A DNA stretch of 64,000 bases, taken from Cyclonatronum proteinivorum. Lineage in GTDB: Bacteria > Bacteroidota > Rhodothermia > Balneolales > Cyclonatronaceae. The notes beneath the pieces are model-generated. The model did no database searches and was not told the DNA's origin. It was given only the letters and a program-made list of their open reading frames with translations. Below are positions 1-64,000 of the stretch, in pieces. Made by a program: the position numbers and the translations under genes. The stretch is taken from contig NZ_CP027806.1 of the NCBI RefSeq assembly GCF_003353065.1, positions 2,438,501 to 2,502,500 of the forward strand. Reading direction: 5' to 3'. Within the stretch, counting starts at the first letter, position 1; every line of letters starts with the position of its first letter.

Positions 1-218
1 TCGGCAGCAGTTCCGGTATTGCGTTTAAATTCGGTTTCAACTGAACGCATAGCTGAGGTCGATCCTGCTACATTGGTCAAAGGAGGGAAACCTCCGTTCA
101 CCGTATGGGCAGCTACTAAATTTACTGTCAGCTCGGGGCTGCTGAACCCCATCAGCGCAACAAAAGCAAAGATAACCGCAAAGCGGCTGATAAAATGATA
201 CTTTTTTTCCATTTTCAT
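1..218 (-). CDS. Secreted protein, N-terminal part only (runs off the left edge)
   Basis: An open frame on the minus strand starts at an ATG at 218-216 and stays open to the window edge, so only the first 72 residues are visible. It begins MKMEKKYHFISRFAVIFAF, a basic start followed by a hydrophobic stretch to about residue 25, as in a signal peptide, then a polar part containing TVNGGFPPLTNVAGS. A second in-frame ATG two codons later is an equally good start. The mature domain is outside the window, so no function can be given. It is on the same strand as the hybrid two-component gene at 617-4699, and a 14-bp palindrome lies 53 bases upstream of its start. Confidence 0.6.
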   Translation of the reverse strand, partial: MKMEKKYHFISRFAVIFAFVALMGFSSPELTVNLVAAHTVNGGFPPLTNVAGSTSAMRSVETEFKRNTGTAA

Positions 219-270
219 GTTTTTTAGTTCCAATTTGAAATCCGTCCGCACACTACCCATTTTGTGCCTT

Positions 271-284
271 GTGCACGCGTGCAC
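271..284. promoter_or_regulatory. 14-bp perfect palindrome in the 219-616 gap, possible operator
   Basis: GTGCACGCGTGCAC reads the same on both strands and lies 53-66 bases upstream of the start codon of the secreted protein that runs leftwards from 218. The position suits an operator, but no regulator is identified. The rest of the gap 219-616 contains no gene-like open frame and no other structure that I can support. Confidence 0.35.
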
Positions 285-616
285 GGAACTGTTTTTTGTA
301 TGATTTCAACCTAAATCACCGCAATAGCTTAATGCCGGCTGACTTTAATGTTATCAGTCATGCAAGTCAGGTTCTTCCCGGTCAATCATATCTGCTAAAA
401 GGTACGTGCAATACCCGCCCGCATTTTGCCCTCAGCGTGCAACATTTTGCCTAAATCGTGCATTTTTCATTTTTTTGGGCTCATAAACATCCCCTCAGAG
501 CCTGCAGGCAGCCATAACTGACAAAAAGCTTTTCGCCATCTTTCAAACAGTCCGATATTTTCCTCACAGCCCTATGCAGGGGGAGGTTCTTCCCGTCCGA
601 TTCTCTCTATGCTGTC

Positions 617-1195
617 TTATTTACCGGTAATGCAATCGGACGGTTTACACCCATAATATTCCTTAAAAGCTCTGCTGAAATAGGATAGGCTGTTATAGCC
701 GACGGCATAAGCTACCTGTGTAATGGAAGGCTCTCCTGTTTCGAGTAGTTTTTTGGCCTCTTCAAGGCGCACCCGCTTCATGATGTCCTGCGCATTTTCA
801 GTTGTAAGCTGCATGAGTTTACGATGCAGGGTTGAGCGGCTCATGCTGAGCTGAACGGCAAGCTGCTCCACACTAAAGGCCGGGTCTGTGATATGCTCTC
901 TGATAATTTGCTCCGTTTGGTGCAGAAACGCGGATGTTTCAGCTGAGGCTGTTTTCGGGGATTTAGTTGTAACTGCCTGTAAGCCGGGTTGCAGGCGGTC
1001 TTTTACCTTTTTTCCTGCTTGTTTTTTCAACTGCTGCTGCAACCAGTTCCGGAGTTCCCGTTGCAGGGCAAGCTGTCCTTCCACCCTTGCTTTTAGCACA
1101 GAAGGGGAAAAAGGTTTGGTGATATAATCGCTCGCTCCCGCTTCCAGTCCTTCGAGTTCGCTGCTTTCACTGCCTTTAGCGGTGATCACAATCAC
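617..1195 (-). CDS. C-terminal part of a hybrid two-component system: end of receiver domain plus AraC-type HTH
   Basis: This 192-residue frame is the continuation of the gene at 1211-4699. It begins inside a response-regulator receiver domain (VIVITAKGSESSELEGLEAG, then YITKPF with the conserved Lys-Pro), passes a charged linker, and ends with an AraC-family double helix-turn-helix (about residues 95-188: FSVEQLAVQLSMSRSTLHRK and ITQVAYAVGYNSLSYFSRAF). It is in the same frame as the upstream part and separated from it only by one TAA at 1213-1211. The apparent start is an internal GTG, so it is unlikely to be a gene on its own. If translated alone it would be a DNA-binding fragment without its phosphorylation site. 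Confidence 0.75.
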   Translation of the reverse strand: MIVITAKGSESSELEGLEAGASDYITKPFSPSVLKARVEGQLALQRELRNWLQQQLKKQAGKKVKDRLQPGLQAVTTKSPKTASAETSAFLHQTEQIIREHITDPAFSVEQLAVQLSMSRSTLHRKLMQLTTENAQDIMKRVRLEEAKKLLETGEPSITQVAYAVGYNSLSYFSRAFKEYYGCKPSDCITGK

Positions 1196-1210
1196 GGGAA
1201 TATGCCGGGT

Positions 1211-4200
1211 TTAGGGATATTTCCGCAACTGCCTGGTAAAGGCAAAACCATCGAGTTCGGGCATCATCACATCCGTTAGAATGATATCGGGCAGTAGGGT
1301 TCGGCTCTGCCCGAGGGCTTCGCGGCCGTTTACACACTCAGCAATCTGATAATTTATGCCCAGAATACTTCGGATAAAACTCCTGATCCCCGGGTTATCA
1401 TCCACCACCATTACCACAGGAACATTCACATCAGCATCCGGCATACGGTGTAAAGATTCCTCCTCTGCACTAAGACTGTCAAGTGCTGCTTCGGGCAAAG
1501 CCTCGTTTAGATAATCCTGCTGATCTTTATTTCCATCCTTAACAAGCTGCACGTACTCTCCTTTGATATCGGAAATCGTGCCGGGAATCAGCGCCTGCAC
1601 CCTTGTTCCCGCACCTGCCTGAGAGCTGAGCTGAAGGTCAATGCTATGCATTTCCGCGATAAACTGCACCAGGCTCAGGCCTACGCCGGTTCCCGGGCCG
1701 AAACCCATAGCTCCCGAACTACGGTAGAAACGGTTGAAGACAAAGGGGAGATCATCTTGCGCGATACCGATTCCAGTATCCTCGATAATGAGTTCTATAA
1801 CGCCCTCTGTTTCGGGGGATGGCGTGAGCTTCACGTTTACGCAGCCCTTTTTTGTGTATTTTACAGCATTCGACAGCAGGTTGGACAGCAGCAGCTCCAT
1901 CTGCCGAACATCAAAATACCCGGTCTTTTTTTCAAGTGCCGGATCAATATGAAGGCTTAACTTAAGTTTTTTCTGCGCTGCAAGCGGTTCATACCAGCCC
2001 ACGGCTTTACTCAGAATTCTTGCAAACGCCACTTCCTCTACCTGTGCGCTAAAGGTGCCGCTCTCCATTTTCGACAGGTTCAGCACCTCTTCGACCATGA
2101 ATAAAAGGCGGTCTGCATTAGCGATAATCATGTTTGCAGAGGAACGACGCTCGGCATCCGTCAGATTAATTCCATGCATTCTGAGCAGGTCAGCAGGCCC
2201 TTTAATGAGGGTAAGCGGCGTACGAAATTCGTGGCTAATGCCGGAGAACAATCGTGATTTAAGCTTGTTCAGATTTTCGAGCTGTTTGTTTTTTTGATCG
2301 ATTTCATCCGTGCGCACGCTAACCAGCTTTTCAAGTACCTTTTGCTGCCTCATCAGTTTTCGGGTTCTCCACAGAAAAAGAAGCCAACCAAAGCCAGCAA
2401 AGGTTAACAGATAGAAAAAATAAGCCAGGTTGGATCTGAACCAGGGGGGCACAATGACGAAAGCAACGGTAGCAACCGGAGAAAGCTGACCTGACAAATT
2501 ACGCCCTCGGACCTCAAAGGTATAGCTTCCCTCCCGCAGGTTGCGGTAATCGGCAAAAGTTTCCTTTGACCATGCCGACCATTCATCACCGGCCCCCAAA
2601 AGGCGGAACTGATACTGATTGCCCTCAGCTGCCAGATAAGAAATCAGGCTCCATGAAAACCGGAGGTCATTGGTTTCCCAGCCAATACGCGGGTTTTCCA
2701 GAATGATGTTTTCTATCCATCCATGATGCAGCACCGAATCGGGCAGGGATGTGATTTGGGTAATTTGCAGCCGAAGTTCCTGTTCAGTTGCAACGTCAAT
2801 ATCAAAAAAAGCCGGATCAAGATAGCTGATACCGCTCTGCATCACTTTGTACACCCTGCCCGAAGCCCCGAAGGTATGTTCGAGATAATCTTGTCTGTTG
2901 CCCGAATATAGGGGCAGCTTTCGTACGGAAAACGGTTCCCCTGCACTGCTCCTTGCAAGCAGCAGGAAACGGGCGGGCGGAATGAATGCAATTATACTGC
3001 TGCTGCCATTCTGAAATGGATAAAGGGCAGATATACGGGCATCCCCGTTCAGCCCGGGCAGTGCAAAATCGGGATGAAATTCCAGGCCGTCCTGCTCCTT
3101 ATTCAGCCTCTTCACCCCGTTAGCTGTGGTAAACAGCACCTCCCCTTCATACATCAGTACCTGATCCGTGCCATCTTCTGCAAGCCCGATACTATTGCCC
3201 CAAAGCGTTTTTTGATTGATGGAGGCGACGCCGTTTTGGTCTGCTTCACCCGTGAACCTGAAAATGCCGCTGTTGGTCGTACCAATCCAAAACTCAGAAT
3301 CTGATACCTTCGCGAAACTTTTTGGATTTAACGAAAAGGAATGCAGGGGCGTAATCTGTGGAGCTTGCAAGTCTTCCTGTAACACAAGCCGGTTAATCTG
3401 ATTGGGGGAATCATAGAAATAAATGGTATTCGGATGCTGCGGATCCCTGAAAACAGACCGGATAAAAGCATCTTCGGTTAATCGCTCTATGGTGATGCTG
3501 TTACTAAGCAAAGCCAGCCCACGGGTTGTCCCGATGAACAAGCCAGCAGGTGTAGTCTCAAGATCAAAGACGACCATATTCGGGATTACCTGAGAGAAGC
3601 TTTCGTGATCTCCCAACCATAAACCGTAATCCGTGCCCACCATTATATTCCCCTGCCATTCGGCAACAGACCAAATTTGACTGTTCGGGACACCCTGCTT
3701 TTCAATAAACTGCTTTTGGGGAGAACTGTACATAATAGCAGCAAGCCCATCCGGACTTGAAACCCAAATTGTACCATCCGAAGCTTCATAAGCCTGCCCG
3801 GCAATATCGAATGGCAGGATATTGGATTGATTAAAGTTATGCAGGAGGGTACCGCTGATATCGAAAATCTGAACCCCACTCAGGGAAGTCATGATTACCG
3901 AACCGTCAGAAAGGGTTCCTGCACTCAGAATATGGAAGCGCTCTTTATCGGAATAGTACGAGAAAATGCCCGCATTGCGCCACCTGCGCCCGTCTTCTAA
4001 CACCCATAACTCATGATTCAAGGTGTAGATACCGGGCACCCCTCCCATATTTAAAATTCTGTTCTCGGCAGCGGGAAAAGGGGTTGAAACCGGAATAAGG
4101 TTCCCGCTTTCATCCATCAGATGAAGGCCCGATGCGGTATCGGTAACCCAGGTACTTCCTTCAATTTGCAAAGTATCAAAAAAACGACCCTCAGGCTGAA

Positions 4201-4699
4201 TATTTAAAATTCCAGGTTCAGCCTGTCGGTATAAATAGGCCTGATCCTGTCCTAAAAAAAGCATATCGCCGCTCTGTCCGGAAGGCGTTGTGCGATGGAG
4301 AAATGGAACTGCATGGGATGAATCAGCTATAAGCCCTTTAAGTGACTGAAACCTGTATTCGCCGCTCAGCTCACGCTTGAGGTAGCCAAAATCAGTGCTC
4401 GAGGTAGAGTAGATGATGCCGGTCGGTGCTTTGGCAAATGAAGACGCGACTCCGCGACGGGGGTACAAAATCGGACGGGCATGTGTTCCGTTTATTTGTT
4501 GGGCACCTAAATTGTCGTTACCGAAAAGAATAGTGCCATCGGTATCTTCAATAATGGCGTAAGTCAGATCCGAGCCATTAAAATCAGTGCCATTCTGAAA
4601 CAAACGAACCACAGGGTATCCCACTAACAGCTCGTTGAGCTGCGACCATGCCGGAGTTTGCACACTCAAAACAAAAAAAAATATAAATAACACCCTCAT
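1211..4699 (-). CDS. Hybrid two-component system sensor (HTCS), truncated by an in-frame stop inside the receiver domain
   Basis: The 1162 residues begin with a signal peptide (MRVLFIFFFVLSVQTPAWSQ), followed by a long periplasmic region of Reg_prop propeller blades to about residue 690. Then come a Y_Y_Y domain (about 690-755, YQFRLLGAGDEW), one membrane segment (about 760-780), a histidine kinase with the H-box SHEFRTPLT (His823), a HATPase domain (N box NLLSNAVKYT, GTGVGLSL) and a receiver domain with phosphoacceptor Asp1143 in ILTDVMMP. The frame stops at TAA 20 residues after that Asp; the same frame then continues into 617-1195. One A-to-T change (Lys AAA to TAA) would explain it. Intact members of this family sense a periplasmic ligand, often a glycan breakdown product, and activate neighbouring surface-protein genes. 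Confidence 0.9.
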   Translation of the reverse strand: MRVLFIFFFVLSVQTPAWSQLNELLVGYPVVRLFQNGTDFNGSDLTYAIIEDTDGTILFGNDNLGAQQINGTHARPILYPRRGVASSFAKAPTGIIYSTSSTDFGYLKRELSGEYRFQSLKGLIADSSHAVPFLHRTTPSGQSGDMLFLGQDQAYLYRQAEPGILNIQPEGRFFDTLQIEGSTWVTDTASGLHLMDESGNLIPVSTPFPAAENRILNMGGVPGIYTLNHELWVLEDGRRWRNAGIFSYYSDKERFHILSAGTLSDGSVIMTSLSGVQIFDISGTLLHNFNQSNILPFDIAGQAYEASDGTIWVSSPDGLAAIMYSSPQKQFIEKQGVPNSQIWSVAEWQGNIMVGTDYGLWLGDHESFSQVIPNMVVFDLETTPAGLFIGTTRGLALLSNSITIERLTEDAFIRSVFRDPQHPNTIYFYDSPNQINRLVLQEDLQAPQITPLHSFSLNPKSFAKVSDSEFWIGTTNSGIFRFTGEADQNGVASINQKTLWGNSIGLAEDGTDQVLMYEGEVLFTTANGVKRLNKEQDGLEFHPDFALPGLNGDARISALYPFQNGSSSIIAFIPPARFLLLARSSAGEPFSVRKLPLYSGNRQDYLEHTFGASGRVYKVMQSGISYLDPAFFDIDVATEQELRLQITQITSLPDSVLHHGWIENIILENPRIGWETNDLRFSWSLISYLAAEGNQYQFRLLGAGDEWSAWSKETFADYRNLREGSYTFEVRGRNLSGQLSPVATVAFVIVPPWFRSNLAYFFYLLTFAGFGWLLFLWRTRKLMRQQKVLEKLVSVRTDEIDQKNKQLENLNKLKSRLFSGISHEFRTPLTLIKGPADLLRMHGINLTDAERRSSANMIIANADRLLFMVEEVLNLSKMESGTFSAQVEEVAFARILSKAVGWYEPLAAQKKLKLSLHIDPALEKKTGYFDVRQMELLLSNLLSNAVKYTKKGCVNVKLTPSPETEGVIELIIEDTGIGIAQDDLPFVFNRFYRSSGAMGFGPGTGVGLSLVQFIAEMHSIDLQLSSQAGAGTRVQALIPGTISDIKGEYVQLVKDGNKDQQDYLNEALPEAALDSLSAEEESLHRMPDADVNVPVVMVVDDNPGIRSFIRSILGINYQIAECVNGREALGQSRTLLPDIILTDVMMPELDGFAFTRQLRKYP

Positions 4700-5455
4700 A
4701 ATTTTTTATATTTTTTCTTCAAAAACTAATTGCCATGTGTTTTCACAAGGTGCATACTTCAATAAAAACTATCTCCTTTTAGTGAAATGATACTTTTCAT
4801 TTATTAAATCAATAATTTTAGTACAAGCTTATTTATCCACACATAATAAACCACCACAGCACACCAATCAATACCCAAAATAACATTCAATAAAATATTT
4901 AATTAAACCCATACTTATACGTATATATAATACTTAAATCAGTCAAAAAATTGATACTACAATCCGTATTTATACTTGCTTAAATTTTACATTAACGTAT
5001 TTGTACGTAATTACACCTGCGTTTAATTGCATTTTTTTCTGTGCATTTATTTCAAAGGGATTAAATCACCCATGATGACAGCGTTCGATATTCCCTTTTT
5101 TTGTGGCCCAAAATGCACAAATGACCGGTATCATGCGGTAAAGTTCAGGACCCGCACAGCTTTCTGCTGTACCGGCCTGAAGCTATTGTATATAAGCATT
5201 CAACAGGCAGCAGGGGTAATTGGGCAGTGATCTCAGATCCCGAACCTTATGCGATACGCTCCTATCCAAAACAGCACTTAACGAACGCAAGATAAGCTGT
5301 TCAGCGGCTTTTGCTTACACCGGAGTCGTTGTTAGAGGGTTATCGGCGTATTGCACCGCTTTTTTATTCTTATATCAAAACGTGCTAAAAAGCCCACACC
5401 ACCTCTTTTGGTCCTGCTAATTTGCATAGCGTTGCCTGAATTCTCTTCCGGCTTT
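4700..5455. other. Non-coding stretch of about 750 bases
   Basis: The part from 4700 to about 5030 is very AT-rich and lies upstream of the leftward hybrid two-component gene, so it must hold its promoter. From 5030 to 5455 the short open frames have no recognisable family, no signal peptide of good quality and no neighbour relation, so I see no supportable gene. Confidence 0.5.
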
Positions 5456-5698
5456 TCACTCTTTCTTCAGGCGCTTTACCGCATAAGCTCCGCCGGCGGC
5501 AAGCAGCAGTGCAAGTCCGCTGCCGATCGGGGTTTGGGTTGGTGCGCCCGGCAGCTGCGGCGGACCCGGGTTGTTCATGGGCTGCGCGGGCGCATTGTCC
5601 TGCCAAAGCTGCTGACTGCGGTCCTGCGCAACGGTTGGGGTGAAATCTGCACAGAGCAGAAAAAGGGTGACGGTAAGTGCGGATATAAGGAGTTTCAT
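5456..5698 (-). CDS. Small exported protein with PID-CTERM-like sorting tail
   Basis: An 80-residue protein. Residues 1-25 form a signal peptide (MKLLISALTVTLFLLC...VAQ). The middle is a Pro/Gln/Asn-rich low-complexity linker (PAQPMNNPGPPQLPGAPTQ). The C terminus, PIGSGLALLLAAGGAYAVKR followed by LKKE, has a Pro-Ile-x motif, one short hydrophobic helix rich in Gly and Ala, and a basic end. That layout matches the PID-CTERM tripartite tails of Bacteroidota, which are thought to be sorting or anchoring signals. The mature part is only about 30 residues, so the protein may be little more than its signals. It lies downstream of the leftward T9SS cargo gene with a strong hairpin between them. Confidence 0.7.
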   Translation of the reverse strand: MKLLISALTVTLFLLCADFTPTVAQDRSQQLWQDNAPAQPMNNPGPPQLPGAPTQTPIGSGLALLLAAGGAYAVKRLKKE

Positions 5699-5735
5699 GG
5701 CTGAAAGAAAGAGTGTTCGGTAAATTAGCTGTTAC

Positions 5736-5766
5736 AACCGAAGCCGGAATATTGCCGGCTTCGGTT
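5736..5766 (-). terminator. 12-bp perfect hairpin after the T9SS cargo gene
   Basis: AACCGAAGCCGG at 5736-5747 pairs perfectly with CCGGCTTCGGTT at 5755-5766 across a 7-base loop. It lies about 50 bases past the stop of the leftward gene ending at 5819 and before the small gene at 5456-5698. There is no long T run on either side, so it may be a weak terminator or an RNA-processing hairpin. Confidence 0.5.
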
Positions 5767-5818
5767 AAATGGGTTTTAGGTCAGGCGCAGTAGTTGCTGC
5801 GTACGTTTAATTGACGGC

Positions 5819-7111
5819 TTATTTGATGAGCGTCATTTTTTGGGTGAGTACCTTCGTTCCCGCCTGAAGCCGGTACAGGTACACCCCACTTGACAGGGCT
5901 GAACCGTTGAATCGAACGGTATGGATGCCCGGGTTTTGTTGCCCGTTCACCAGCGTAGCAACGCGCTGACCCTGAATGTTGAACACATCAAGCCTCACCT
6001 CCGCGCTTTCGGGCAGTTCGTAGCGAATCTGCGTGGTGGGGTTAAACGGGTTGGGGTAGTTTTGATGGAGCGCGAACACGGTTGGCAGCTGACCATCGGT
6101 TGGAATGTCAGTTGTGATTCCCGGGTCGATGGTGAGCACAAAGCGCTCGCCGGCAAACATCGGGCTCATTACAGGGGTGCCATCCGCCTGAAGATCACGG
6201 AATTGCTTAACTTCTGCCCCTTTCTGCATCAGTCCGGCTGCTGACATCTGGAAACTGTACGACTGCTCTTCGCGCAGATCGATAACCGCCCCGGTATGCG
6301 TTTCGGCAAGGGTGATGCTCATGCCCGAGGGAATGTTCGAAAAGGTCGGCCAGCTGAAGGTCGCTTCGCCTTCATAGAACTGATAATCGGCGAATGCGCC
6401 CGCCGCAATCGGGAAGGACACAGCCTCATCCATATCAGTCGGAAGGGAGTTCAGCATGGTGGGGTTATTGCCTTTAACCGAGTAGGTGTAGGCAAAGGAT
6501 GTCGCCATTGGTGACAGGAAGTAGGCATCGTTGTGGCCGAACTCCTGTGAATATTCTTCGCCAAACCGAAAGCCGGTGAAGGATTCGCTTGCGCCTGTTT
6601 CCAGCTTCAGCGTAAACACTGAGGCCGGGGATTGATTGAACAAATCGCCGTTTCCGGATTCGATTGAACGGGCGGTTGGTGGAACGATAAGCTCAGGATT
6701 CGAAGCGTTGGCCTTCACAAAAAACGCCTGGAAAGGAGCGATGAAGTCAGCTGCAACTACGCCATCAATGGTACCGCCAGCGGTTGCGATTTCATAGTTG
6801 CCGGTGGCAGGATTCCACAGATAGGCGAAATTATCGACAGCTGTTTTAGTCCAGTTTGGATTCGCCCAGTCGATCGACGCGCCGAAAGGGTTGCCGAGCA
6901 GGTTCCAGCCGTCGCCATTTCCTTCCGTGTAGGTAAGGCTGAACAAGAAAGGGTCGGCAGCAGGGTTTTGCTTACCCTGCGTAACCGCGGTATGCGGAAA
7001 TGGCAGCGCCGTTGCGGGATCGTCCCGGTCTTTTCTCTCATACACGTACAGAAAGTATCCCCCTGCCGGCCTCGATGGTGTTGGAAGCCGGCGCGACAAA
7101 ACGATCAGCAT
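5819..7111 (-). CDS. C-terminal part of a T9SS-secreted BspA/DUF285 protein, separated by a C5 frameshift
   Basis: This frame continues the protein encoded at 7038-9332. Its first residues, upstream of about position 7063, are out-of-frame artefact; the true reading resumes at [16 protein letters not shown]. It has a beta-rich region, then a linker and a type A type IX secretion sorting domain over the last 80-90 residues ([20 protein letters not shown], later [11 protein letters not shown] and a final KMTLIK). That tail directs outer-membrane export and surface attachment or release. Deleting one C from the run at 7059-7063 restores one continuous protein of about 1100 residues. As drawn, the surface protein loses its sorting signal. 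Confidence 0.8.
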
Positions 7112-9332
7112 TAGTGCCCCCGCCGGCCTCGTTATATATTAAGACGTTGGCCGCAGACCCGGAGGCGCCCGCATCGTCAGAACCCGGAAATCCTTGGGTC
7201 CACAGCGAGTTAAACAGCCCGCCAGTGCCGGCTATGGTGCTGTTGGCTACCGGGGAGGTAAACGAAATCCAGCGGGAATGGGCCTCTATTTTGCGCTGGT
7301 AAACCACATTCGCATCTCCGGTAATACCGCCGGAAAAAAGAACCGGCGTATCGGAGCCAATAATCAGACTCCCGCTGCGGCGCACACGCACCTCGTTTTT
7401 GAAATCCGTATTTTGGGTTAGTACCAATGAAGCATTATCAAAAATCATCGGACGATTGGCCGCTGGAACGCTGTTCCCGCGCCAGTTGGAGCCTGTGTTT
7501 AGATCGCCATCTGTGCCCCCGGTCCACAGGCAATCACCGCGTGTACCCCAGATGGGCTTGTTGCTAAATGTGCCGAAATTAAGGGGCTCAAAATTAAATT
7601 GTGGCACCTCCCAGCAGCGGAGATTCCCTCTGAAGCTATTGGCACTTGCAAACATTGAAAGCATTCTGGTAACGCTGCTTACATCCCAACTGCCAATATC
7701 CTGGTTGAAAGCATTGGCATTTATAAACATTCCAAACATATCCGTCACGCTGCTTACGTCCCAGTTGCCGATATCCTGATTGAAGGCACGGGCATCTTCA
7801 AACATACCAACCATATCAGTAACGCTACTCACATCCCAGCTGCCGATATTCTGGTTGAAGGTACGGTCATCCCAAAACAATAACCTCATATTTGTAATCC
7901 CGCTTGTACAAGTGGTGGCGGCATTGGTAGTGTTAATTTGAGCAGCGGTTCTTTTAGTGAAGGTAACATTGGTGCCGTTAATGGTTAATGTGCCTTGGGC
8001 GCCAACACCCGCATCGGGGCACATGACCGTAACGCCGTTCTCTGCAAGGAAAAAATCTGTATTAATCTGAGGGCAGGTTCCCCATACAGGAAGCTTATCT
8101 TCAGTTAACCCGCTGCCAGACGAAAATAAGGAAGGTGCCTCAGTAAAGTTTTCCACACACCATAAGTTCAATTCCTGGCTGAAATTGGCGGCGTCTTGAA
8201 ACATACGAGTCATTTCAGAAACGCTGCTCACATCCCATTTTCCAATATCTTGGTTGAAATTGCCTGCAAGTCTAAACATTCCTTGCATATTCGTCACACT
8301 ACTTACATCCCAGCTGCTAATATCCTGGTTGAAATCGGTGTTAAAAAACATTGCCTGCATAACCGTAACGCTGCTCACATCCCAGCTGCCGATATCCTGG
8401 TTGAAGGTACGGGCATCTCGAAACATACTGTTCATACTCGTCACACTACTTACGTCCCAGCTGCCGATATCCTCGTTGAAGGCATGGGCATCTTCAAACA
8501 TACGAGACATACTCGTCACGCTGCTTACGTCCCAGTTGCCTATATCCTGATTGAAGGCATGGGCATTTCGAAACATATCAGACATATTCGTCACGCTGCT
8601 TACGTCCCAGCTTCCAATATCCTGGTTGAAGGCACGGGCATCTTGAAACATACGAGACATATTCGTCACGCTGCTCACATCCCAGCTGCCGATATCCTCG
8701 TTGAAGGCATTGGCAAATTGAAACAATGCTATCATAATGGTTATCCCGCTGGTGCATGTGGTGGCGGCATTGGTAGTGTTAATTTGAAGTGCGGTTCTTT
8801 TGGTGAAGGTGACATTGGTGCCGTTAATACTTAATGTGCCCTGTTCGCCAACCTCGGCATCGGGGCACATGACCGTAACGCCGTTCTCGGCAAGGAAAAA
8901 TAATGATGGTGTTTCGGAATGCACTTCAGCAGACGGCACTGCATTGATTTCCACGGATGTACCTAACAGGCCTGAAGATTCGTTTGGAGTAAAACTTCCA
9001 TTTGCTTGCGCATCGTAAAAACCCGAAAGCAGGCTTATACAAATAAGGATAGCTAATGCCAGGGTATATTTTGCCAGCCAATAGTTGTTAAGCTGTATTG
9101 ATTTTGTGGTTTTACTATGTTTAGCTCCGGATTTGCAGCGAGTATTGACGGAGCAATTTGTTACAACATTGGTCGCCAATATGGGCTGGTGAACGCATCT
9201 TCCTGAATTATAAATTAGAGTGAGGTCCAGCCGTCCTTTCATCGGTGCGTTTGTTTGTCTTTTCATTGGTGCGTAATTTTTAAAGTACCCATAAGTGCGG
9301 CCATAGGTTTTGTGCAAACAGGCCGCGCTCAA
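7038..9332 (-). CDS. N-terminal part of a surface protein with BspA-like DUF285 repeats
   Basis: The 764-residue frame opens with a polar stretch and then one hydrophobic segment ([20 protein letters not shown], about residues 88-107) that could be a signal sequence. The true start is uncertain, because the long leader before it is unusual and a later non-ATG start is possible. Next come two copies of a module containing [15 protein letters not shown] and [19 protein letters not shown]. Each is followed by tandem 25-residue DUF285/BspA repeats of the form [20 protein letters not shown] (seven plus one degenerate, then three plus one degenerate). The last part ([15 protein letters not shown]) resembles the region before a T9SS tail. 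It ends prematurely at GRGILSVRV because of one extra base in a C5 run. BspA-type repeats are linked to adhesion and matrix binding. Confidence 0.8.
7620..8905 (-). repeat. Two blocks of 75-bp tandem coding repeats, each preceded by a copy of a 160-170-bp module
   Basis: The DUF285 arrays occupy about 8165-8722 (first block in the protein) and 7620-7870 (second block). The unit is 75 bases encoding one [14 protein letters not shown]-type repeat. The non-repeat module upstream of each block (about 8733-8902 and 7888-8050) is also nearly identical, so an entire module-plus-array cassette has been duplicated. There are no variable spacers, so this is not a CRISPR array. Confidence 0.85.
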
Positions 9333-9518
9333 CGGTGTCGTTGTCGAACACTTTAAAAGTAGTCATAAAGCGGTACCGGTCGCTTGTGATAATGCGACAC
9401 AAGCTTGTTTATAAGCGACAAAAACCACGTTTTTTTACTGTTTTAGGGGATATTAACGCCAACAAACCAAACGCAGGAAAGCCGGGTAAGCGGAATTTTA
9501 AGGGAGGGTAACTACTGT

Positions 9519-11192
9519 TCAGCCGATGGCTTCGGACGGGGATTTTCCGAATTCTTTTTTAAAAGCGCTGCTAAACCGGGAGAGGCTTCCATAGCCTACG
9601 GCATAGGCCACTTCAGAAACGGAACCTGCATTATCTTTCAGCAGTTTATGTGCGGTTTGAAGCCTTTTTTGCACAACATATTGTTTGGGGGTAAGGCCGG
9701 TCAGGTCTTTGATCTTACGCTGCAGCTGCCGCTGACTGACGTGCAGTTGTTCTGATAGCTGTGCAATATTAAGCTCCTCATCGTTTAGCTGCCTGATTAT
9801 CATTTTTTCAAACTTGTCAAAAAGCTCATCCTTTTCGGACAGCCCTGCCGATTCGAGATAGCTTTGATCATTTGCAAACTTGGCCCACAGTCTTTTTTTG
9901 GCATCTATCTGATTCTTCACGGTTTCAATAAAAAGGGCGGCATTAAACGGTTTAGGCAGGTAGGCATCAGCCCCCTTTTGCAGACCTGCGAGCTGATGCT
10001 CTTCATCCGTACGTGCTGTAAGCATTACAAACGGAATAAAATTAACGGTCGGGTCGTTGCGAAGCTTCCGGCAAAATTCAAATCCATCCATAACGGGCAT
10101 CATGATATCACTAATGATCAGATCAGGCATAAGTGCCCTTGCAGCTTCAAGACCTTCCCTACCGTTGTTCACAAGATGAACCCTGTAGCTTTCAATCAGC
10201 AGCTCGTGAAGATATTCCTGAAGTCCGGTTTCATCCTCTGCAATTAAAATCAGCGGGAGTTCATCCCGGTTTGATTTACCGGACTTAAGAGAAAATTTGG
10301 GCCTTGTTTGTTGTTCTTCAAACATAACTGACTTTACAGCAGGATGGATGATTGGGGGCTCCTTTGTCTCAGGCCTTGATTCGGGATTGTGCTGATTAGC
10401 TTCTGTTTGAAGGGCTGGCAGAAATACCTGAAACGCAGAACCTTCCCCCAGTTTACTGCTAACACTTATCTGCCCCTGATGAAGGGCTACACACTCTTTA
10501 ACGACGGCAAGGCCAAGACCAACGCCGCCTTTTTGCGCATTCGAAGCCTGAAAAAAACGATCAAACAGAAAGGGCAGATTATCCTGCGGTATTCCGCTAC
10601 CTGTATCTTTTACGCATAACCCGACCCTGCTCTCTGGGGCTTTACCGGCTGCTTGCGTGATAACCGTAACCCTGCCCCCTTTTTCTGTATGTTTAATTGC
10701 ATTGGCCATGAGGTTTATCAGCACCTGTTCCATTTTGGATTTATCTGCATGTACCCAAGCTGCATCCTCATTACCGCCCAATTCGACTATAAGTGCGACC
10801 CCCTTTTGATCCGCCCAGGACAGAAACATACTTTTCAGATGCAGGGCAAGCTGATACATATTCAGCGGCACTTTTTGCAGCTGCTCTGTACCGCTTTCAA
10901 TACGGGATAGCTGCAGCAACTGCTCAATCTGAAGAGACAGCCTTCCAATATTCCCTTCAAGCTGAAAAAACATGGCTTGTAAGGACTTTGTAAGCGGGCC
11001 ATACTTCCCGCTTAATGCCAAATCGGTATGACCCTTTATGAGGGTTAACGGGGTACGCAATTCATGAGAGATATTTGCAAAAAAGCGTGATTTTTGTTTA
11101 TTCAGCTCTTCCAGCCGTAGCGCCTGCTGCTCCGTAAGGGCCTTGCTTTCAGTCAGGGCTTTTAAGGCCTGCTCAACGCGGTTTTTTTTCAC
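9519..11192 (-). CDS. C-terminal half of a second hybrid two-component system: kinase, receiver, AraC HTH
   Basis: The 557 residues contain a coiled-coil linker (residues 5-35), a HisKA domain with H-box ISHELRTPLT (His43), a HATPase domain (NLMANAIKHT, GVGLGLAV), a receiver domain with Asp362 in LIISDIMMP and Lys in YLPKPF, and a C-terminal AraC-type HTH (about 455-555, VSEVAYAVGYGSLSRFSSAF). The GTG start is artificial. The sensor half is the frame at 11173-13671, and the two overlap by 20 bases in different frames across an A8 run (11182-11189). One A fewer gives TREKNRVEQAL without a break. Confidence 0.85.
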   Translation of the reverse strand: MKKNRVEQALKALTESKALTEQQALRLEELNKQKSRFFANISHELRTPLTLIKGHTDLALSGKYGPLTKSLQAMFFQLEGNIGRLSLQIEQLLQLSRIESGTEQLQKVPLNMYQLALHLKSMFLSWADQKGVALIVELGGNEDAAWVHADKSKMEQVLINLMANAIKHTEKGGRVTVITQAAGKAPESRVGLCVKDTGSGIPQDNLPFLFDRFFQASNAQKGGVGLGLAVVKECVALHQGQISVSSKLGEGSAFQVFLPALQTEANQHNPESRPETKEPPIIHPAVKSVMFEEQQTRPKFSLKSGKSNRDELPLILIAEDETGLQEYLHELLIESYRVHLVNNGREGLEAARALMPDLIISDIMMPVMDGFEFCRKLRNDPTVNFIPFVMLTARTDEEHQLAGLQKGADAYLPKPFNAALFIETVKNQIDAKKRLWAKFANDQSYLESAGLSEKDELFDKFEKMIIRQLNDEELNIAQLSEQLHVSQRQLQRKIKDLTGLTPKQYVVQKRLQTAHKLLKDNAGSVSEVAYAVGYGSLSRFSSAFKKEFGKSPSEAIG

Positions 11193-13671
11193 GGGTGATG
11201 GCAGCGGTTTGCTCCTTCACCGTTTGCTGCAGGTTGTACTCCCGCCGGATACCGGCTTTAATCTGATAGCGGGTAAAGGCCAGGCCGCCCCCGGCTGAAA
11301 TAACAATAAGCAAACCATAAAACCACAAGGTTTGCCAAAATGGCGGCGTAATTTTAAAAGACAGCCCGACATCTTGGTCGTTTTGGATGCCGGCATTGTT
11401 TGTAGCCCTCACCCGGAAGGTGAAATTGCCGGGAGGCAGAGAAGTAAATACGGCTTCACGCTGCCTGCCGGCAGCCTGCCATTCGGTATGAAAGCCCTTA
11501 ACCATATACTGGAAACGAACATATTCCGGATTCATGAAACTAAGGGCCGTGAACCGGAAAACAAGTTGCTGCACATTGTGAGGGATGTCGTCAACTTCGT
11601 CCGGCAGGAAGCTTACGCCATCGATTATAATCTCTTCTATCAGGGTATTGGGAGGTTTTCGGTTCAGGTTCATCTGCTCCGTATGGATTTCGGCCAGGCC
11701 CTGAACGGTTGGGATATACAAAATGCCTGATTCCGATAAATGAAGAGATGGAGAAAATCCGCCCGTTGTTTCCCGGTTGGGCATGCCTTCAGCAACGCCA
11801 AATGGTGTAATGGGCAGGTCTGTGCTTTCCCCTGAAAAAAAGCGTTCGGCATGCAGGCTGTCAATCATGAAAAGCCCTCGGTTTCCTCCCAGCCAGATAT
11901 TTCCCCTGTGGTCAGTAGTAAGCTGCGAGATGCTTTCATCTAACAGCCCGGATTCAGCTGTCACAGCAAGGGGAACCTGACCCGGGCTGTACACGACCAT
12001 TCCTCCGCCATTACTGCCAAATAAAAAACGACCGTTGGCGTCTCTTGCGATAGTTCTGAAGGCATTGGTACTCAGAATATCGAGTTCCGGCTTACTTAAA
12101 AAACGTCCATCCTGTACAAAGCCAACACCTCGGTCTGTTGCAATCCAAAGCTTGTTATGTTCATCTTCGAAAAGATCTCTCACAACAGCAATCTTATTTC
12201 CGGACATATCCCTGATTATTTCTGCGGTTTCACCATCCCAGCGAACCAAGCCCTGACTGTAAGTACCAAACCAAATGACGCCGGCACTGTCCTCAAAAAT
12301 CGCAAGTACAATACTGTCATCGCTGTGCTCCCAGTCTTCAAATTTCTGAAACATACGGGCATCCGGAGGACGAAAGTAAACGCCGTCAGACCAGGTTCCG
12401 GCCCAGATCGTCCCGTCTGACTGCTCATAAACTGACCAAATGCAGGAATTAGCGAATCCGTATTCGTAACGGAACTGTTTAAGCTCATTTTCAAAATACC
12501 TATACAAGCCGTCACAATTGGTGCCAAACCAAACGGCGCCGTCCCGCGAACCTGTAATGCTTGTTATCGCAGTCTGATTAAGTGATGCTAAGCCGGAATC
12601 AATATTGATCGGGGTTGGCACAAACCGCAGCACGCCCCCTGCTCTCGTTGCGAGCCAAAAGGTGCCTTCATAGTCAATAACCATATTCCTGATAAACTGA
12701 TCAGAAAAAGATCGGATTCTCACACGTTGATCAACCCTTTCCCCGACCGGGAAAATGAGCTCAAAAAGGCCATGTGAGCCATACATAAACATGCGACCAT
12801 CCTGCAGGCTTATACCCAGCAAATTATTAAATCCCAGCGCGGCACCGGAAATTTTGTGCTGTATTTGTGTACGCGCAGATTGAACCTTAAAAAGGTCTTT
12901 ATTGGTAAGCAGCCAGTAAAAATCTTCATCAGCTGCAATGGAAACAAAAAAAGAGGAAGATTCCACAGCCATCTCTGCAGTGCTGTTGCCGGGTGCAATC
13001 AGCGTACCGCCGGATAATGACATGCTTAAAGATACCTCGCTGCCATCGTGTTTTGCGCGGTAAATATTTTCCTGCTGAACGATGTAAGTATGGGTATCGC
13101 TGTGCGTGATATGCTTTATCGTTTGGCGCGGTATTGCGTCAATTCGGGTAAATAGCCCATCTGAAAACCGGAAAAGCCCTGAATGCGCTCCAATCCAAAT
13201 TGCACCGTCAGGGCCTTCACTAAGGGCTGTCACTTCTGCTCTCACATCGGCTCCGTCAATGCGGATCGTATAGACAGAAGACGTATTGCCGGCAATCATC
13301 AGAAGCGTATTATCCTGCACACCGGCCCAGATATTGCCTTTGCGATCCTGTATCACTACATGAAAGCGGTTAGAATTCAACCCTTCCACATTAGACACGT
13401 TATACTCTTTATAACTCAAACCGTCATAGCGTACCAGACCGTTGAAAGTAGCTATCCAAATGTAACCCTGTTGATCCTGAATGATGTCATTGATACCGTT
13501 CGCAGGCAACCCGTGCTCAGTCGTAAGGCTGGCACTTTGGTAAAACTGATTCCTTTCAAAAATCAGCTGCTGACTCTGAGCAGCATACAGCACTCCGCCG
13601 CCCAATAACTGCATCCCTATAAAAAGAATGCAAAATAGTACTTGTACAAACGCTTGCAAAAGATGACCCAT
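11173..13671 (-). CDS. Sensor half of the second hybrid two-component system (Reg_prop / Y_Y_Y)
   Basis: The 832 residues start with a signal peptide (to about residue 32), followed by Reg_prop propeller blades (repeated IWIGT/IWAGTWSDGVY-like strips) to about residue 660. A Y_Y_Y domain follows (about 690-755, FQYMVKGFHTEWQ and PPGNFTFRVRATNN), then one transmembrane helix (about 760-785, TLWFYGLLIVISAGGGLAFT). It ends TAAITREKKPR when the frame slips in an A8 tract, and the kinase half continues in the +1 frame at 9519-11192. The intact protein would be about 1380 residues. It lies directly upstream (in transcription order) of the BspA-like surface protein, the usual target arrangement for such regulators. 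Confidence 0.88.
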   Translation of the reverse strand: MGHLLQAFVQVLFCILFIGMQLLGGGVLYAAQSQQLIFERNQFYQSASLTTEHGLPANGINDIIQDQQGYIWIATFNGLVRYDGLSYKEYNVSNVEGLNSNRFHVVIQDRKGNIWAGVQDNTLLMIAGNTSSVYTIRIDGADVRAEVTALSEGPDGAIWIGAHSGLFRFSDGLFTRIDAIPRQTIKHITHSDTHTYIVQQENIYRAKHDGSEVSLSMSLSGGTLIAPGNSTAEMAVESSSFFVSIAADEDFYWLLTNKDLFKVQSARTQIQHKISGAALGFNNLLGISLQDGRMFMYGSHGLFELIFPVGERVDQRVRIRSFSDQFIRNMVIDYEGTFWLATRAGGVLRFVPTPINIDSGLASLNQTAITSITGSRDGAVWFGTNCDGLYRYFENELKQFRYEYGFANSCIWSVYEQSDGTIWAGTWSDGVYFRPPDARMFQKFEDWEHSDDSIVLAIFEDSAGVIWFGTYSQGLVRWDGETAEIIRDMSGNKIAVVRDLFEDEHNKLWIATDRGVGFVQDGRFLSKPELDILSTNAFRTIARDANGRFLFGSNGGGMVVYSPGQVPLAVTAESGLLDESISQLTTDHRGNIWLGGNRGLFMIDSLHAERFFSGESTDLPITPFGVAEGMPNRETTGGFSPSLHLSESGILYIPTVQGLAEIHTEQMNLNRKPPNTLIEEIIIDGVSFLPDEVDDIPHNVQQLVFRFTALSFMNPEYVRFQYMVKGFHTEWQAAGRQREAVFTSLPPGNFTFRVRATNNAGIQNDQDVGLSFKITPPFWQTLWFYGLLIVISAGGGLAFTRYQIKAGIRREYNLQQTVKEQTAAITREKKPR

Positions 13672-14339
13672 ACCTATAATGACACAAAACCAGAATACCT
13701 GTCAACATGGTGATTTAGTGCAACAGTTCCTCTAATCTTCCATGCTTTATTTAGTCACAGTAGCTTATTACGGACAACAATCTTGCCCCGTTCAGGAATA
13801 AAAATGCAGCTTACAGGCCAGATAATCAAGATACAGCTATTTCCTCACATCGATAGGCCTTCTGATTTAGCTGTGACTTCACCGAAAACCTAACGTTTTT
13901 TTATAAATGAAACCCAATCTCTAAGCCCATTCAAACACGCGGTATACGACCTGTAAGAGACATCCAATAGCACATTTTCATAAAACCCTTAATACTGCAC
14001 AACATTGCCCATCTTCCAACTATGGCGGCATGTGAGGGATCTCCTTCGCGGGAATTCGCGCCGGTGCAAATGACCATTGGGTTTTGTTCGGGGCGTTGAT
14101 TCATATCGGGGCAAGAAAACGGCAGGAGATCTCTAACATTAAACTTCGATATGGTGCCAGAGCAGATAGGATTGTTCGGGCTTTGATTTCGGTGTGCCAT
14201 GCCCCGCTGTTCAAGATGAACTGTTTTTTGTTTTTGTTTTTGAACCATCGTAGAGACGCAAGATTTTGCGTCTCTACCGGAGCGACACCTGTAGCCACCC
14301 CAAAAATTACCAAAGCACCACAACGAAACCGGGTGCCAC
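13672..14339. other. Non-coding stretch with dispersed repeat copies
   Basis: 13672-13930 is the upstream region of the leftward hybrid two-component gene and holds no gene-like frame. From about 14028 to 14290 the sequence matches other gaps in this window: CATGTGAGGGATCTCC at 14028, GGAGATCTCTAACATT near 14128, a CCCCGCTGTTCAAGATGA strip, a T-rich strip and a 12-bp hairpin. The short open frames here are repeat by-products. Confidence 0.6.
14250..14277. repeat. Dispersed hairpin: GTAGAGACGCAA arm pair, copy 1 of 3
   Basis: GTAGAGACGCAA at 14250-14261 pairs perfectly with TTGCGTCTCTAC at 14266-14277. Further copies lie at 30026-30053 (a perfect 28-bp palindrome) and 47706-47733 (with mismatches). 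All are followed or preceded by similar repeat sequence, so they belong to a longer mobile or amplified repeat. Confidence 0.7.
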
Positions 14340-15122
14340 TTACCTGAACACCGGGTAAAATTCCTTTAGGGGCATTTGCGGTTCTTTGGTGCTCTGCGGA
14401 TTACGTTCCAGGCTTACCTGCCAGCTGATTTTGTCTGCGCGGTAGTAGCGGCGCTGAAAATATACGGCTTTATCATTCAGCGTATAGGATACGCGGTCAA
14501 ACAACAACAGGGGCGCCCCTTTGATTACCTGCAGGTGCGTAGCCATTTCTTCGTCTGCGACACAGGCCTGAATGTCATAGGTTCCCCGGATGATGGGAAT
14601 TTCGTAGTCTTCCTCCAGAATCCGGAAAATGGTTTTGTCAGCTAGCTCCTGATCAGCAATCAGCTGACCATATAGTATAGGAAACCAGGTTTTGTCATAG
14701 GCAACAGGCTCATTGTCACCCATGCGCAAGCGGTCGAGCTGCAGAACCATCTGCCCTACCTTGAGACCAAGTTTTTCAGCTATTAAATCACATACTTTGC
14801 TGTGATCCATCCGAATGACTTCCGAGCGTGCCTGTTTGCCCGCGTCACGCATGTCTTCCATAAAATCGGTAAGGCGAATCAGGTTCTTACTCAGCTTACC
14901 CTGCTTCACAAATGAGCCGAGCCCCTGACAGCGGTAGATCATTTCGTCTGACTCCAGCGTCTGAAGCGCCCGACGCACCGTCACACGGCTCACCTGAAAT
15001 CGGTCAGACAGCTCCTGTTCAGAAGGAAGCTTTTCATCCTTGTCAAAAACGCCGGCATCTATCTGCGCGCGCAGCCAGCTGCTGATCTGTTCATGCCGGG
15101 GCACATTTTTCTTTAGTTCCAT
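14340..15122 (-). CDS. GntR/HutC-family transcriptional regulator
   Basis: The 260 residues hold an N-terminal GntR winged helix (about 5-75, with LPSEQELSDRFQVSRVTVRR) and a C-terminal UTRA ligand-binding domain (about 95-240). UTRA proteins of the HutC group are usually repressors released by a small effector. The gene is divergent from the sulfur-transport operon starting at 15391. The 268-base gap between them holds a palindrome right next to its own start and another overlapping the operon promoter, which supports control of both directions. The effector cannot be told from sequence; a sulfur compound is an inference from context. Confidence 0.9.
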   Translation of the reverse strand: MELKKNVPRHEQISSWLRAQIDAGVFDKDEKLPSEQELSDRFQVSRVTVRRALQTLESDEMIYRCQGLGSFVKQGKLSKNLIRLTDFMEDMRDAGKQARSEVIRMDHSKVCDLIAEKLGLKVGQMVLQLDRLRMGDNEPVAYDKTWFPILYGQLIADQELADKTIFRILEEDYEIPIIRGTYDIQACVADEEMATHLQVIKGAPLLLFDRVSYTLNDKAVYFQRRYYRADKISWQVSLERNPQSTKEPQMPLKEFYPVFR

Positions 15123-15131
15123 CTATTCAGT

Positions 15132-15143
15132 TGTATTAATACA
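15132..15143. promoter_or_regulatory. Palindrome TGTATTAATACA next to the gntR start, candidate autoregulatory operator
   Basis: A perfect 12-bp palindrome 10 bases upstream of the gntR start codon. Its GTATTAATAC core fits the GT-N-AC pattern seen in many GntR operators and shares TTGTATT with the site at 15301-15316. Confidence 0.45.
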
Positions 15144-15300
15144 TGTGTTTATTTTCTGATCCAAAGGTACTCATCCTGCCTTAATAATACAAGTTAGATG
15201 GAAATTTTATTTTTGTTTTATTTAGCCAAATACTTGAATTTATTTTATTTGCGTTCGATTAATTAAGCCCGAAAACCATTCAGGCGAACAAACCGAACAA

Positions 15301-15316
15301 ACTTGTATTGACAAGT
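15301..15316. promoter_or_regulatory. Candidate GntR operator ACTTGTATTGACAAGT overlapping the operon promoter
   Basis: Inverted arms ACTTG and CAAGT flank TATTGA, with a GT-N4-AC core. The half-site ACTTGTATT recurs inverted as AATACAAGT at 15186-15194. The site overlaps the -33 TTG of the promoter at 15308-15338, which suits repression. Confidence 0.5.
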
Positions 15317-15338
15317 ATTACTATGTGTCGTATATTTG
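15308..15338 (+). promoter_or_regulatory. Bacteroidota-type promoter of the sulfur operon
   Basis: TTG at 15308-15310 and TATATTTG at 15331-15338 are 20 bases apart, matching the TTTG/TAnnTTTG promoter of this lineage closely. The start codon follows at 15391, leaving a leader of about 45 bases. Confidence 0.5.
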
Positions 15339-15390
15339 CAACAGTTCAACACAACAAACACGCTTCACTTCACAACAATACATTTCTTTT

Positions 15391-15951
15391 ATGTTTGAAT
15401 TTTTAACCCAACCCTGGCCCTGGTATGTTGCCGGTCCCGTAATCGGACTCACAGTGCCCTTACTGCTTATCATGGGCGGCAAATCTTTTGGGATATCCGA
15501 AAACCTGCGTCACGTTTGCGCATCATGCAATGTCGGAAACGTCTCCTTCTTTAATTACGACTGGAAAAAGAATGGCGCCTGGAATCTGACTTTTCTTTTA
15601 GGCGTCATTGTTGGCGGACTCCTTGGCGGTGTCCTTTTTGCCAATCCTGAGCCCATTCAGCTGGCAGAGTCTACAGTGAATGACCTGCGTGAACTGGGAA
15701 TCACGGATTTTAGCGGCTTTGTGCCGGCTGAAATTTTTAGCTGGGAAGTGCTTGGAACCGGTACAGGCTTTGTTATTCTGGTTATTGGCGGATTCCTCGT
15801 AGGTTTTGGCGCACGCTACGCCGGTGGATGTACTTCCGGTCATGCCATCTCCGGTCTCTCTGACCTGCAGCTTGCCTCACTGATAGCCGTTATCGGCTTC
15901 TTTATCGGTGGCCTGCTCATGACACACTTCATCTACCCACTCATTCTTTAG
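15391..15951 (+). CDS. YeeE/YedE-family sulfur-compound transporter, first half
   Basis: The 186-residue membrane protein has a hydrophobic N terminus ([20 protein letters not shown]), a CASCNVGN strip, and the YeeE signature [14 protein letters not shown] near residue 145 before a last helix pair. The family (PF04143) includes TsuA and the PmpA/PmpB pair, which move thiosulfate or sulfane sulfur through conserved cysteines; the Cys in GGCTSGH corresponds to one of these. I chose the ATG at 15391, because an upstream start would add a leader without any hydrophobic or family sequence and cross the promoter. The partner half follows 18 bases downstream. Two half-size proteins together equal one full-length YeeE. 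Confidence 0.88.
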
Positions 15952-15969
15952 TATTCGATTATCCCTATT

Positions 15970-16398
15970 ATGATTTCAGCAAAAGATTTTTTAAAGTACC
16001 TTACGGCAGGAACCCTTTTCGGATTCGTGCTCATGAAATCTGAAGTCGTGTCCTGGTTTCGGATTCAGGAAATGTTCCGCTTCGACGCCTTTCACATGTA
16101 TGGTATTATTGGTGTCGCCATTCTGGTTGGCCTGATCTCCATACAGCTCATTAAGCGATTCAACATTAAGGATATGGGCGGGAACGACATCACCATTAAT
16201 CCCAAGGATTCTTCTCAGGTAACCCGCTACATCGTTGGCGGTACCATGTTCGGATTGGGCTGGGCACTGCTTGGCGCATGTCCGGGGCCGATGTTCGCCC
16301 TTCTCGGCAGTGGTATCACCATTATCATTGTCCCGATTCTCGCAGCACTCGCTGGTACTTACACCTACGGCGCCCTTCGCGAAAAACTCCCGCACTAA
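15970..16398 (+). CDS. YeeE/YedE-family sulfur-compound transporter, second half
   Basis: The 142 residues contain four or so hydrophobic segments and the second family signature LGACPGPMFALLG near residue 107, with its conserved Cys. It corresponds to the C-terminal half of full-length YeeE/TsuA transporters. The start at 15970 lies 18 bases after the first half, so the two are almost certainly co-transcribed and may form a heteromeric channel. The exact substrate (thiosulfate, persulfide or another sulfane-sulfur carrier) is not decided by sequence, but the MBL-rhodanese enzyme next door favours sulfane sulfur. Confidence 0.88.
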   Translation: MISAKDFLKYLTAGTLFGFVLMKSEVVSWFRIQEMFRFDAFHMYGIIGVAILVGLISIQLIKRFNIKDMGGNDITINPKDSSQVTRYIVGGTMFGLGWALLGACPGPMFALLGSGITIIIVPILAALAGTYTYGALREKLPH

Positions 16399-16471
16399 TT
16401 TTCAAATTTCCGGCTTAGTGCCGGACCCCTTCTTCAAATAACAAATACCCATCTAAACAAGGAAAAACACC

Positions 16472-17890
16472 ATGTTTTACAAGCAATTCTTCGATGACAA
16501 ACTCGCTCAGTATTCTTATCTCATCGGCTGTCAGGCAACTGGGGAAGCCATTGTGATCGACCCCATGCGCGATGTAGATCAGTACATCAATACTGCAACC
16601 CGCGAGAACCTGACCATCACCAAAGCTGTGGATACACACATTCACGCCGACTACATCTCCGGTCTTCGCGAATTCGCTGAGCGCGGCGCTAAAGTTTATG
16701 GTTCGGATGAAGGCGACGCCGACTGGAAATACGAGTGGCTCATCGGCAGCGATTACGATTATGAGCTCCTTAAAAACAATGATGAAATCAAAATCGGTAA
16801 CATCACGATCAAAGCATGGCACACCCCGGGGCACACCCCTGAGCACCTGAGCTATTTCATCACCGATGGCGCTGCAGCGGATGTCCCCATGGGCGTTGCA
16901 ACCGGTGACTTCGTTTTCGTAGGTGATGTTGGTCGTCCTGACCTCCTGGAGTCAGCTGCCGGTATGGAACACGTGATGGAGCCATCAGCCCGTACGCTGT
17001 ACAAAACCGTTGAAGAATTCAAAAGCCTTCCGGAGTACATCCAAATCTGGCCGGGTCACGGTGCAGGTAGTGCTTGCGGAAAAGCCCTCGGCGCGATCCC
17101 CGAAACTACTGTAGGTTACGAGCTCCGCTTCAACAACTCGCTGAAGTCTGCTTCCTCAGAAGATAACTTCGTGAAATTCATCCTCGATGGTCAGCCTGAG
17201 CCGCCGATGTACTTCGCCCGCATGAAGCGCGATAACAAAATCGGTCCCAAGCTTCTGAAAGGTCTGCCAAATCCCAAGCGCCTCACCGTTGCTGAAATCA
17301 AGCAACTGGCTGAAAAAGGCAAAGATGTCGCCATCATCGACACCCGTGAGCGCGATCAGTACGCAGCCGGTCACCTGCCGGGCTCTCTCCTCTCCCCGCT
17401 GAACAAGCAATTCAACACCGTTGCCGGTTCTTATGTGGATGAAGATGAGAAAATGTACCTCGTCATCGACGAGCACCTGGTAAAAGAAGCTGTAGTTGAT
17501 CTCATCCGCATTGGCCTTGATCACATCGAAGGTTACATCACCCCTGCCGACCTCCGCGTGTACAAAAACCTCGGCGGCAAGCTGGATACGCTCAAAACCG
17601 TTTCCTTCGAAGAGATGGAAAACCTGGCTAAGCAAGATGGCTACCAAATCCTCGATGTTCGCAAGGGCAGCGAGTTCAGTGAAAAGGCATTTGAAGGTGC
17701 CGAGAACTTCGCTCACACCCGCCTGTTCAACCGCAAGGACGAGATTGCCAAAGGCAAAACTTACCTTGTACACTGTATGACAGGCGGACGCTCCGCTGTT
17801 GCGAGTGCTTACCTGAAGCGTGAAGGGCACGATGTAGTGCTTATTGAAGACGACTTCACCGCTTACATGAACAGCAAAGTAACCGCCTAA
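16472..17890 (+). CDS. Persulfide dioxygenase-sulfurtransferase fusion (MBL fold plus two rhodanese domains)
   Basis: Residues 1-250 form a metallo-beta-lactamase domain of the persulfide dioxygenase type: THIHADYISG (His56, His58, Asp60), HTPGHTPEHLS (His117, His121), GDFVFVGDVGRPDLL (Asp152) and WPGHGAGSACGK (His196). A first rhodanese domain (about 265-360, IIDTRERDQYAAGHLPGS) lacks the catalytic Cys, with YLVIDEH at that place. A second (about 370-470) has it at Cys435 in VHCMTGGRSA. The layout is that of CstB, which oxidises persulfides to thiosulfate or sulfite in sulfide detoxification. It follows the two YeeE halves and is closed by a strong terminator. Confidence 0.92.
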   Translation: MFYKQFFDDKLAQYSYLIGCQATGEAIVIDPMRDVDQYINTATRENLTITKAVDTHIHADYISGLREFAERGAKVYGSDEGDADWKYEWLIGSDYDYELLKNNDEIKIGNITIKAWHTPGHTPEHLSYFITDGAAADVPMGVATGDFVFVGDVGRPDLLESAAGMEHVMEPSARTLYKTVEEFKSLPEYIQIWPGHGAGSACGKALGAIPETTVGYELRFNNSLKSASSEDNFVKFILDGQPEPPMYFARMKRDNKIGPKLLKGLPNPKRLTVAEIKQLAEKGKDVAIIDTRERDQYAAGHLPGSLLSPLNKQFNTVAGSYVDEDEKMYLVIDEHLVKEAVVDLIRIGLDHIEGYITPADLRVYKNLGGKLDTLKTVSFEEMENLAKQDGYQILDVRKGSEFSEKAFEGAENFAHTRLFNRKDEIAKGKTYLVHCMTGGRSAVASAYLKREGHDVVLIEDDFTAYMNSKVTA

Positions 17891-17960
17891 GCGAATACGC
17901 TGTTTGTTTCGGATGACGATGATGAAAGTCGTCCTCATCCCGGTCAACAGAAAAACTGAA

Positions 17961-17997
17961 GGGCCGGTGTGGCTTACATGCCGTACCGGCCCTTTTT
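17961..17997 (+). terminator. Rho-independent terminator after the MBL-rhodanese gene
   Basis: GGGCCGGT at 17961-17968 pairs with ACCGGCCC at 17985-17992 and is followed by TTTTT. It separates the first three-gene sulfur operon from the SulP gene. Confidence 0.8.
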
Positions 17998-18076
17998 CTT
18001 TTGAATCCGTTCCGCAAAAAAACTAAATCCTGATCAGCCAGCCCAAACCGGTACTGTTTCCTTTTTTTTCATCGGT

Positions 18077-19804
18077 ATGATACCCGCCCAATCCATCCTG
18101 CAACGCTTTCTGCCTGTCACAGACTGGCTGCCGAAATACGACCGCAGTCAGCTCAAAGGTGATCTCAGCGCCGGCCTGACCGTTGGCGTTATGCTGATTC
18201 CACAGGGTATGGCCTATGCGCTCATCGCAGGCCTTCCGCCGCAGTACGGATTGTATGCAAGCGTAGTACCCCTGCTCATTTATGCCATGCTGGGCAGTTC
18301 GCGTCACCTGGGCGTGGGTCCGGTTGCGCTCGTTGCGCTGCTGGTCGCCGCAGCCGTGAGTCCGGTTGCCCAAAGTCCGGAAGAATTCCTGGCCCTTAGT
18401 ATCATTCTGGCGCTGATGGTTGGTCTGCTGCAGCTTGTTTTCGGACTGCTTCGCCTGGGTTTTGTAGTCAACCTGCTTTCCCATCCCGTACTGTCGGGCT
18501 TCATATCTGCGGCAGCCATCATCATCGGGCTGAGTCAGGTACATCACCTGCTGGGTATATCCTCAGTGAGTGGAAGTCTGCACGATATTTTGTGGGGGCT
18601 GGGCACGCAGCTTGGTGGTATCAAACCCATCACACTCGCAGTAGGGATTGCGGGCATAGCCCTTATGATTCTGGGCAAGAAATATGTGAAAGCCCTGCCG
18701 GCGCCGGTCATGGTGCTGCTCGCGGGCATATTCGTTGTATGGATTACCGGCCTGCACCAAACCGGGCTCTCCGTAGTCGGAACCATTCCTGCCGGACTTC
18801 CACCTTTCGCCGTCCCTGCCCTTTCAGCCGAAGCTGTGAGCACGCTCTTTCCCATGGCACTCGCTATTGCACTTGTGGCCTACATGGAAGCCATTGCGGT
18901 AGCCAAAGCCATTCAGCAACGGGATAAGTCGTACAAAATAAATCCCGATCAGGAGCTGATAGCCCTTGGCGCGTCAAACGTGGCGGGTTCCTTTTTCCTC
19001 TCCTTTCCGGTAACCGGGAGCTTCTCCCGCACAGCGGTAAACTTCGATACCGGGGGCAAAACGCCTCTCGCGTCTGTTATCAGTGCGCTGGTAGTGCTTG
19101 TGACCCTGCTGTTTCTCACGCCGGTCTTCTTCTACCTGCCTCATGCCGTGCTGGCCGCGGTGATTATCGTTTCGGTTTACGGACTGATTGAGTTTGGTCA
19201 GTTTCGTACCCTCTGGAAGCTGGGGCACTACGACCGCTACCTCTTTCTTGCAGCCTTTTTGGGCACGCTGTTTATCGGCATTAAGGAAGGCATTCTGCTT
19301 GGCGTTATGCTCTCCGTAGCCATGCTGCTGTACCGATCGGCCCGCCCCAACCATGTTGTATTGGGCCGCCTGCCTGGCACACAGATTTACCGCGACATCC
19401 GGAACTACGAAACCGAGCAAAATCCTACCGCGCTGATTTTCCGTTTCGACGCACCGCTTCACTTTGCCAATGCGGAGTTTTATTCCGACAAGGTCAGCGA
19501 ACTGATTCAGCATAAACCTGAAACCCGTTTCATCATCCTTGATTTCAACGGCATCAACGATATTGACTCAACCGGACTGGAAGCACTGCACGATCTGCTC
19601 AAAGACATCCGACGGGACAATCGCGTCCCCATGATCACCGAAGCGAAGTTTGCCGTGCGCAGCATGATTAAGAAAGCATGGCCGGAAGCGGATGTGCCGC
19701 AGTTTTTCATGCGCATTGAAGACGCCGTTGAAGCGGCCGGCTGTATAGATGAGCCCGAAGCGGATTTCGAAAAACGGGGTATTTACACCGACCTGAGATT
19801 TTAA
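18077..19804 (+). CDS. SulP-family anion permease with STAS domain
   Basis: The 575-residue protein has the SulP signature near its N terminus (LPKYDRSQLKGDLSAGLTVG, MLIPQGMAYALIAGLPPQYG), ten or more membrane segments up to about residue 410, and a C-terminal cytoplasmic STAS domain (about 440-560, LDFNGINDIDSTGLEAL). The family exchanges sulfate, bicarbonate or other anions. Its position between persulfide-oxidation and rhodanese genes suggests sulfate or another oxidised sulfur anion, but SulP proteins of this length also carry bicarbonate. The start at 18077 (MIPAQSILQRFLPVTDW) gives the usual short amphipathic lead. Confidence 0.9.
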   Translation: MIPAQSILQRFLPVTDWLPKYDRSQLKGDLSAGLTVGVMLIPQGMAYALIAGLPPQYGLYASVVPLLIYAMLGSSRHLGVGPVALVALLVAAAVSPVAQSPEEFLALSIILALMVGLLQLVFGLLRLGFVVNLLSHPVLSGFISAAAIIIGLSQVHHLLGISSVSGSLHDILWGLGTQLGGIKPITLAVGIAGIALMILGKKYVKALPAPVMVLLAGIFVVWITGLHQTGLSVVGTIPAGLPPFAVPALSAEAVSTLFPMALAIALVAYMEAIAVAKAIQQRDKSYKINPDQELIALGASNVAGSFFLSFPVTGSFSRTAVNFDTGGKTPLASVISALVVLVTLLFLTPVFFYLPHAVLAAVIIVSVYGLIEFGQFRTLWKLGHYDRYLFLAAFLGTLFIGIKEGILLGVMLSVAMLLYRSARPNHVVLGRLPGTQIYRDIRNYETEQNPTALIFRFDAPLHFANAEFYSDKVSELIQHKPETRFIILDFNGINDIDSTGLEALHDLLKDIRRDNRVPMITEAKFAVRSMIKKAWPEADVPQFFMRIEDAVEAAGCIDEPEADFEKRGIYTDLRF

Positions 19805-19857
19805 CACGCACCCAAACTTTTTTCCTTTAACATCCTTCAATTTCCTGTAGCGTTCTT

Positions 19858-21648
19858 ATGGATATCCAAATTATCATTGTGCTTGCGATCATGGCCATGA
19901 CCATTTTTCTGCTTGTGTCAGAACTGGTCAGAATCGACATCACAGCCATCATTACCATGCTGGCCCTGTACTGGACCGGGGTTCTCACGAGTAGCGAAAC
20001 GCTCTCGGGCTTTTCAAGTAATGCCGTAATCGCCATGATTGGCGTCATGATTCTCGGGGAAGGTCTTGCCAAAACCGGCATGATGACCCGCTTCTCCAAA
20101 TGGCTGCTTTCCAGGGTTGGCAACAGCAAAGAGCGGGTGCTGGGTACGCTATCGCTTTCTGTGGGAACAATTTCCGGGGTGATTCAGAACATCGGGGCTG
20201 CCGCCCTGTTCCTGCCCAGCGCAATCGATATTGCCCGTCGACTGCGCATTTCGGCCTCTGAGCTTATCATGCCGCTCGGGTTCATGGCCATCATCGGGGG
20301 TTCGCTTACGATGGTGGGTTCTGGTCACCTCATCCTTACCAACGACCTCCTCAAAGCCGCTGAACTTGAAGAGTACGGCTTATTCGCGGTTACCGGTGTA
20401 GGGGTTGCCCTCATGGTTGCTGCCATCATCTTCTTCACTTTGTTTGGCAAATATTTTTTACCTCAGGGTACCGGCGGCAAGCTGGAAGCAACGGAACAGG
20501 AAAAGGTGATGGAAGCCTTCAACCTTCAAAAAGAAATTCTCGCCTTTCGGATTCCACAGGGCAGTTCGCTTGCCGGTAAATCGGTGGAAGCTTCCGGCGT
20601 TTGGTCCGATCACAGTGTCAATATTCTGGCGGCACAGGCCGGTAAGAATACGACCTATGCTCCCTGGCGGGAATCCAAACTGGAAGCTGGTATGACCCTC
20701 GCCCTGTACGGAGACAGCGATAAAATCGCGGCCTTTGCCCAAAACTGGCAGCTGGAAACCGCAAGCGCCGAAATCAGCTTCCCGGGCCTCGATGATCCGG
20801 ATGAGTTTGGTTTTGTGGAAGTCATCGTGCCCCCTCGTTCTGAACTCGTTGGTCAGTCCCTGCGCAGCTTTGGCATGCGCAAGCGGTTCGGCGTGGAACC
20901 CGTTCTGCTGTTCAGTGACGGTAAGCGCGTTGAAGAAGACTTCTCCGACCGCGAAATCAAGGGCGGAGACACCTTCATCATTTTTGGATCCTGGCGCAAC
21001 ATCAAAGAAATTGAAATCAGTGACCCTTTCGTAGTCGCTACCGTTGTGGAAGCGGAAGTCAAAAACAGCGCCAAAACCCTGCATGCGGCCGGCAGCTTCG
21101 CACTTGCCATTGTGCTTGCGATGAGCGGTTTCTCCATTGCCATTTCCTTCTTCACCGGAGCCCTTGTGATGATTTTGCTGAAAGTGATGAGCATTCAGGA
21201 AGCCTATCGGGCGGTAGAATGGAAGGTCGTGTTCCTGCTCGTCGGACTGATTCCGCTGGGAATTGCCATGCAGAACAGTGGCACGGCACAGTTCCTGGCT
21301 GAAAGCGTGATGGGCCTGATTGGCGACAGTAGTACGCTTGTACTCCTGTTCACCGTCGCTATTCTTGCTACCGGCTTTTCACTGGTGATGTCCAACGTAG
21401 GCGCCGTTGTCGTACTGGCGCCACTTGTGGTAGGTATCGGACTCATAGCCGGTGTGGATCCCCGTCCGCTCGTTCTGCTTGCCGCCATAAATGCGGGCAA
21501 CTCCTTCATCCTTCCCACCCATCAGGTTAACGCCCTGATGATGAGCGCGGGTGGGTACAAAACAAGTGATTACTTCCGCGCCGGTGGCGGTATGACCATC
21601 GTGTTCCTGCTCGTCTCGGTACTCTTTTTCTACTATTTCTTCTTCTAA
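19858..21648 (+). CDS. SLC13/DASS-family permease with two TrkA_C (RCK_C) domains
   Basis: The 596-residue membrane protein has an N-terminal set of helices (residues 1-200). A soluble insert (about 210-370) follows with two TrkA_C-like repeats (FRIPQGSSLAGKSVEASGVW, and IVPPRSELVGQSLRSFGMRK). The C-terminal helices include NSFILPTHQVNALMMSAGG, the helical-hairpin Ser-Asn-type substrate region of the family. Bacterial members of this layout are annotated as sulfate or dicarboxylate carriers, and the sulfur neighbours favour a sulfur oxyanion. TrkA_C domains usually bind nucleotides or cyclic dinucleotides, so gating by a small ligand is possible. It follows SulP by 53 bases. Confidence 0.88.
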   Translation: MDIQIIIVLAIMAMTIFLLVSELVRIDITAIITMLALYWTGVLTSSETLSGFSSNAVIAMIGVMILGEGLAKTGMMTRFSKWLLSRVGNSKERVLGTLSLSVGTISGVIQNIGAAALFLPSAIDIARRLRISASELIMPLGFMAIIGGSLTMVGSGHLILTNDLLKAAELEEYGLFAVTGVGVALMVAAIIFFTLFGKYFLPQGTGGKLEATEQEKVMEAFNLQKEILAFRIPQGSSLAGKSVEASGVWSDHSVNILAAQAGKNTTYAPWRESKLEAGMTLALYGDSDKIAAFAQNWQLETASAEISFPGLDDPDEFGFVEVIVPPRSELVGQSLRSFGMRKRFGVEPVLLFSDGKRVEEDFSDREIKGGDTFIIFGSWRNIKEIEISDPFVVATVVEAEVKNSAKTLHAAGSFALAIVLAMSGFSIAISFFTGALVMILLKVMSIQEAYRAVEWKVVFLLVGLIPLGIAMQNSGTAQFLAESVMGLIGDSSTLVLLFTVAILATGFSLVMSNVGAVVVLAPLVVGIGLIAGVDPRPLVLLAAINAGNSFILPTHQVNALMMSAGGYKTSDYFRAGGGMTIVFLLVSVLFFYYFFF

Positions 21649-21713
21649 ACGCTTATTTTAAGGGTCTGATCGCTGAAATCTGATTCCGTCTGTAAACCTT
21701 AGCATGAGACCCT

Positions 21714-22112
21714 ATGCAAACATTTTCAGTAACCGCAACCGCAGTATTCATCTTCATAATAATAGCAGCTATGTTTAATATTTTTTCCAGTTCCAACGGA
21801 ATTGACATTTCATCCAAAGAATTCAAAGAAAAGCTCGAAAAGGACAGGGGCGTCGTCATTGATGTTCGTACCCGCGGCGAGTTCGAAGACGGACACCTCG
21901 CCATTACCGATCAGCAGCTCGACCTGACCAATGGTGAGTTCCAGCAAGCCGTCCCCAATCTTGACCCTGACAAGACCTACTACCTGTACTGCCGCTCCGG
22001 CAACCGCAGCGGACAGGCAGCCCGTATGATGAAACAGGCCGGGTTTGAAAACGTGTTCAACGTTGGCGGGTTCGATACCCTCGTAGCCCACGGTTTTGAA
22101 GCCAACGACTAA
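21714..22112 (+). CDS. Membrane-anchored rhodanese-like sulfurtransferase
   Basis: The 132 residues start with one hydrophobic helix (about 7-22, TAVFIFIIIAAMFNIF), so the protein is probably tethered to the inner membrane. A single rhodanese domain follows (about 30-130, VVIDVRTRGEFEDGHL) with active-site loop CRSGNRSG and Cys93. Rhodaneses carry sulfane sulfur between donors and acceptors. It ends the sulfur region with a terminator 27 bases past its stop, and could receive sulfur imported by the YeeE pair. Confidence 0.9.
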   Translation: MQTFSVTATAVFIFIIIAAMFNIFSSSNGIDISSKEFKEKLEKDRGVVIDVRTRGEFEDGHLAITDQQLDLTNGEFQQAVPNLDPDKTYYLYCRSGNRSGQAARMMKQAGFENVFNVGGFDTLVAHGFEAND

Positions 22113-22138
22113 AGTCGGCAGCACAACAGCCCCTTATA

Positions 22139-22168
22139 AAGCCGTCCGATTTGCCGGGCGGCTTTTTT
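22139..22168 (+). terminator. Rho-independent terminator closing the sulfur region
   Basis: AAGCCGTCCG pairs with CGGGCGGCTT (one mismatch) and is followed by a T run, 27 bases after the rhodanese stop. Confidence 0.8.
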
Positions 22169-22209
22169 TATTTCCGGGCCGCAAAATGTCAGCAGCTTTG
22201 GTTAGTTTA

Positions 22210-22263
22210 ACCTGCATTATTCACCAAGACATTTTCTTGCTGGCAAAGCGAAGCTAAAAACCC
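22210..22263. repeat. Partial copy of the MITE-like element found whole at 49980-50208
   Basis: CCTGCATTATTCACCAAGA followed by ATTTTCTTGCTGGCAAAGCG and AAGCTAAAAAC matches the left end of the 229-bp element at 49980 with few differences. The right half is absent, so it is a decayed or half element just upstream of the LolC/E-like gene. Confidence 0.65.
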
Positions 22264-22311
22264 GCTCCGCTGCCTGAATGCTTAACCCGAATTTTCTGAA
22301 CCGAATCCTGC

Positions 22312-23535
22312 ATGTCATTTGAGTGGTTTGTCGCCCGCCGGTACTTTGAAAGCAGCCGCAAAGGCGCCTCGTTTTTGTCCTTCATCAAAATTATGGCCGT
22401 TTCCGGTGTTGCGGTAGGTGCTGCCGGACTGCTGATCGCACTGGCCGTTGTACATGGTTTCAAAAACACCATTCAGGAAAAAATTCTCGGTTTTGGCAAC
22501 CATATCACCGTAAGCACCTTCAGCGGCAACCCGATTGTACAGGCAGATACCTTGCTGCAGTTTATCAGCGAACAGCCGGGCGTCGACGCAGCACAGCTCG
22601 CCATTACGGGGCAGGGCATGGTACAGGCGGGACCTTTTGTGGAAGGCAGCCTGATCAAAGGCGTAGATGAAGCCGGTGACCTTTCCGACCTGCGAAGCTA
22701 CATTACCGAAGGCACCTTTGACCTTCGAATACAGGAAAGCGGTCGCCCGGGCCTCATTCTCGGACAGCGCCTGGCCCGAAGCATTGAAGCGAAACCGGGC
22801 AGCACCATCACCCTTTATACCCTGCGCAGCGGCGGCGGAGGCGAGCTGCCCGATATCATGCAGTTCACCCTCACCGGCATATACAACACCGGCATCGACA
22901 TTTTTGATGACACCTTTGTGATGATCGGGTTCGATCACGCCGCACGCCTGCTCAGCATTCCGCCCGGCATGGCGCATCAAATCGACGTACGCGTAAGCGA
23001 GCTGGGCCTCATACGGCAGGTACACGCACAGCTTCAGGATCAAATGCGCTTCCCGATCTACAGTGAAAACATCTTCCAAACCTACAGCAGCCTTTTCGCA
23101 TGGATTGATCTTCAGGAGCAAACCATCCCCTTCGTCATCAGCGTCATGATCATCGTAGCTGCCTTCAACCTCATCGGCGCCGTCCTGATGATGGTTCTCG
23201 AACGCACCCGCGATATCGGCATCCTGAAAACCATAGGTGCAAGTGATCGCAGCATCAAATTCATTTTCCTCTTGGAAGGCCTGCTCGTGGGGGCGGCAGG
23301 CCTCATCATCGGCATCGGCATCTCGCTGATTTTCTACTGGCTGCAGACAAGCTGGGGCATCATCCCCCTCTCTGAAGAAAACTACTTCATGACCACCGCG
23401 CCCGTAGATCCCAAACTGCTGGATTTCTTCCTGGTCGGCAGCATCACCATGCTGCTCTGCGCCCTCGCCTCCTGGATTCCCGCCCGAACCGCTGCCAAAA
23501 CCGACCCCCTGCGCGTCATACAGTTTGGCCGGTAA
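22312..23535 (+). CDS. FtsX-like ABC transporter permease of the LolC/LolE type
   Basis: The 407-residue protein begins MSFEWFVARRYFESSRKG, typical of LolC/E. It has one helix at about 24-48, a large periplasmic MacB-PCD-like domain (about 50-240), and three C-terminal helices (about 270-400) with ERTRDIGILKTIGAS, the coupling region of FtsX-type permeases. These permeases work with an ATPase to release lipoproteins from the inner membrane to LolA. No ATPase gene is adjacent, as is common when LolD is encoded elsewhere. It stands alone between the sulfur genes and a convergent pair. Confidence 0.88.
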   Translation: MSFEWFVARRYFESSRKGASFLSFIKIMAVSGVAVGAAGLLIALAVVHGFKNTIQEKILGFGNHITVSTFSGNPIVQADTLLQFISEQPGVDAAQLAITGQGMVQAGPFVEGSLIKGVDEAGDLSDLRSYITEGTFDLRIQESGRPGLILGQRLARSIEAKPGSTITLYTLRSGGGGELPDIMQFTLTGIYNTGIDIFDDTFVMIGFDHAARLLSIPPGMAHQIDVRVSELGLIRQVHAQLQDQMRFPIYSENIFQTYSSLFAWIDLQEQTIPFVISVMIIVAAFNLIGAVLMMVLERTRDIGILKTIGASDRSIKFIFLLEGLLVGAAGLIIGIGISLIFYWLQTSWGIIPLSEENYFMTTAPVDPKLLDFFLVGSITMLLCALASWIPARTAAKTDPLRVIQFGR

Positions 23536-23622
23536 GCTTTCCGCAAACAAATGCAGCTGCTTCGCAATAAAATGAGTCAGGTCTCCCCCTGCTTAAAGGC
23601 GAGTAGCTAAGCCTGAGCTAAA

Positions 23623-24507
23623 CTACACGTCGCAAATGCGGAAAGCCTGTTTCAGGGCTTCGAGTCGTTCGGCGTCGGTTGCAGCGGTTGGGATGAATTC
23701 CTGTGCGACATAGCCTTCGAAGCCGGTTTCCGTGATGGCACGCATAATGGCGGGGTAAAACAACTCCTGCGTGTCGCCGATTTCGTTGCGGCCCGGTACG
23801 CCCGCCGTATGGTAATGTCCAAACCACGCATGGTGATCCCGAATGGTCCGGATGATATCACCCTCGCTGATCTGCATGTGGTAGATGTCGTACAGAAGCT
23901 TAAAGTTGGGTGACCCCAGTCGCTCGCAGAGCGCTAAACCCCAGGGCGTGTTGTCGCACATATAGTCGGGGTGATCTATTTTGCTGTTAAACAGCTCCAT
24001 CTGTATCACAACGCCCCGCTCTTGTGCATGCGGCAGAATCTGCCGGAGTCCGCTTACGCAGTTTTCGAGCCCGGTCTCATCGTCCATGCCGTTGCGGTTA
24101 CCGCTGAAACAAATCAGGTTGGTGTAGCCTGCTTCGGCAACGAGATCGATGGCTTCAAGGTAACGGCTGATCAGGGTTTCGTGATAGACCGGATTGTTCC
24201 AGCCCTGTTCAAGCGAAATTTCAGCACCGTTGCACATTGAACAGTGAATGCCGTACTCCTTCAGAACGGGCCAGTCCTGCGGACCTACCAAATCGATAGC
24301 CGGAATCTGTTGGTGCTGAAGCCAGGCACAGAGTTCAGGCAGTGGCATGCGTCCGAAAGTCCAGCGACAGACCGAGTGCCGGATGTTGCCCTTCCACTGT
24401 GGCAAAGCTGCCGCTGATACTGCGCTGTAGAAGCCTGACTGTGCAAGACTTCCTAAAGCGCCCGCAGAAATCAGTTTGAGAAGTTCACGTCGGTTCATGC
24501 CCCTCAC
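23623..24507 (-). CDS. Hydroxypyruvate isomerase-like TIM-barrel protein with Tat signal
   Basis: The 294 residues open with a twin-arginine signal (MNRRELLKLISAGALGSLAQ). A sugar-phosphate isomerase/epimerase barrel follows (AP endonuclease 2 fold) with a Glu/Asp/His set visible in VVIQMELFNSKIDHPDYMCD, LLYDIYHMQISEGD, GHYHTAGVPGRNEIGD and GYVAQEFIP. This pattern is that of the Hyi group, which isomerises hydroxypyruvate and tartronate semialdehyde. Many exported homologues have unknown sugar-like substrates, so the family call is firm and the substrate is not. It starts 2 bases after the stop of the TetR regulator upstream, so the two are one operon. Confidence 0.85.
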   Translation of the reverse strand: MRGMNRRELLKLISAGALGSLAQSGFYSAVSAAALPQWKGNIRHSVCRWTFGRMPLPELCAWLQHQQIPAIDLVGPQDWPVLKEYGIHCSMCNGAEISLEQGWNNPVYHETLISRYLEAIDLVAEAGYTNLICFSGNRNGMDDETGLENCVSGLRQILPHAQERGVVIQMELFNSKIDHPDYMCDNTPWGLALCERLGSPNFKLLYDIYHMQISEGDIIRTIRDHHAWFGHYHTAGVPGRNEIGDTQELFYPAIMRAITETGFEGYVAQEFIPTAATDAERLEALKQAFRICDV

Positions 24508-24509
24508 CT

Positions 24510-25184
24510 TTACGTTTGAAGATTCTTTGTTGCTGCCCCGTCTCTGCAGTCCTGATCAATAATGAGAAAGCGCCTGCACAGCTGTTTCATTTCCTCCTTC
24601 ACCTTTTGTTTGAACTCGACGGGATACAGTCGCCCGCGGACCGGCGATATGCCAAGCCGGAGATGTACCACATTGCTTTCAACAATCATCGCATTCACCG
24701 GCGCAATCAGGATGGTAATTGCAAGCTGCGGATCAACGCGGTGGAAAAGCCCCGCTTCAATGCCGTCTTCAATAACCTTAAGAACAATGTTCCGGATTTT
24801 ATTGAACTCATTCACCAGTTTGGTGATGTCATCCGGATTTTGGGATACCGAAACATGCCGGTACACAATGCGCGCATGATTCGGATTTTCGAAAATATAT
24901 TCCACATAGGCCTCCATCCACCTGATCATACGATCAACCGGATCAGCCGTCTCCCGCTCAATCTGATCAAACACGCTACCCAGATTTTCAGAAAACCGCT
25001 CAATGACCGCATGCAGAAGCTGTTCCTTTCCGCCGAAATAATAGGACAGCATGGCGATATTTACCTTCGCCTTTTTAGCGATGGCTCGGGTTGTGGTGCC
25101 GTTATAGCCCGATTCGGCAAAAAGCTTCTCAGCTGCATTCAGGATTTTCTCCTGTTTCGACAGCTCCGGCTTTGCTACCCCCAT
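24510..25184 (-). CDS. TetR/AcrR-family transcriptional regulator
   Basis: I chose the ATG at 25184 (MGVAKPELSKQEKILNAAEK) rather than a start 15 codons upstream, because the extra lead has no family similarity. It is 224 residues long, with an N-terminal TetR helix-turn-helix (TTTRAIAKKAKVNIAMLSYY) and a CecR/YbiH-like all-helical ligand domain behind it. It is transcribed with the Hyi-like gene at 23623-24507, with a two-base gap. The ligand and targets are unknown; the operon partner is a likely target. Confidence 0.88.
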   Translation of the reverse strand: MGVAKPELSKQEKILNAAEKLFAESGYNGTTTRAIAKKAKVNIAMLSYYFGGKEQLLHAVIERFSENLGSVFDQIERETADPVDRMIRWMEAYVEYIFENPNHARIVYRHVSVSQNPDDITKLVNEFNKIRNIVLKVIEDGIEAGLFHRVDPQLAITILIAPVNAMIVESNVVHLRLGISPVRGRLYPVEFKQKVKEEMKQLCRRFLIIDQDCRDGAATKNLQT

Positions 25185-25561
25185 AGCACACTCCCGCTGA
25201 TCATACCATAACATTCCGGATTTCGGCATTTCGGATTCATGAACGATGAAATTTTGGGTAAATAAAAAGAAAAAGCATACAACAGCCTGCGGAAAACTCC
25301 TGATCAGTTCTTTACTAACATAAATCGAAAATACAAGAAAATAGCTTGGATTGCACAGTTGCTTATTACCTGGCTAAGAAGCGGTAGGCTGCCACATACT
25401 CAAAATTATTTTCCTGCATTAAGACAGCCGAAAGGCCAATTCGCAAAATTATCTGCATGAATACAATAAGTCCATGTTAACCCTCTCAGTCCCTTGCGGC
25501 TAAACATAACCAAACAGCCACAACCGGCTGTACCTATCTGCGTGAAAAAGCGCTTTACAAG

Positions 25562-25592
25562 TTGTCTATTCCTTAGGTTGACCGTATATTCG
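25562..25592 (+). promoter_or_regulatory. Putative promoter of sucD
   Basis: TTG at 25562-25564 and TATATTCG at 25585-25592 are 20 bases apart, the same spacing as the promoter at 15308-15338, and lie 44 bases before the sucD start. The rest of the gap 25185-25635 shows no gene. Confidence 0.4.
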
Positions 25593-25635
25593 AATGCCAA
25601 ATTAACTGAAATATGTATTAAAATCAGTCACGCGA

Positions 25636-26505
25636 ATGAGCGTATTAGTCGGAAAAAACACAAGATTAGTTGTACAGGGGTTTACCGGTAAAGAAGGTAC
25701 CTTCCACGCAGAGCAAATGATTGCGTACGGTACCAACGTAATCGGCGGGGTAACGCCCGGTAAGGGTGGTGAAAAACATCTCGAACGTCCCGTATTCAAC
25801 ACGGTTGCCGATGCTGTTTCCCATGAAGGCGCCAACACCTCTGTTATTTTTGTTCCGCCTGCCTTTGCGGGCGACGCTATTATTGAAGCTGCCCTTGCGG
25901 GTGTAAAAGTTATTATTTGTATTACTGAAGGTATTCCTGTCAAAGATATGATTGCCGCTAAAGCGGTTGTCGACCGCTGCGGTGCGACCCTTGTTGGCCC
26001 GAACTGCCCCGGCGTCATCACGCCCGGTGAAGCCAAAATCGGAATTATGCCCGGCATGATTTTCTCCCCCGGCTCCATTGGCGTCATCTCCCGATCAGGA
26101 ACGCTGACCTACGAAGCGGTCGATCAGCTCACCAAAGTTGGTCTCGGACAGTCAACCGCAATCGGCATTGGCGGAGACCCTGTTATCGGAACCAAGCACA
26201 AAGACGCCGTGAAACTCTTCAACGAAGACCCCGATACTGAAGCCATTATCCTGATTGGTGAAATTGGCGGAACCGACGAAGAAGACGCTGCCGCCTACAT
26301 AAAGGAGCACGTCAGCAAACCTGTGGTAGCCTTCATCGCAGGCCGTACGGCACCTCCGGGCCGCCGCATGGGACACGCCGGCGCCATCGTTTCCGGCGGA
26401 AAAGGAACCGCACAGGAAAAAATGGCTGCCCTCTCCGCTGCCGGTATCACCGTATGTGAAAGCCCGGCCGTAATTGGCGAAACCATGCAATCATTGCTCA
26501 AATAA
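25636..26505 (+). CDS. sucD: Succinate--CoA ligase [ADP-forming], alpha subunit
   Basis: The 289 residues match the full length of SucD. The CoA-binding N-terminal Rossmann domain contains [18 protein letters not shown] and [12 protein letters not shown]. The ligase domain contains [12 protein letters not shown] and the phosphohistidine loop [17 protein letters not shown] with active-site His247. With SucC it converts succinyl-CoA to succinate in the TCA cycle and makes ATP. sucC is not adjacent, so the operon is split. A likely promoter lies 44 bases upstream and two terminators follow. Confidence 0.97.
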
Positions 26506-26530
26506 AGCAAAACCAGGTTTTACAACCCTA

Positions 26531-26569
26531 AAGCCCCGCCGAGACCAAACCCTCAGCGGGGCTTTTTTA
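26531..26569 (+). terminator. Rho-independent terminator of sucD
   Basis: AAGCCCCGC at 26531-26539 pairs with GCGGGGCTT at 26556-26564 and runs into TTTTT. Confidence 0.85.
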
Positions 26570-26592
26570 GTACCCACTTTATGCCCCAAACC

Positions 26593-26625
26593 AAGCGTCC
26601 GTTTCATGCCGGACGCTTTTTTATT
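26593..26625 (+). terminator. Second terminator after sucD
   Basis: AAGCGTCCG at 26593-26601 pairs with CGGACGCTT at 26610-26618, followed by a T-rich tail. Tandem terminators here would keep sucD transcripts out of the insertion sequence that begins at 26668. Confidence 0.75.
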
Positions 26626-26667
26626 TTTGGGGAAAACTCCGTGAACATCAGGGGCTCTGTCATAGAT

Positions 26668-26680
26668 CTGGAGTTTGGCT
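26668..26680. repeat. Left terminal inverted repeat of the insertion sequence, with ATAGAT duplication at 26662-26667
   Basis: CTGGAGTTTGGCT matches the right end exactly over 13 bases; similarity fades beyond. The six bases before it recur right after the other end. Confidence 0.88.
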
Positions 26681-27662
26681 AAGTTCTGATGCTAATCATG
26701 GCCGATAAAGCCGGGTTTAGCAGTTTTAGGTGGTTCTGCTTTCGGTACCTTTTGTTCATGAAGCCGTCAAAACTCACCCCTATGGCTTTGCTGTAGTATT
26801 CCGCCCTGAAGCGGTTACAAATGTCTCCTGTCGTCCACCTGCTGTTTTCTTTCTCGGGGTACCACTTGGCACGTTGCAGCATTTGGACCGGTGGATCATT
26901 CTGCCTGCTGCAGTGTTCAGCGGCAAGCAGTAACAGACTGTACACCGCTGTAACAAACTTAGGTACACCTTCGGCGGAGTGCTGGTTGCGCACCTGTGCC
27001 TGCCCGCAGCCCATCAGGGTTTTCTGCTCTCGAAAGTTGACTTCAATCTCCCAGCGCCAAACATAAGCCTGAAGCAGGGTTTGCAGCGGTAACTTCAGGT
27101 CATTGGTTATCAGAAAGGCGGGTTTACGGTACAACAGGTTCGCCCCTTTAGCCAAGCGGTACCCAAGAGGACTGATAATAATAAGCTTGAGTAGCTGGTG
27201 CCCGCCCGCAGGCTTCCACTTAACGTTTTCTACTACCTTTAATTTAAACTCGTGCTCCTTGCCTGCCGCGAAAGCTTTGACCTTCTGCCAGCTTACCTGA
27301 TCACTGGTACGAATCTGGTCCGGAGTTAACTTAGGCTCCCCGTACAAGCGCCGCCGCCCTGTGTCAGGCTGGTCAGCAGGTGGATCATAGATTTTAGCGT
27401 CTTTGCGGACCCTGCCGATGAAGGTTGTATGCGCCGGCAAGTTTTGGATTACTTCGCGATTGGTATACCCCCCATCAAAACTTACAAGCAGGTGACGTGA
27501 GGCTGATCCCAACTCGTTGAGGCGCTGGCGCAATGAACCCACCAGCTTTGCGCCAACACAGCTTATCCTGCTTTTCTTTTTAGCTTCTTTGTAAGCGTCC
27601 TTTTGCAGCTGATCCGCATTACGGCCGGGTTTAACCGGCATGGGCGCATGGACAAAACTCAC
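26679..27662 (-). CDS. Transposase, main catalytic part
   Basis: This 327-residue frame holds most of the DDE domain: LLVSFDGGYTNREVIQNLPA with the second catalytic Asp, FIGRVRKDAKIYDPP, and WRWEIEVNFREQKTLMGCGQ with the catalytic Glu in a Y/FREQK motif. The GTG start (MSFVHAPM) is not the real beginning. The frame stays open upstream to the A6 run at 27809-27814, where a -1 slip joins it to HIDDTLLKK of the frame at 27659-28051, giving DDTLLKKTGRKVHG. The stop overlaps the left inverted repeat by two bases. Family: IS4 superfamily, close to the DDE_5 type. Confidence 0.85.
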   Translation of the reverse strand: MSFVHAPMPVKPGRNADQLQKDAYKEAKKKSRISCVGAKLVGSLRQRLNELGSASRHLLVSFDGGYTNREVIQNLPAHTTFIGRVRKDAKIYDPPADQPDTGRRRLYGEPKLTPDQIRTSDQVSWQKVKAFAAGKEHEFKLKVVENVKWKPAGGHQLLKLIIISPLGYRLAKGANLLYRKPAFLITNDLKLPLQTLLQAYVWRWEIEVNFREQKTLMGCGQAQVRNQHSAEGVPKFVTAVYSLLLLAAEHCSRQNDPPVQMLQRAKWYPEKENSRWTTGDICNRFRAEYYSKAIGVSFDGFMNKRYRKQNHLKLLNPALSAMISIRT

Positions 27663-28051
27663 CGGTATACTCCGTGCCTGACAAAGCTGCGAAGAGGCCG
27701 GGCAGGCGATACTGGCCTGTACAAAGCGCTGTGCCCAGATAAAATTGGTGTGGAAAGCGGGTCCAAGCGGGTCTCGCTGCCATTTCGCACCATGTACTTT
27801 GCGTCCTGTTTTTTCAGCAGGGTATCGTCGATATGGGCAATGACCGGAGCGTTGTCAGGCGCCAGGCTGACCCCGTGGCGCAGGCTGACATCCAGCAGGT
27901 CCTGCGGGTCAAAGCGCTGCTTGCTGAACATCCGGTAAGCGGCCGTCCAGTCACAGAACTGGTTGCCGCTACCGCTCAGCATGCCTGTGAGCGTGCGCTT
28001 ACCGCCACAATTAACCAGACCGTAGGCAAGATCGTGTACCAGTCTTTGCAT
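27659..28051 (-). CDS. Transposase, N-terminal part with first catalytic Asp
   Basis: It reads MQRLVHDLAYGLVNCGGKRT, then a helical DNA-binding region and HIDDTLLKK with the first DDE aspartate at about residue 75. After the A6 run at 27809-27814 the zero frame is no longer transposase-like and ends about 50 residues later. The reading is open 25 codons upstream of this ATG (TASNALTSQFDSLLHESTHS, then KLTPK) and those residues look like transposase N terminus. They contain no ATG, GTG or TTG and join the AbrB ORF by a -1 shift at its A9 tract. Confidence 0.8.
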   Translation of the reverse strand: MQRLVHDLAYGLVNCGGKRTLTGMLSGSGNQFCDWTAAYRMFSKQRFDPQDLLDVSLRHGVSLAPDNAPVIAHIDDTLLKKQDAKYMVRNGSETRLDPLSTPILSGHSALYRPVSPARPLRSFVRHGVYR

Positions 28052-28107
28052 TTTGGGCGTCAGTTTACTGTGAGTGGATTCGTGGAGCAGGCTGTCAAAC
28101 TGGCTTG

Positions 28108-28314
28108 TCAGCGCGTTTGAGGCAGTTTTTTTTTAAGGCTGCTGACGAGTTTGGCGTCGCGCTTAAGAACCATATGCTGCTGGTCATCGATGATCCATTC
28201 GATGGTTTCGCCTTTTTGGAATTCCATAGCTTCAGCCACGGCGGCAGGCATATTGACATACCACTGCTGGCTGGCTTTGCGGTCGATGCGTTGAATTTTG
28301 GTAGGATAGCCCAT
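28108..28314 (-). CDS. AbrB/MazE/SpoVT-like DNA-binding protein, first ORF of the insertion sequence
   Basis: The 68-residue protein (KASQQWYVNMPAAVAEAMEF, GETIEWIIDDQQHMVLKR) has the swapped-hairpin AbrB layout: an N-terminal strand, a P-A-A-V-A-E-A helix and a G-E-x-I-E-W-x-I strand pair. Proteins of this fold are dimeric DNA binders, often autorepressing antitoxins, but no toxin is present here. It is the first gene from the right end, followed by the transposase. Its last codons, CTT AAA AAA AAA CTG, form an A9 tract. A palindrome 23 bases upstream of the start is a plausible operator for it. Confidence 0.8.
   Translation of the reverse strand: MGYPTKIQRIDRKASQQWYVNMPAAVAEAMEFQKGETIEWIIDDQQHMVLKRDAKLVSSLKKKLPQTR
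28126..28134 (-). other. A9 slippery tract joining the AbrB ORF to the transposase frame
   Basis: On the minus strand the AbrB frame reads CTT AAA AAA AAA CTG CCT. A -1 shift in the A9 run gives AAA ACT GCC TCA, which is the open frame leading in 25 codons to the transposase ATG at 28051. The tract fits both ribosomal -1 slippage on A AAA AAA and transcriptional slippage. Confidence 0.6.
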
Positions 28315-28336
28315 ATGCGGTAGGATTTAAGAATAA

Positions 28337-28354
28337 TCTAGTGATATAACTAGA
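28337..28354. promoter_or_regulatory. Candidate operator of the IS AbrB protein: TCTAGT-N6-ACTAGA
   Basis: Perfect 6-bp arms with a 6-base spacer, 23 bases upstream of the AbrB start. On the minus strand it falls between TTG and TATTC elements about 19 bases apart, a possible promoter, so binding would repress the element's own transcription. Confidence 0.55.
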
Positions 28355-28365
28355 CAATAACATCC

Positions 28366-28407
28366 TAAAAAATCCGGTCATATGCATCATAGACCGGGAT
28401 TTTTTTA
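28366..28407. terminator. Two-way terminator hairpin inside the right end of the insertion sequence
   Basis: CCGGTC at 28374-28379 pairs with GACCGG at 28392-28397. On the plus strand it is followed by GATTTTTTT; on the minus strand by ATTTTTTAGG. It lies between the right inverted repeat and the AbrB operator, where it could block transcription entering the element from outside. Confidence 0.65.
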
Positions 28408-28597
28408 CGAAAAACTCAAAAATACAAGCAAAAGCCAAACTCCAGATAGATTGAAAAACCCCAAAACGAAGACAAATGCGTTGCTTTTTTTTTACATTGA
28501 CAACAAAACTGGAAGTCCAAACCAGCACACGGTTTTTTGAACAGGATTTGTAAGATTTTCAGGATAGACAGGATGGGATAGAACCGGCTTCAAAAGC

Positions 28598-29060
28598 CAA
28601 CCAAGCCCTGAAAGGGCGGCATAACATCGGGAGTAAATTTCGACCGACATGTTCGAACCCCGCAGGTCCACTGCGGATACAGCCGGTAATATGCCCCTGA
28701 AATCGTACCCGCCTCGCTCCTTCCTTTCACAGCAAACAGCTTTCACTGAAATTCATAGCCTTCGAATACATTTCCACACCCCGGCCCGCAACCATCGGGA
28801 CATTGGCATGCATGCGATGTTGTTCAAACCGCAATTACCCTACCAACATCTCATTGGGGCCACCCCTCTTGAGAGGGGAATTGATAAGCACCGATTTAAT
28901 AATGACATCGTGGCTCTATTTACACAGTTTTTTGACTTGGAAATCCTGAAAAGCCACGAAGCCAAACTCCCCTCTGCGAGAGGGGTGCCCCCTGGAAAGA
29001 CGTGATCAGCGGCAAGAGACCAGAAACAGCCACAAATTATAAAACAACCCCGATGGTGTC
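28598..29060 (+). repeat. Long direct repeat (family R1), copy 1
   Basis: About 460 bases match 29222-29690 at roughly 80 per cent by eye. Shared strips include CCTGAAAGGGCGGCATA-type starts, CTGCGGATACAGCC, CACAGCAAACAGCTT, CCGGCCCGCAACCATCGGGA, CAACATCTCATTGGGGCCAC, GAGAGGGGAATTGATAAG and GAGAGGGGTGCCCCCTGG. No copy keeps an open frame that the other also keeps, so it is not a gene pair. Confidence 0.8.
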
Positions 29061-29221
29061 GGGGCGGGGTGTGACAGCCCGGATATCGGAGCTGGCCTCC
29101 TTACGCCACGGAATAAAAACGAACGCGCGGATCTTAGCAAATAATACTATCTATACCCTGAGCGCAGCCCTGAAAGGGCGATATACCAAAGCCCGGGGTG
29201 CCAACTTCGGGAACAGGGCCC

Positions 29222-29690
29222 ACCAAGATAAGAGCTCTGAAGGGGCAGCATATCATCGAAAGTAAATATCGCCCACCATATTCGAACCCAGCACAAGCAT
29301 TGCGGATACAGCCAAAAGTTAATCTCCGGAGTCGCACCTATCTCATTTCTTCCTTTCACAGCAAACAGCTTGCACTGAAATTCATAGCCTTCGACCACAT
29401 CTCCACACCCCGGCCCGCAACCATCGGGACATTGGAATGCATGCGATGTTGTTCAAACCGCAGTTACCCCACCAACATCTCATTGGGGCCACCCCTCTCA
29501 AGAGGGGAATTGATAAGTGCCGATTTAATAATAACATCGTGCTCATATCTGCATTGTTATTTCGGCTTTTAAATCCTGAAAAGCCACGAAGCCAAACTCC
29601 CCTCTGTGAGAGGGGTGCCCCCTGGAAAAACCTGATCATCGGCAAAAGACCGGTAACAGCCACAACTGATAAAACGACCCCGATGGGTGG
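29222..29690 (+). repeat. Long direct repeat (family R1), copy 2
   Basis: It matches the copy at 28598-29060; the 160 bases between them are unrelated. Its first part also matches 54170-54262 in inverted orientation, so the family is dispersed. Confidence 0.8.
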
Positions 29691-29899
29691 TATTTGCTAT
29701 AATCATTTCACCTTTCAGGGTTGATGGCATTTTGCTGGGCACTATCACTACCTTTGCTGGACCCTATATCAGATTTACTCCAATAGCGTCAACTTTAAGG
29801 TCTCCGTTGGCTGATTTTCCCGGTAGCTCACCAGCGGCGGAGCAGTCCGTGCGACTTGGACCTGTGACCGGGACAGCTTGCCGGGCGTATATGAATGAA

Positions 29900-30070
29900 G
29901 GAGATCTCTCACATGAATCATCGATGGCCTGCCAGGGCAGGTCGGTTTGTTGGGGTTTTAATGCCGGCTTTGGCATGTCCCGCTGTTCGAGAGTGCACGT
30001 TTTTCGTTTTTGATTTCGAAACATAGTAGAGACGCAAGATCTTGCGTCTCTACCGGAGCGGCACCTTTGT
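29900..30070 (+). repeat. Dispersed repeat (family R6) with 28-bp perfect palindrome
   Basis: It contains GGAGATCTCTCACATGAATC, a TCCCGCTGTTCGAGA strip, a T-rich strip and a 28-bp perfect palindrome at 30026-30053 (arms GTAGAGACGCAAGA and its complement). The same order is seen at 14126-14290 and, inverted, at about 47680-47870. Confidence 0.7.
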
Positions 30071-30149
30071 AGCACGAAAATATCGCACGCCAAACCCACG
30101 AGGCCGTCATCCCTGAAATGCTGCGGTACGGGGCTACATAATCTGCACG

Positions 30150-30365
30150 AAACTTCACGCAGCATTATCAGGGATCTACCAAGCGGGACCCGCCGCGATG
30201 TAATAGCGGGTTTGGGAAGCCCGCTATTACATGTGTGCATTCGGTTGTGCAGGCCTGCAACGGGCATGGTCGCAGACCGAAGCTGGTAGATCCCGGATAA
30301 CGCCGTTGAGCTATAGCTTTGTTAATAATACACCTAAGCGGGCGTTTCCAGGATGACGCCGTGAG
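30150..30365 (-). repeat. Dispersed repeat (family R4), inverted copy
   Basis: The inverted complement of 47401-47605. It holds GATCTACCAAGCGGG, a GCGGGTTTGGGAAGCCCGCT hairpin, CTGGTAGATCCCGGATAACG and GAGCTATAGC. Its two ends carry matching TCTACCA/TGGTAGA arms, so the element can fold. Confidence 0.75.
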
Positions 30366-30436
30366 GGGGGCTCCGGGACATATACACTGCACGGATTAAC
30401 AGAGCGTCCGAACCAGCCTCCCAAACCCCATCACCA

Positions 30437-30590
30437 GATCCTTCGACTCCGCCTCCGCTGCGTTCCGGCTCCGCTCAGGATGACAGGGGCATTTCTCAAA
30501 CCTCCCGGCGCGGCTTGCCGCGCCGTTTGACGCGCCGCGAAGCTGTCATCCTGAGCGGAGCGCAGCGGAGTCGAAGGATCTCGTGGTGAA
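30437..30590. repeat. Palindromic composite repeat (family R5), copy 1
   Basis: Outer arms GATCCTTCGACTCCGC...TCCGCTCAGGATGACAG and CTGTCATCCTGAGCGGAGCG...GGAGTCGAAGGATCTC face each other around a GGCGCGGCTTGCCGCGCC core. The same structure is seen at 35885-36030 and 48213-48362, with a half copy at 47905-47995. The CCTGAGCGGAGCGCAGCGGA motif is a known kind of recurring repeat in this bacterial group. Confidence 0.8.
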
Positions 30591-30811
30591 GGGCTGCGTA
30601 GCGTTGATTTGTATCGGGGTGCGACAACCGCAGGAGATCTCTCACATGGGGGTTCGATGGGCAGCCGGGTCAGGTTGGATTGCCGGAGCTTTGGTTGCAG
30701 CGCTGCCATATCCCGCTGTTCGAGATGACTTGTTTTTTGTTTTTATGAGATGCCGGACGCAAGTTCGAGAGTTGTGGTCTGCGGTCCGCGGTCTACAGTC
30801 CGCCGTCCCCT

Positions 30812-30902
30812 GAAAAAAAAGCAACGCCTTCATCTTCGATTTGGGGTTTGCCAATCTATCACAGTGCCCCTGATGCTCTCTGAGTTTTCCCCAAAAAATA
30901 AA
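30812..30902 (-). repeat. Dispersed repeat (family R3), inverted uninterrupted copy
   Basis: AAAAAAGCAACGCCTTCATC, TTCGATTTGGGGTTTG, GGGGTTTGCCAATCTATCAC and CTCTGAGTTTTCCCCAAAAA correspond to the inverted target of the insertion sequence. It lies right after the FNR gene in transcription order. Confidence 0.8.
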
Positions 30903-30950
30903 AAAAGCTGTCTGCGGCTGTATGTTTGTTGTTGGTTGAGGATGCGGGGG

Positions 30951-31880
30951 TCAGTAGACTTCGAGGAACATGCGGTCACCGGGTTTGACGGATTTTTTGA
31001 GGTCTTCGTCGGGGAGTTGGGTGAGGGCGGCGGGGTTTTTGATGCGGAGGTAGTCGGTGTGGTTTTGGTGGATGAGGCCTTTGATGATGCCGGTTTCCAT
31101 GCCTTTGAGGCCGCAGATGTAGATCAGGGTGTTGTCCTGACGGAGCATGGGGTCGAGGAGGTCGGCCCGGTCGATGAGCTGGCACTGTACGTAGGGGCGC
31201 GAGCCGTCGGGGCGCGGGTCTTCGCGGGAGATGGTCGGGAGGTAGTGGAAGCCGGCGTTTTCGGCGGCGAGTTCGAGGAAGTAGCGCTCGTAGAGCAAAT
31301 CGGTGCGGTAGGGGCTTCCGAAGATGAGAGCGATGTTGCCTTTGAAGCCCGCCTGCATGAGGTCCATGATCATGCCGCGGAAGGGCGCGATGCCGGTTCC
31401 GGTGGCGAAGAAGACGTAGTTGAAGTCGTGCAGGTTTTCGGGCAGGAGGAAGCGTTTGCCGCTGGGGCCTGCGACTTTGACGGTGTCGCCCGGACGCAGG
31501 CTACTGAGGTAGTTCGAGCACAGACCTGTGAAAAGCTGTTGCGTGTTCCAGTGCTCGGCGATGACGCGCTTTACAGTCGTGGAATGGTGCCGGCCCGCGC
31601 CGTCTTCCCCTGTGCTTGGCGAGCTGATGGAGTACAGCCGCATGGCGTTGGGCTTGCCTTTTTCGTCCGTGCCCGGCGGCAGCACGCCGATGCTCTGACC
31701 CGCGCGGAATCTGCCTTCGAGGGGCGTGCCGGTAAGATCGAAGGTTATGTGCCGGATGATGTTCGGACTCGCGCCGCTTGTCGCAATACGCGACGCCAGA
31801 ATGGGGACTTCTACCGCGTTGTTTTTGTTGCAGATATTGAGATCAACTTGCGGTATGGTGATGCGCGTAAGGGTTGGCAT
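30951..31880 (-). CDS. Plant-type ferredoxin--NADP+ reductase
   Basis: The 309 residues have the FAD-binding strip RLYSISSPS, the GPSGKRFLLP turn, the pyridine-nucleotide loop FATGTGIAPFRGM, GSPYRTDLLYERYF and YICGLKGMETGI. They end RMFLEVY with the C-terminal Tyr that stacks on FAD in plastidic enzymes. The enzyme moves electrons between ferredoxin and NADP(H) in the cytosol. This is the plant-type family rather than the thioredoxin-reductase-like FNR common in Firmicutes and Chlorobi. It is a single gene between a repeat island and mfd (111-base gap, same strand). Confidence 0.92.
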   Translation of the reverse strand: MPTLTRITIPQVDLNICNKNNAVEVPILASRIATSGASPNIIRHITFDLTGTPLEGRFRAGQSIGVLPPGTDEKGKPNAMRLYSISSPSTGEDGAGRHHSTTVKRVIAEHWNTQQLFTGLCSNYLSSLRPGDTVKVAGPSGKRFLLPENLHDFNYVFFATGTGIAPFRGMIMDLMQAGFKGNIALIFGSPYRTDLLYERYFLELAAENAGFHYLPTISREDPRPDGSRPYVQCQLIDRADLLDPMLRQDNTLIYICGLKGMETGIIKGLIHQNHTDYLRIKNPAALTQLPDEDLKKSVKPGDRMFLEVY

Positions 31881-31991
31881 AGCTATCGGATCGGGTTGGG
31901 TGTGCTATTTTAAAGTGGGTGCTGTTTTGTTCAGGAAGATAAGATTTACCGCAACGAACGGCTATTATTTCCGCTTCATTCCGCGCAGCGG

Positions 31992-34900
31992 CTACATGCC
32001 GGGTACGGTTTCCGCGGTTCGCTGACCCGCAGCGAATTCGGTGTTGAGCGCCTTCAGGAGGCTGATGCAGGCGGCCATATCGGGCACTTCCTGCACTACG
32101 ATGCGGATGGCCTGATCTTTTTGGGCGAGACTGACCTTCCGGTCGTTTTCCTGCAGCCAGCCGATCATGTTTTGCAGGCGGCCACCGGCGTAGAAGTGCT
32201 GTCCCGCACGGCTTTCGGCGGAGGGGCACAGCAGCCAAACGCGGCCCGCCCGGACGGTGACCTTGATAAACAGCAGTTGCGCGGCCAGCAGTTTGATGCG
32301 CGCAGCCTGAATCAGGCAGCTTGTTTCTTCGGGGATCTTCCCGAAGCGGTCCTGCACCTCATCGGACCAGCTGTCGATTTCTTCCGGCTGATTGACGCTT
32401 GCAAGCCTGCGGTACAGGTTGAGGCGCTCCACGTTGTCGCGCACGTACCACTGCGGCAGCAGCGCGGCTTCATCGAATTCGACCGTCGTTTCGGGATACT
32501 CAATATCCGGATCGGTTTCGCCAAAGAGTTCGGAAAACTCGCTTTCTTTGAGCTCGCGCACGGCCTCGTTCAGGATTTTGGTGTAGAGGTCGAAGCCGAC
32601 ATCCGAGATGAAGCCGCTTTGTTCGCCCCCGAGAATATCGCCTGCCCCGCGGATATCGAGGTCGCGCATGGCGATGTTGAAGCCGGACCCGAGATCGGAG
32701 TATTCGACCAGCGCCAAAAGCCGCTTCCGGCTGTCTTCGGGCAGCGCCTGAAACGGGGGCGAAATGAGATAGCAGAAGGCTTTCCGGTTGGAGCGCCCGA
32801 CGCGCCCCCGAAGCTGATGCAGCTCGCTGAGGCCAAATTTATCGGCATGATTGATGATGATGGTGTTGGCGTTCGCGATGTCGATGCCGCTCTCCACGAT
32901 GTTGGTCGAAACGAGCACGTCGAATTTGTGCGCATAAAAATCGAGGATGATGCGCTCAAGCTCGCTGCCCTTCATCTGCCCGTGCGCAAACCGTACCTTT
33001 ACATTAGGCACGAGGTCTTTCACCAGGCCGGTCATTTCTTCGATGTTGTGCACGCGGTTGTGGATGAAGAACACCTGTCCGCCCCGGCTGACTTCCTGCA
33101 CGATGGCGTCCCGCAGCCGTTCGCCTTCAAAGCCGATGAGCTCGGTCTGTACCGGCTGACGGTTCGGTGGGGGCGTTGTGATCACGCTGAGGTCGCGCGC
33201 GCCCATGAGCGAGTACTGCAGGGTGCGCGGGATGGGCGTTGCGGTAAGCGTGAGGGTATCGACCGAAGCGCGGAACCGCTTGATTTTCTCCTTGGTCGCA
33301 ACCCCGAACCGCTGTTCTTCATCAATAATGAGCAGGCCGAGATTTTTGAATTCCACATCCTTCGAAGTGATGCGGTGTGTGCCGATGAGGATGTCTATCT
33401 CGCCGGTTTTCAGTTTTTCGATGGTATCTTTTTGCTCGGCTTTGGTGCGAAAGCGGGAAAGCAGGCCGACATTTACCGGGAAGGGTTCAAGCCGGCTTTT
33501 GAATGTTTTGAAGTGCTGATCGGCGAGGATGGTCGTCGGCACAAGCAGGGCGACTTGTTTGCCGTCCAGCGCGGCTTTGAACGCGGCACGCACAGCGACC
33601 TCGGTTTTGCCGAATCCCACATCCCCGCATATAAGGCGGTCCATGGGCATTTCGCGCTGCATGTCGGCTTTCACATCCTCGATGGCCTTGAGCTGATCGG
33701 GGGTTTCCTCAAAAATGAAGGCGGCTTCCATCTCGGTCTGCATGTAGCTGTCCGGCGGGAAGGCATGCGCTTTCTGCGCCTTTCGCTTGGCGTAAAGCTG
33801 AATGAGCTCACGGGCGATGTCCTTGACTTTGCGCTTTGCACTCGCCTTTTTGCGCGCCCATTCGCCGCTGCCGAGCTTGGTAATTCGCGGCTGATGCCCG
33901 TCCTTGCCCGAATATTTCTGGATTTTGTACAGGCTCGAAACATTGACGTACAGCACGCTGTCTTCCTGATACTTCAGGACGACGACTTCCTGCACGGTGT
34001 CCTTCACCTTGATTTTCTGAAAGCCCGCAAAGCGCCCGATGCCGTAATCCACATGCACGACATAATCGCCGATGTTGAGGTCCTTCAGTTCCTTGAAGGA
34101 AATCCCCCCGCCCGGCTGACGCCGCTTGGTCGCAGGCCGGTGATAGCGGTTGAAGATCTGATGATCGGTGTAGAGCGCAAGGCCGTGATCCTGCAGGATG
34201 AAGCCTTCATGCAGGGTTTCGAGGCTGAGTTCGTAGTTCAGGCTTTCGTCCGGCTCGCCCAGCAGCTCCGCAAGTCGCTCCTGCTGACCTTTGTTCCCGC
34301 ACAGGATGAAGGTCCGCGTGCCCGCCGCGCTCAGCTCCCGCAGGCTTTGTTCGAGCAGCTTCACCGAGCCGTTAAACACCGGCTGCATTTTGCCGCCGAG
34401 CGCGTGACGAAATCCGGCTTTGATGTTTTTTTCATCCGGAAATACATCCCCAAAAAACACCCGACCGTAGCCGCTGAGCCGCTTGAGCAGTTCTTCCGCG
34501 CTCAGGAACAGCTCGCCGGGCGCAGGCGGGGCTGTGAGATCTTCTTCGCCTTTTTTGCGCTGTTTATCAAGCTGTGTGAGGACGGCTTCATAAATTTCGG
34601 TCGCTTTCTGAAGCTGATCCCCGGCACCGGCTTCGCAGAGCGGGGCATTGAAGAGTACGTAGAGGGTGTCCTCGGGGAAATAGTTCAGCAGCGTTTCCCG
34701 CTGCGTGCTGCGGAAAGCCGAGGTGTTCGGCACAATGCGCGAACTGTTGAGGAAGCCGACCGAGCGCTGCGAATCCGCGTCGAATTGCCGGATGGAATCG
34801 ATTTCATCCCCGAAAAACTCGAGGCGAACGGGGTAATCGCCGGTGTAGGGGAAGATGTCGAAAATGCCGCCGCGCACCGCCATCTCGCCGGGTTTCTCCA

Positions 34901-35402
34901 CGAAATTGACCTCGGTAAACCCGCTGTCAATGAGCTGTTCGCGCAGGCTTTCCATGTCGATTTCAGTACCCTTGCTCAGGGATATGGCCGCCCCGGAAAA
35001 GGCCTGGGGCGAAATAACCTTCTCACACAGCGCCGCCGCCGAAGCGACAAGGATGTTCTCGTCGTTTTGGATGACGGCATCGAGCACCTCCGCCCGCTGC
35101 ACGAGCGTAGCCGAATCCTGAATGCTGACATCCTGATAGGGCTTGTTGTGCGAATCGGGGAAAAAGTGCAGGTTGCGCACCCCGAGCACGGCAAGATCGC
35201 CGGCGAAGTACTGCGCACGCTCCTCATCCGGGAAGATGAAAACCGCGTGCTTTACGCTCTCGGCAAGCTCCGCCCCCAAAAACGAGGACAGCGAGCCGGC
35301 ATACCCCTCAAGATGAACCGCCTGTTTTTGGGCGTAAGCTTTCAGAATGTCATTGACCGGCAACAGCTGCCGGAGCTGTCTGCGAATATGGCTGATGGCC
35401 AT
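31992..35402 (-). CDS. mfd: Transcription-repair coupling factor
   Basis: The 1136 residues have the Mfd order: a UvrB-like module (DIFPYTGDYPVRLEFFGDEI), an RNA-polymerase interaction domain (about 430-500, GDYVVHVDYGIGRFAGFQ), and the SF2 translocase with Walker A GDVGFGKTEVA near residue 590 and DEEQRFGV near 692. The TRG-containing second RecA lobe follows (LRGRVGRSNRKAF), then the C-terminal D7 domain. Mfd removes stalled RNA polymerase at lesions and recruits UvrA. The length and all motifs are normal. It is preceded by the R2 repeat island at 35.4-36.6 kb. Confidence 0.97.
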   Translation of the reverse strand: MAISHIRRQLRQLLPVNDILKAYAQKQAVHLEGYAGSLSSFLGAELAESVKHAVFIFPDEERAQYFAGDLAVLGVRNLHFFPDSHNKPYQDVSIQDSATLVQRAEVLDAVIQNDENILVASAAALCEKVISPQAFSGAAISLSKGTEIDMESLREQLIDSGFTEVNFVEKPGEMAVRGGIFDIFPYTGDYPVRLEFFGDEIDSIRQFDADSQRSVGFLNSSRIVPNTSAFRSTQRETLLNYFPEDTLYVLFNAPLCEAGAGDQLQKATEIYEAVLTQLDKQRKKGEEDLTAPPAPGELFLSAEELLKRLSGYGRVFFGDVFPDEKNIKAGFRHALGGKMQPVFNGSVKLLEQSLRELSAAGTRTFILCGNKGQQERLAELLGEPDESLNYELSLETLHEGFILQDHGLALYTDHQIFNRYHRPATKRRQPGGGISFKELKDLNIGDYVVHVDYGIGRFAGFQKIKVKDTVQEVVVLKYQEDSVLYVNVSSLYKIQKYSGKDGHQPRITKLGSGEWARKKASAKRKVKDIARELIQLYAKRKAQKAHAFPPDSYMQTEMEAAFIFEETPDQLKAIEDVKADMQREMPMDRLICGDVGFGKTEVAVRAAFKAALDGKQVALLVPTTILADQHFKTFKSRLEPFPVNVGLLSRFRTKAEQKDTIEKLKTGEIDILIGTHRITSKDVEFKNLGLLIIDEEQRFGVATKEKIKRFRASVDTLTLTATPIPRTLQYSLMGARDLSVITTPPPNRQPVQTELIGFEGERLRDAIVQEVSRGGQVFFIHNRVHNIEEMTGLVKDLVPNVKVRFAHGQMKGSELERIILDFYAHKFDVLVSTNIVESGIDIANANTIIINHADKFGLSELHQLRGRVGRSNRKAFCYLISPPFQALPEDSRKRLLALVEYSDLGSGFNIAMRDLDIRGAGDILGGEQSGFISDVGFDLYTKILNEAVRELKESEFSELFGETDPDIEYPETTVEFDEAALLPQWYVRDNVERLNLYRRLASVNQPEEIDSWSDEVQDRFGKIPEETSCLIQAARIKLLAAQLLFIKVTVRAGRVWLLCPSAESRAGQHFYAGGRLQNMIGWLQENDRKVSLAQKDQAIRIVVQEVPDMAACISLLKALNTEFAAGQRTAETVPGM

Positions 35403-35597
35403 GGGCGAAAGGAAAGTTTATTAGGGTTGGTGAAGGTGACGCAATTTTTCAGATCACGCAAAATGCCAAAAGCCGGACCTCCGAAAAATCGGAAGCCGGC
35501 TACGGGGGCTAAAACTACGGAAGTTTGGAAAACGTTGCGTTGGGGAATGAGGTGGTTTGAGATGACTTGCAGCTTTAGCTTTTTATGATAACCAAGT

Positions 35598-35890
35598 GCG
35601 TCATCTCGAACCGCGGGAAATAGCACCGAGCCTGCCGAAGCCTCAAAAAGCAGATCAACCCGGAAGCTATTCGAAGCATCATGTGAGAGATCTCCTACCT
35701 TCGATCTGCACAGGCGCTCGGGATTAAGGCAGTGTTCGGGAACCAACTTTCCAGGCGTACTCCGGCTTGGGAGATCCCTCACATGAGGCCGTAAACAATT
35801 CCTTGCTTGGCCTGTTTGCCGGGCGCTGATTCCGCTGCTGCCAAATGAGAAGCGTTCGGGATGACGCGCGGGGAGAGATGATTGGCAGGG
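35598..35890 (+). repeat. Dispersed repeat (family R2), full copy 1
   Basis: About 290 bases nearly identical to 36209-36500. It contains CATCATGTGAGAGATCTCC, CGATCTGCACAGGCGCTCGG, GGCTTGGGAGATCCCTCACA, TGCCGGGCGCTGATTCCGCT and CGTTCGGGATGACGCGCGGG. Confidence 0.9.
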
Positions 35891-36030
35891 CTCCGCTGCG
35901 CTTCGCTCAGGAGGACAGGATCGCATCGCGTGAAACGGCGCGGCTCGCCGCGCCGGGGTTTGTGGACCATGCCCCTGTCATCCTGAGCGGAGCCGGAGCG
36001 CAGCGCAGGCGGAGTCGAAGGATCTCGTAT
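35885..36030. repeat. Palindromic composite repeat (family R5), copy 2
   Basis: CTCCGCTGCGCTTCGCTCAG and CATCCTGAGCGGAGCCGGAG face each other around GCGCGGCTCGCCGCGC, as at 30437-30590. Confidence 0.75.
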
Positions 36031-36150
36031 TCCCGCTTGGGAGATCCCTCACATGAGGCCGTTAGCAATTCCTTGCTTGACCTGTTTGCCGGGCGCTGAT
36101 TCCGCTGCTGCCAAATGAGAAGCGTTCGGGATGACGCGCGGGGAGGGATT
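36030..36150 (+). repeat. Dispersed repeat (family R2), partial copy
   Basis: It starts at GCTTGGGAGATCCCTCACAT and ends in the shared GACGCGCGGGGAGGGATT strip, so only the last 40 per cent of the unit is present. The two full copies flank it. Confidence 0.85.
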
Positions 36151-36208
36151 GGGTTATTGGGACGATGCAGGAATTAGAATCTTGATTCCACCACCATCCA
36201 ACCCACCC

Positions 36209-36500
36209 CGTCATCTCGAACAGCCGGAAAGAGCACGGAGCCTGCCGAAGCCTCAATTGGCAGATTAACCCGGATACTATTCGAAGCATCATGTGAGAGA
36301 TCTCCTACCTTCGATCTGCACAGGCGCTCGGGATTAAGGCAGTGTTCGGGAACCAACCTTCCAAGCGTATTCCGGCTTGGGAGATCCCTCACATGAGGCC
36401 GTAAACAATTCCTTGCTTGGCCTGCTTACCGGGCGCTGATTCCGCTGCTGCCAAATGAGAAGCGTTCGGGATGACGCGCGGGGAGGGATGATTGGCAGGG
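36209..36500 (+). repeat. Dispersed repeat (family R2), full copy 2
   Basis: Near-identical to 35598-35890, with a few substitutions and the same orientation. Together with the partial copy and the R5 element it fills the 1.26-kb gap between mfd and the PEGA/FISUMP gene. Confidence 0.9.
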
Positions 36501-36661
36501 CGCAGCGCAGGCGGAGTCGAAGGATCTCGTATTCCGGCTTGGGAGGCTGTTACAAGTTCGCAATTGGACTGCCCTACAGTTACTTTTTACAAGTTGGCCC
36601 GAAAAAAAATCGCGACCGCGCTTCGCGCGGTTTGGTGTAAAGGGTCAAAGGGTCAAAGGGT

Positions 36662-38539
36662 CTAATCCCCGACACAACGGACAGAGAAGCCATACCCCTT
36701 GTTGCCATTGCCACGGCTCACCGAAGCATCACCATGGTCAAGAACGCGTAACCAGGCATAATCTGTACTGTCCTCGGAAGAACTCCACCAGAGGCCGTTA
36801 GAACCCAGGTTGGAGAAGGACCTAATGTTGTCGCTACGCCAACCGCCCGGGAGAGCTGAAAAGGCGCTTTCGTTTGTGGCACCCGTATTCGGGCTGCGCC
36901 AATGTTGGGTACCGGTGGATTTCAGCTTGCCGCCGGCTATATTACGGCCTCCCAAATTATCCTCAAGAATCGTCCAGTCCCGGTCGCTCGGTACCCGCCA
37001 GCCTTCAGGGCACAACCCCCTGCGGTCATTCACAGCATGCCAGTTGTACAGCTTGCCGTAGGTACGGCCATTTGATCTTCTATTCCTGTAATACGCCCAC
37101 GCACCGCTGTTCAGGCGTGTCCAATCTGTATTGCCTCTCACGTTCGGGATCGCGCTGCCATCCCGATACCGGCTTGTGTTCAGGTTTTCGGCCATCCAGC
37201 ACTGATCCCCAATACTAACCGTTCTGTAGGTGTTCCCGTCTATGTCGGTAATGGTTGTCGATCTGCAAGCGCCAATAAAGCCCTCTTCCATCAGTATGCT
37301 AACCCGCAGGGTTTCATCCAACACAATCACTATCTGCTGCTCTTCCGGCAAATGGCCTTCCGCCGTGGCGCGGAGGGTGTAGGGTCCAGCTTTCACATTG
37401 CGGAGAAGGCTTAGCCCGTTCCATTCATTTACCGTGCGACCTGTAGCATCAATCAGCTCCACACGGGCATCGCCCGGGGTAACATTAAACTGAAGGCTTC
37501 CGGTATGCGCCTGCAGGGTGATGTCCCGGCTGAGGCGTTCATTCAGGGCTATATCAATGGTTTCGGAAAGCGGCTCATAATGCTCTTTTTCGATTTCGAG
37601 GCGGTACCGACCGGGCGCAAGTTCGAGCAGGCGTTGGCCTGCGACTTCCTCCCGGTTGATTAAAACGGTTGCGTCGGCGGGGGTTACGGTCAGGGCAAGC
37701 TCCCCGATATTGCGGGTGAGGTTGACGGTAAATTCGTTGTCGCCCTCCTCCGACACGACAATGGTTCTGCTCTGACTCACAAAACCGGTCTGCGTGAGTT
37801 GCAGTGCATAGCTGCCGGGATACAGAAACAAGCCGCGCGTGCCGGAGCGGTCAATCTCCCCCCTTTCCGTGCCGTCAATCACGACCCGGGCGCCTTCCAC
37901 ATTCGAACGGATGCGCACGGGTACGATGTCGATTTCATCGAGGCGGTAATTGAACTGAATGTTGCGCTCGCTTACCTCCACGAAGTCGGAGATGGCGCGG
38001 TAGCCTTCGCGCTCGATTTGGACTTCGCGGGTACCGGCGGGCAGGGCGACGGTCTCGCCGGAGCGGATGAGTTCGCCGTCAACGGCGATTCGCGCATCGG
38101 CGGGGGTTACGTTGAAGATGACCGAAATCAGGTTTTCACTCCGGCTTTGCGGCTTGGCGGTGAATTCGACGACCTGCCGGGCCTGAAGCGGTCCCGTGCC
38201 AATACGCGTTTGCATGAAGCCGGGCGCCTCAAAGGTCAGAATTTGCGGCCTCGGCTCGATAATCACCCGGTACACCCCGATGGCCGGCTCTGACAGGTCG
38301 GCGACAATCCCGAGTGTTGAGTTGATGCGCAGGTTCGGCACGCTGCTCTCCACAATCACCGCGGCATACCGCGTGTAATCCTGAAACACCGCAACGCGGT
38401 TCGAAGCGATGCGCTCAACATCGAGGCGGCGGAGGTCTTGGGCGTGGGAGAGCTGAGGCGTGATAGACTCGGCTATGAGAAGGCTGAAAAATAAAAGTAG
38501 GGCTACGGTGCAGGAGACAGCGGAAGGCGTTGACTTCAT
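36662..38539 (-). CDS. Exported protein with four PEGA-like domains and a FISUMP domain
   Basis: The 625 residues begin with a signal peptide (to about residue 33). A lead domain is followed by four PEGA-like repeats (about 140-410) with the theme VTPADARIAVDGE...LPAGTREVQIEREGY. The C-terminal 200 residues form the Fibrobacter succinogenes major paralogous domain (FISUMP): TVSIGDQCWMAENLNTSRY, LYNWHAVNDRRGLCPEGWRV, GLWWSSSEDSTDYAWLRVL and GFSVRCVGD. PEGA domains are surface beta sandwiches, and FISUMP domains resemble C-type lectin-like folds in cell-envelope proteins. The function is not established. There is no T9SS tail, so the protein probably stays periplasmic or in the outer membrane. 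Confidence 0.88.
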   Translation of the reverse strand: MKSTPSAVSCTVALLLFFSLLIAESITPQLSHAQDLRRLDVERIASNRVAVFQDYTRYAAVIVESSVPNLRINSTLGIVADLSEPAIGVYRVIIEPRPQILTFEAPGFMQTRIGTGPLQARQVVEFTAKPQSRSENLISVIFNVTPADARIAVDGELIRSGETVALPAGTREVQIEREGYRAISDFVEVSERNIQFNYRLDEIDIVPVRIRSNVEGARVVIDGTERGEIDRSGTRGLFLYPGSYALQLTQTGFVSQSRTIVVSEEGDNEFTVNLTRNIGELALTVTPADATVLINREEVAGQRLLELAPGRYRLEIEKEHYEPLSETIDIALNERLSRDITLQAHTGSLQFNVTPGDARVELIDATGRTVNEWNGLSLLRNVKAGPYTLRATAEGHLPEEQQIVIVLDETLRVSILMEEGFIGACRSTTITDIDGNTYRTVSIGDQCWMAENLNTSRYRDGSAIPNVRGNTDWTRLNSGAWAYYRNRRSNGRTYGKLYNWHAVNDRRGLCPEGWRVPSDRDWTILEDNLGGRNIAGGKLKSTGTQHWRSPNTGATNESAFSALPGGWRSDNIRSFSNLGSNGLWWSSSEDSTDYAWLRVLDHGDASVSRGNGNKGYGFSVRCVGD

Positions 38540-39284
38540 CAGAATGAAAATTATTGAGGCGGGAGGCTGATAGACTTGTAAAAGTTGCGGGATATTCGAT
38601 AAAATACAAATTATCCAACTCTGATATTGGGAATAACTGCCTTACGGAGTGCTGTTTATTGCGATTTTAGTACAAGATATTTAGCAATTTGCTATTCAAA
38701 AGGTGGAAAGTTTTGGATCATCGGAATTGCCTGAAGTTCCTTCGAAAATATACAGGACAATCTGAACAGTGGTAAATGGCGAGAGCCCAAAGAAGCCTCC
38801 ATAAACGGCACACCTTTAATCCCGAAGGGATGTAATTTTTGTAGATATTACGTACCCGATCCTCAATAAACCCCGAAGGGTTGAAATTATTCACGATGGC
38901 CATGATGCCACCCCGTTTGGGGTTCTTGGAGGTTGATCGTCCGTTTTGGGCTACAATCATTTCACCCTTTCAAGATTGGTCGTGTTGTAGACAAACCGGC
39001 AGCCTATATTTCATTTTCGGATGTAACCAAAAATCACCCACAAGCCGCTTTTGCGTGCCCCGCGATTTTTCAGCTATCAGCGTTTTGATACGCCCCACCA
39101 AATCAGAAAAGATCGGGACGACATGCGGGAAGTTTATGCAAGCCGGAATATGAATCCTGTTTGCGTAACCATCTTCCCAGCACGTCACTCCGAAATGCGG
39201 GTAACAGCGTGGCGCTTTTTATCGCCTCAAAAACAGCTCAGCGCGGAAATTTTTCGGAGCCTTACGTGAGTGATTTCCACTGCG
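38540..39284. other. Non-coding stretch with short CCCGAAGGG-type repeats
   Basis: Between 38813 and 38980 it has AATCCCGAAGGGATG, AAACCCCGAAGGGTTGAAAT, CACCCCGTTTGGGGTTC and CTACAATCATTTCACCCTTT, the same short repeats as at 53945-54115. The rest, up to the permease gene, contains no supportable gene, although an efflux operon would normally continue here with an ATPase. Confidence 0.55.
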
Positions 39285-40457
39285 TCAATTTGAATCTGAT
39301 TCCGAATTTAGGGCTTGTTTTACTTTCAAGCGCACTACTATCCATGCGGCAGCTACCGGTATGACGGTCAGGATGAAGAGGACCCGCGCTTCCGGCAGGA
39401 TGTGCTCCCATCCGGCTCCTGCCAGCATGATGTTGCGCAGGGCTTCAAGAAAGTGCGTGAGCGGAATTACAGAGGCGGCCCAGCCGACCCAGTCCGGCAT
39501 TTGACTCAGCGGCCAGGTGAATCCGCTGATGATAAAGGCCGGGGTTGCAATCACCATGAGTACTTCCGTGGCTTTAAGCTGATTGGGGATGACTGCGCTT
39601 ACCAGAATGCCCAGTGCGGTTACGGCCAAGATGAACAGGGCGGAAATGCCATAGAGCACGGACCAGCTGCCCGCCATGGGTACGCCAAAACCGTAAAGCA
39701 TCACATGCAGGCAAAACATCCAGATCATCCAGCCCATAAACAGATAGGGCAGCGATTTCACCAGGAGAATCAGTAAGGGCGAGCGTGTTTGCCTGGTGAG
39801 CTCCCGAAAGGTGTCTTCTTCATACTCTTTGCTGAAGCTGAGCGCAAGCCCAAGGAGCATTACCTGCTGCAGAATAGTAGCCAGCAATCCCGGGTACAGG
39901 AAAATGAGATAGTTCAGCGAGGGATTGAAGCGGTTCATGGTCTGAATGCTGAACGCCTGAAACTGCTGCGAAGCCAGTTCCGCCGGAACCCCCTGTTTGC
40001 GCAAGCCTTCGATCTGCATACCGGCATTAATGGTTTCCAGGGATGTCCGGATGCCCTTAATGGCGAAATTGGCATTAACGATATTGGTTGCACTCACATC
40101 AAGGATCAGTGCGGGACTTCGCTGCATTAGCACATCCTGCTCAAAGCGTTCGGGAATGCTCACAACGGCCACAATTTCACCGCTTAGCATTTCGTGTGCA
40201 AGCATGCTGATATCAGGCACAACCCGCTGCACCGCTACATGCTGATTGTCGTCAATGGCATCAATAAGCATGCGGCTGGTTGTGGTGCTATTCATATCCA
40301 CAACGGCAACCGGAAGGTCAGTGGCTACGCCTTTATAATACACAAACCCGAAAAAGAGGCCGTAAGCCAGCGGTGCGCCAAAGAGGATCAGCACCGCTAC
40401 GTTATTTGAAAAAAAGAGGCGGAATTCCCGCGCGATGAGTGCTGCAAAACGTTTCAT
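39285..40457 (-). CDS. ABC-2 type transporter permease (YhhJ/YbhR-like)
   Basis: The 390-residue membrane protein begins MKRFAALIAREFRLFFSNNV, then one helix (about 20-42), a large extracytoplasmic domain (about 45-185) and five C-terminal helices (about 190-380, with FIISGFTWPLSQMPDWVGWA). This is the ABC-2 fold of the YbhFSR/YhhJ type, used for export of drugs or envelope compounds. It overlaps the HlyD gene upstream by 4 bases (ATGA), so the two are co-translated. No ATP-binding subunit is encoded in the operon, and only one permease is present. Confidence 0.88.
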   Translation of the reverse strand: MKRFAALIAREFRLFFSNNVAVLILFGAPLAYGLFFGFVYYKGVATDLPVAVVDMNSTTTSRMLIDAIDDNQHVAVQRVVPDISMLAHEMLSGEIVAVVSIPERFEQDVLMQRSPALILDVSATNIVNANFAIKGIRTSLETINAGMQIEGLRKQGVPAELASQQFQAFSIQTMNRFNPSLNYLIFLYPGLLATILQQVMLLGLALSFSKEYEEDTFRELTRQTRSPLLILLVKSLPYLFMGWMIWMFCLHVMLYGFGVPMAGSWSVLYGISALFILAVTALGILVSAVIPNQLKATEVLMVIATPAFIISGFTWPLSQMPDWVGWAASVIPLTHFLEALRNIMLAGAGWEHILPEARVLFILTVIPVAAAWIVVRLKVKQALNSESDSN

Positions 40458-41455
40458 GCGTCTTCCCCTTCCGGATACAGGATGACCTGCGCGCCGTTAC
40501 CGGGCAGCTGCTCCAGAAGTGCAGTATCCGGGCGCATTCGGATTTCAAACCATTGCTCCTCGAAACTACTGTTGGGAAAAGCGGCCGAACGTACCGCATA
40601 GCCGGGCAATACCCTGCGGCTCAGTACCCGGAACTGACCTTCCGCACCATTGGCCGAAATTTTTCCGTGTATGCTCACGCCTTCCTGAAAATGTGAAAGT
40701 TCAGATTCCGGTACAGATAAGCGGATATATACCTGATCCGGCAGGTAGCCGCTGATGAGCGTATATCCCTGTGGGGCGAGCTCCCCCCTGCGCAGGTTAA
40801 CCGATTCAATATGTACCGCATCAGCTGTTCGGATGAAGCGTTCTTCATAAAGTCCGCGCAATTCATGCAGCGTAGCCTCAGTCCGCTGCAGATCGCCCTG
40901 TGCCATGCTGATTTTCTCCTGCCGCGTACCGGCCATGAGGTCTTCAAACAGTAGGGCTGCCGCCTGCTTCTGTGCTGCTGCGGCCTGATACCGGGCCTGC
41001 ATCTCGTCGAAATCCTGTGCGGCAATGAGCGAATCAGAATACAGGGCTGAGATCCTGTCCAGGCTGCGTTTGGCCAGCTGATACTGTGCTTCGGCAGCTT
41101 CCAGTGAGGCCCGTGCCCGGCCGGTGTCAAAGGCTGAGGGACCATTCAGCGCCAGTTCATATTGGGCCTGTGCAGCTCCAACAGCGCCTTCTGCCTGACT
41201 TATTTTTGCTTCGAGTTCAGGGAAGTCAAGCGTCATCAGCAAACTTCCGGCAGGCATCAGCTGACCTTCATGTGCATGCACTTCAAGTACGCGGCCCGGC
41301 ACTTTGGTTGTAAAATGGAGGGTTTCGGCAACCACACGCGCGGGATAGCCGGGCTGAAGCGGTTGTGCACGCTGCTGAATGGCAAACCATGCGATGACAG
41401 CCATAAGAAGAAGGGAAACAGCGCCGATCAGGGCTAAGAGTTTAAGGTCTTTCAT
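40454..41455 (-). CDS. HlyD-family periplasmic adaptor (YbhG-like)
   Basis: The 333 residues have an N-terminal membrane anchor (about 6-27), a biotinyl-lipoyl-like half (VPGRVLEVHAHEGQLMPAGS), a long alpha-helical hairpin (about 80-190, Ala/Gln/Glu-rich coiled coil), and beta-barrel and membrane-proximal parts (VYIRLSVPESELSHFQEGV). Such adaptors join an inner-membrane pump to TolC. It sits between TolC (24-base gap) and the ABC-2 permease (4-base overlap). Confidence 0.9.
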   Translation of the reverse strand: MKDLKLLALIGAVSLLLMAVIAWFAIQQRAQPLQPGYPARVVAETLHFTTKVPGRVLEVHAHEGQLMPAGSLLMTLDFPELEAKISQAEGAVGAAQAQYELALNGPSAFDTGRARASLEAAEAQYQLAKRSLDRISALYSDSLIAAQDFDEMQARYQAAAAQKQAAALLFEDLMAGTRQEKISMAQGDLQRTEATLHELRGLYEERFIRTADAVHIESVNLRRGELAPQGYTLISGYLPDQVYIRLSVPESELSHFQEGVSIHGKISANGAEGQFRVLSRRVLPGYAVRSAAFPNSSFEEQWFEIRMRPDTALLEQLPGNGAQVILYPEGEDA

Positions 41456-41478
41456 TGATTTGATGGGTGAAAAAATTG

Positions 41479-42942
41479 TCAGTTAAAATTGGATGATGCG
41501 GAGGAGCTCAAAAAAGGCGCTGCATGAAGCTGACCGCTTGCTTTTTGAACCTTCATGCGGGCACGGCTGAGGGCATAGGCTGCCTGTTCACGCCGGAGCT
41601 GTGCCTGCTGATAATCGGTTTCGGCCTGCAACCGCTCGCCGGCGTCCCCAAGACCGAGCTCGTAGCGCCGAACAGCCAGACCCAGCATGACTTCCGCTTC
41701 GGCGACCATTTCATGAGCAGTTTCATAGCGGCGCTGTGCAACATTTCGCTCAATCATCGCTTGCTGAAGCTGCAGCTGCAGGCCGTCAGCCGCAAGATTC
41801 CGCTGTTCTCTGCTGATGCTGAGCTGCTGTTGGGCCATTTGAAGCTCACGGGTGGTATGGCCACGGTTGAAAATATTCCAACGCAGCCCCGCTCCTGCGG
41901 CCCAGACCGGATCAAGCAGACTGAGATCGTTTTCGTAAAGCTCCCGGTGAAAGAAAGCATAAGCCGTTGGCAGATACGCGCCACGCCGTGCTTTTACGAG
42001 CTCTTCTCCGGCCTGCACCGAAGCATTCAGGGCCTGCCATTCAGGACGAAGCTGCCAAACCTCCGCATTGCTGTCAAAAAGTTCTTCGTCTTCACCGAAC
42101 AGCAGCGCTGCCGCATCAGATGAGGGGCTGACTGCAGCAAAACGGGATACCGGCAGTCCTGTCAGTAGACTTAGCTGTTCATGTGTAAGCTGAAGTGCAC
42201 CTTCGAGTTCAGTCAGCTGATCCGTAAGTTGTTGCCGAAAAAGGCGGAGCTGCGTGAGGTCATAGTAGGGAATCAGGCCTTCCTCCCAGGCTTTCAGAGC
42301 ACGCTCCTGCTCAAAATCCATCCGGGCAAGCCCGTCACTAACAACCTGTACCGACTGCTGAATGAGCGCAACGCGATCCCAGGCTTCGGTCACTTCCACA
42401 ATCAGAGCTGTTTTGGCAGCTTCCGCCTGATGCACGGTCGCTATTCGCCCCTGCTCTGCTGCGCGCGCGGCATAAAGCACTTCTCCGCCGGTAAGCAACA
42501 CCTGCTCCACCTGCAGACTTGCCCGAAAGTAACGGTCTGACTGCAGCTGAACATCAGGCAGGTCCGGGGCAATGATTAATCCCGGAACCGGTTCAAATTG
42601 GATATCCGGCAGCGTAATGCCAATCGTTTCATTCAAAAAGGTGTAACGGGCTTCAAGACTTGCTTTTGGCAGATACGTCTGATACGCCTTTTTGCGCCTG
42701 AGCTCCGCTATTTCTGTTTTATGCCTGTACATGGCAAGCTCCGGATAATTGGCCAAAGCAGCCGCAAGGGCTTCCTGCAGGTTAACAGCTGATGCTTCTG
42801 TGACTGCTGCTCCTGAGTCAGGGCTATACCCCGCTCCGGTTCCGGTCTGGCCTGAAGCTTCAGTTGATATCACAGCGAAACACAGCACCCTTAAGAGCAC
42901 ACCGCTCACTTTGAGGGTTTTGTGAAATAAGTCTGATTTCAT
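41479..42942 (-). CDS. TolC-family outer-membrane efflux protein
   Basis: I chose the ATG at 42942 (MKSDLFHKTLKVSGVLLRVL), because it starts a clean signal peptide; an ATG 20 codons upstream would place the start inside the region next to the operators. The remaining 487 residues show the two OEP repeats of TolC proteins (NLQEALAAALANYPELAMYR and AGEELVKARRGAYLPTAYAF), which build an outer-membrane barrel and a periplasmic tunnel. It is the first gene of the tolC-hlyD-permease operon and diverges from the TetR gene at 43208. Confidence 0.9.
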   Translation of the reverse strand: MKSDLFHKTLKVSGVLLRVLCFAVISTEASGQTGTGAGYSPDSGAAVTEASAVNLQEALAAALANYPELAMYRHKTEIAELRRKKAYQTYLPKASLEARYTFLNETIGITLPDIQFEPVPGLIIAPDLPDVQLQSDRYFRASLQVEQVLLTGGEVLYAARAAEQGRIATVHQAEAAKTALIVEVTEAWDRVALIQQSVQVVSDGLARMDFEQERALKAWEEGLIPYYDLTQLRLFRQQLTDQLTELEGALQLTHEQLSLLTGLPVSRFAAVSPSSDAAALLFGEDEELFDSNAEVWQLRPEWQALNASVQAGEELVKARRGAYLPTAYAFFHRELYENDLSLLDPVWAAGAGLRWNIFNRGHTTRELQMAQQQLSISREQRNLAADGLQLQLQQAMIERNVAQRRYETAHEMVAEAEVMLGLAVRRYELGLGDAGERLQAETDYQQAQLRREQAAYALSRARMKVQKASGQLHAAPFLSSSASSNFN

Positions 42943-43005
42943 TGAATCAGTATTTTGAGTGTTTTGGGATGATATTTTTGGACTGCATTGGTGCGCACCC
43001 AAAAA

Positions 43006-43020
43006 TAGAATGATGTTCTA
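43006..43020. promoter_or_regulatory. TetR operator 1: TAGAA-N5-TTCTA
   Basis: TAGAATGATGTTCTA, 15 bp with perfect outer arms, 64 bases upstream of the tolC start. Confidence 0.7.
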
Positions 43021-43028
43021 CTTAAAGG

Positions 43029-43043
43029 TAGAACAATATTCTA
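43029..43043. promoter_or_regulatory. TetR operator 2: TAGAA-N5-TTCTA
   Basis: TAGAACAATATTCTA, centred 23 bases from operator 1, so about two helical turns on the same face. Confidence 0.7.
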
Positions 43044-43174
43044 TGCTTGGTCAAGAGCTGCCAAAAGTTTCTTCAAATACTCATATCTGATATTAAATCA
43101 GTTGTTTAAGATTGATTTAAATCGCTACCCTTTATAATTCTTTGCTTTGGATTTCTCCGAATGAGCGGTATATT

Positions 43175-43189
43175 TAGAATAATATTCTA
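43175..43189. promoter_or_regulatory. TetR operator 3: TAGAATAATATTCTA
   Basis: A perfect 15-bp palindrome 19 bases upstream of the TetR start codon, suiting autorepression. The three sites have the same TAGAA-N5-TTCTA pattern and bracket the divergent promoters. Confidence 0.75.
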
Positions 43190-43207
43190 TTCTTTAATTA
43201 AGCTGAA

Positions 43208-43876
43208 ATGACCTACCGACGAACAAAAAAAATGGAACAGCGCGTAAAGGACAGGCGACGTGCCATTATTGGTGCGGCTGAACAGCTGTTCGCCGAAAAG
43301 GGCTATGAAGCCACAACCATGCAACATGTAGCCAAAAAGGCCGGGACTTCAATCGGCAATATGTACTTCTACTTTTCCAACAAAGAGGAGCTGATGAAAA
43401 GCATGATTGACGAACTTTGTGATGAAATCTGGCAACTTACCCCCGATTACAGCAGTTTTGATCTGCTTCCTGAAGAAGATCGCAGCACTATCGAGGCGCT
43501 GGATGATTATCTTCGGGTTCACGCTTTTTTTTCGAAAGTATCTTTCGCCCGAAGTCTGCACCGTATTGCACGGCATGCACTGTTCCGGGAACACATTCTG
43601 CGCTTTCTGGAAAGCAAAGTGCGCGAGCGATACAATGAAATCAGTGATTTTTTTGAGGGCCTAGACCGTGAACTTGCCCTTGCCTATCACCTGGGCGGCG
43701 TTGTGAATATGTTTGAACGCATACTAAGCGGTGAGCTTAAACGCACGCCACACGAAGCGGGCCTGTTTCTTGCGAAAAGCAAACTCCACATACGCGCCTT
43801 ACCGCGTGCCGAAGTAACAAGAATCATGGACCGGCTTCAGGAACTCATTCCTAAAATTACCGCTTCTGCTGTCTGA
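43208..43876 (+). CDS. TetR/AcrR-family repressor of the efflux operon
   Basis: The 222 residues start with a basic lead and a TetR helix-turn-helix (AEQLFAEKGYEATTMQHVAK, KKAGTSIGNMYFYF). A helical ligand-binding domain follows to the end. The gene is divergent from tolC-hlyD-permease; the shared gap contains three operators of one pattern, two toward tolC and one toward itself. The ligand is unknown, probably a hydrophobic toxic compound. The acyltransferase gene follows 91 bases later and could be read through. Confidence 0.9.
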   Translation: MTYRRTKKMEQRVKDRRRAIIGAAEQLFAEKGYEATTMQHVAKKAGTSIGNMYFYFSNKEELMKSMIDELCDEIWQLTPDYSSFDLLPEEDRSTIEALDDYLRVHAFFSKVSFARSLHRIARHALFREHILRFLESKVRERYNEISDFFEGLDRELALAYHLGGVVNMFERILSGELKRTPHEAGLFLAKSKLHIRALPRAEVTRIMDRLQELIPKITASAV

Positions 43877-43967
43877 TCTTTTAACCGACTAAGCTCATAA
43901 GAGCTTATCTTGAATCTTTAGATATATCCCTCAGGAATCTTCACCAAATCTTTGTTTATCACTATCC

Positions 43968-44693
43968 ATGCCTCCCACCCCTGCGGATAAAGCTGCTGCA
44001 GCTGCAGCACGTCCCTTCATTGATGCCATCGACAGCCGTATTGTACCGGAATTCTTTTATTATGTGACCCGCTTCCTTGCGCGGCGGACTTTCAGACGGG
44101 TCTGGCTGCAGAACGACTACGGTTCCGGTAAAGCGCTTCAGAACCGCAGCACCCTTTTCATTGGCAATCACAATGCCTGGTGGGATGCCCTTACGCCGCT
44201 GCTGCTGAATCAGAAGCTGCTGCGGCAGACGCCGCGAGCGGTAATGGAGTGGGAACAGGTGGACCGCTACCCTTTTTTCCGGCGCATTGGCTGCTACTCG
44301 ATTGACCGGAAGGATCCGCGCTCAGCGCTTGGTTCGCTGCGCTACGGCATCGACTGGCTCAACAACGGCACAGCCCGAAATCTGTGGCTCTATCCTGAGG
44401 GCAAAATCACGAATCCGGTACTGCCCGACTCCCCGTTCGAGTCAGGTGTAGGATGGATGCTGCCTCAGCTGGATTCGCATGTCGACCTTGTACCCATCAT
44501 TCAGCATCATCACATGATGCATCACCCGAAACCTGACTTATTTCTCTGGCTCGGTACTCCCTTAAAGCCGGACACGCTGGGTTCAAATAAAAAAGAAATC
44601 ACAGCGAGTCTTCAGCGTCACATCACAAGCATGAAACTTACCCTTGCTGAAAAAGCTGCACCCAAGGAACCCGATTTTAGGCGCCTTGTGTAG
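43968..44693 (+). CDS. 1-acyl-glycerol-3-phosphate-type acyltransferase (possible CruD-like carotenoid glycoside acyltransferase)
   Basis: The 241 residues contain the PlsC/LPLAT motifs: NHNAWWD (H-x4-D, His68 and Asp73), a block II strip FRRIGCYSID, YPEGKITNP (block III) and the VPIIQHHH strip. The family transfers acyl chains to glycerol phosphates or other hydroxyls at the membrane. Next to it are a carotenoid hydratase-like gene and a GT2 glycosyltransferase, the set that makes acylated carotenoid glycosides in green sulfur bacteria (CruD acylates the sugar) and in Salinibacter. That role is inferred from context; the motifs alone cannot separate it from lipid synthesis. Confidence 0.85.
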   Translation: MPPTPADKAAAAAARPFIDAIDSRIVPEFFYYVTRFLARRTFRRVWLQNDYGSGKALQNRSTLFIGNHNAWWDALTPLLLNQKLLRQTPRAVMEWEQVDRYPFFRRIGCYSIDRKDPRSALGSLRYGIDWLNNGTARNLWLYPEGKITNPVLPDSPFESGVGWMLPQLDSHVDLVPIIQHHHMMHHPKPDLFLWLGTPLKPDTLGSNKKEITASLQRHITSMKLTLAEKAAPKEPDFRRLV

Positions 44694-44778
44694 CGTAAGC
44701 CTTTTTCTGTCTTGTCTTCGTAAACTTTATGGGTTCATTTTTTTCGAACTAACCAATCGTGACTGAGCTCATTACCAC

Positions 44779-45903
44779 TTAAAGCGTTTTCCAGGTCCAG
44801 CGGTAAAATGTAGGAGAGCGCTGTACCCAGTGCGGTTTTTGGGAATAGCGGTAGCGCATATTTACCAGAGGCCAGTACAGGCTGTTGTGGATGCGTGCCG
44901 GGCGAATGTACTCGCTAATGCCTGTTGCTTTTTCAGCCGAATTTTCGGTCTCTAAATTGAGCAGGCCGTCAGTGAGGAACCGGTAGTAAAACGGGCCGGA
45001 GTCAATGGTGCGGGAATGCTGAAGCATCACTTTAGTACCGTCGGCTGCGGTGAGTTCGATGGTTCGGGCGGATCGCAGCAGAAAGGCATTGCCCGCAAAG
45101 TTTGACAGGCTCCCGCCATCAAAAGCTGTTACAAGTTGATTGTCGGTATCGAGCAGCCATCCTTTGTAAGAAAGCTCGCCCCCGGCGTTCATGAGATAAT
45201 AGACAAGGGTATGTTTTGGGAAATGCAGCCTCCCCCAGTACCAGTCTTCAAACTCCTGCTTCATGGGTTCGCGACCCAGGTTGTGGTCGTGATAGCCGGT
45301 TCCCTTCCATTGTATCAGGCGTTCTCCCTGCAGCGCATCGGTCAGCCGCAGGTCACATTCTACGCGTGCCCGAGGCTGCGTCAGATTCCAGCCATGCCCT
45401 GCTTCACTGTTGAAATCATCGGTTCTCGGAAGGCTTCCGAACAAATCCCGTGGCGGCACATCGGCAACAAAAAAAAGCGTACCCTGCAGTGTATCTCCCG
45501 AGGGAAGGGCTTCATTCAGTCGGAGTTCATGGTGCAGCTCATGTCCCCTTTTGGTAAGAAACAGCTCATTTTTCCCGATGGATATTCGGAGAAATGTTCC
45601 AATATTTTCATCATCTGAAATCACAACCTCATCCGGCTGATATTCACTCATGCTGTAAAAAACGAGCTTTCCTTTATGATAGAGCGAAAGGGTGATGGCC
45701 GGATGTTTCCATGGAAGGGCTTCGGGATCACCGGCCTCCCAGGCTTTATTATAGCGGGGTGAGAACGGGCAGCCGTCATAAAAAATCCCAACAAAATGCC
45801 ACTCATCTGAAGCATCAGCGGCATCGAAGTACCACCACTCATAGCTTCCCGGCTCGGTTTTATCGGCCGGCAAATCAAATTTAAAATCGGATGTTATTTT
45901 CAT
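44779..45903 (-). CDS. crtC: Carotenoid 1,2-hydratase (CrtC-like)
   Basis: The 374 residues match hydroxyneurosporene synthase/CrtC: PGSYEWWYFDAADASDEWHF at the N terminus, GHGWNLTQPRARVECDLRL, GTGYHDHNLGREPM and DWYWGRLHFPKHTLVYYLMN. CrtC adds water to the 1,2 double bond of acyclic carotenoid ends, making the tertiary hydroxyl that is later glycosylated. The family also contains plain lipocalin-like hydrolases, but the neighbouring GT2 and acyltransferase favour a carotenoid role. The C-terminal part (about 250-374) is less conserved. It diverges from the GT2 gene by 128 bases. Confidence 0.8.
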   Translation of the reverse strand: MKITSDFKFDLPADKTEPGSYEWWYFDAADASDEWHFVGIFYDGCPFSPRYNKAWEAGDPEALPWKHPAITLSLYHKGKLVFYSMSEYQPDEVVISDDENIGTFLRISIGKNELFLTKRGHELHHELRLNEALPSGDTLQGTLFFVADVPPRDLFGSLPRTDDFNSEAGHGWNLTQPRARVECDLRLTDALQGERLIQWKGTGYHDHNLGREPMKQEFEDWYWGRLHFPKHTLVYYLMNAGGELSYKGWLLDTDNQLVTAFDGGSLSNFAGNAFLLRSARTIELTAADGTKVMLQHSRTIDSGPFYYRFLTDGLLNLETENSAEKATGISEYIRPARIHNSLYWPLVNMRYRYSQKPHWVQRSPTFYRWTWKTL

Positions 45904-46031
45904 AGGCCTTAATTTAGCACTGCCTTAGGCTCCGATGCAAAACAGATAATGGCGCCCAAATACTTCTTTAAAGCGCTGTTTATGCGGTATTAAGCTGATA
46001 TGCATCATCCTTATTCATTCATATTTCCTGC

Positions 46032-47216
46032 ATGATTTTCCTCGAAGGAGCACTCCTGACCGGACTCTTTTTCCTGCTGTTCATCACTTTTGTTTTAGTC
46101 CGAAACCGCTTCCAGTTCAAAGGCATTGCTGATTCGGATCGCTCCGAAGATTCCGAACTTAGCGTTGCTATTTGCATCCCGGCGCGTAACGAAGAAAAGG
46201 TTATACGCGCCTGTCTTGATCTGGCACTTAGTCAGAATTACCGCAATACACAGGTGTATGTGTTAGATGACCGCTCAACCGACCGCACGCCACAAATTTT
46301 AGAAGAATTCCAGGCACGTTACCCTGATACCCTGACCATCGTGCGCGGGAAACAGCGGCCCGAAGGATGGCTTGGCAAGCCTTACGCCTGCCATCAGCTG
46401 AGTGAAGTTGCCCGCGAAGACATTTTGATTTTTGTGGATGCAGACACCTGGATGCAGCCCGAGGTTGTAAGTCGGGTTGTAGGCGCATTCAACCGGAACA
46501 ACATCGATTTCATCACTATTTGGCCGGAACAGCGACTGTACACGTTTTGGGAAAAGGTTGTAGTGCCGCTCGTGTATTATGCCCTGCTTGGCCTGCTGCC
46601 GGTTGCCTACACCGAAAGAAAGCCCCGCTGGATGCCCGCCTACTTTCATGAAAAATACCGAAGCCTTTTCGCTGCTGCCTGCGGGCAGTTCATGGCATTC
46701 CGGGCAGAAACGTACCGTCAGATTGATGGTCATGAAGCTGTAAAGAACCATATTGTTGAAGATGTGATGCTGGCCCGCGAAGTAATCGATCATGGTTTTC
46801 GCATGCGCATGTTACACGGCCGCGACGCTTTTTTTTGCAGGATGTACACCTCCGAGCGCGGCATGTTCGAAGGATTCCGGAAAAATTTTCTGGCGGGTTT
46901 CGATTACAATATTCCCCTTTTTGTGGTCATGGCCGTGATGCATTTCGTGAGCTTCCTGTTGCCGCTGCTGGTGCTGGCCGCGGCGATTTTTCTACCTGTC
47001 TCAGGCACAGCGGTCGGTATTTCCGCAGTCATGGTGCTGCTTTTTACCCTGCACCGAATTATGCTTGCCTCATGGATGCGCTGGGAGAGTTCATACGCCT
47101 TTTTGCACGTGTTTGGAGTCGGCTGGTTCCAGCGGTTGGGCCTGATAACCCTCACTGACTATCTGATGGGCCGAAGCATCAGCTGGAAAGGAGATGACAT
47201 CCGGCATCCCAAATAA
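46032..47216 (+). CDS. Family 2 glycosyltransferase, possible CruC-like carotenoid glycosyltransferase
   Basis: The 394 residues have an N-terminal membrane helix (about 4-25), a GT-A domain with ICIPARNEE, DDRSTDRT (Asp79/80), the metal-binding FVDADTWM (Asp136/138) and IVEDVMLAREV, then three or four C-terminal helices (about 290-370). The layout fits membrane GT2 enzymes such as CruC, which glycosylates 1-hydroxylated carotenoids. The divergent crtC and the nearby acyltransferase support that substrate. A hopanoid or glycolipid target is the main alternative. Confidence 0.85.
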   Translation: MIFLEGALLTGLFFLLFITFVLVRNRFQFKGIADSDRSEDSELSVAICIPARNEEKVIRACLDLALSQNYRNTQVYVLDDRSTDRTPQILEEFQARYPDTLTIVRGKQRPEGWLGKPYACHQLSEVAREDILIFVDADTWMQPEVVSRVVGAFNRNNIDFITIWPEQRLYTFWEKVVVPLVYYALLGLLPVAYTERKPRWMPAYFHEKYRSLFAAACGQFMAFRAETYRQIDGHEAVKNHIVEDVMLAREVIDHGFRMRMLHGRDAFFCRMYTSERGMFEGFRKNFLAGFDYNIPLFVVMAVMHFVSFLLPLLVLAAAIFLPVSGTAVGISAVMVLLFTLHRIMLASWMRWESSYAFLHVFGVGWFQRLGLITLTDYLMGRSISWKGDDIRHPK

Positions 47217-47400
47217 GTGCGGGGATAAAAATGGTGCCGGACCTGAGTACCTGTAAGGCCGGACCCAAAACCTGCGCAAACCGAGGCGGAGCGCTTTGGA
47301 GGCGGAGTCGAAAGATCTGGTGATGGGGTTTGGGAGGTTGGTTCGGACGCTCAATTAAAATGTACTGTACTATGTTCAATCCGGAAACCAAAACCCCCAC

Positions 47401-47605
47401 GGCGTCATCCCGGAAACGCACACTTAGGTGCATGATTATAAACGCTATAGCTCAACGGCGTTATCCGGGATCTACCAGCTTCGGCCTGCGACCATGCCGA
47501 TTGCAGGCCTTCAAAATCGAATGCACACATTTCAGGACGAGCCTACAAAACCCGCTATAACAACGCGCCGGCGCCCGCTTGGTAGATCCCGGATAATGCT
47601 GCACA
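47401..47605 (+). repeat. Dispersed repeat (family R4), full copy
   Basis: GGCGTCATCCCGGAAACGC, ACTTAGGTGCATGATTATAA, GCTATAGCTCAACGGCGTTA, TCCGGGATCTACCAGCTTCG and GCTTGGTAGATCCCGGATAA. The two TCTACCA/TGGTAGA ends are inverted. It matches 53638-53757 in the same direction and 30150-30365 inverted. Confidence 0.85.
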
Positions 47606-47705
47606 TCTCTTCGAGATGGTAAAAAAACGCCGAATGGCAGCATTTCCGGGATGACAGCCTCGGAGGTTGGTAGGAGGTGCTTCCGTTCTAAAAAGTGTCA
47701 TTTCG

Positions 47706-47733
47706 GTAAAGACGCAAAATCCTGCGTCTCTAC
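47706..47733. repeat. Dispersed hairpin GTAAAGACGCA...TGCGTCTCTAC, copy 3
   Basis: It matches the hairpins at 14250-14277 and 30026-30053 with a few differences, and lies in an inverted R6 copy spanning about 47680-47870, which includes CTCATGTGAGAGATCCCC. A further, hairpin-less R6 fragment follows at about 48060-48170. Confidence 0.7.
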
Positions 47734-47904
47734 GATGTTTCGAAACCAAAACCAAAAACCGCGTGATCTCGAACGCCGGGGCATGACGACAGCGAAACCA
47801 AAGCCACGGCAACCCGACTTGCCCCGGCAGCACATCGAAGCCTCATGTGAGAGATCCCCTGCGGCTGTTCGGCCCCGATAGGGATCAACGCTGCGGAGCC
47901 CCAC

Positions 47905-47995
47905 CACCACCAGATCCTTCGACTCCGCTGCGTTCCGCTCAGGATGACAGCGACGCCTCCCATCAAGCGGCGCGGCAAGCCGCGCTGGGGGTTGT
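47905..47995. repeat. Palindromic composite repeat (family R5), half copy
   Basis: GATCCTTCGACTCCGCTGCG, TTCCGCTCAGGATGACAG and GGCGCGGCAAGCCGCGC are present; the inverted second arm is missing. Confidence 0.7.
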
Positions 47996-48212
47996 TGTGG
48001 AGCGGTGCTTTCGGGCTACAAAGGTGTCGCTCCTGCCGGAGCTAGTTCGAAATCAAAAAAAAACCGCGTGATCTCGAACGCCGGGGCATGACAACACCGA
48101 AACCAAAGCCACGGCAACCCAACCTGTATCGACAGCACATCGAAGCCTCATGTGAGAGATCCCCTGCGGTTGTTCTGCCCCGACAGGAATAAACGCTGCG
48201 GAGCCCTGCACC

Positions 48213-48362
48213 ACGGGATCCTTCGACTCCGCTGCGCTCCGCTCAGGATGACAGCGCCGCCTCCCATCAAACGGCGCGGCAAGCCGCGCCGGGGGTTCGG
48301 GAAAATGCCCCTGTCATTCTGAGCGGAGCCGGAGCGCAGCGAAGGCGGAGTCGAAAGATCTG
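48213..48362. repeat. Palindromic composite repeat (family R5), copy 3
   Basis: GGATCCTTCGACTCCGCTGC and TCTGAGCGGAGCCGGAGCGC...GGAGTCGAAAGATCT face each other around GGCGCGGCAAGCCGCGCC. The region 47217-48546 between the glycosyltransferase and xerC therefore consists mainly of repeats; the short open frames in it are not genes. Confidence 0.8.
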
Positions 48363-48546
48363 GCATTCAGGACTGGTAGGCTGATTCCCATAAATCCTGT
48401 CAATCCCATAATCCATAAAATCCTGTCCAAACCACAGTCAGGCGGGCAAAGCCCATCCGCGGTCCGCGGTCCGCAGTCCATTACCTGCGATACTCCTCCC
48501 TTTGCTGTATATTATTCCAAAAGCCAACCCAATTCCCAGCCCTGCC

Positions 48547-49458
48547 ATGCTCGATTCTGTCATTTCGCGATTCGTCAGCTATTTAAAGGTTGAGCGCAAT
48601 GCTTCGCCGCATACGATTACTTCCTACAAAAAAGATCTCGACAGCTTCGCCCTTTTCTTAGCCGCGTATGACGCGCAGGGTCGCGAGAATCCCGACGCCA
48701 TTACCCGCTTTCACATTCGCGCATGGATGGGCAAGCTAAGCGACGACGGCCTCAGCCGCTCCTCCATTGCCCGGAAGGTTTCCTGCCTCAAATCCTTTTT
48801 CAAATACACGCTTGCGCGCGGCTATACCACCCAAAATCCGGCTGAGCTCGTATCCATCCCAAGGACAGAAAAAAAACTACCGGTAAACCTGCAACAGGAT
48901 GAAGCGCTTGAAATGCTGACCGACTTCCCCGTCGAAACCGACTGGGACGCACAGGATAAGGCCATATTGGAACTGTTGTATGCCACCGGCATCCGGCTGG
49001 CAGAGCTGATTTCTATAGATGTTCGGGATGTGCAGACCGGATCGCATTTGCTGCGGCTGATGGGCAAAGGGGCGCGTGAACGCATTGTGCCGTACGGCGA
49101 ACACGCGAAAGCGGCCCTCGACGACTGGCTCAGCCGCCGCAGCCGCTGTGCTGATCCGGAAGCACCGGAAGAAGACCGACGCGCACTTTTTCTCAGCAAG
49201 TCAGGCCGCCGCATCTACCCCGTTGCCGTGCAGCGGATGGTGAAAAAACACATCGCACGCGTTAGCGAAATCAGCAAAAAATCACCGCACGTGCTGCGCC
49301 ACAGTTTCGCTACCCATTTGCTGGGTCAGGGCGCCGACATCCGGGTGATCAAAGAACTTTTGGGTCATGCAGCGCTCACCTCCACCCAAATCTACACGCA
49401 AACGAGCATTGATCACCTCAAAAAAGTGCATGAAAAAGCGCACCCAAGAGGCAATTAA
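48547..49458 (+). CDS. xerC: Tyrosine recombinase XerC/D
   Basis: The 303 residues start at the ATG at 48547 (MLDSVISRFVSYLKVERNAS); an upstream ATG would add 15 residues that do not fit the family. There is a SAM-like N-terminal core-binding domain (about 1-95) and a catalytic domain with Arg150 (ATGIRLAEL), His248 and Arg251 (HVLRHSFATHLL), His274 (LGHAALTS) and Tyr283 (IYTQTS). Its normal job is resolution of chromosome dimers at dif. It is followed by the ribosome hibernation gene, a common pair in Bacteroidota, so it is the housekeeping XerC rather than a phage integrase. Confidence 0.93.
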   Translation: MLDSVISRFVSYLKVERNASPHTITSYKKDLDSFALFLAAYDAQGRENPDAITRFHIRAWMGKLSDDGLSRSSIARKVSCLKSFFKYTLARGYTTQNPAELVSIPRTEKKLPVNLQQDEALEMLTDFPVETDWDAQDKAILELLYATGIRLAELISIDVRDVQTGSHLLRLMGKGARERIVPYGEHAKAALDDWLSRRSRCADPEAPEEDRRALFLSKSGRRIYPVAVQRMVKKHIARVSEISKKSPHVLRHSFATHLLGQGADIRVIKELLGHAALTSTQIYTQTSIDHLKKVHEKAHPRGN

Positions 49459-49582
49459 AATGTTATATTACTATTCAAAACTAACCATTGTTCAACTCAG
49501 GACTGACCGGATTCACCGGTAAAATGCCGGCCCGGAAGTCTGATTTTCACATACAACCGTAACCCAATTCAGAAGGATTACA

Positions 49583-49876
49583 ATGAATACTTCATTCACC
49601 GCACGACATTTCGAAGCAAGCAAAAGGCTGCACAATTATTCGGTAGAAGCGGTTCAGAAACTGACCAAATTTTATGACGGAATACTCGACTGTGACATCA
49701 TCGTGCAACCCACACAGGATCACGACGAACCCCAATCAGCTGAACTTACGGTTAAAGTTAAAGGGGATTTACTTCAGGCCAGCGAAAAGGCCGCTACCTA
49801 CGAGCAGGCTTTGGGTAAAGCCATCGACAACATGACGCGTCAGCTCCGCAAATACAAGGACAAGCGGTCGAAGTAA
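49583..49876 (+). CDS. hpf: Ribosome hibernation-promoting factor, short form
   Basis: The 97 residues (MNTSFTARHFEASKRLHNYS, YDGILDCDIIVQPTQ, ASEKAATYEQALGKAIDNMT, QLRKYKDKRSK) match HPF/YfiA over the full length of the short form, without the C-terminal dimerisation domain of long HPF. It binds the 30S decoding region and stores ribosomes inactive in starvation. It follows xerC by 124 bases. Confidence 0.92.
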   Translation: MNTSFTARHFEASKRLHNYSVEAVQKLTKFYDGILDCDIIVQPTQDHDEPQSAELTVKVKGDLLQASEKAATYEQALGKAIDNMTRQLRKYKDKRSK

Positions 49877-49979
49877 CATCACCTATTGTTCGGCCGCCCG
49901 CTTGTTTCCGGTGCTGAAGCTTATCCAATAGCCGAAGCCCTCCTGAAATTCCGGCAGCCGGCAAATCAATGCAAACAAA

Positions 49980-50208
49980 TCCCGCATTATTCACCAAGAA
50001 ATTTTCTCGCTGGCAAGGCGAAGCTAAAAACTCAGCGGAAGGGTACCTAAGTACCCTGAGCATGAGTTTTTAGCTTCAACGCCGCCAGCGGGGAAATTTC
50101 GCAGTCTTAACACCACACACAGATTAAGGCTAACGGTGTTTATTCGCTAAGACAAATTTAAACTGCCATTTAGCTAATAATTTTTGTTTAATTGTGAATA
50201 ATGCGGGA
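49980..50208. mobile_element. MITE-like element, 229 bp, with 15-bp terminal inverted repeats
   Basis: TCCCGCATTATTCAC at 49980-49994 is the exact inverse of GTGAATAATGCGGGA at 50194-50208. Inside, GAAGCTAAAAACTCA and TGAGTTTTTAGCTTC flank a GGGTACCTAAGTACCC core, so most of the left 110 bases fold into one long hairpin. It encodes nothing. A partial copy is at 22210-22263. It fills most of the gap between hpf and hprK. A non-autonomous derivative of some IS is likely; the parent is not in the window. Confidence 0.75.
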
Positions 50209-50335
50209 CAGAACTGCGGGCAGATGTGGCAATAGCTTCATCTGCCCGCTTTGTTTCAGGCTAACGTTCGCATTTTTTTTCCTGCAACCCCGCCTTCTGA
50301 TTCTCCCTCCCCCTTACTTTTGACCTTCCCGCTCT

Positions 50336-51367
50336 ATGCCCTTTGGCAGCAATCCCATCGTCCCCAAAACACGGCGTATTTCCGTCGAATATCTGGTCTC
50401 GCAGCTTCGCGAAAAAATCCGGCTGCAGGTTCAGGCCTGCGCCTCGGCAGCGGCCTGTATGCAGCGCTACCTCACGGAAGCCGACCTGCACCGCCCCGGA
50501 CTCGCCCTTACCGGCTACACACACCTGTTTGCCTGGAAACGGGTTCAGATTCTGGGTAATACCGAATGTGAGTATCTCGAAAACCTCGACGCATCAGCAC
50601 GGCTTACCGCTTTCGGCAACCTCACACAGTTTGAAATTCCGGTGATGTTTGTTACGCACGGCAACGAACTCCCGCCCGAGCTCCTCCAAATGGCAGAAGA
50701 CGCCGGCATCCCCGTGTTTACGACGCACACGGAAACCGTCAAATTCATGTACCTGCTGCGGGATTTTCTCGAAGATCAGTTCGCCCTGCAAACCATCGTG
50801 CACGGCGCCATGGTTGATGTGTACGGCATTGGCATCCTGATTACCGGCAAAGCGGGCATCGGAAAAAGCGAAGTCGCGCTCGACCTTGTAGAGCGTGGTC
50901 ACCGGCTCGTAGCCGACGATGTGGTCACCCTCACCAAAAAAAACAACGTCCTCATGTCGGCGGCGACCGACATCAACAAGCACTTTATGGAAGTCCGCGG
51001 CCTTGGCATCATCGATATCATGAGCATGTTCGGCATACGCGCCGTGCGCTATCAGAAGCGCCTCGAAGTACTGCTCGAGCTCTACCTGTGGGATGAGCTC
51101 ACCGAAGTGGACCGCACCGGACTCGAGCGCAAGCGGGAAGCCATACTCGATGTGGAAGTGCCCGTCATTCAGCTACCCATCACGCCCGGCAAGAACATCA
51201 CAGTAATCGCGGAAGTCATTGCCATGAACTACCTGCTCAACAACTACGGCTACGACGCCGCACGCGCATTTCAGGAGCGTATCAAAACCCGCATCGCCCA
51301 AAAACAGCGCACCGGACAAACCGGACCCAACCGCGCCGTCAATTATTTTGAAGGTGATATCGAGTAA
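50336..51367 (+). CDS. hprK: HPr kinase/phosphorylase
   Basis: The 343 residues have the N-terminal Hpr_K_N domain (ISVEYLVSQLREKIRLQV, ENLDASARLTAFGN) and the C-terminal kinase domain with HGAMVDVYG, P-loop GKAGIGKS (171-178), the DD in HRLVADDVV and the signature EVRGLGIIDI. It phosphorylates and dephosphorylates Ser46 of HPr, linking metabolism to regulation. No PTS gene is adjacent. Homologues in this phylum are often found with hibernation factor and XerC, as here. Confidence 0.95.
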   Translation: MPFGSNPIVPKTRRISVEYLVSQLREKIRLQVQACASAAACMQRYLTEADLHRPGLALTGYTHLFAWKRVQILGNTECEYLENLDASARLTAFGNLTQFEIPVMFVTHGNELPPELLQMAEDAGIPVFTTHTETVKFMYLLRDFLEDQFALQTIVHGAMVDVYGIGILITGKAGIGKSEVALDLVERGHRLVADDVVTLTKKNNVLMSAATDINKHFMEVRGLGIIDIMSMFGIRAVRYQKRLEVLLELYLWDELTEVDRTGLERKREAILDVEVPVIQLPITPGKNITVIAEVIAMNYLLNNYGYDAARAFQERIKTRIAQKQRTGQTGPNRAVNYFEGDIE

Positions 51368-51469
51368 CACACTCCCACTATACCGACAGCATTGGGGGTG
51401 TGATTAAGCGCAAATTTTGTTGTATTATCTGCGGTCAACCTCAATCCGCTCACCCAACAACATCCCCTT

Positions 51470-53311
51470 TTGATTCTCTCACCGCTTGACTGGGTCATTG
51501 TCGGCATCTTTTTTATGGTGCTGCTCAGCATCGGCTACGCCGCCTCTTTCCGCGCCGGAACCAACACGACCAACTTCTTCCTTTCCGGACGCAACATGCC
51601 CTGGTGGCTGCTCGGCGTTTCGATGGTCGCGACGACCTTCTCGGCGGATACGCCCAACCTGGTGACCGACATCGTGCGCAGCGAAGGCGTGGCGGGCAAC
51701 TGGCTGTGGTGGGCCTTTCTGCTTACCGGCATGCTCACGGTTTTTGTCTATGCCAAACTCTGGAACCGCTCGCAGGTGATGACCGACCTCGAGTTTTACG
51801 AGCTGCGCTATTCCGGGAAGATGGCCGCTTTCCTGCGCGGTTTCAGGGCGCTGTACCTCGGTTTTTTCTTTAATGTGATGGTTATTGCGAGCGTATCCCT
51901 GGCCTTCATCAAGATTGCCGCGGTCATGCTCGGCCTGCAGCCGGGTGTCGCGCTCATCATTGCTTCGGTCATCGTCGTATTTTACAGCAGTCTCGGCGGA
52001 CTCAAATCCATCCTCTGGACCGACCTCTTTCAATTTTCCTTCGCCATGTTCGGGGCGGTCATTGCCGCGGTGTATATTCTCGGTTCGCCGGAAGTCGGCG
52101 GCCTCTCCAACTTGCTGGCACACCCGAATGTGTCGGATAAACTCAGCCTGGTGCCGAGCATTTCGCAGCCCGAACTTTTTGTGAGCATCTTCCTGATTCC
52201 GATCGCCGTGCAGTGGTGGGCGGTTTGGTACCCCGGCGCGGAACCCGGCGGCGGCGGCTACGTGGCCCAGCGGATGCTCGCCGCGAAGAGCGAATCCCAC
52301 GCCGTTGGCGCGACCCTGCTCTTCAATTTCTTCCACTACGCGCTGCGTCCGTGGCCGTGGATTATCGTCGGACTCGCCTCCCTCGTCGTTTTCCCGGACA
52401 TTGCGAGCATGGTCGAACGCTACCCCGACGTGCCCGTGCAGTACATCCAAAACGACTTCGCTTACCCGGCCATGCTGCGCGAATTCCTGCCCGCAGGCCT
52501 GCTCGGCCTCGTGGTCGCCTCGCTGATTGCGGCCTACATGTCCACGACCGCCTCACAGCTCAACTGGGGCTCCTCCTACCTCGTGAACGACTTCTACGGA
52601 CGCTTCTACAAGCCCGAAGCCACCGAAACTGAGAAAGTCAGCTTTGGCCGCTTCTCCACCGTCGCCCTCATGGTCGCCTCCGTGCTGCTCGCACTTGTGC
52701 TCCAAAACGCGCTTCAGGCCTTTCAGTACATCCTCATGATCGGCGCCGGAACCGGCCTGATTTACATCCTGCGCTGGTTTTGGTGGCGCATCAACGCCTG
52801 GTCTGAAATCTCTGCCATGATCGCCGCAGGCACCTTTTCCATGATGTTCATCCTCATCGAAAACTTCGCCATGCTCCGCCTCGAAGGCGGCCTCGTGGAT
52901 GTCTTCGGCTTCCAGACCAGCATGAGCTACTGGAACGTCATCAAACTCGTCGGCACGGTCGCCCTTACTTCTGCGACATGGATCGTCGTCACCCTGCTCA
53001 CCTCCCCGGTCGATGACGCCACCCTGCGCAGCTTCTACACCCGCATCCGTCCCGGCGGACCCGGCTGGCGAGCCGTCGTAGATCAGGCCCAAAAAGAAGG
53101 CGTCACCCTCACCAAAGAGCAGGACCTCCGCTGGGATGTCCCCACCGGCATCCTCTGCATGATCCTCGGCACCACCATGATCTACAGCCTGCTCTTCATG
53201 ACCGGCAACCTCCTCTACGCCAACTGGGGCACTGCGATCCTCCTCGGAGGCACCGCCGCCACCTCCGGCTACCTCCTCACCCGCTACTGGAGCAAACTCC
53301 GCATGTCCTGA
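51470..53311 (+). CDS. Sodium:solute symporter (SSS family)
   Basis: The 613 residues have about 13-14 membrane helices of the LeuT-like SSS fold. They start with a TTG (MILSPLDWVIVGIFFMVLL) and contain the family strips FFLSGRNMPWWLLGVSMVAT and TTFSADTPNLVTDIVRSEG near the N terminus and LGLVVASLIAAYMSTTASQL around residue 345. SSS proteins bring in sugars, amino acids or other solutes with sodium; the substrate is unknown. An ATG 15 codons later would cut the first helix, so the TTG start is preferred. The codon use is more GC-rich (many GCC, CTC, ATC) than neighbouring genes. Confidence 0.88.
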   Translation: MILSPLDWVIVGIFFMVLLSIGYAASFRAGTNTTNFFLSGRNMPWWLLGVSMVATTFSADTPNLVTDIVRSEGVAGNWLWWAFLLTGMLTVFVYAKLWNRSQVMTDLEFYELRYSGKMAAFLRGFRALYLGFFFNVMVIASVSLAFIKIAAVMLGLQPGVALIIASVIVVFYSSLGGLKSILWTDLFQFSFAMFGAVIAAVYILGSPEVGGLSNLLAHPNVSDKLSLVPSISQPELFVSIFLIPIAVQWWAVWYPGAEPGGGGYVAQRMLAAKSESHAVGATLLFNFFHYALRPWPWIIVGLASLVVFPDIASMVERYPDVPVQYIQNDFAYPAMLREFLPAGLLGLVVASLIAAYMSTTASQLNWGSSYLVNDFYGRFYKPEATETEKVSFGRFSTVALMVASVLLALVLQNALQAFQYILMIGAGTGLIYILRWFWWRINAWSEISAMIAAGTFSMMFILIENFAMLRLEGGLVDVFGFQTSMSYWNVIKLVGTVALTSATWIVVTLLTSPVDDATLRSFYTRIRPGGPGWRAVVDQAQKEGVTLTKEQDLRWDVPTGILCMILGTTMIYSLLFMTGNLLYANWGTAILLGGTAATSGYLLTRYWSKLRMS

Positions 53312-53349
53312 ACCCAACACCAAGCCCTGCTACAGACCACCAGATAAAA

Positions 53350-53445
53350 CCAATTTTATTTTTTTGGGTAAACTCAGAGAACATCAATGGTTCTGTCATA
53401 GATTAGAAACCCCAAAACGAAGATAAAGGCGTTGCTTTTTTTCAG
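53350..53445 (+). repeat. Dispersed repeat (family R3), uninterrupted forward copy
   Basis: TTTTTTTGGGTAAACTCAGA, GAACATCAATGGTTCTGTCA, TAGATTAGAAACCCCAAAAC and GAAGATAAAGGCGTTGCTTT. This is the empty-site counterpart of the locus carrying the insertion sequence at 26668. Confidence 0.85.
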
Positions 53446-53637
53446 TGGAACAGTATTTCAGTAATTCAGTATGGCGGTGATTTGGTGTTGAAACAGACTG
53501 GAAACGCGGTAAGCATAAGGAAGAGAGTGGAACGCAGATTCACAAAAAAGCGGGTCACCTCGAACAGCGGAGCATGACAACACCGCTATCAAAGCACCAA
53601 AGGTACGCCTTACTTTGAAAGCCCGTCGAAGCATCAC

Positions 53638-53757
53638 GGCGTCATCCCGGAAACGCCCACTTAGGTGTATGATTATCAAAGCCATAGCTCAACGGCGTTA
53701 TCCGGGATCTACCAGCTTCGGCCTGCGACCATGCCGGTTGCAGACCTGCAATAGCGA
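53638..53757 (+). repeat. Dispersed repeat (family R4), partial forward copy
   Basis: GGCGTCATCCCGGAAACGCC through CGACCATGCCGGTTGCAGAC matches 47401-47520 with few differences; the second half of the unit is missing. Confidence 0.85.
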
Positions 53758-53944
53758 ATCCAAACATCTCAGAACTGGCATCCCTTCGGGATTGGGGGAC
53801 GTAAATCCGGATAACGGAAGCTGGTTCTCGGCAATGCTCTGTGCACCCAAAGGCTCTGATTTATTTCTTCAACCGATGAGAGATTTCCGCATTAGACTTT
53901 GTCCGCTTTCCATTTTTATGCTTTCGTAAAATACATGGCGGTTG

Positions 53945-54115
53945 ATCCAGGCAAAATGCCATCAACCCTGAAAGGGTGAAATGATTGTAGCAAAAACGAA
54001 CCATCAGGGCCGATGAACCCCGAAGGGGTGGCATTATAGCCAACGTGAATAATTTCACCCCTTCGGGGTTTTCTGTTGGGCTGGACGCGGGTTTGCTACA
54101 ATAATGCCATCCCTT
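53945..54115. repeat. Cluster of short CCC(T/C)GAAGGG palindromes
   Basis: AACCCTGAAAGGGTGAAATG, GAACCCCGAAGGGGTGGCAT, TTTCACCCCTTCGGGGTTTT and CCATCCCTTCGGGATTGGGG are spaced 50-60 bases apart with TTGTAGC or CTACAAT strips. The same set is at 38813-38980. The gap 53312-54574 shows no supportable gene. Confidence 0.7.
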
Positions 54116-54169
54116 CGGGATTGGGGGGTCAGATGTCGGATGGAGTGAGGCGGGTGCGACTTCGGGCGC

Positions 54170-54262
54170 AAATTACCGGCTTTATCCGCAATGCGCGTGC
54201 GGGGTTCTAATATGGTGGGCGATATTTAAGTCCGATGATATGCCGCCCTTTCAGGGCTGATT
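54170..54262 (-). repeat. Dispersed repeat (family R1), partial inverted copy
   Basis: Read on the minus strand, AGCCCTGAAAGGGCGGCATA through GAACCCCGCACGCGCATTGC matches the beginning of the 28598 repeat. Confidence 0.65.
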
Positions 54263-54574
54263 TAAGGCAATTTCCCAATATGGAGCCAAACTTTCGGCGC
54301 TCAACCAAACCTTGAGGGTTTCAGAAACCTTGATGTTTTTTTTCTAACGAATACCTGGTATTGACTGCCTCTGAAATGCGATGAGACACCCTGGCACGAG
54401 TCGAGGATTTCAGGCCAGGCAGCGATTTCATCTCGTCCTTTATCGGCGGTCTCCCCTTTCATAATTCTGTTAAATCGAAGTTTTGGCTCATTCTTCGCTT
54501 TGTAAAGGGCAATCTCTTTATTGATCTTTCAGGCCTGGCCTTCACTTCCGAAGTGCTAACGTAAAATATGTACC

Positions 54575-55873
54575 TTAAATGTCGTTTGGCACCCATTGCG
54601 CGCGGTTATAAATACCGTGGGCTTTACCTTTTAGGGTTTGATCAAGGTAAGGTGAGTTGCGGGATTTACTCTTGTTCGAAGCTACACTGTATGTCCAGCT
54701 TGAGGTCGTATCAAACAGCGTCAGGTTCGCAGGCTGACCCGCTTCAAGGGTTGGTACCGGCAGACGCAGTATGGTTCGCGGAGCATCAATAAGGCAGCGC
54801 AGCACCTGCGGCAACTTCATCCGGCCTGTATCAAGCAGCTGTTTTACCACGACGCTCCAGGCGGTTTGCAGTCCGAGAATGCCGTTCGGGGCATAGATAA
54901 ACTCCACTTCCTTCTCCTCGACCGAATGCGGCGCATGATCGGTACAGATTGCGTCAATCGTACCATCGGCAAGGCCTTCAATCATGGCCTCCACGTCATC
55001 GGCAGTGCGCAGCGGCGGATGCATCTTATAATTAGTATCAAAAGCGCTGCGCTCAATTTCTTCATCTGTAAGATCGAAATGATGCGGGCATACCTCCGTC
55101 GTTACCTTTATCCCTTTCGCCTTAGCTTCGCGAACCATCTCCACCCCGCGGCGCGTGCTGATATGCGCCACGTGCACATGTCCGCCGGTGAGCTCGGCCA
55201 GCAGAATATCCCGCGCAATCATCACTTCCTCCGCAATGGAGGGCGTGCCCGCCAGACCCAGCCGGGTAGAAACCCGCCCCTCATGCATGTGCCCCGGACG
55301 TGAAAGATCGAGATCCTCCTCATGATTGATCACCGGCATATCAAGCATGGTCGCATAATCGAGGGCTGTGCGCATCAGTTTGGCATTATACACGGGATCG
55401 CCGTCATCACTGAAGGCAACCGCGCCGCCCGCCTTCATATCCCCCATTTCCGCCAGGTGCTTCCCTGCCCGGTCCTTTGAAACGCACCCGATCGGATACA
55501 CCTCAACCGGCAGGGCTGCGGATTTATTCACAATATACTCCACAACATCACGAGAGTGAATGGGCGGGAGCGTATTCGGCATACAGGCTACCGCGGTAAA
55601 CCCGCCGGCAGCCGCAGCCGTGCAGCCCGTTTTGATCGTCTCTTTATGCTCCAGACCCGGCTCACGCAGGTGCACGTGCATATCCATCCAGCCGGGCGAA
55701 AGAAATGCCCCCTTGCCGTCAACTACAAGTTCATCTGCCTCTGGCGTAAGATTCAGGCCGGTTTCAGCAATCTTGCCCTCCCTGATTCTAAGGGCGTTTA
55801 CCGTTTGAGCATCACGAATACCGAATGCATCGGCAAGCTGAACATTCAGGAAAAGCACATTTGGCTGAGACAT
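54575..55873 (-). CDS. pyrC: Dihydroorotase
   Basis: I chose the ATG at 55873 (MSQPNVLFLNVQLADAFGIR), because the upstream in-frame lead has no family similarity. The 432 residues have the type I dihydroorotase motifs: FLSPGWMDMHVHLREPG (His66, His68, Arg70), NHEEDLDLS, HVAHISTRRGVEMV, TTEVCPHHFDLTD and DAICTDHAPHSVEEKEVEF. The last 45 residues (KSRNSPYLDQTLKGKAHGIY) form the usual substrate loop and C-terminal strand. It closes the ring of carbamoyl aspartate in pyrimidine synthesis. It is a stand-alone gene without pyrB or carAB. Confidence 0.94.
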   Translation of the reverse strand: MSQPNVLFLNVQLADAFGIRDAQTVNALRIREGKIAETGLNLTPEADELVVDGKGAFLSPGWMDMHVHLREPGLEHKETIKTGCTAAAAGGFTAVACMPNTLPPIHSRDVVEYIVNKSAALPVEVYPIGCVSKDRAGKHLAEMGDMKAGGAVAFSDDGDPVYNAKLMRTALDYATMLDMPVINHEEDLDLSRPGHMHEGRVSTRLGLAGTPSIAEEVMIARDILLAELTGGHVHVAHISTRRGVEMVREAKAKGIKVTTEVCPHHFDLTDEEIERSAFDTNYKMHPPLRTADDVEAMIEGLADGTIDAICTDHAPHSVEEKEVEFIYAPNGILGLQTAWSVVVKQLLDTGRMKLPQVLRCLIDAPRTILRLPVPTLEAGQPANLTLFDTTSSWTYSVASNKSKSRNSPYLDQTLKGKAHGIYNRAQWVPNDI

Positions 55874-56157
55874 AAGAGCAACAATTTTGGATGAAGAATA
55901 AAGAGAGGCAGCCCAAAAAAAGGACCTGTTTTTTACAAAATACGAACAATGTATACACCGAACATAAAAAAGGTAGACAGCTCCATGTCCGGCTTCAGGA
56001 GCCGGTCGCATAGCAGCGTTCGCCAGCAACATACAGTTTGTATGATAGGTCTGCAGTAAAGGCTAAGGGGTCAATCGGCTTGCATGACCTGCGCTTTTGG
56101 CTTATGTATTCCGTCTAACCGCAGCCTGGCTTTCCGCACAAATACTGGCTTGCGGTT

Positions 56158-56250
56158 ACCTAAAAAAAGCAACGCCTTCATCTTCGATTTGGGGGCTTTC
56201 AATCTGCCACGGTGCCCCTGATGCTCTGTGAGTTTCCCCCAAAAAATACA
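56158..56250 (-). repeat. Dispersed repeat (family R3), inverted uninterrupted copy
   Basis: AAAAAAAGCAACGCCTTCAT, CTTCGATTTGGGGGCTTTCA, ATCTGCCACGGTGCCCCTGA and TGTGAGTTTCCCCCAAAAAA. It lies in the 55874-56405 gap between dihydroorotase and msrB; no gene is seen in the rest of that gap. Confidence 0.8.
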
Positions 56251-56405
56251 GTACACATGACATGCTTTGGTGCCGGTTGCAGGGGGACATGGCGGGGCAG
56301 CTTTTCGCGGGTACGGGGGGAGCGGTTCACGGGTGCGTTCGGAATGAAAGGACGGGGGACTGCCGTTTGCATTTGGACATTTCTACTCAATTAATTTGTA
56401 CGTTT

Positions 56406-56858
56406 ATGAGCGAGCTTAACTGGAAAACGATTCTTAATTTTGCTGAAAACGGCAATCCTGAACCTGATCAGCGTGTGGAGAAGTCGGAAGCTGAGTGGGA
56501 GAAACAGCTTTCGGAGGAGGCGTTTTATGTGACGCGTAAGCACGGAACCGAGCGGCCTTTCAGCGGGGAGCACTGCCATAGTTTCGGGCCGGGCCGGTAT
56601 GGCTGCGTTTGCTGCGGCGCGCTTTTGTTTGACGCTTCGGAGAAGTTTGAGTCGGGTACCGGATGGCCGAGTTTCACGCAGCCGGTGAAGGAAAATGCCA
56701 TCCGCTATAAGGTTGACCGGAGTTTTGGGATGGTGCGTGTAGAAACCCTGTGCAACAGCTGTGATGCGCACCTGGGGCACGTTTTTCCGGACGGACCTAA
56801 ACCAACGGGGCTGCGCTATTGCATGAATTCCGTTGCGTTGGAAAAACTCGAGGACTGA
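56406..56858 (+). CDS. msrB: Peptide-methionine (R)-S-oxide reductase
   Basis: I chose the ATG at 56406 (MSELNWKTILNFAENGNPEP), since the frame before it is non-family sequence overlapping a repeat. The 150 residues include two zinc CxxC motifs (YGCVCCGALLF and CNSCDAHLGHVFPDG), GTGWPSFTQP, and the catalytic Cys139 in RYCMNSVAL. It repairs the R form of methionine sulfoxide in proteins with electrons from thioredoxin. Confidence 0.95.
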   Translation: MSELNWKTILNFAENGNPEPDQRVEKSEAEWEKQLSEEAFYVTRKHGTERPFSGEHCHSFGPGRYGCVCCGALLFDASEKFESGTGWPSFTQPVKENAIRYKVDRSFGMVRVETLCNSCDAHLGHVFPDGPKPTGLRYCMNSVALEKLED

Positions 56859-56904
56859 TCCGCTATGAGCGGTTTCTCCCGATAATCTGCCGGGATTTTA
56901 ATGA

Positions 56905-56940
56905 AAACGGGCGTCACCCTTTGCGGATGACGCCCGTTTT
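56905..56940. terminator. Two-way terminator between msrB and the amidohydrolase genes
   Basis: AACGGGCGTC and GACGCCCGTT pair across a short loop, with T-rich tail on the plus strand and AAAA on the other side. The genes on both sides converge here. Confidence 0.8.
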
Positions 56941-56960
56941 TTTTTGAGACGATTTGCGGT

Positions 56961-58334
56961 TTAGTCAGCGTGTGCCTGACGCTGTCTTATTTTTTCGGAG
57001 TAGCGTTCGTACATCTGCCGCTGGAAGTCGCGCATGTCGCTTTTGCGGCCGGCAACATAGACCTGTTCTACGCGGGTGCTGTACTCGATGGGGTTCCCGG
57101 TTGTGATCAGCAAGTCGGCTTGTTTGCCTACTTCGAGGCTGCCAATGCGGTCATCGAGGCCGAAAATCTGCGCCGGGTAGAGCGTCAGTGATTTCAGGGC
57201 TTCATCGGCTGGCAGGCCAAATGCTGCGGCGGTACCGGCTTCGAAGGGCAGGCGGTTGGCGTTGGCGGCGGAGCTTGATCCGGCAATTGCAAAACGGACC
57301 CCGGCCTGATGCAGCTGTGCCGGAAGTTCGTACCAGGCATTGTAGGGCTCCCACCAGCGCGAGGGTGAACTTTGAACCGTGGTTATCAGCACGGGCACAT
57401 CATAGGCGAGAAGGTGCTCGGTAACGAGATGCGCGTCGCGACCGCCGAGGATGATGAGCTTTATGTCTTCTTCCTGTGCCCAGGTGATGGCGTCCTGAAT
57501 TTGACGCATGTCGTTGGCGCTGACCACGACCGGCATTGCGCCGTCAAGCACGGGTTTCATGGCGTGCCAGCGGGAGTCGAAGTCGTGTCGCGGGGCGTTG
57601 CCGGCAGCATGGGCGCGAACGGCGGTGACGTAAGCCCGGGCGTCGGCAAAGGCTTCGCGAAGCTCTTCGAGCTGTCGGGTATAGTTGCGGGTATTGCCAG
57701 GGTTAGGCCAGCTCACCATCATCCCTAAACCTGCCTGCAGCGTCATTTCTTCCCAGGTCCAGCCGTCCATCATCATGGCTGCGGACTGCCCCGCAATCAG
57801 CGGACTGCCCCAGCCGCTGCCGGGTGTGCTTACCGAGGTTGTGATACCTGCGGAGCGGGCGACGCCAATGTGGCGGCTTGCAGCATGAAAGGCCCGCTCG
57901 GCGCGCAGGTTAGGATTGATGGGTCCGACTTCATTCAGGTCGAGCGTCATTTCGACCGCGCTGATTTCGAACAGGCCGATCTGACTCCAGGCGTGAATCA
58001 GGCCCGGGTAGATGTGGCGCCCGCTGACATCTTCGGTAACGGCGCCTTCGGGTATGCTTACATCGGTTCCGATGGCCGTGATGATGCCGTTGTCGAAAAC
58101 GATGGTTCCGTTTTCAATGGTGTCGCCTTCCAGGGTGTGGATGGTGCCGCCGGTAAGGGCAACCGGCTGTGACTGAACCGGAGCGGGGGTCTGTGCGAAG
58201 AGAGGCGTTGCTGCCATAAGGCCGAAAAGAACGACGGCCATACAAGCCGTGTACAGCGTATTTCGGCAGTTGTCTGCGGTACGCTTCACAATTTCAGACA
58301 TGGGATGCGTGTGGTTTTGGATGAGATTAGTCAT
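56961..58334 (-). CDS. Secreted amidohydrolase-like protein without the metal HxH motif
   Basis: The 457 residues begin with a lead and a signal peptide ending ATPLFAQ. An amidohydrolase fold follows with typical end strips (DDRIGSLEVGKQADLLITTG). The place of the metal motif reads YPGLIHAWSQIGLFE instead of DxHxH, and no second metal His set is obvious (VLITTVQSSPSRWWEPYNAW), so catalysis in the usual way is doubtful. The ATG at 58334 overlaps the end of the larger amidohydrolase gene by 8 bases, which suggests coupled translation; an ATG 11 codons later is an alternative. They may form a heteromer. Confidence 0.82.
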   Translation of the reverse strand: MTNLIQNHTHPMSEIVKRTADNCRNTLYTACMAVVLFGLMAATPLFAQTPAPVQSQPVALTGGTIHTLEGDTIENGTIVFDNGIITAIGTDVSIPEGAVTEDVSGRHIYPGLIHAWSQIGLFEISAVEMTLDLNEVGPINPNLRAERAFHAASRHIGVARSAGITTSVSTPGSGWGSPLIAGQSAAMMMDGWTWEEMTLQAGLGMMVSWPNPGNTRNYTRQLEELREAFADARAYVTAVRAHAAGNAPRHDFDSRWHAMKPVLDGAMPVVVSANDMRQIQDAITWAQEEDIKLIILGGRDAHLVTEHLLAYDVPVLITTVQSSPSRWWEPYNAWYELPAQLHQAGVRFAIAGSSSAANANRLPFEAGTAAAFGLPADEALKSLTLYPAQIFGLDDRIGSLEVGKQADLLITTGNPIEYSTRVEQVYVAGRKSDMRDFQRQMYERYSEKIRQRQAHAD

Positions 58335-61287
58335 TGTTCATCTCCAGAATTAAGCGGATGAGTTCGGCGCGTTCACGGTCAACCGCTGCACGTAAAGCGG
58401 CGTCTTCTTCAATATCGAAATAGCGGCGGCCGTCGATCCAGGTTTGCTCTGCGATGGTGAAGGTGGAAAGCGGGTCTCCGCTCCAGATCACGAAATCGGC
58501 GTCTTTGCCGGGTTCCAGCGAGCCGACGCGGTCTTCTATGCCGAGCAAGGCAGCGGTGCGGTTTGTGACGAGCGAAAGGGCGGTTTCCGGATCAAGGCCG
58601 GTTCTCACCATTTTGGCGGCTTCCCAGTTCATGCGGGTCGCAATCTGACTGTTGTCGGAGTGAAGGGAGGTCGGTACGCCGGCTTCCAGCAACAGACGGG
58701 CATTGTAGTTGGTGTTGTCGTAGGCTTCAATTTTGAAGCCGCCCCAGTCGGTCCAAACAACTGCGCCAATCCCGCGCTCAGCCAGTTCGGGCGCTACTTT
58801 GAAGGCTTCAAGCGCGTGATGGAAAGCTTTGATTTCGAAACCGATTTCTTCCGCAAGTACCATCAGCATGAGGATCTCATCCTGACGGTAGCTGTGGGAA
58901 TGAATGTCGATGTTGCCGTCGAGAATATCAGCGAGCGCGTCAAGCCGGAGGTCACGACGGGGCGGAATGCCGCTGCCGTTGCGCTCCCATTCCTGCCAGC
59001 GGGCACGATAATCTTTGGCCATTTGGAAGCGGTCGGCTATGATTTGCTCGACGCCCATGCGGGTATCAGGGTAACGTCCGGTGCCGACCCGCTTGGGGTT
59101 TTCGCCGAGCGCGAATTTCACCGTACGCGGTGCGCCTTCGAGGGGAAGTTCGTGTGAAAGCGCGCCCCAGCGCATTTTGAGGGTCACGTTTTGTCCGCCA
59201 ATGGGGTTGGCCGAGCCGTGCATGACATGCGCCGTTGTGAGCCCGCCGGCAAGCTGACGGTACATCCAGATGTTGTTGATGTTGAGGACATCAGCCATGC
59301 GGACTTCCGCGGTGATGGCATTTCCGATTTCATTGACGCCATCTACGCCGGAGTGCAGGTGCGCGTCGATGAGTCCGGGCGTTACGTGACGGCCTTCCGC
59401 GTCGATAACAACGGCCCGGCGCGGGGCACGCAGATCATGGCCGACTTCCGCAATTTTGCCGTCCCGGACCAGCAAATCGGCATTTTCGAGAATGCCTTCG
59501 GGGCCTTGCGTCCAGATGGTTGCGTTCTGCACCAGGATGGCGCGGGCTTGCTCCGGCTTTTGCTCACGACCGAATTCCATGGACGGACGAAGGTTCGTAA
59601 GCTCCAGGTCGCGCCGCATAGGGCTGTTTTCGCGCGGCTCCGGACGTTCACCTGATTCCATGCGGGTCGCGTTCCAGTTGATGCGGCTTTGTCCCGTTAC
59701 TTCTGCCCAGCCATGCAGGCGGTCGTCGCGCAGTGAAGCCGTGAGGCGTACCGGCCCTGAAGTTGAGATATCATCATGCTGAAAATCAGCCCGGAAACGC
59801 CGCGTGTGGTCGTCGTACGCAATGTTGTTCAGGCTAATTTCATCATCACCGATTACCAGCTCACCGCTGAAACGTCCGGGACGTGTTTCCTTCAGGCTAA
59901 GGCGGCCATCAAACAGGCTTTCGTCGCTTGCCAGCTCCCAGCTTCCTGCCGGGTTGTTATGGGGCTCGCGGTTGATGATGTGGCGGTGACCGTCAATCCA
60001 GACATACATTATGCGGGTGTTATGGTGGAAGAGGTCGCCATCCGTAACGACAAAATGGGCAGCTTTGCCGCGCGTAAGGGAGCCGTGCGTCGCGCTGATG
60101 CCCAGAAGCTCCGCAGGCTGCGTGGTGAGGGCGGCAAGGGCGGTATTGGCGGGCAGACCGGCTTCAACGGCTTTTCTCAGGTTGGGGAGAAAGTGGGAGG
60201 GATTTTCAAGACCGTCGGTCGTCAGGGAGAAAGCGATCCCTGCGGCTGCAAGACGTGCAGGATTTTCCGGTGCAAGGTACCAGTGACGCAGCTCCGCAAG
60301 GTTGCGGTTGTAAGCGTCTTCAGGCGTGCCGACTTCGGGGGTATCCGGAAAGCTGAGCGGTAAAATCAGTGAAAACCGTTGTGTGCGCAGGTAATCGGCA
60401 ATGCGGTATTCGTGTCCGCTGCCGCGAACCCAAAGCTGACTGTCAAACTCATCCGCAATGCGTAATGCGCGCAGGACTTCTTCATCGCTGCCGGCTTCAA
60501 TGAGAAGCGGCATTTGCCCCCGCGCTGCAGCGGTAAGGCTGTGGAGCATGGCATTGTATTCGGGACGCTGCAGGCCGGCAGGATTTTGCTCAAAAGCGGT
60601 ATGCGCGTCGTGATACCAGCGGGCGTCATACAGGGTTTGACGGATCAGCGCTATGGCTCCGATGTTTGATGTGGGATACGTAAACCCGAATTCTGAACTG
60701 CGGCTCAGTGAGACAGACTGTGCTATACCGCCCCGAATGGTGCGGTCGGTCGGACTTCCGTCACGCAGTGTGAGTGCGGCGGTTTGTCCGCGAAAAATAC
60801 CCAGCTCAGGCACGGAAGCGGCAACCGTGAACCCCATTTTGCGCAGGGCTTCGCTGCCGTCGTCTTCGGTATTAAAAATTTGTTCGGCCCTAAGGTGCGC
60901 CCGCAGCTGTGGGTTCCAGGGCTGATTTCCACGGTCGAGCTCTACGGGCGCATCCTGCATACCTGTGCGGGCATGCGCGTCGATAAATCCGGGATAGACC
61001 GTTTTTCCGTCCAGGTCAAAAACGCGGGCGTCGGCGGGTACGCGGACATTTGCACCGACGGCTTCAATAACGCCGTCACGAATTACCAGGGTCCCGCTGG
61101 AGATTACGGAGCCCGGCGTGGTGACGATCGTAGCATTGGTCAGTGCAAAAACAGCGGGTGTATTCTCGCGTATCCCGTCCGTCGGGGATGTTTGCGACTG
61201 CGCAAACCCCCAAAGCGGCATGATCAGCAAGAGAACAGCAAAAACAGCCGTTGTCAGGCTGACTTTTATAGTGCGGCAGTTCATCAT
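58327..61287 (-). CDS. Secreted two-domain amidohydrolase
   Basis: The 986 residues have a signal peptide (to about residue 30) and two amidohydrolase domains. The first (about 45-440) has YPGFIDAHARTGM, so the second metal His is missing. The second (about 590-985) has the intact PGLIDAHLHSGVDGVNE, GGLTTAHVMHGSANPIGGQN, DIHSHSYRQDEILML, VVWTDWGGFKIEAYDN and GVPTSLHSDNSQIATRMNWE. A beta-strand insert (about 450-560) lies between them. Members of this group are secreted peptidase- or imidazolonepropionase-like enzymes of unknown substrate. It is followed by the smaller homologue, overlapping by 8 bases. Confidence 0.87.
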   Translation of the reverse strand: MMNCRTIKVSLTTAVFAVLLLIMPLWGFAQSQTSPTDGIRENTPAVFALTNATIVTTPGSVISSGTLVIRDGVIEAVGANVRVPADARVFDLDGKTVYPGFIDAHARTGMQDAPVELDRGNQPWNPQLRAHLRAEQIFNTEDDGSEALRKMGFTVAASVPELGIFRGQTAALTLRDGSPTDRTIRGGIAQSVSLSRSSEFGFTYPTSNIGAIALIRQTLYDARWYHDAHTAFEQNPAGLQRPEYNAMLHSLTAAARGQMPLLIEAGSDEEVLRALRIADEFDSQLWVRGSGHEYRIADYLRTQRFSLILPLSFPDTPEVGTPEDAYNRNLAELRHWYLAPENPARLAAAGIAFSLTTDGLENPSHFLPNLRKAVEAGLPANTALAALTTQPAELLGISATHGSLTRGKAAHFVVTDGDLFHHNTRIMYVWIDGHRHIINREPHNNPAGSWELASDESLFDGRLSLKETRPGRFSGELVIGDDEISLNNIAYDDHTRRFRADFQHDDISTSGPVRLTASLRDDRLHGWAEVTGQSRINWNATRMESGERPEPRENSPMRRDLELTNLRPSMEFGREQKPEQARAILVQNATIWTQGPEGILENADLLVRDGKIAEVGHDLRAPRRAVVIDAEGRHVTPGLIDAHLHSGVDGVNEIGNAITAEVRMADVLNINNIWMYRQLAGGLTTAHVMHGSANPIGGQNVTLKMRWGALSHELPLEGAPRTVKFALGENPKRVGTGRYPDTRMGVEQIIADRFQMAKDYRARWQEWERNGSGIPPRRDLRLDALADILDGNIDIHSHSYRQDEILMLMVLAEEIGFEIKAFHHALEAFKVAPELAERGIGAVVWTDWGGFKIEAYDNTNYNARLLLEAGVPTSLHSDNSQIATRMNWEAAKMVRTGLDPETALSLVTNRTAALLGIEDRVGSLEPGKDADFVIWSGDPLSTFTIAEQTWIDGRRYFDIEEDAALRAAVDRERAELIRLILEMNND

Positions 61288-61492
61288 ACAGTTAGATTGG
61301 TTTACAGATATCCGGCTTTAGCTAACATGAGATTACCGGTGGATAAGTCTCCGGCAGATGTAAGCAAAAAAGACAGCGGCCGGGAGACGGAAGTTTGGAA
61401 AATAGTTTTGATGAACTACCGCTGTCGCTAAATGATGTTAATCCGTCTTGCATGAATGTAATCTTAGTGCCTGCCGGACGCACATTCGCAAA

Positions 61493-61936
61493 TCACAAGC
61501 GCTGATCGAATGTGAAATCTTTGATCTCGGAAATTTTCACCTGAGAAAACTGCGGATGCGCCGGATTGATGATGATATTGAATTCATCGCTAATGATGGC
61601 GGATGGCACCATCAGAATCAGGGATTCAAGTCCGTCAGCCCATCTGTCTCCTACCGGCTGACACAGGTGATAATTTTGAACCCTGTGCCAGTTTTCGGGA
61701 AGGGAAGCGGGTAAAATAATTTGCCGGCTGCACTTATCGGGAATTTCAATTTGGGTCAGTTTGTAGCGCATAAAAGCGCGCTCCCCGCCGACGTGCACCA
61801 GGTACTCGAGACAGGAGAGCGCGCGGCTTGAAGCTGTGTAGACTACATATTGCCCGGCGGAATTCCAGCGGCCCGGCCGCCCGGAACCGGATAGTGCTCC
61901 GGCCCATCTTGCAAGTGAAATGCGGTATACGAACAT
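61493..61936 (-). CDS. RES-domain toxin
   Basis: The 147 residues match the RES domain: MFVYRISLARW, GRPGRWNSAGQYVVYTASSR, ALSCLEYLVHVG and VGDRWADGLESLILMVPSAI. The R, E and S that name the fold are present. RES toxins break down NAD+ and stop growth. It follows its Xre-type antitoxin by 9 bases, with the same strand and the usual order. Confidence 0.93.
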   Translation of the reverse strand: MFVYRISLARWAGALSGSGRPGRWNSAGQYVVYTASSRALSCLEYLVHVGGERAFMRYKLTQIEIPDKCSRQIILPASLPENWHRVQNYHLCQPVGDRWADGLESLILMVPSAIISDEFNIIINPAHPQFSQVKISEIKDFTFDQRL

Positions 61937-61945
61937 GACAGACAG

Positions 61946-62395
61946 CTACGCCAGTGCGCCGTATTCGATGCGAATGAGCTCTTCGCGGATAAGATCTATA
62001 CCGCCGGATGTGCTCAGGAGACTGACGGGCACCTGATCTCCGAGCCCGTATGCAGGCTTACGCAGCCAGCGGTTGAAGGCGTTGAGATCTGTGAAAATTT
62101 CGTTCGCTTTTTGGTAGAGCGCGATAATTTTGGCAAGCTGTTCGCTATTAAGCGCATTGAAACGCTTGTTTTCTTTCTCGTAGCGCTGAACCGTTTTATA
62201 AGAAAGGCCAAGCACAGCGGCGAGTTCATCTTTGGTGAGACCCGTGATATGCAGAAGCTCTGCAAATGCGCTTGCCGGCATACCATCTTTTGCGATTTGT
62301 ACCATAGCTAAGGTATTGTTTGGGGTGATTTCATATTTTCGGGCGGCTGACTGAACCGCACCGCTTAGGTTTTCGGTATTAAAAGAATCGGACAT
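61946..62395 (-). CDS. Xre/MbcA/ParS antitoxin of a RES-Xre module
   Basis: The 149 residues have a Xre-like helix-turn-helix (ITGLTKDELAAVLGLSYKTV, QRYEKENKRFNALNSEQ) and a C-terminal DUF2384 toxin-binding part (FNRWLRKPAYGLGDQVPVSL, SGGIDLIREELIRIEYGALA). It neutralises the RES toxin and binds its own operator. A TTGTCT-N9-AGACAA inverted repeat lies 32 bases upstream. Confidence 0.93.
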   Translation of the reverse strand: MSDSFNTENLSGAVQSAARKYEITPNNTLAMVQIAKDGMPASAFAELLHITGLTKDELAAVLGLSYKTVQRYEKENKRFNALNSEQLAKIIALYQKANEIFTDLNAFNRWLRKPAYGLGDQVPVSLLSTSGGIDLIREELIRIEYGALA

Positions 62396-62426
62396 ATAAA
62401 TAGCCTTTTGGATGTATATCAGTAAT

Positions 62427-62447
62427 TTGTCTATAATTTACAGACAA
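62427..62447. promoter_or_regulatory. Candidate operator of the RES-Xre module
   Basis: TTGTCT at 62427-62432 and AGACAA at 62442-62447 form perfect arms with 9 bases between. The gap 62396-62762 holds no gene besides this site and the promoters of the divergent units. Confidence 0.55.
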
Positions 62448-62762
62448 TAGTCTGAACAAGCAAGCCCATCGAATAATTTCGAATTATTTTTTTGGCGTTA
62501 TTTGTTCTCTAAACCAAACGCCACAATGTTGAATATCTCTTTGATAAAAACACAGCGGACAACAGTACACAGGCTTATTCCTACTGTAATGAAGCAACAC
62601 CAGCGATCAATGGGATTGCCTTTCACCAACTCCCGATTCCCTTATTTTAGATTTCGACACGAATGATCATGACTGAAATGTCTTATGTCCTGATTACCAG
62701 ACCGACTTATTAAAATCAGTCCGGTATTAAACCTATTCATCACACTATTTCAAATTTCTGGT

Positions 62763-63137
62763 ATGTCGCCAAAAAATATTTTTAACGAACCCCTTAAACT
62801 GTGCTGCAACAATCCGCTTACCGGCTTTTACCGCGATGGTCTTTGCCGCACCGACACCTTTGATGCGGGCCGTCATGTGGTTTGCGCCATCATGACGGAT
62901 GAATTTCTTCAGTTTTCCCGCTCCAAAGGCAATGATCTGATAACGCCCCGTCCCGAGTATCGCTTTCCCGGGCTGAAAGCGGGTGACCGATGGTGCCTGT
63001 GCGCACTCCGGTGGAAGGAAGCTGAGACACACGGCATGGCGCCGCTCGTGGATCTAGAAGCTACCGCTATTGAAGCCCTTGACTTTATTCCGATGGAAAC
63101 CCTCATCCAATACGCCTGGAAAACCAATGCCGAATAA
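62763..63137 (+). CDS. DUF2237 family protein
   Basis: The 124 residues match DUF2237 over the full length: PLKLCCNNPLTGFYRDGLCR, HVVCAIMTDEFLQFSRSKGN, DLITPRPEYRFPGLKAGDRW and CLCALRWKEAETHGMAPLV. The function is unknown; several conserved cysteines and acidic residues suggest a metal or redox site. The end overlaps the start of selO by 11 bases, so the two are translated together. Confidence 0.9.
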   Translation: MSPKNIFNEPLKLCCNNPLTGFYRDGLCRTDTFDAGRHVVCAIMTDEFLQFSRSKGNDLITPRPEYRFPGLKAGDRWCLCALRWKEAETHGMAPLVDLEATAIEALDFIPMETLIQYAWKTNAE

Positions 63138-64000
63138 AACCGAAATCACAGGCTGGAACTTACAACACACCTATCAAAACCTTCACCCGATGATGTTCAG
63201 CAAGGTGAGTCCGCAGCACGCGGAAGCGCCCAAGCTGCGTCTATTTAATGAGACGCTCGCCGCGGAACTTGGACTTGACGTACCGGAGCAATCAGCGCAG
63301 TCGCTGGCTGAGCTGTTTTCCGGCAATGCGTTGCCGGAACAGGCTTCCCCTATTGCGCAGGCCTATGCAGGACATCAGTTCGGGCAGTTCACCATGCTCG
63401 GCGACGGGCGCGCCCTCCTTTGGGGCGAACAAACGCTGACCGACGGCAGCCTTAAGGACATGCAGTTTAAAGGCAGCGGACGCACCCCCTACTCCCGCGG
63501 CGGCGATGGGCGGGCAACGCTCTATTCCATGCTGCGGGAATATCTCATCAGCGAAGCCATGAATGCGCTTGGTATCCCAAGTTCCCGCAGCCTTGCCGTT
63601 GTGGAAACAGGTGAACAGGTGTACCGCACCCGCATGAACAAAGGTGCAGTACTTACGCGCGTCAGCGACAGTCATATCCGGGTTGGCACTTTTGAGTATG
63701 CCCGCCGCTTCCTCCCTCCCGAAGCCCTAACAAGCTTACTCGAATACACCATCAACCGGCATTATCCGGATCTCGCGGAAAGCGAAAATCCGGCCGTTGC
63801 CCTCCTTGAGCGGGTACTGCAAAAACAGGCTGAGCTGATAGCCCAATGGATGAGCTGCGGTTTTATTCACGGGGTGATGAATACGGATAACATGACGCTC
63901 TCCGCTGAAACCATCGACTACGGTCCCTGTGCTTTCATGAACGCCTTCAATCCCAAAAAAGCTTTCAGTTCGATTGACGCGGGTCGCCGCTACTCCTGGG
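63127..64000 (+). CDS. selO: Protein adenylyltransferase SelO (YdiU), start only
   Basis: The ATG at 63127 overlaps DUF2237 and gives MPNKTEITGWNLQHTYQNLH. The frame remains open to the window end, about 291 of the usual 480-500 residues. Family strips are AYAGHQFGQFTMLGDGRALL, QFKGSGRTPYSRGGDGRATL, YSMLREYLISEAMNALGIPS, THGVMNTDNM-like HGVMNTDNMTLSAETIDYGP. SelO is a pseudokinase fold that transfers AMP to proteins in redox stress. The rest of the gene is outside. Confidence 0.93.
   Translation, partial: MPNKTEITGWNLQHTYQNLHPMMFSKVSPQHAEAPKLRLFNETLAAELGLDVPEQSAQSLAELFSGNALPEQASPIAQAYAGHQFGQFTMLGDGRALLWGEQTLTDGSLKDMQFKGSGRTPYSRGGDGRATLYSMLREYLISEAMNALGIPSSRSLAVVETGEQVYRTRMNKGAVLTRVSDSHIRVGTFEYARRFLPPEALTSLLEYTINRHYPDLAESENPAVALLERVLQKQAELIAQWMSCGFIHGVMNTDNMTLSAETIDYGPCAFMNAFNPKKAFSSIDAGRRYSW

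What the first reader, a model, noticed from the sequence alone, without database searches (positions are those of the whole stretch)
43968..47216. Carotenoid acyl-glycoside genes: crtC, GT2 and acyltransferase side by side
Hydration, glycosylation and acylation are the last three steps to chlorobactene-glucoside-laurate in green sulfur bacteria, where the genes are scattered. Here they seem clustered, suggesting the organism makes a salinixanthin-like pigment. The link to the TetR/efflux unit next door is unexplained.
Basis: partly seen in the sequence, partly recalled or inferred. Interest (0 to 1): 0.5.

Follow-up and report, generated by a model that had tools for sequence, protein, structure and literature searches.

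The report
Carotenoid sugar-ester finishing gene cluster
Three neighbouring genes in a red-orange soda-lake bacterium very probably add water, a sugar and a fatty acid to one end of a carotenoid pigment; the enzymes are of known kinds, but their grouping around this type of hydratase in this bacterial order seems to be new.

Summary
In detail: 43968-44693 (+) encodes a PlsC-type acyltransferase (AT), 44779-45903 (-) a CrtC-type carotenoid hydratase, 46032-47216 (+) a family-2 glycosyltransferase (GT2). Genome length identifies Balneolota strain Omega, whose cultures contain carotenoids. The CrtC keeps the four residues essential in purple-bacterial CrtC. GT2 and AT are the best matches in this genome for the homologues in a genome taken as Chlorobaculum tepidum (presumed CruC and CruD). 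GT2 lies near crtC in 41 of 41 crtC-bearing genomes of the order, AT in 32. Candidates for phytoene synthase, CrtI, two lycopene cyclases, CrtO and CrtD lie elsewhere, so a salinixanthin-like acyl glycoside is the best prediction; no pigment chemistry exists. The TetR/efflux unit next door is not conserved with the cluster and is probably incidental. New here: sampled genomes of sister orders lack crtC and mostly carry the unrelated hydratase CruF, as does one genome of the same order; in at least 16 genomes of other classes, CruF sits beside homologues of this GT2 and AT. The hydratase thus seems exchangeable within one finishing cassette. CrtC in non-phototrophs has a precedent (myxobacteria). 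A new variant of a known kind.

The parts
43968..44693 (+). CruD-like acyltransferase (PF01553), 241 aa; NHNAWWD motif; predicted to acylate the sugar
44779..45903 (-). CrtC-type carotenoid 1',2'-hydratase, 374 aa; H170, W172, Y204, D206
45904..46031 (.). 128-bp gap between the divergent crtC and GT2 genes, presumably holding both promoters (inferred; the sigma-70-type consensus scan listed no site inside it)
46032..47216 (+). CruC-like family-2 glycosyltransferase, 394 aa; predicted to glycosylate the 1'-hydroxyl

Best explanation
The three genes encode the last steps from a carotenoid with an acyclic (psi) end to a carotenoid glycoside fatty-acid ester. The CrtC-type hydratase protonates the C1'-C2' double bond, most likely through Asp206, and water adds to give a tertiary 1'-alcohol. 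The GT2 attaches a sugar, probably glucose, to that alcohol. The acyltransferase then esterifies the sugar with a fatty acid. With the phytoene synthase, CrtI, lycopene cyclase, CrtO-like and CrtD-like candidates elsewhere in the genome, the product should resemble salinixanthin: a 4-keto, 3',4'-didehydro, gamma-carotene-derived 1'-acylglycoside. Shown by sequence: homology, catalytic residues, linkage, presence of candidates for the other steps. Inferred: substrate, sugar, acyl chain, order of steps and final product.
For: Four residues whose alanine mutants are inactive in Rubrivivax CrtC (PMC4717167, abstract and passages) are present at the aligned places in 42 of 42 homologues. The predicted fold is that of the CrtC/AttH/kievitone hydratase/Diels-Alderase group. 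C. tepidum GT2 to this genome: window GT2 at E 6.4e-60, next best 5.3e-5. C. tepidum AT to this genome: the window AT is the only match, E 5.7e-21. GT2-CrtC linkage 41 of 41, AT 32 of 41. CrtC-GT2 adjacency also outside the order (L087, L089, L090). Other pathway candidates. The organism is coloured by carotenoids (PMC6243061, passages). PMC6166724 (passages) describes CrtC, CruC and CruD acting in sequence in C. tepidum.
Against: Function is carried over at about 27% (CrtC), 36% (GT2) and 30% (AT) identity. None of the three reaches a strict NCBIfam carotenoid cut-off; nor do the phytoene synthase, CrtD, CrtO or cyclase candidates. The only SQS_PSY protein scores close to the HpnD squalene-pathway cut-off (253 of 278.6 bits) and far below that of CrtB (290 of 550). 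AT is unlinked in 9 of 41 genomes. One Chlorobiaceae MAG row of a second set lacks the His (19 of 20 keep it). No 2'-hydroxylase was searched for. No pigment structure is known.
Confidence: 0.82

Rival explanations
1. GT2 and AT belong to another lipid pathway (hopanoid or glycolipid glycosylation, phospholipid acylation) and only CrtC acts on carotenoids; the grouping is inherited synteny next to a xerC-like gene.
For: The best NCBIfam model for the GT2 is HpnB, hopene-associated (123.7 bits, cut-off 379). The AT's weak models are phospholipid acyltransferases. XerC follows GT2 in 28 of 28 order loci.
Against: The C. tepidum GT2 also has HpnB as its best model (206.7 bits), so that label does not discriminate. 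CrtC-GT2 adjacency without XerC occurs in three loci outside the order, and in CruF genomes homologues of both lie beside the unrelated hydratase in at least 16 of 79. Carotenoid genes lie close by in several of these loci.
Confidence: 0.1
2. The cluster makes a carotenoid acyl glycoside, but not a salinixanthin-like one: for instance an acyclic product, or one without keto group or 3',4'-desaturation.
For: Proteobacterial CrtC acts on acyclic carotenoids (PMC4717167, passage). CrtO- and CrtD-like proteins are below equivalog cut-offs. One of the two cyclases is next to a Blh gene and may serve retinal.
Against: A second cyclase is present without Blh beside it. C. tepidum CrtC acts in the route to OH-gamma-carotene glucoside laurate (PMC6166724, passage). 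The window protein lies in the same homologue group, though not in the Chlorobi branch.
Confidence: 0.2
3. The 'CrtC' is not a hydratase but another enzyme of the same fold, such as a pericyclase or lyase.
For: Sub-threshold Diels-Alderase domain hit; the best fold matches are fungal Diels-Alderases.
Against: The C. tepidum homologue shows the same Pfam hit at E 0.0011. The four catalytic residues of CrtC are kept. Kievitone hydratase and AttH share the fold. No other hydratase candidate was found in a genome with candidates for the rest of the pathway.
Confidence: 0.05
4. The pigment cluster and the neighbouring TetR/efflux genes form one functional unit.
For: Proximity only: tetR ends 91 bp before the AT start.
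Against: No homologue of the four proteins in 28 same-order loci, three of them of the same genus. A palindrome at 43014-43035 lies between the divergent tolC and tetR and has no second copy in the window at up to 3 mismatches, which suggests that TetR controls its own efflux genes.
Confidence: 0.04

Closest known systems
CrtC-CruC-CruD route of Chlorobaculum tepidum (OH-gamma-carotene / OH-chlorobactene glucoside laurate)
   Same: Homologues of all three enzymes, reciprocal best matches for GT2 and AT; same order of steps described (PMC6166724, passage)
   Different: Here clustered, there at three distant places; host is an aerobic heterotroph; about 27-36% identity
CruF-GT2-AT groups in other Bacteroidota-level classes
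   Same: Homologous GT2 and AT beside a hydratase gene in at least 16 of 79 CruF genomes
   Different: The hydratase is CruF (PF04240), an unrelated family; here CrtC
Salinixanthin route proposed for Rhodothermus marinus
   Same: CrtO, CruC and CruD assigned; acyl glycoside pigment (PMC5822342, passages and section 13)
   Different: That paper found neither CrtC nor CruF; CruD lies in the crtB/crtI operon and CruC elsewhere
CrtC of purple bacteria (Rubrivivax, Thiocapsa)
   Same: Four essential residues and their order
   Different: About 20-23% identity to the two purple/aerobic-phototroph CrtC aligned; reported on acyclic carotenoids

Membership tests
CrtC carotenoid 1,2-hydratase | His, Trp, Tyr and Asp shown essential in Rubrivivax CrtC | tested here: met
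   H170, W172, Y204, D206; alignment with annotated CrtC, 42 of 42, second set 19 of 20 for His and 20 of 20 for the others
CrtC carotenoid 1,2-hydratase | Score above the NCBIfam equivalog cut-off | tested here: not met
   47.2 of 400 bits; the model is built for Rhodobacter-type CrtC, and the C. tepidum homologue gets 38.6
CrtC carotenoid 1,2-hydratase | Hydration of a carotenoid | not testable with these tools
   needs an assay
CruF carotenoid 1,2-hydratase | PF04240 domain | tested here: not met
   no match in this genome; window protein has no such Pfam hit
CruC glycosyltransferase | GT2 fold family and reciprocal best match with the C. tepidum enzyme | tested here: met
   that the C. tepidum gene is cruC rests on genome position and recall (one search found no paper with the locus numbers)
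CruD acyltransferase | PF01553 and reciprocal best match with the C. tepidum enzyme | tested here: met
   same caveat on the identity of the C. tepidum gene
HpnB hopene-associated glycosyltransferase | Score above the TIGR03469 cut-off | tested here: not met
   123.7 of 379.25 bits
Salinixanthin producers | Candidates for CrtB, CrtI, lycopene cyclase, ketolase, 3',4'-desaturase, hydratase, GT and AT | tested here: met
   candidates for all eight, mostly below equivalog cut-offs
Salinixanthin producers | 2'-hydroxylase and the pigment itself | not tested
   no search made for a 2'-hydroxylase; carotenoids reported without structure (PMC6243061, passages)

The most novel reading that the evidence does not exclude
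A non-photosynthetic order (Balneolota) uses a green-sulfur-type CrtC in a finishing cassette that elsewhere in the phylum is built around CruF, and the salinixanthin-like pigment it makes is the native carotenoid partner of the Na+-pumping rhodopsin that this organism also encodes, which keeps the NDQ residues and a glycine at the place of KR2 Gly171.
Probability: 0.12. Interest if true: 0.65.

Novelty: new variant of a known kind. Interest (0 to 1): 0.4.

Why it matters
One paper divides the hydratases into CrtC on acyclic carotenoids of photosynthetic bacteria and CruF on monocyclic carotenoids of non-photosynthetic ones (PMC4717167, passage). Myxobacterial crtC already breaks that division (PMC2889829, passage). 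An order of aerobic heterotrophs with CrtC in a cassette that elsewhere carries CruF breaks it more widely, makes hydratase exchange a testable case of non-orthologous replacement, and names concrete enzymes for making acyl-glycoside carotenoids. It also predicts such a pigment in an organism with a working sodium-pumping rhodopsin; for a related pump, DDR2, the native carotenoid is unknown (PMC10026069, passages).

Tried and rejected
Viral contigs with the CrtC query: no relative. PDB sequence search with CrtC: nothing meaningful. HpnB label for the GT2: not discriminating, because the C. tepidum homologue gets it too. Diels-Alderase reading: same Pfam hit in the C. tepidum homologue. CarR/CrtYcd-type cyclase: absent; Lycopene_cycl proteins found instead. 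Efflux link: rejected. CT locus numbers: the papers listed for them (8 of 15 shown) are on other subjects. In one search the row L182_Ctep was mis-extracted (13 aa) and is left out of the AT motif count; the right ORF is. Counts rest on coordinates typed; the place lists are truncated, so counts for CruF genomes are lower bounds. Of 40 CrtC loci taken out, 28 are of the order and 12 from outside. Not searched: hopanoid cyclase, GGPP synthase, 2'-hydroxylase.

I also added that in the sister orders of the class the GT2 and AT are mostly not near CruF.
Full report
What is there. The three ORFs are real and at the stated places: a PF01553 acyltransferase (AT, 43968-44693, +), a CrtC-type hydratase (44779-45903, -) and a GT2 glycosyltransferase (46032-47216, +). 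crtC and GT2 diverge from a shared 128-bp gap; the AT converges on crtC. The genome is one contig of 4,294,247 bases, exactly the length given for Balneolota strain Omega, GenBank CP027806 (PMC6243061, passages); the full name Cyclonatronum proteinivorum is recalled. The same paper (passages) reports red-orange cultures due to carotenoids and a working Na+-pumping rhodopsin.

Hydratase. The protein matches the NCBIfam carotenoid 1,2-hydratase at E 1.8e-12 but far below the equivalog cut-off; the homologue in G106, taken as Chlorobaculum tepidum, scores lower still. PMC4717167 (abstract and passages) reports that alanine mutants of His239, Trp241, Tyr266 and Asp268 of Rubrivivax CrtC are inactive. 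In an alignment with annotated CrtC of Roseobacter litoralis and Thiodictyon, H170, W172, Y204 and D206 are invariant, with the same HxW and YxD pattern. They are present in 42 of 42 homologues (own, 40 loci and C. tepidum). In a second set, 20 of 20 rows keep Trp, Tyr and Asp and 19 of 20 the His; the Chlorobiaceae MAG row L106 has Leu. An AlphaFold model (mean pLDDT 84.1) matches fungal lipocalin-type Diels-Alderases first (E 1.2e-15, 12% identity), then kievitone hydratase, 25-phosphosteroid lyase and AttH.

Glycosyltransferase and acyltransferase. The C. tepidum GT2 finds the window GT2 as by far its best match in this genome (E 6.4e-60, next 5.3e-5), and the C. tepidum acyltransferase finds only the window AT (E 5.7e-21). 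The reverse searches hit the same C. tepidum genes. G106 is taken as C. tepidum from its contig of 2,154,946 bases (size recalled). Its three genes lie at about 0.31, 0.91 and 1.89 Mb, which fits the locus numbers that I recall for crtC, cruD and cruC (CT0301, CT0967, CT1987); no paper confirmed these. All 33 usable AT rows, own included, share NHxxWWD. This genome has 16 GT2 matches in all, so a GT2 as such is unremarkable; the reciprocal match and the linkage carry the argument.

Conservation in the order. In a sample of 296 genomes of the phylum (which here includes the green sulfur bacteria), CrtC occurs in 124 and CruF (PF04240) in 79. Of the 42 genomes of the same order (own included), 41 have CrtC and one, G286, has CruF and no CrtC. 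GT2 lies within 6 kb of CrtC in 41 of 41 and AT in 32 of 41. In the 28 loci that I took out of the 40 other genomes, CrtC and GT2 are divergent in 28 of 28, AT is convergent in the 20 where it was found, and a XerC-like gene lies on the GT2 strand beside it in 28 of 28.

Outside the order. Of 32 genomes of other orders in the class, none has CrtC and 25 have CruF (totals counted from the kinship rows). In these sister orders the AT is near CruF only in two listed cases (G151, G073), no listed GT2 is near CruF, and GT2 homologues are weak, so the cassette as such is not shown there. It is shown in other classes: over all 79 CruF genomes, AT lies within 6 kb of CruF in at least 22, GT2 in at least 19, both in at least 16, and those 16 are all rows of 'same phylum'. 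CrtC-GT2 adjacency outside the order is seen in 3 of the 12 loci taken out (L087, L089, L090) and, by listed coordinates, in G027, G112, G136, G144 and, with a weak CrtC piece, G023. Four genomes have both hydratases (G087, G117, G213, G252).

Trees. Balneolota CrtC rows (own, 28 loci and a named Balneolaceae MAG, L176) form one clade with full support. In the GT2 tree, CruF-linked and CrtC-linked enzymes interleave outside the order, while the GT2 of G286 groups with the order (96/98). In G286 GT2 and AT are neighbours and CruF is on another contig. This fits an exchange of the hydratase in a kept cassette; its direction is not resolved, and some rows have long branches.

Rest of the pathway. 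Elsewhere are one SQS_PSY protein, a strong crtI-family protein (601.6 bits), a second crtI-family protein nearest to CrtD models, and a CrtO-like protein. Two Lycopene_cycl proteins are present, one directly followed by a Blh-type carotene dioxygenase gene. The phytoene synthase candidate is below all cut-offs and comes nearer to that of HpnD than to that of CrtB. No CruF and no CarR/CrtYcd-type cyclase were found. Together these predict a 4-keto, 3',4'-didehydro, 1'-glycosylated and acylated gamma-carotene derivative. The structure of salinixanthin is recalled; PMC5822342 (passages and section 13) describes salinixanthin in Rhodothermus marinus with CrtO, CruC and CruD assignments and neither CrtC nor CruF found.

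The efflux unit. tolC, hlyD and an ABC-2 permease gene diverge from tetR. A palindrome at 43014-43035 between tolC and tetR has no second copy in the window at up to 3 mismatches. None of the four proteins had a homologue at E 1e-6 in the 28 order loci. The simplest reading is a self-contained efflux unit that happens to lie next door.

A possible rhodopsin link. The one rhodopsin of this genome (L203:1444-2319) matches first a chain deposited as 'Xanthorhodopsin' (8jh0, E 3.7e-122) and then sodium-pumping rhodopsins (E about 1e-104). It keeps the N, D and Q of the NDQ motif and, by my count on the printed alignment, has Gly at the place of KR2 Gly171. A related pump, DDR2, binds salinixanthin in vitro without detected efficient energy transfer, and its native carotenoid is unknown; KR2 has the same glycine, and its binding of carotenoid is reported otherwise (PMC10026069, passages). 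That the pigment predicted here is such a partner is speculation.

Novelty. Library searches joining Balneola, Balneolota, Balneolaceae, Cyclonatronum, Fodinibius or Gracilimonas with carotenoid, CrtC, CruF, salinixanthin or xanthorhodopsin (20 of 29, 20 of 95, 15 of 109 and 25 of 156 papers shown) listed no title or abstract start about CrtC or such a cluster in this phylum. Most subscription papers are not held. Myxobacterial crtC (PMC2889829, passage) shows that CrtC in non-phototrophs is not new in itself. The enzymes are known kinds; the clustered, order-wide CrtC version is a new variant.

Noticed in passing
L188:6601-8352 (+) in G151; L189:5302-7845 (-) in G030: CruF (PF04240) fused to phytoene synthase (PF00494) in one ORF of the sister orders; in L188 it is followed by a PF01553 acyltransferase and a CrtI and preceded by a MerR-B12 regulator. 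In L189 both domains fall in one ORF by coordinates. Such a fusion may be the hydratase that was not found in Rhodothermus marinus (PMC5822342).
   Followed up: partly
L203:1444-2319 (-), genome 1221085-1221816: Na+-pump-type rhodopsin with NDQ residues and a glycine at the place of KR2 Gly171.
   Followed up: partly
L198:551-2610 (-) and L197:1429-2637 (-): Two lycopene-cyclase-family genes; one overlaps the start of a Blh-type dioxygenase gene (retinal supply), the other stands without one. They may serve different products.
   Followed up: partly
window 43014-43035: Exact palindrome with 8-nt arms between the divergent tolC and tetR genes, a likely TetR operator; no second copy in the window.
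   Followed up: partly
window 47217-48501: About 1.3 kb of repeat-rich DNA between the GT2 and the xerC-like gene, which are mostly under 120 bp apart in relatives; related repeats at about 30.2-30.7, 35.6-36.5 and 53.6-53.8 kb.
   Followed up: partly
window 7606-8826: Repeat family with copies spaced by 75 nt.
   Followed up: no
L106:5001-6122: CrtC homologue of a Chlorobiaceae MAG with Leu in place of the catalytic His.
   Followed up: no
L186 and L187 (G286): The one same-order genome without CrtC keeps neighbouring GT2 and AT genes and has a CruF on another contig.
   Followed up: partly
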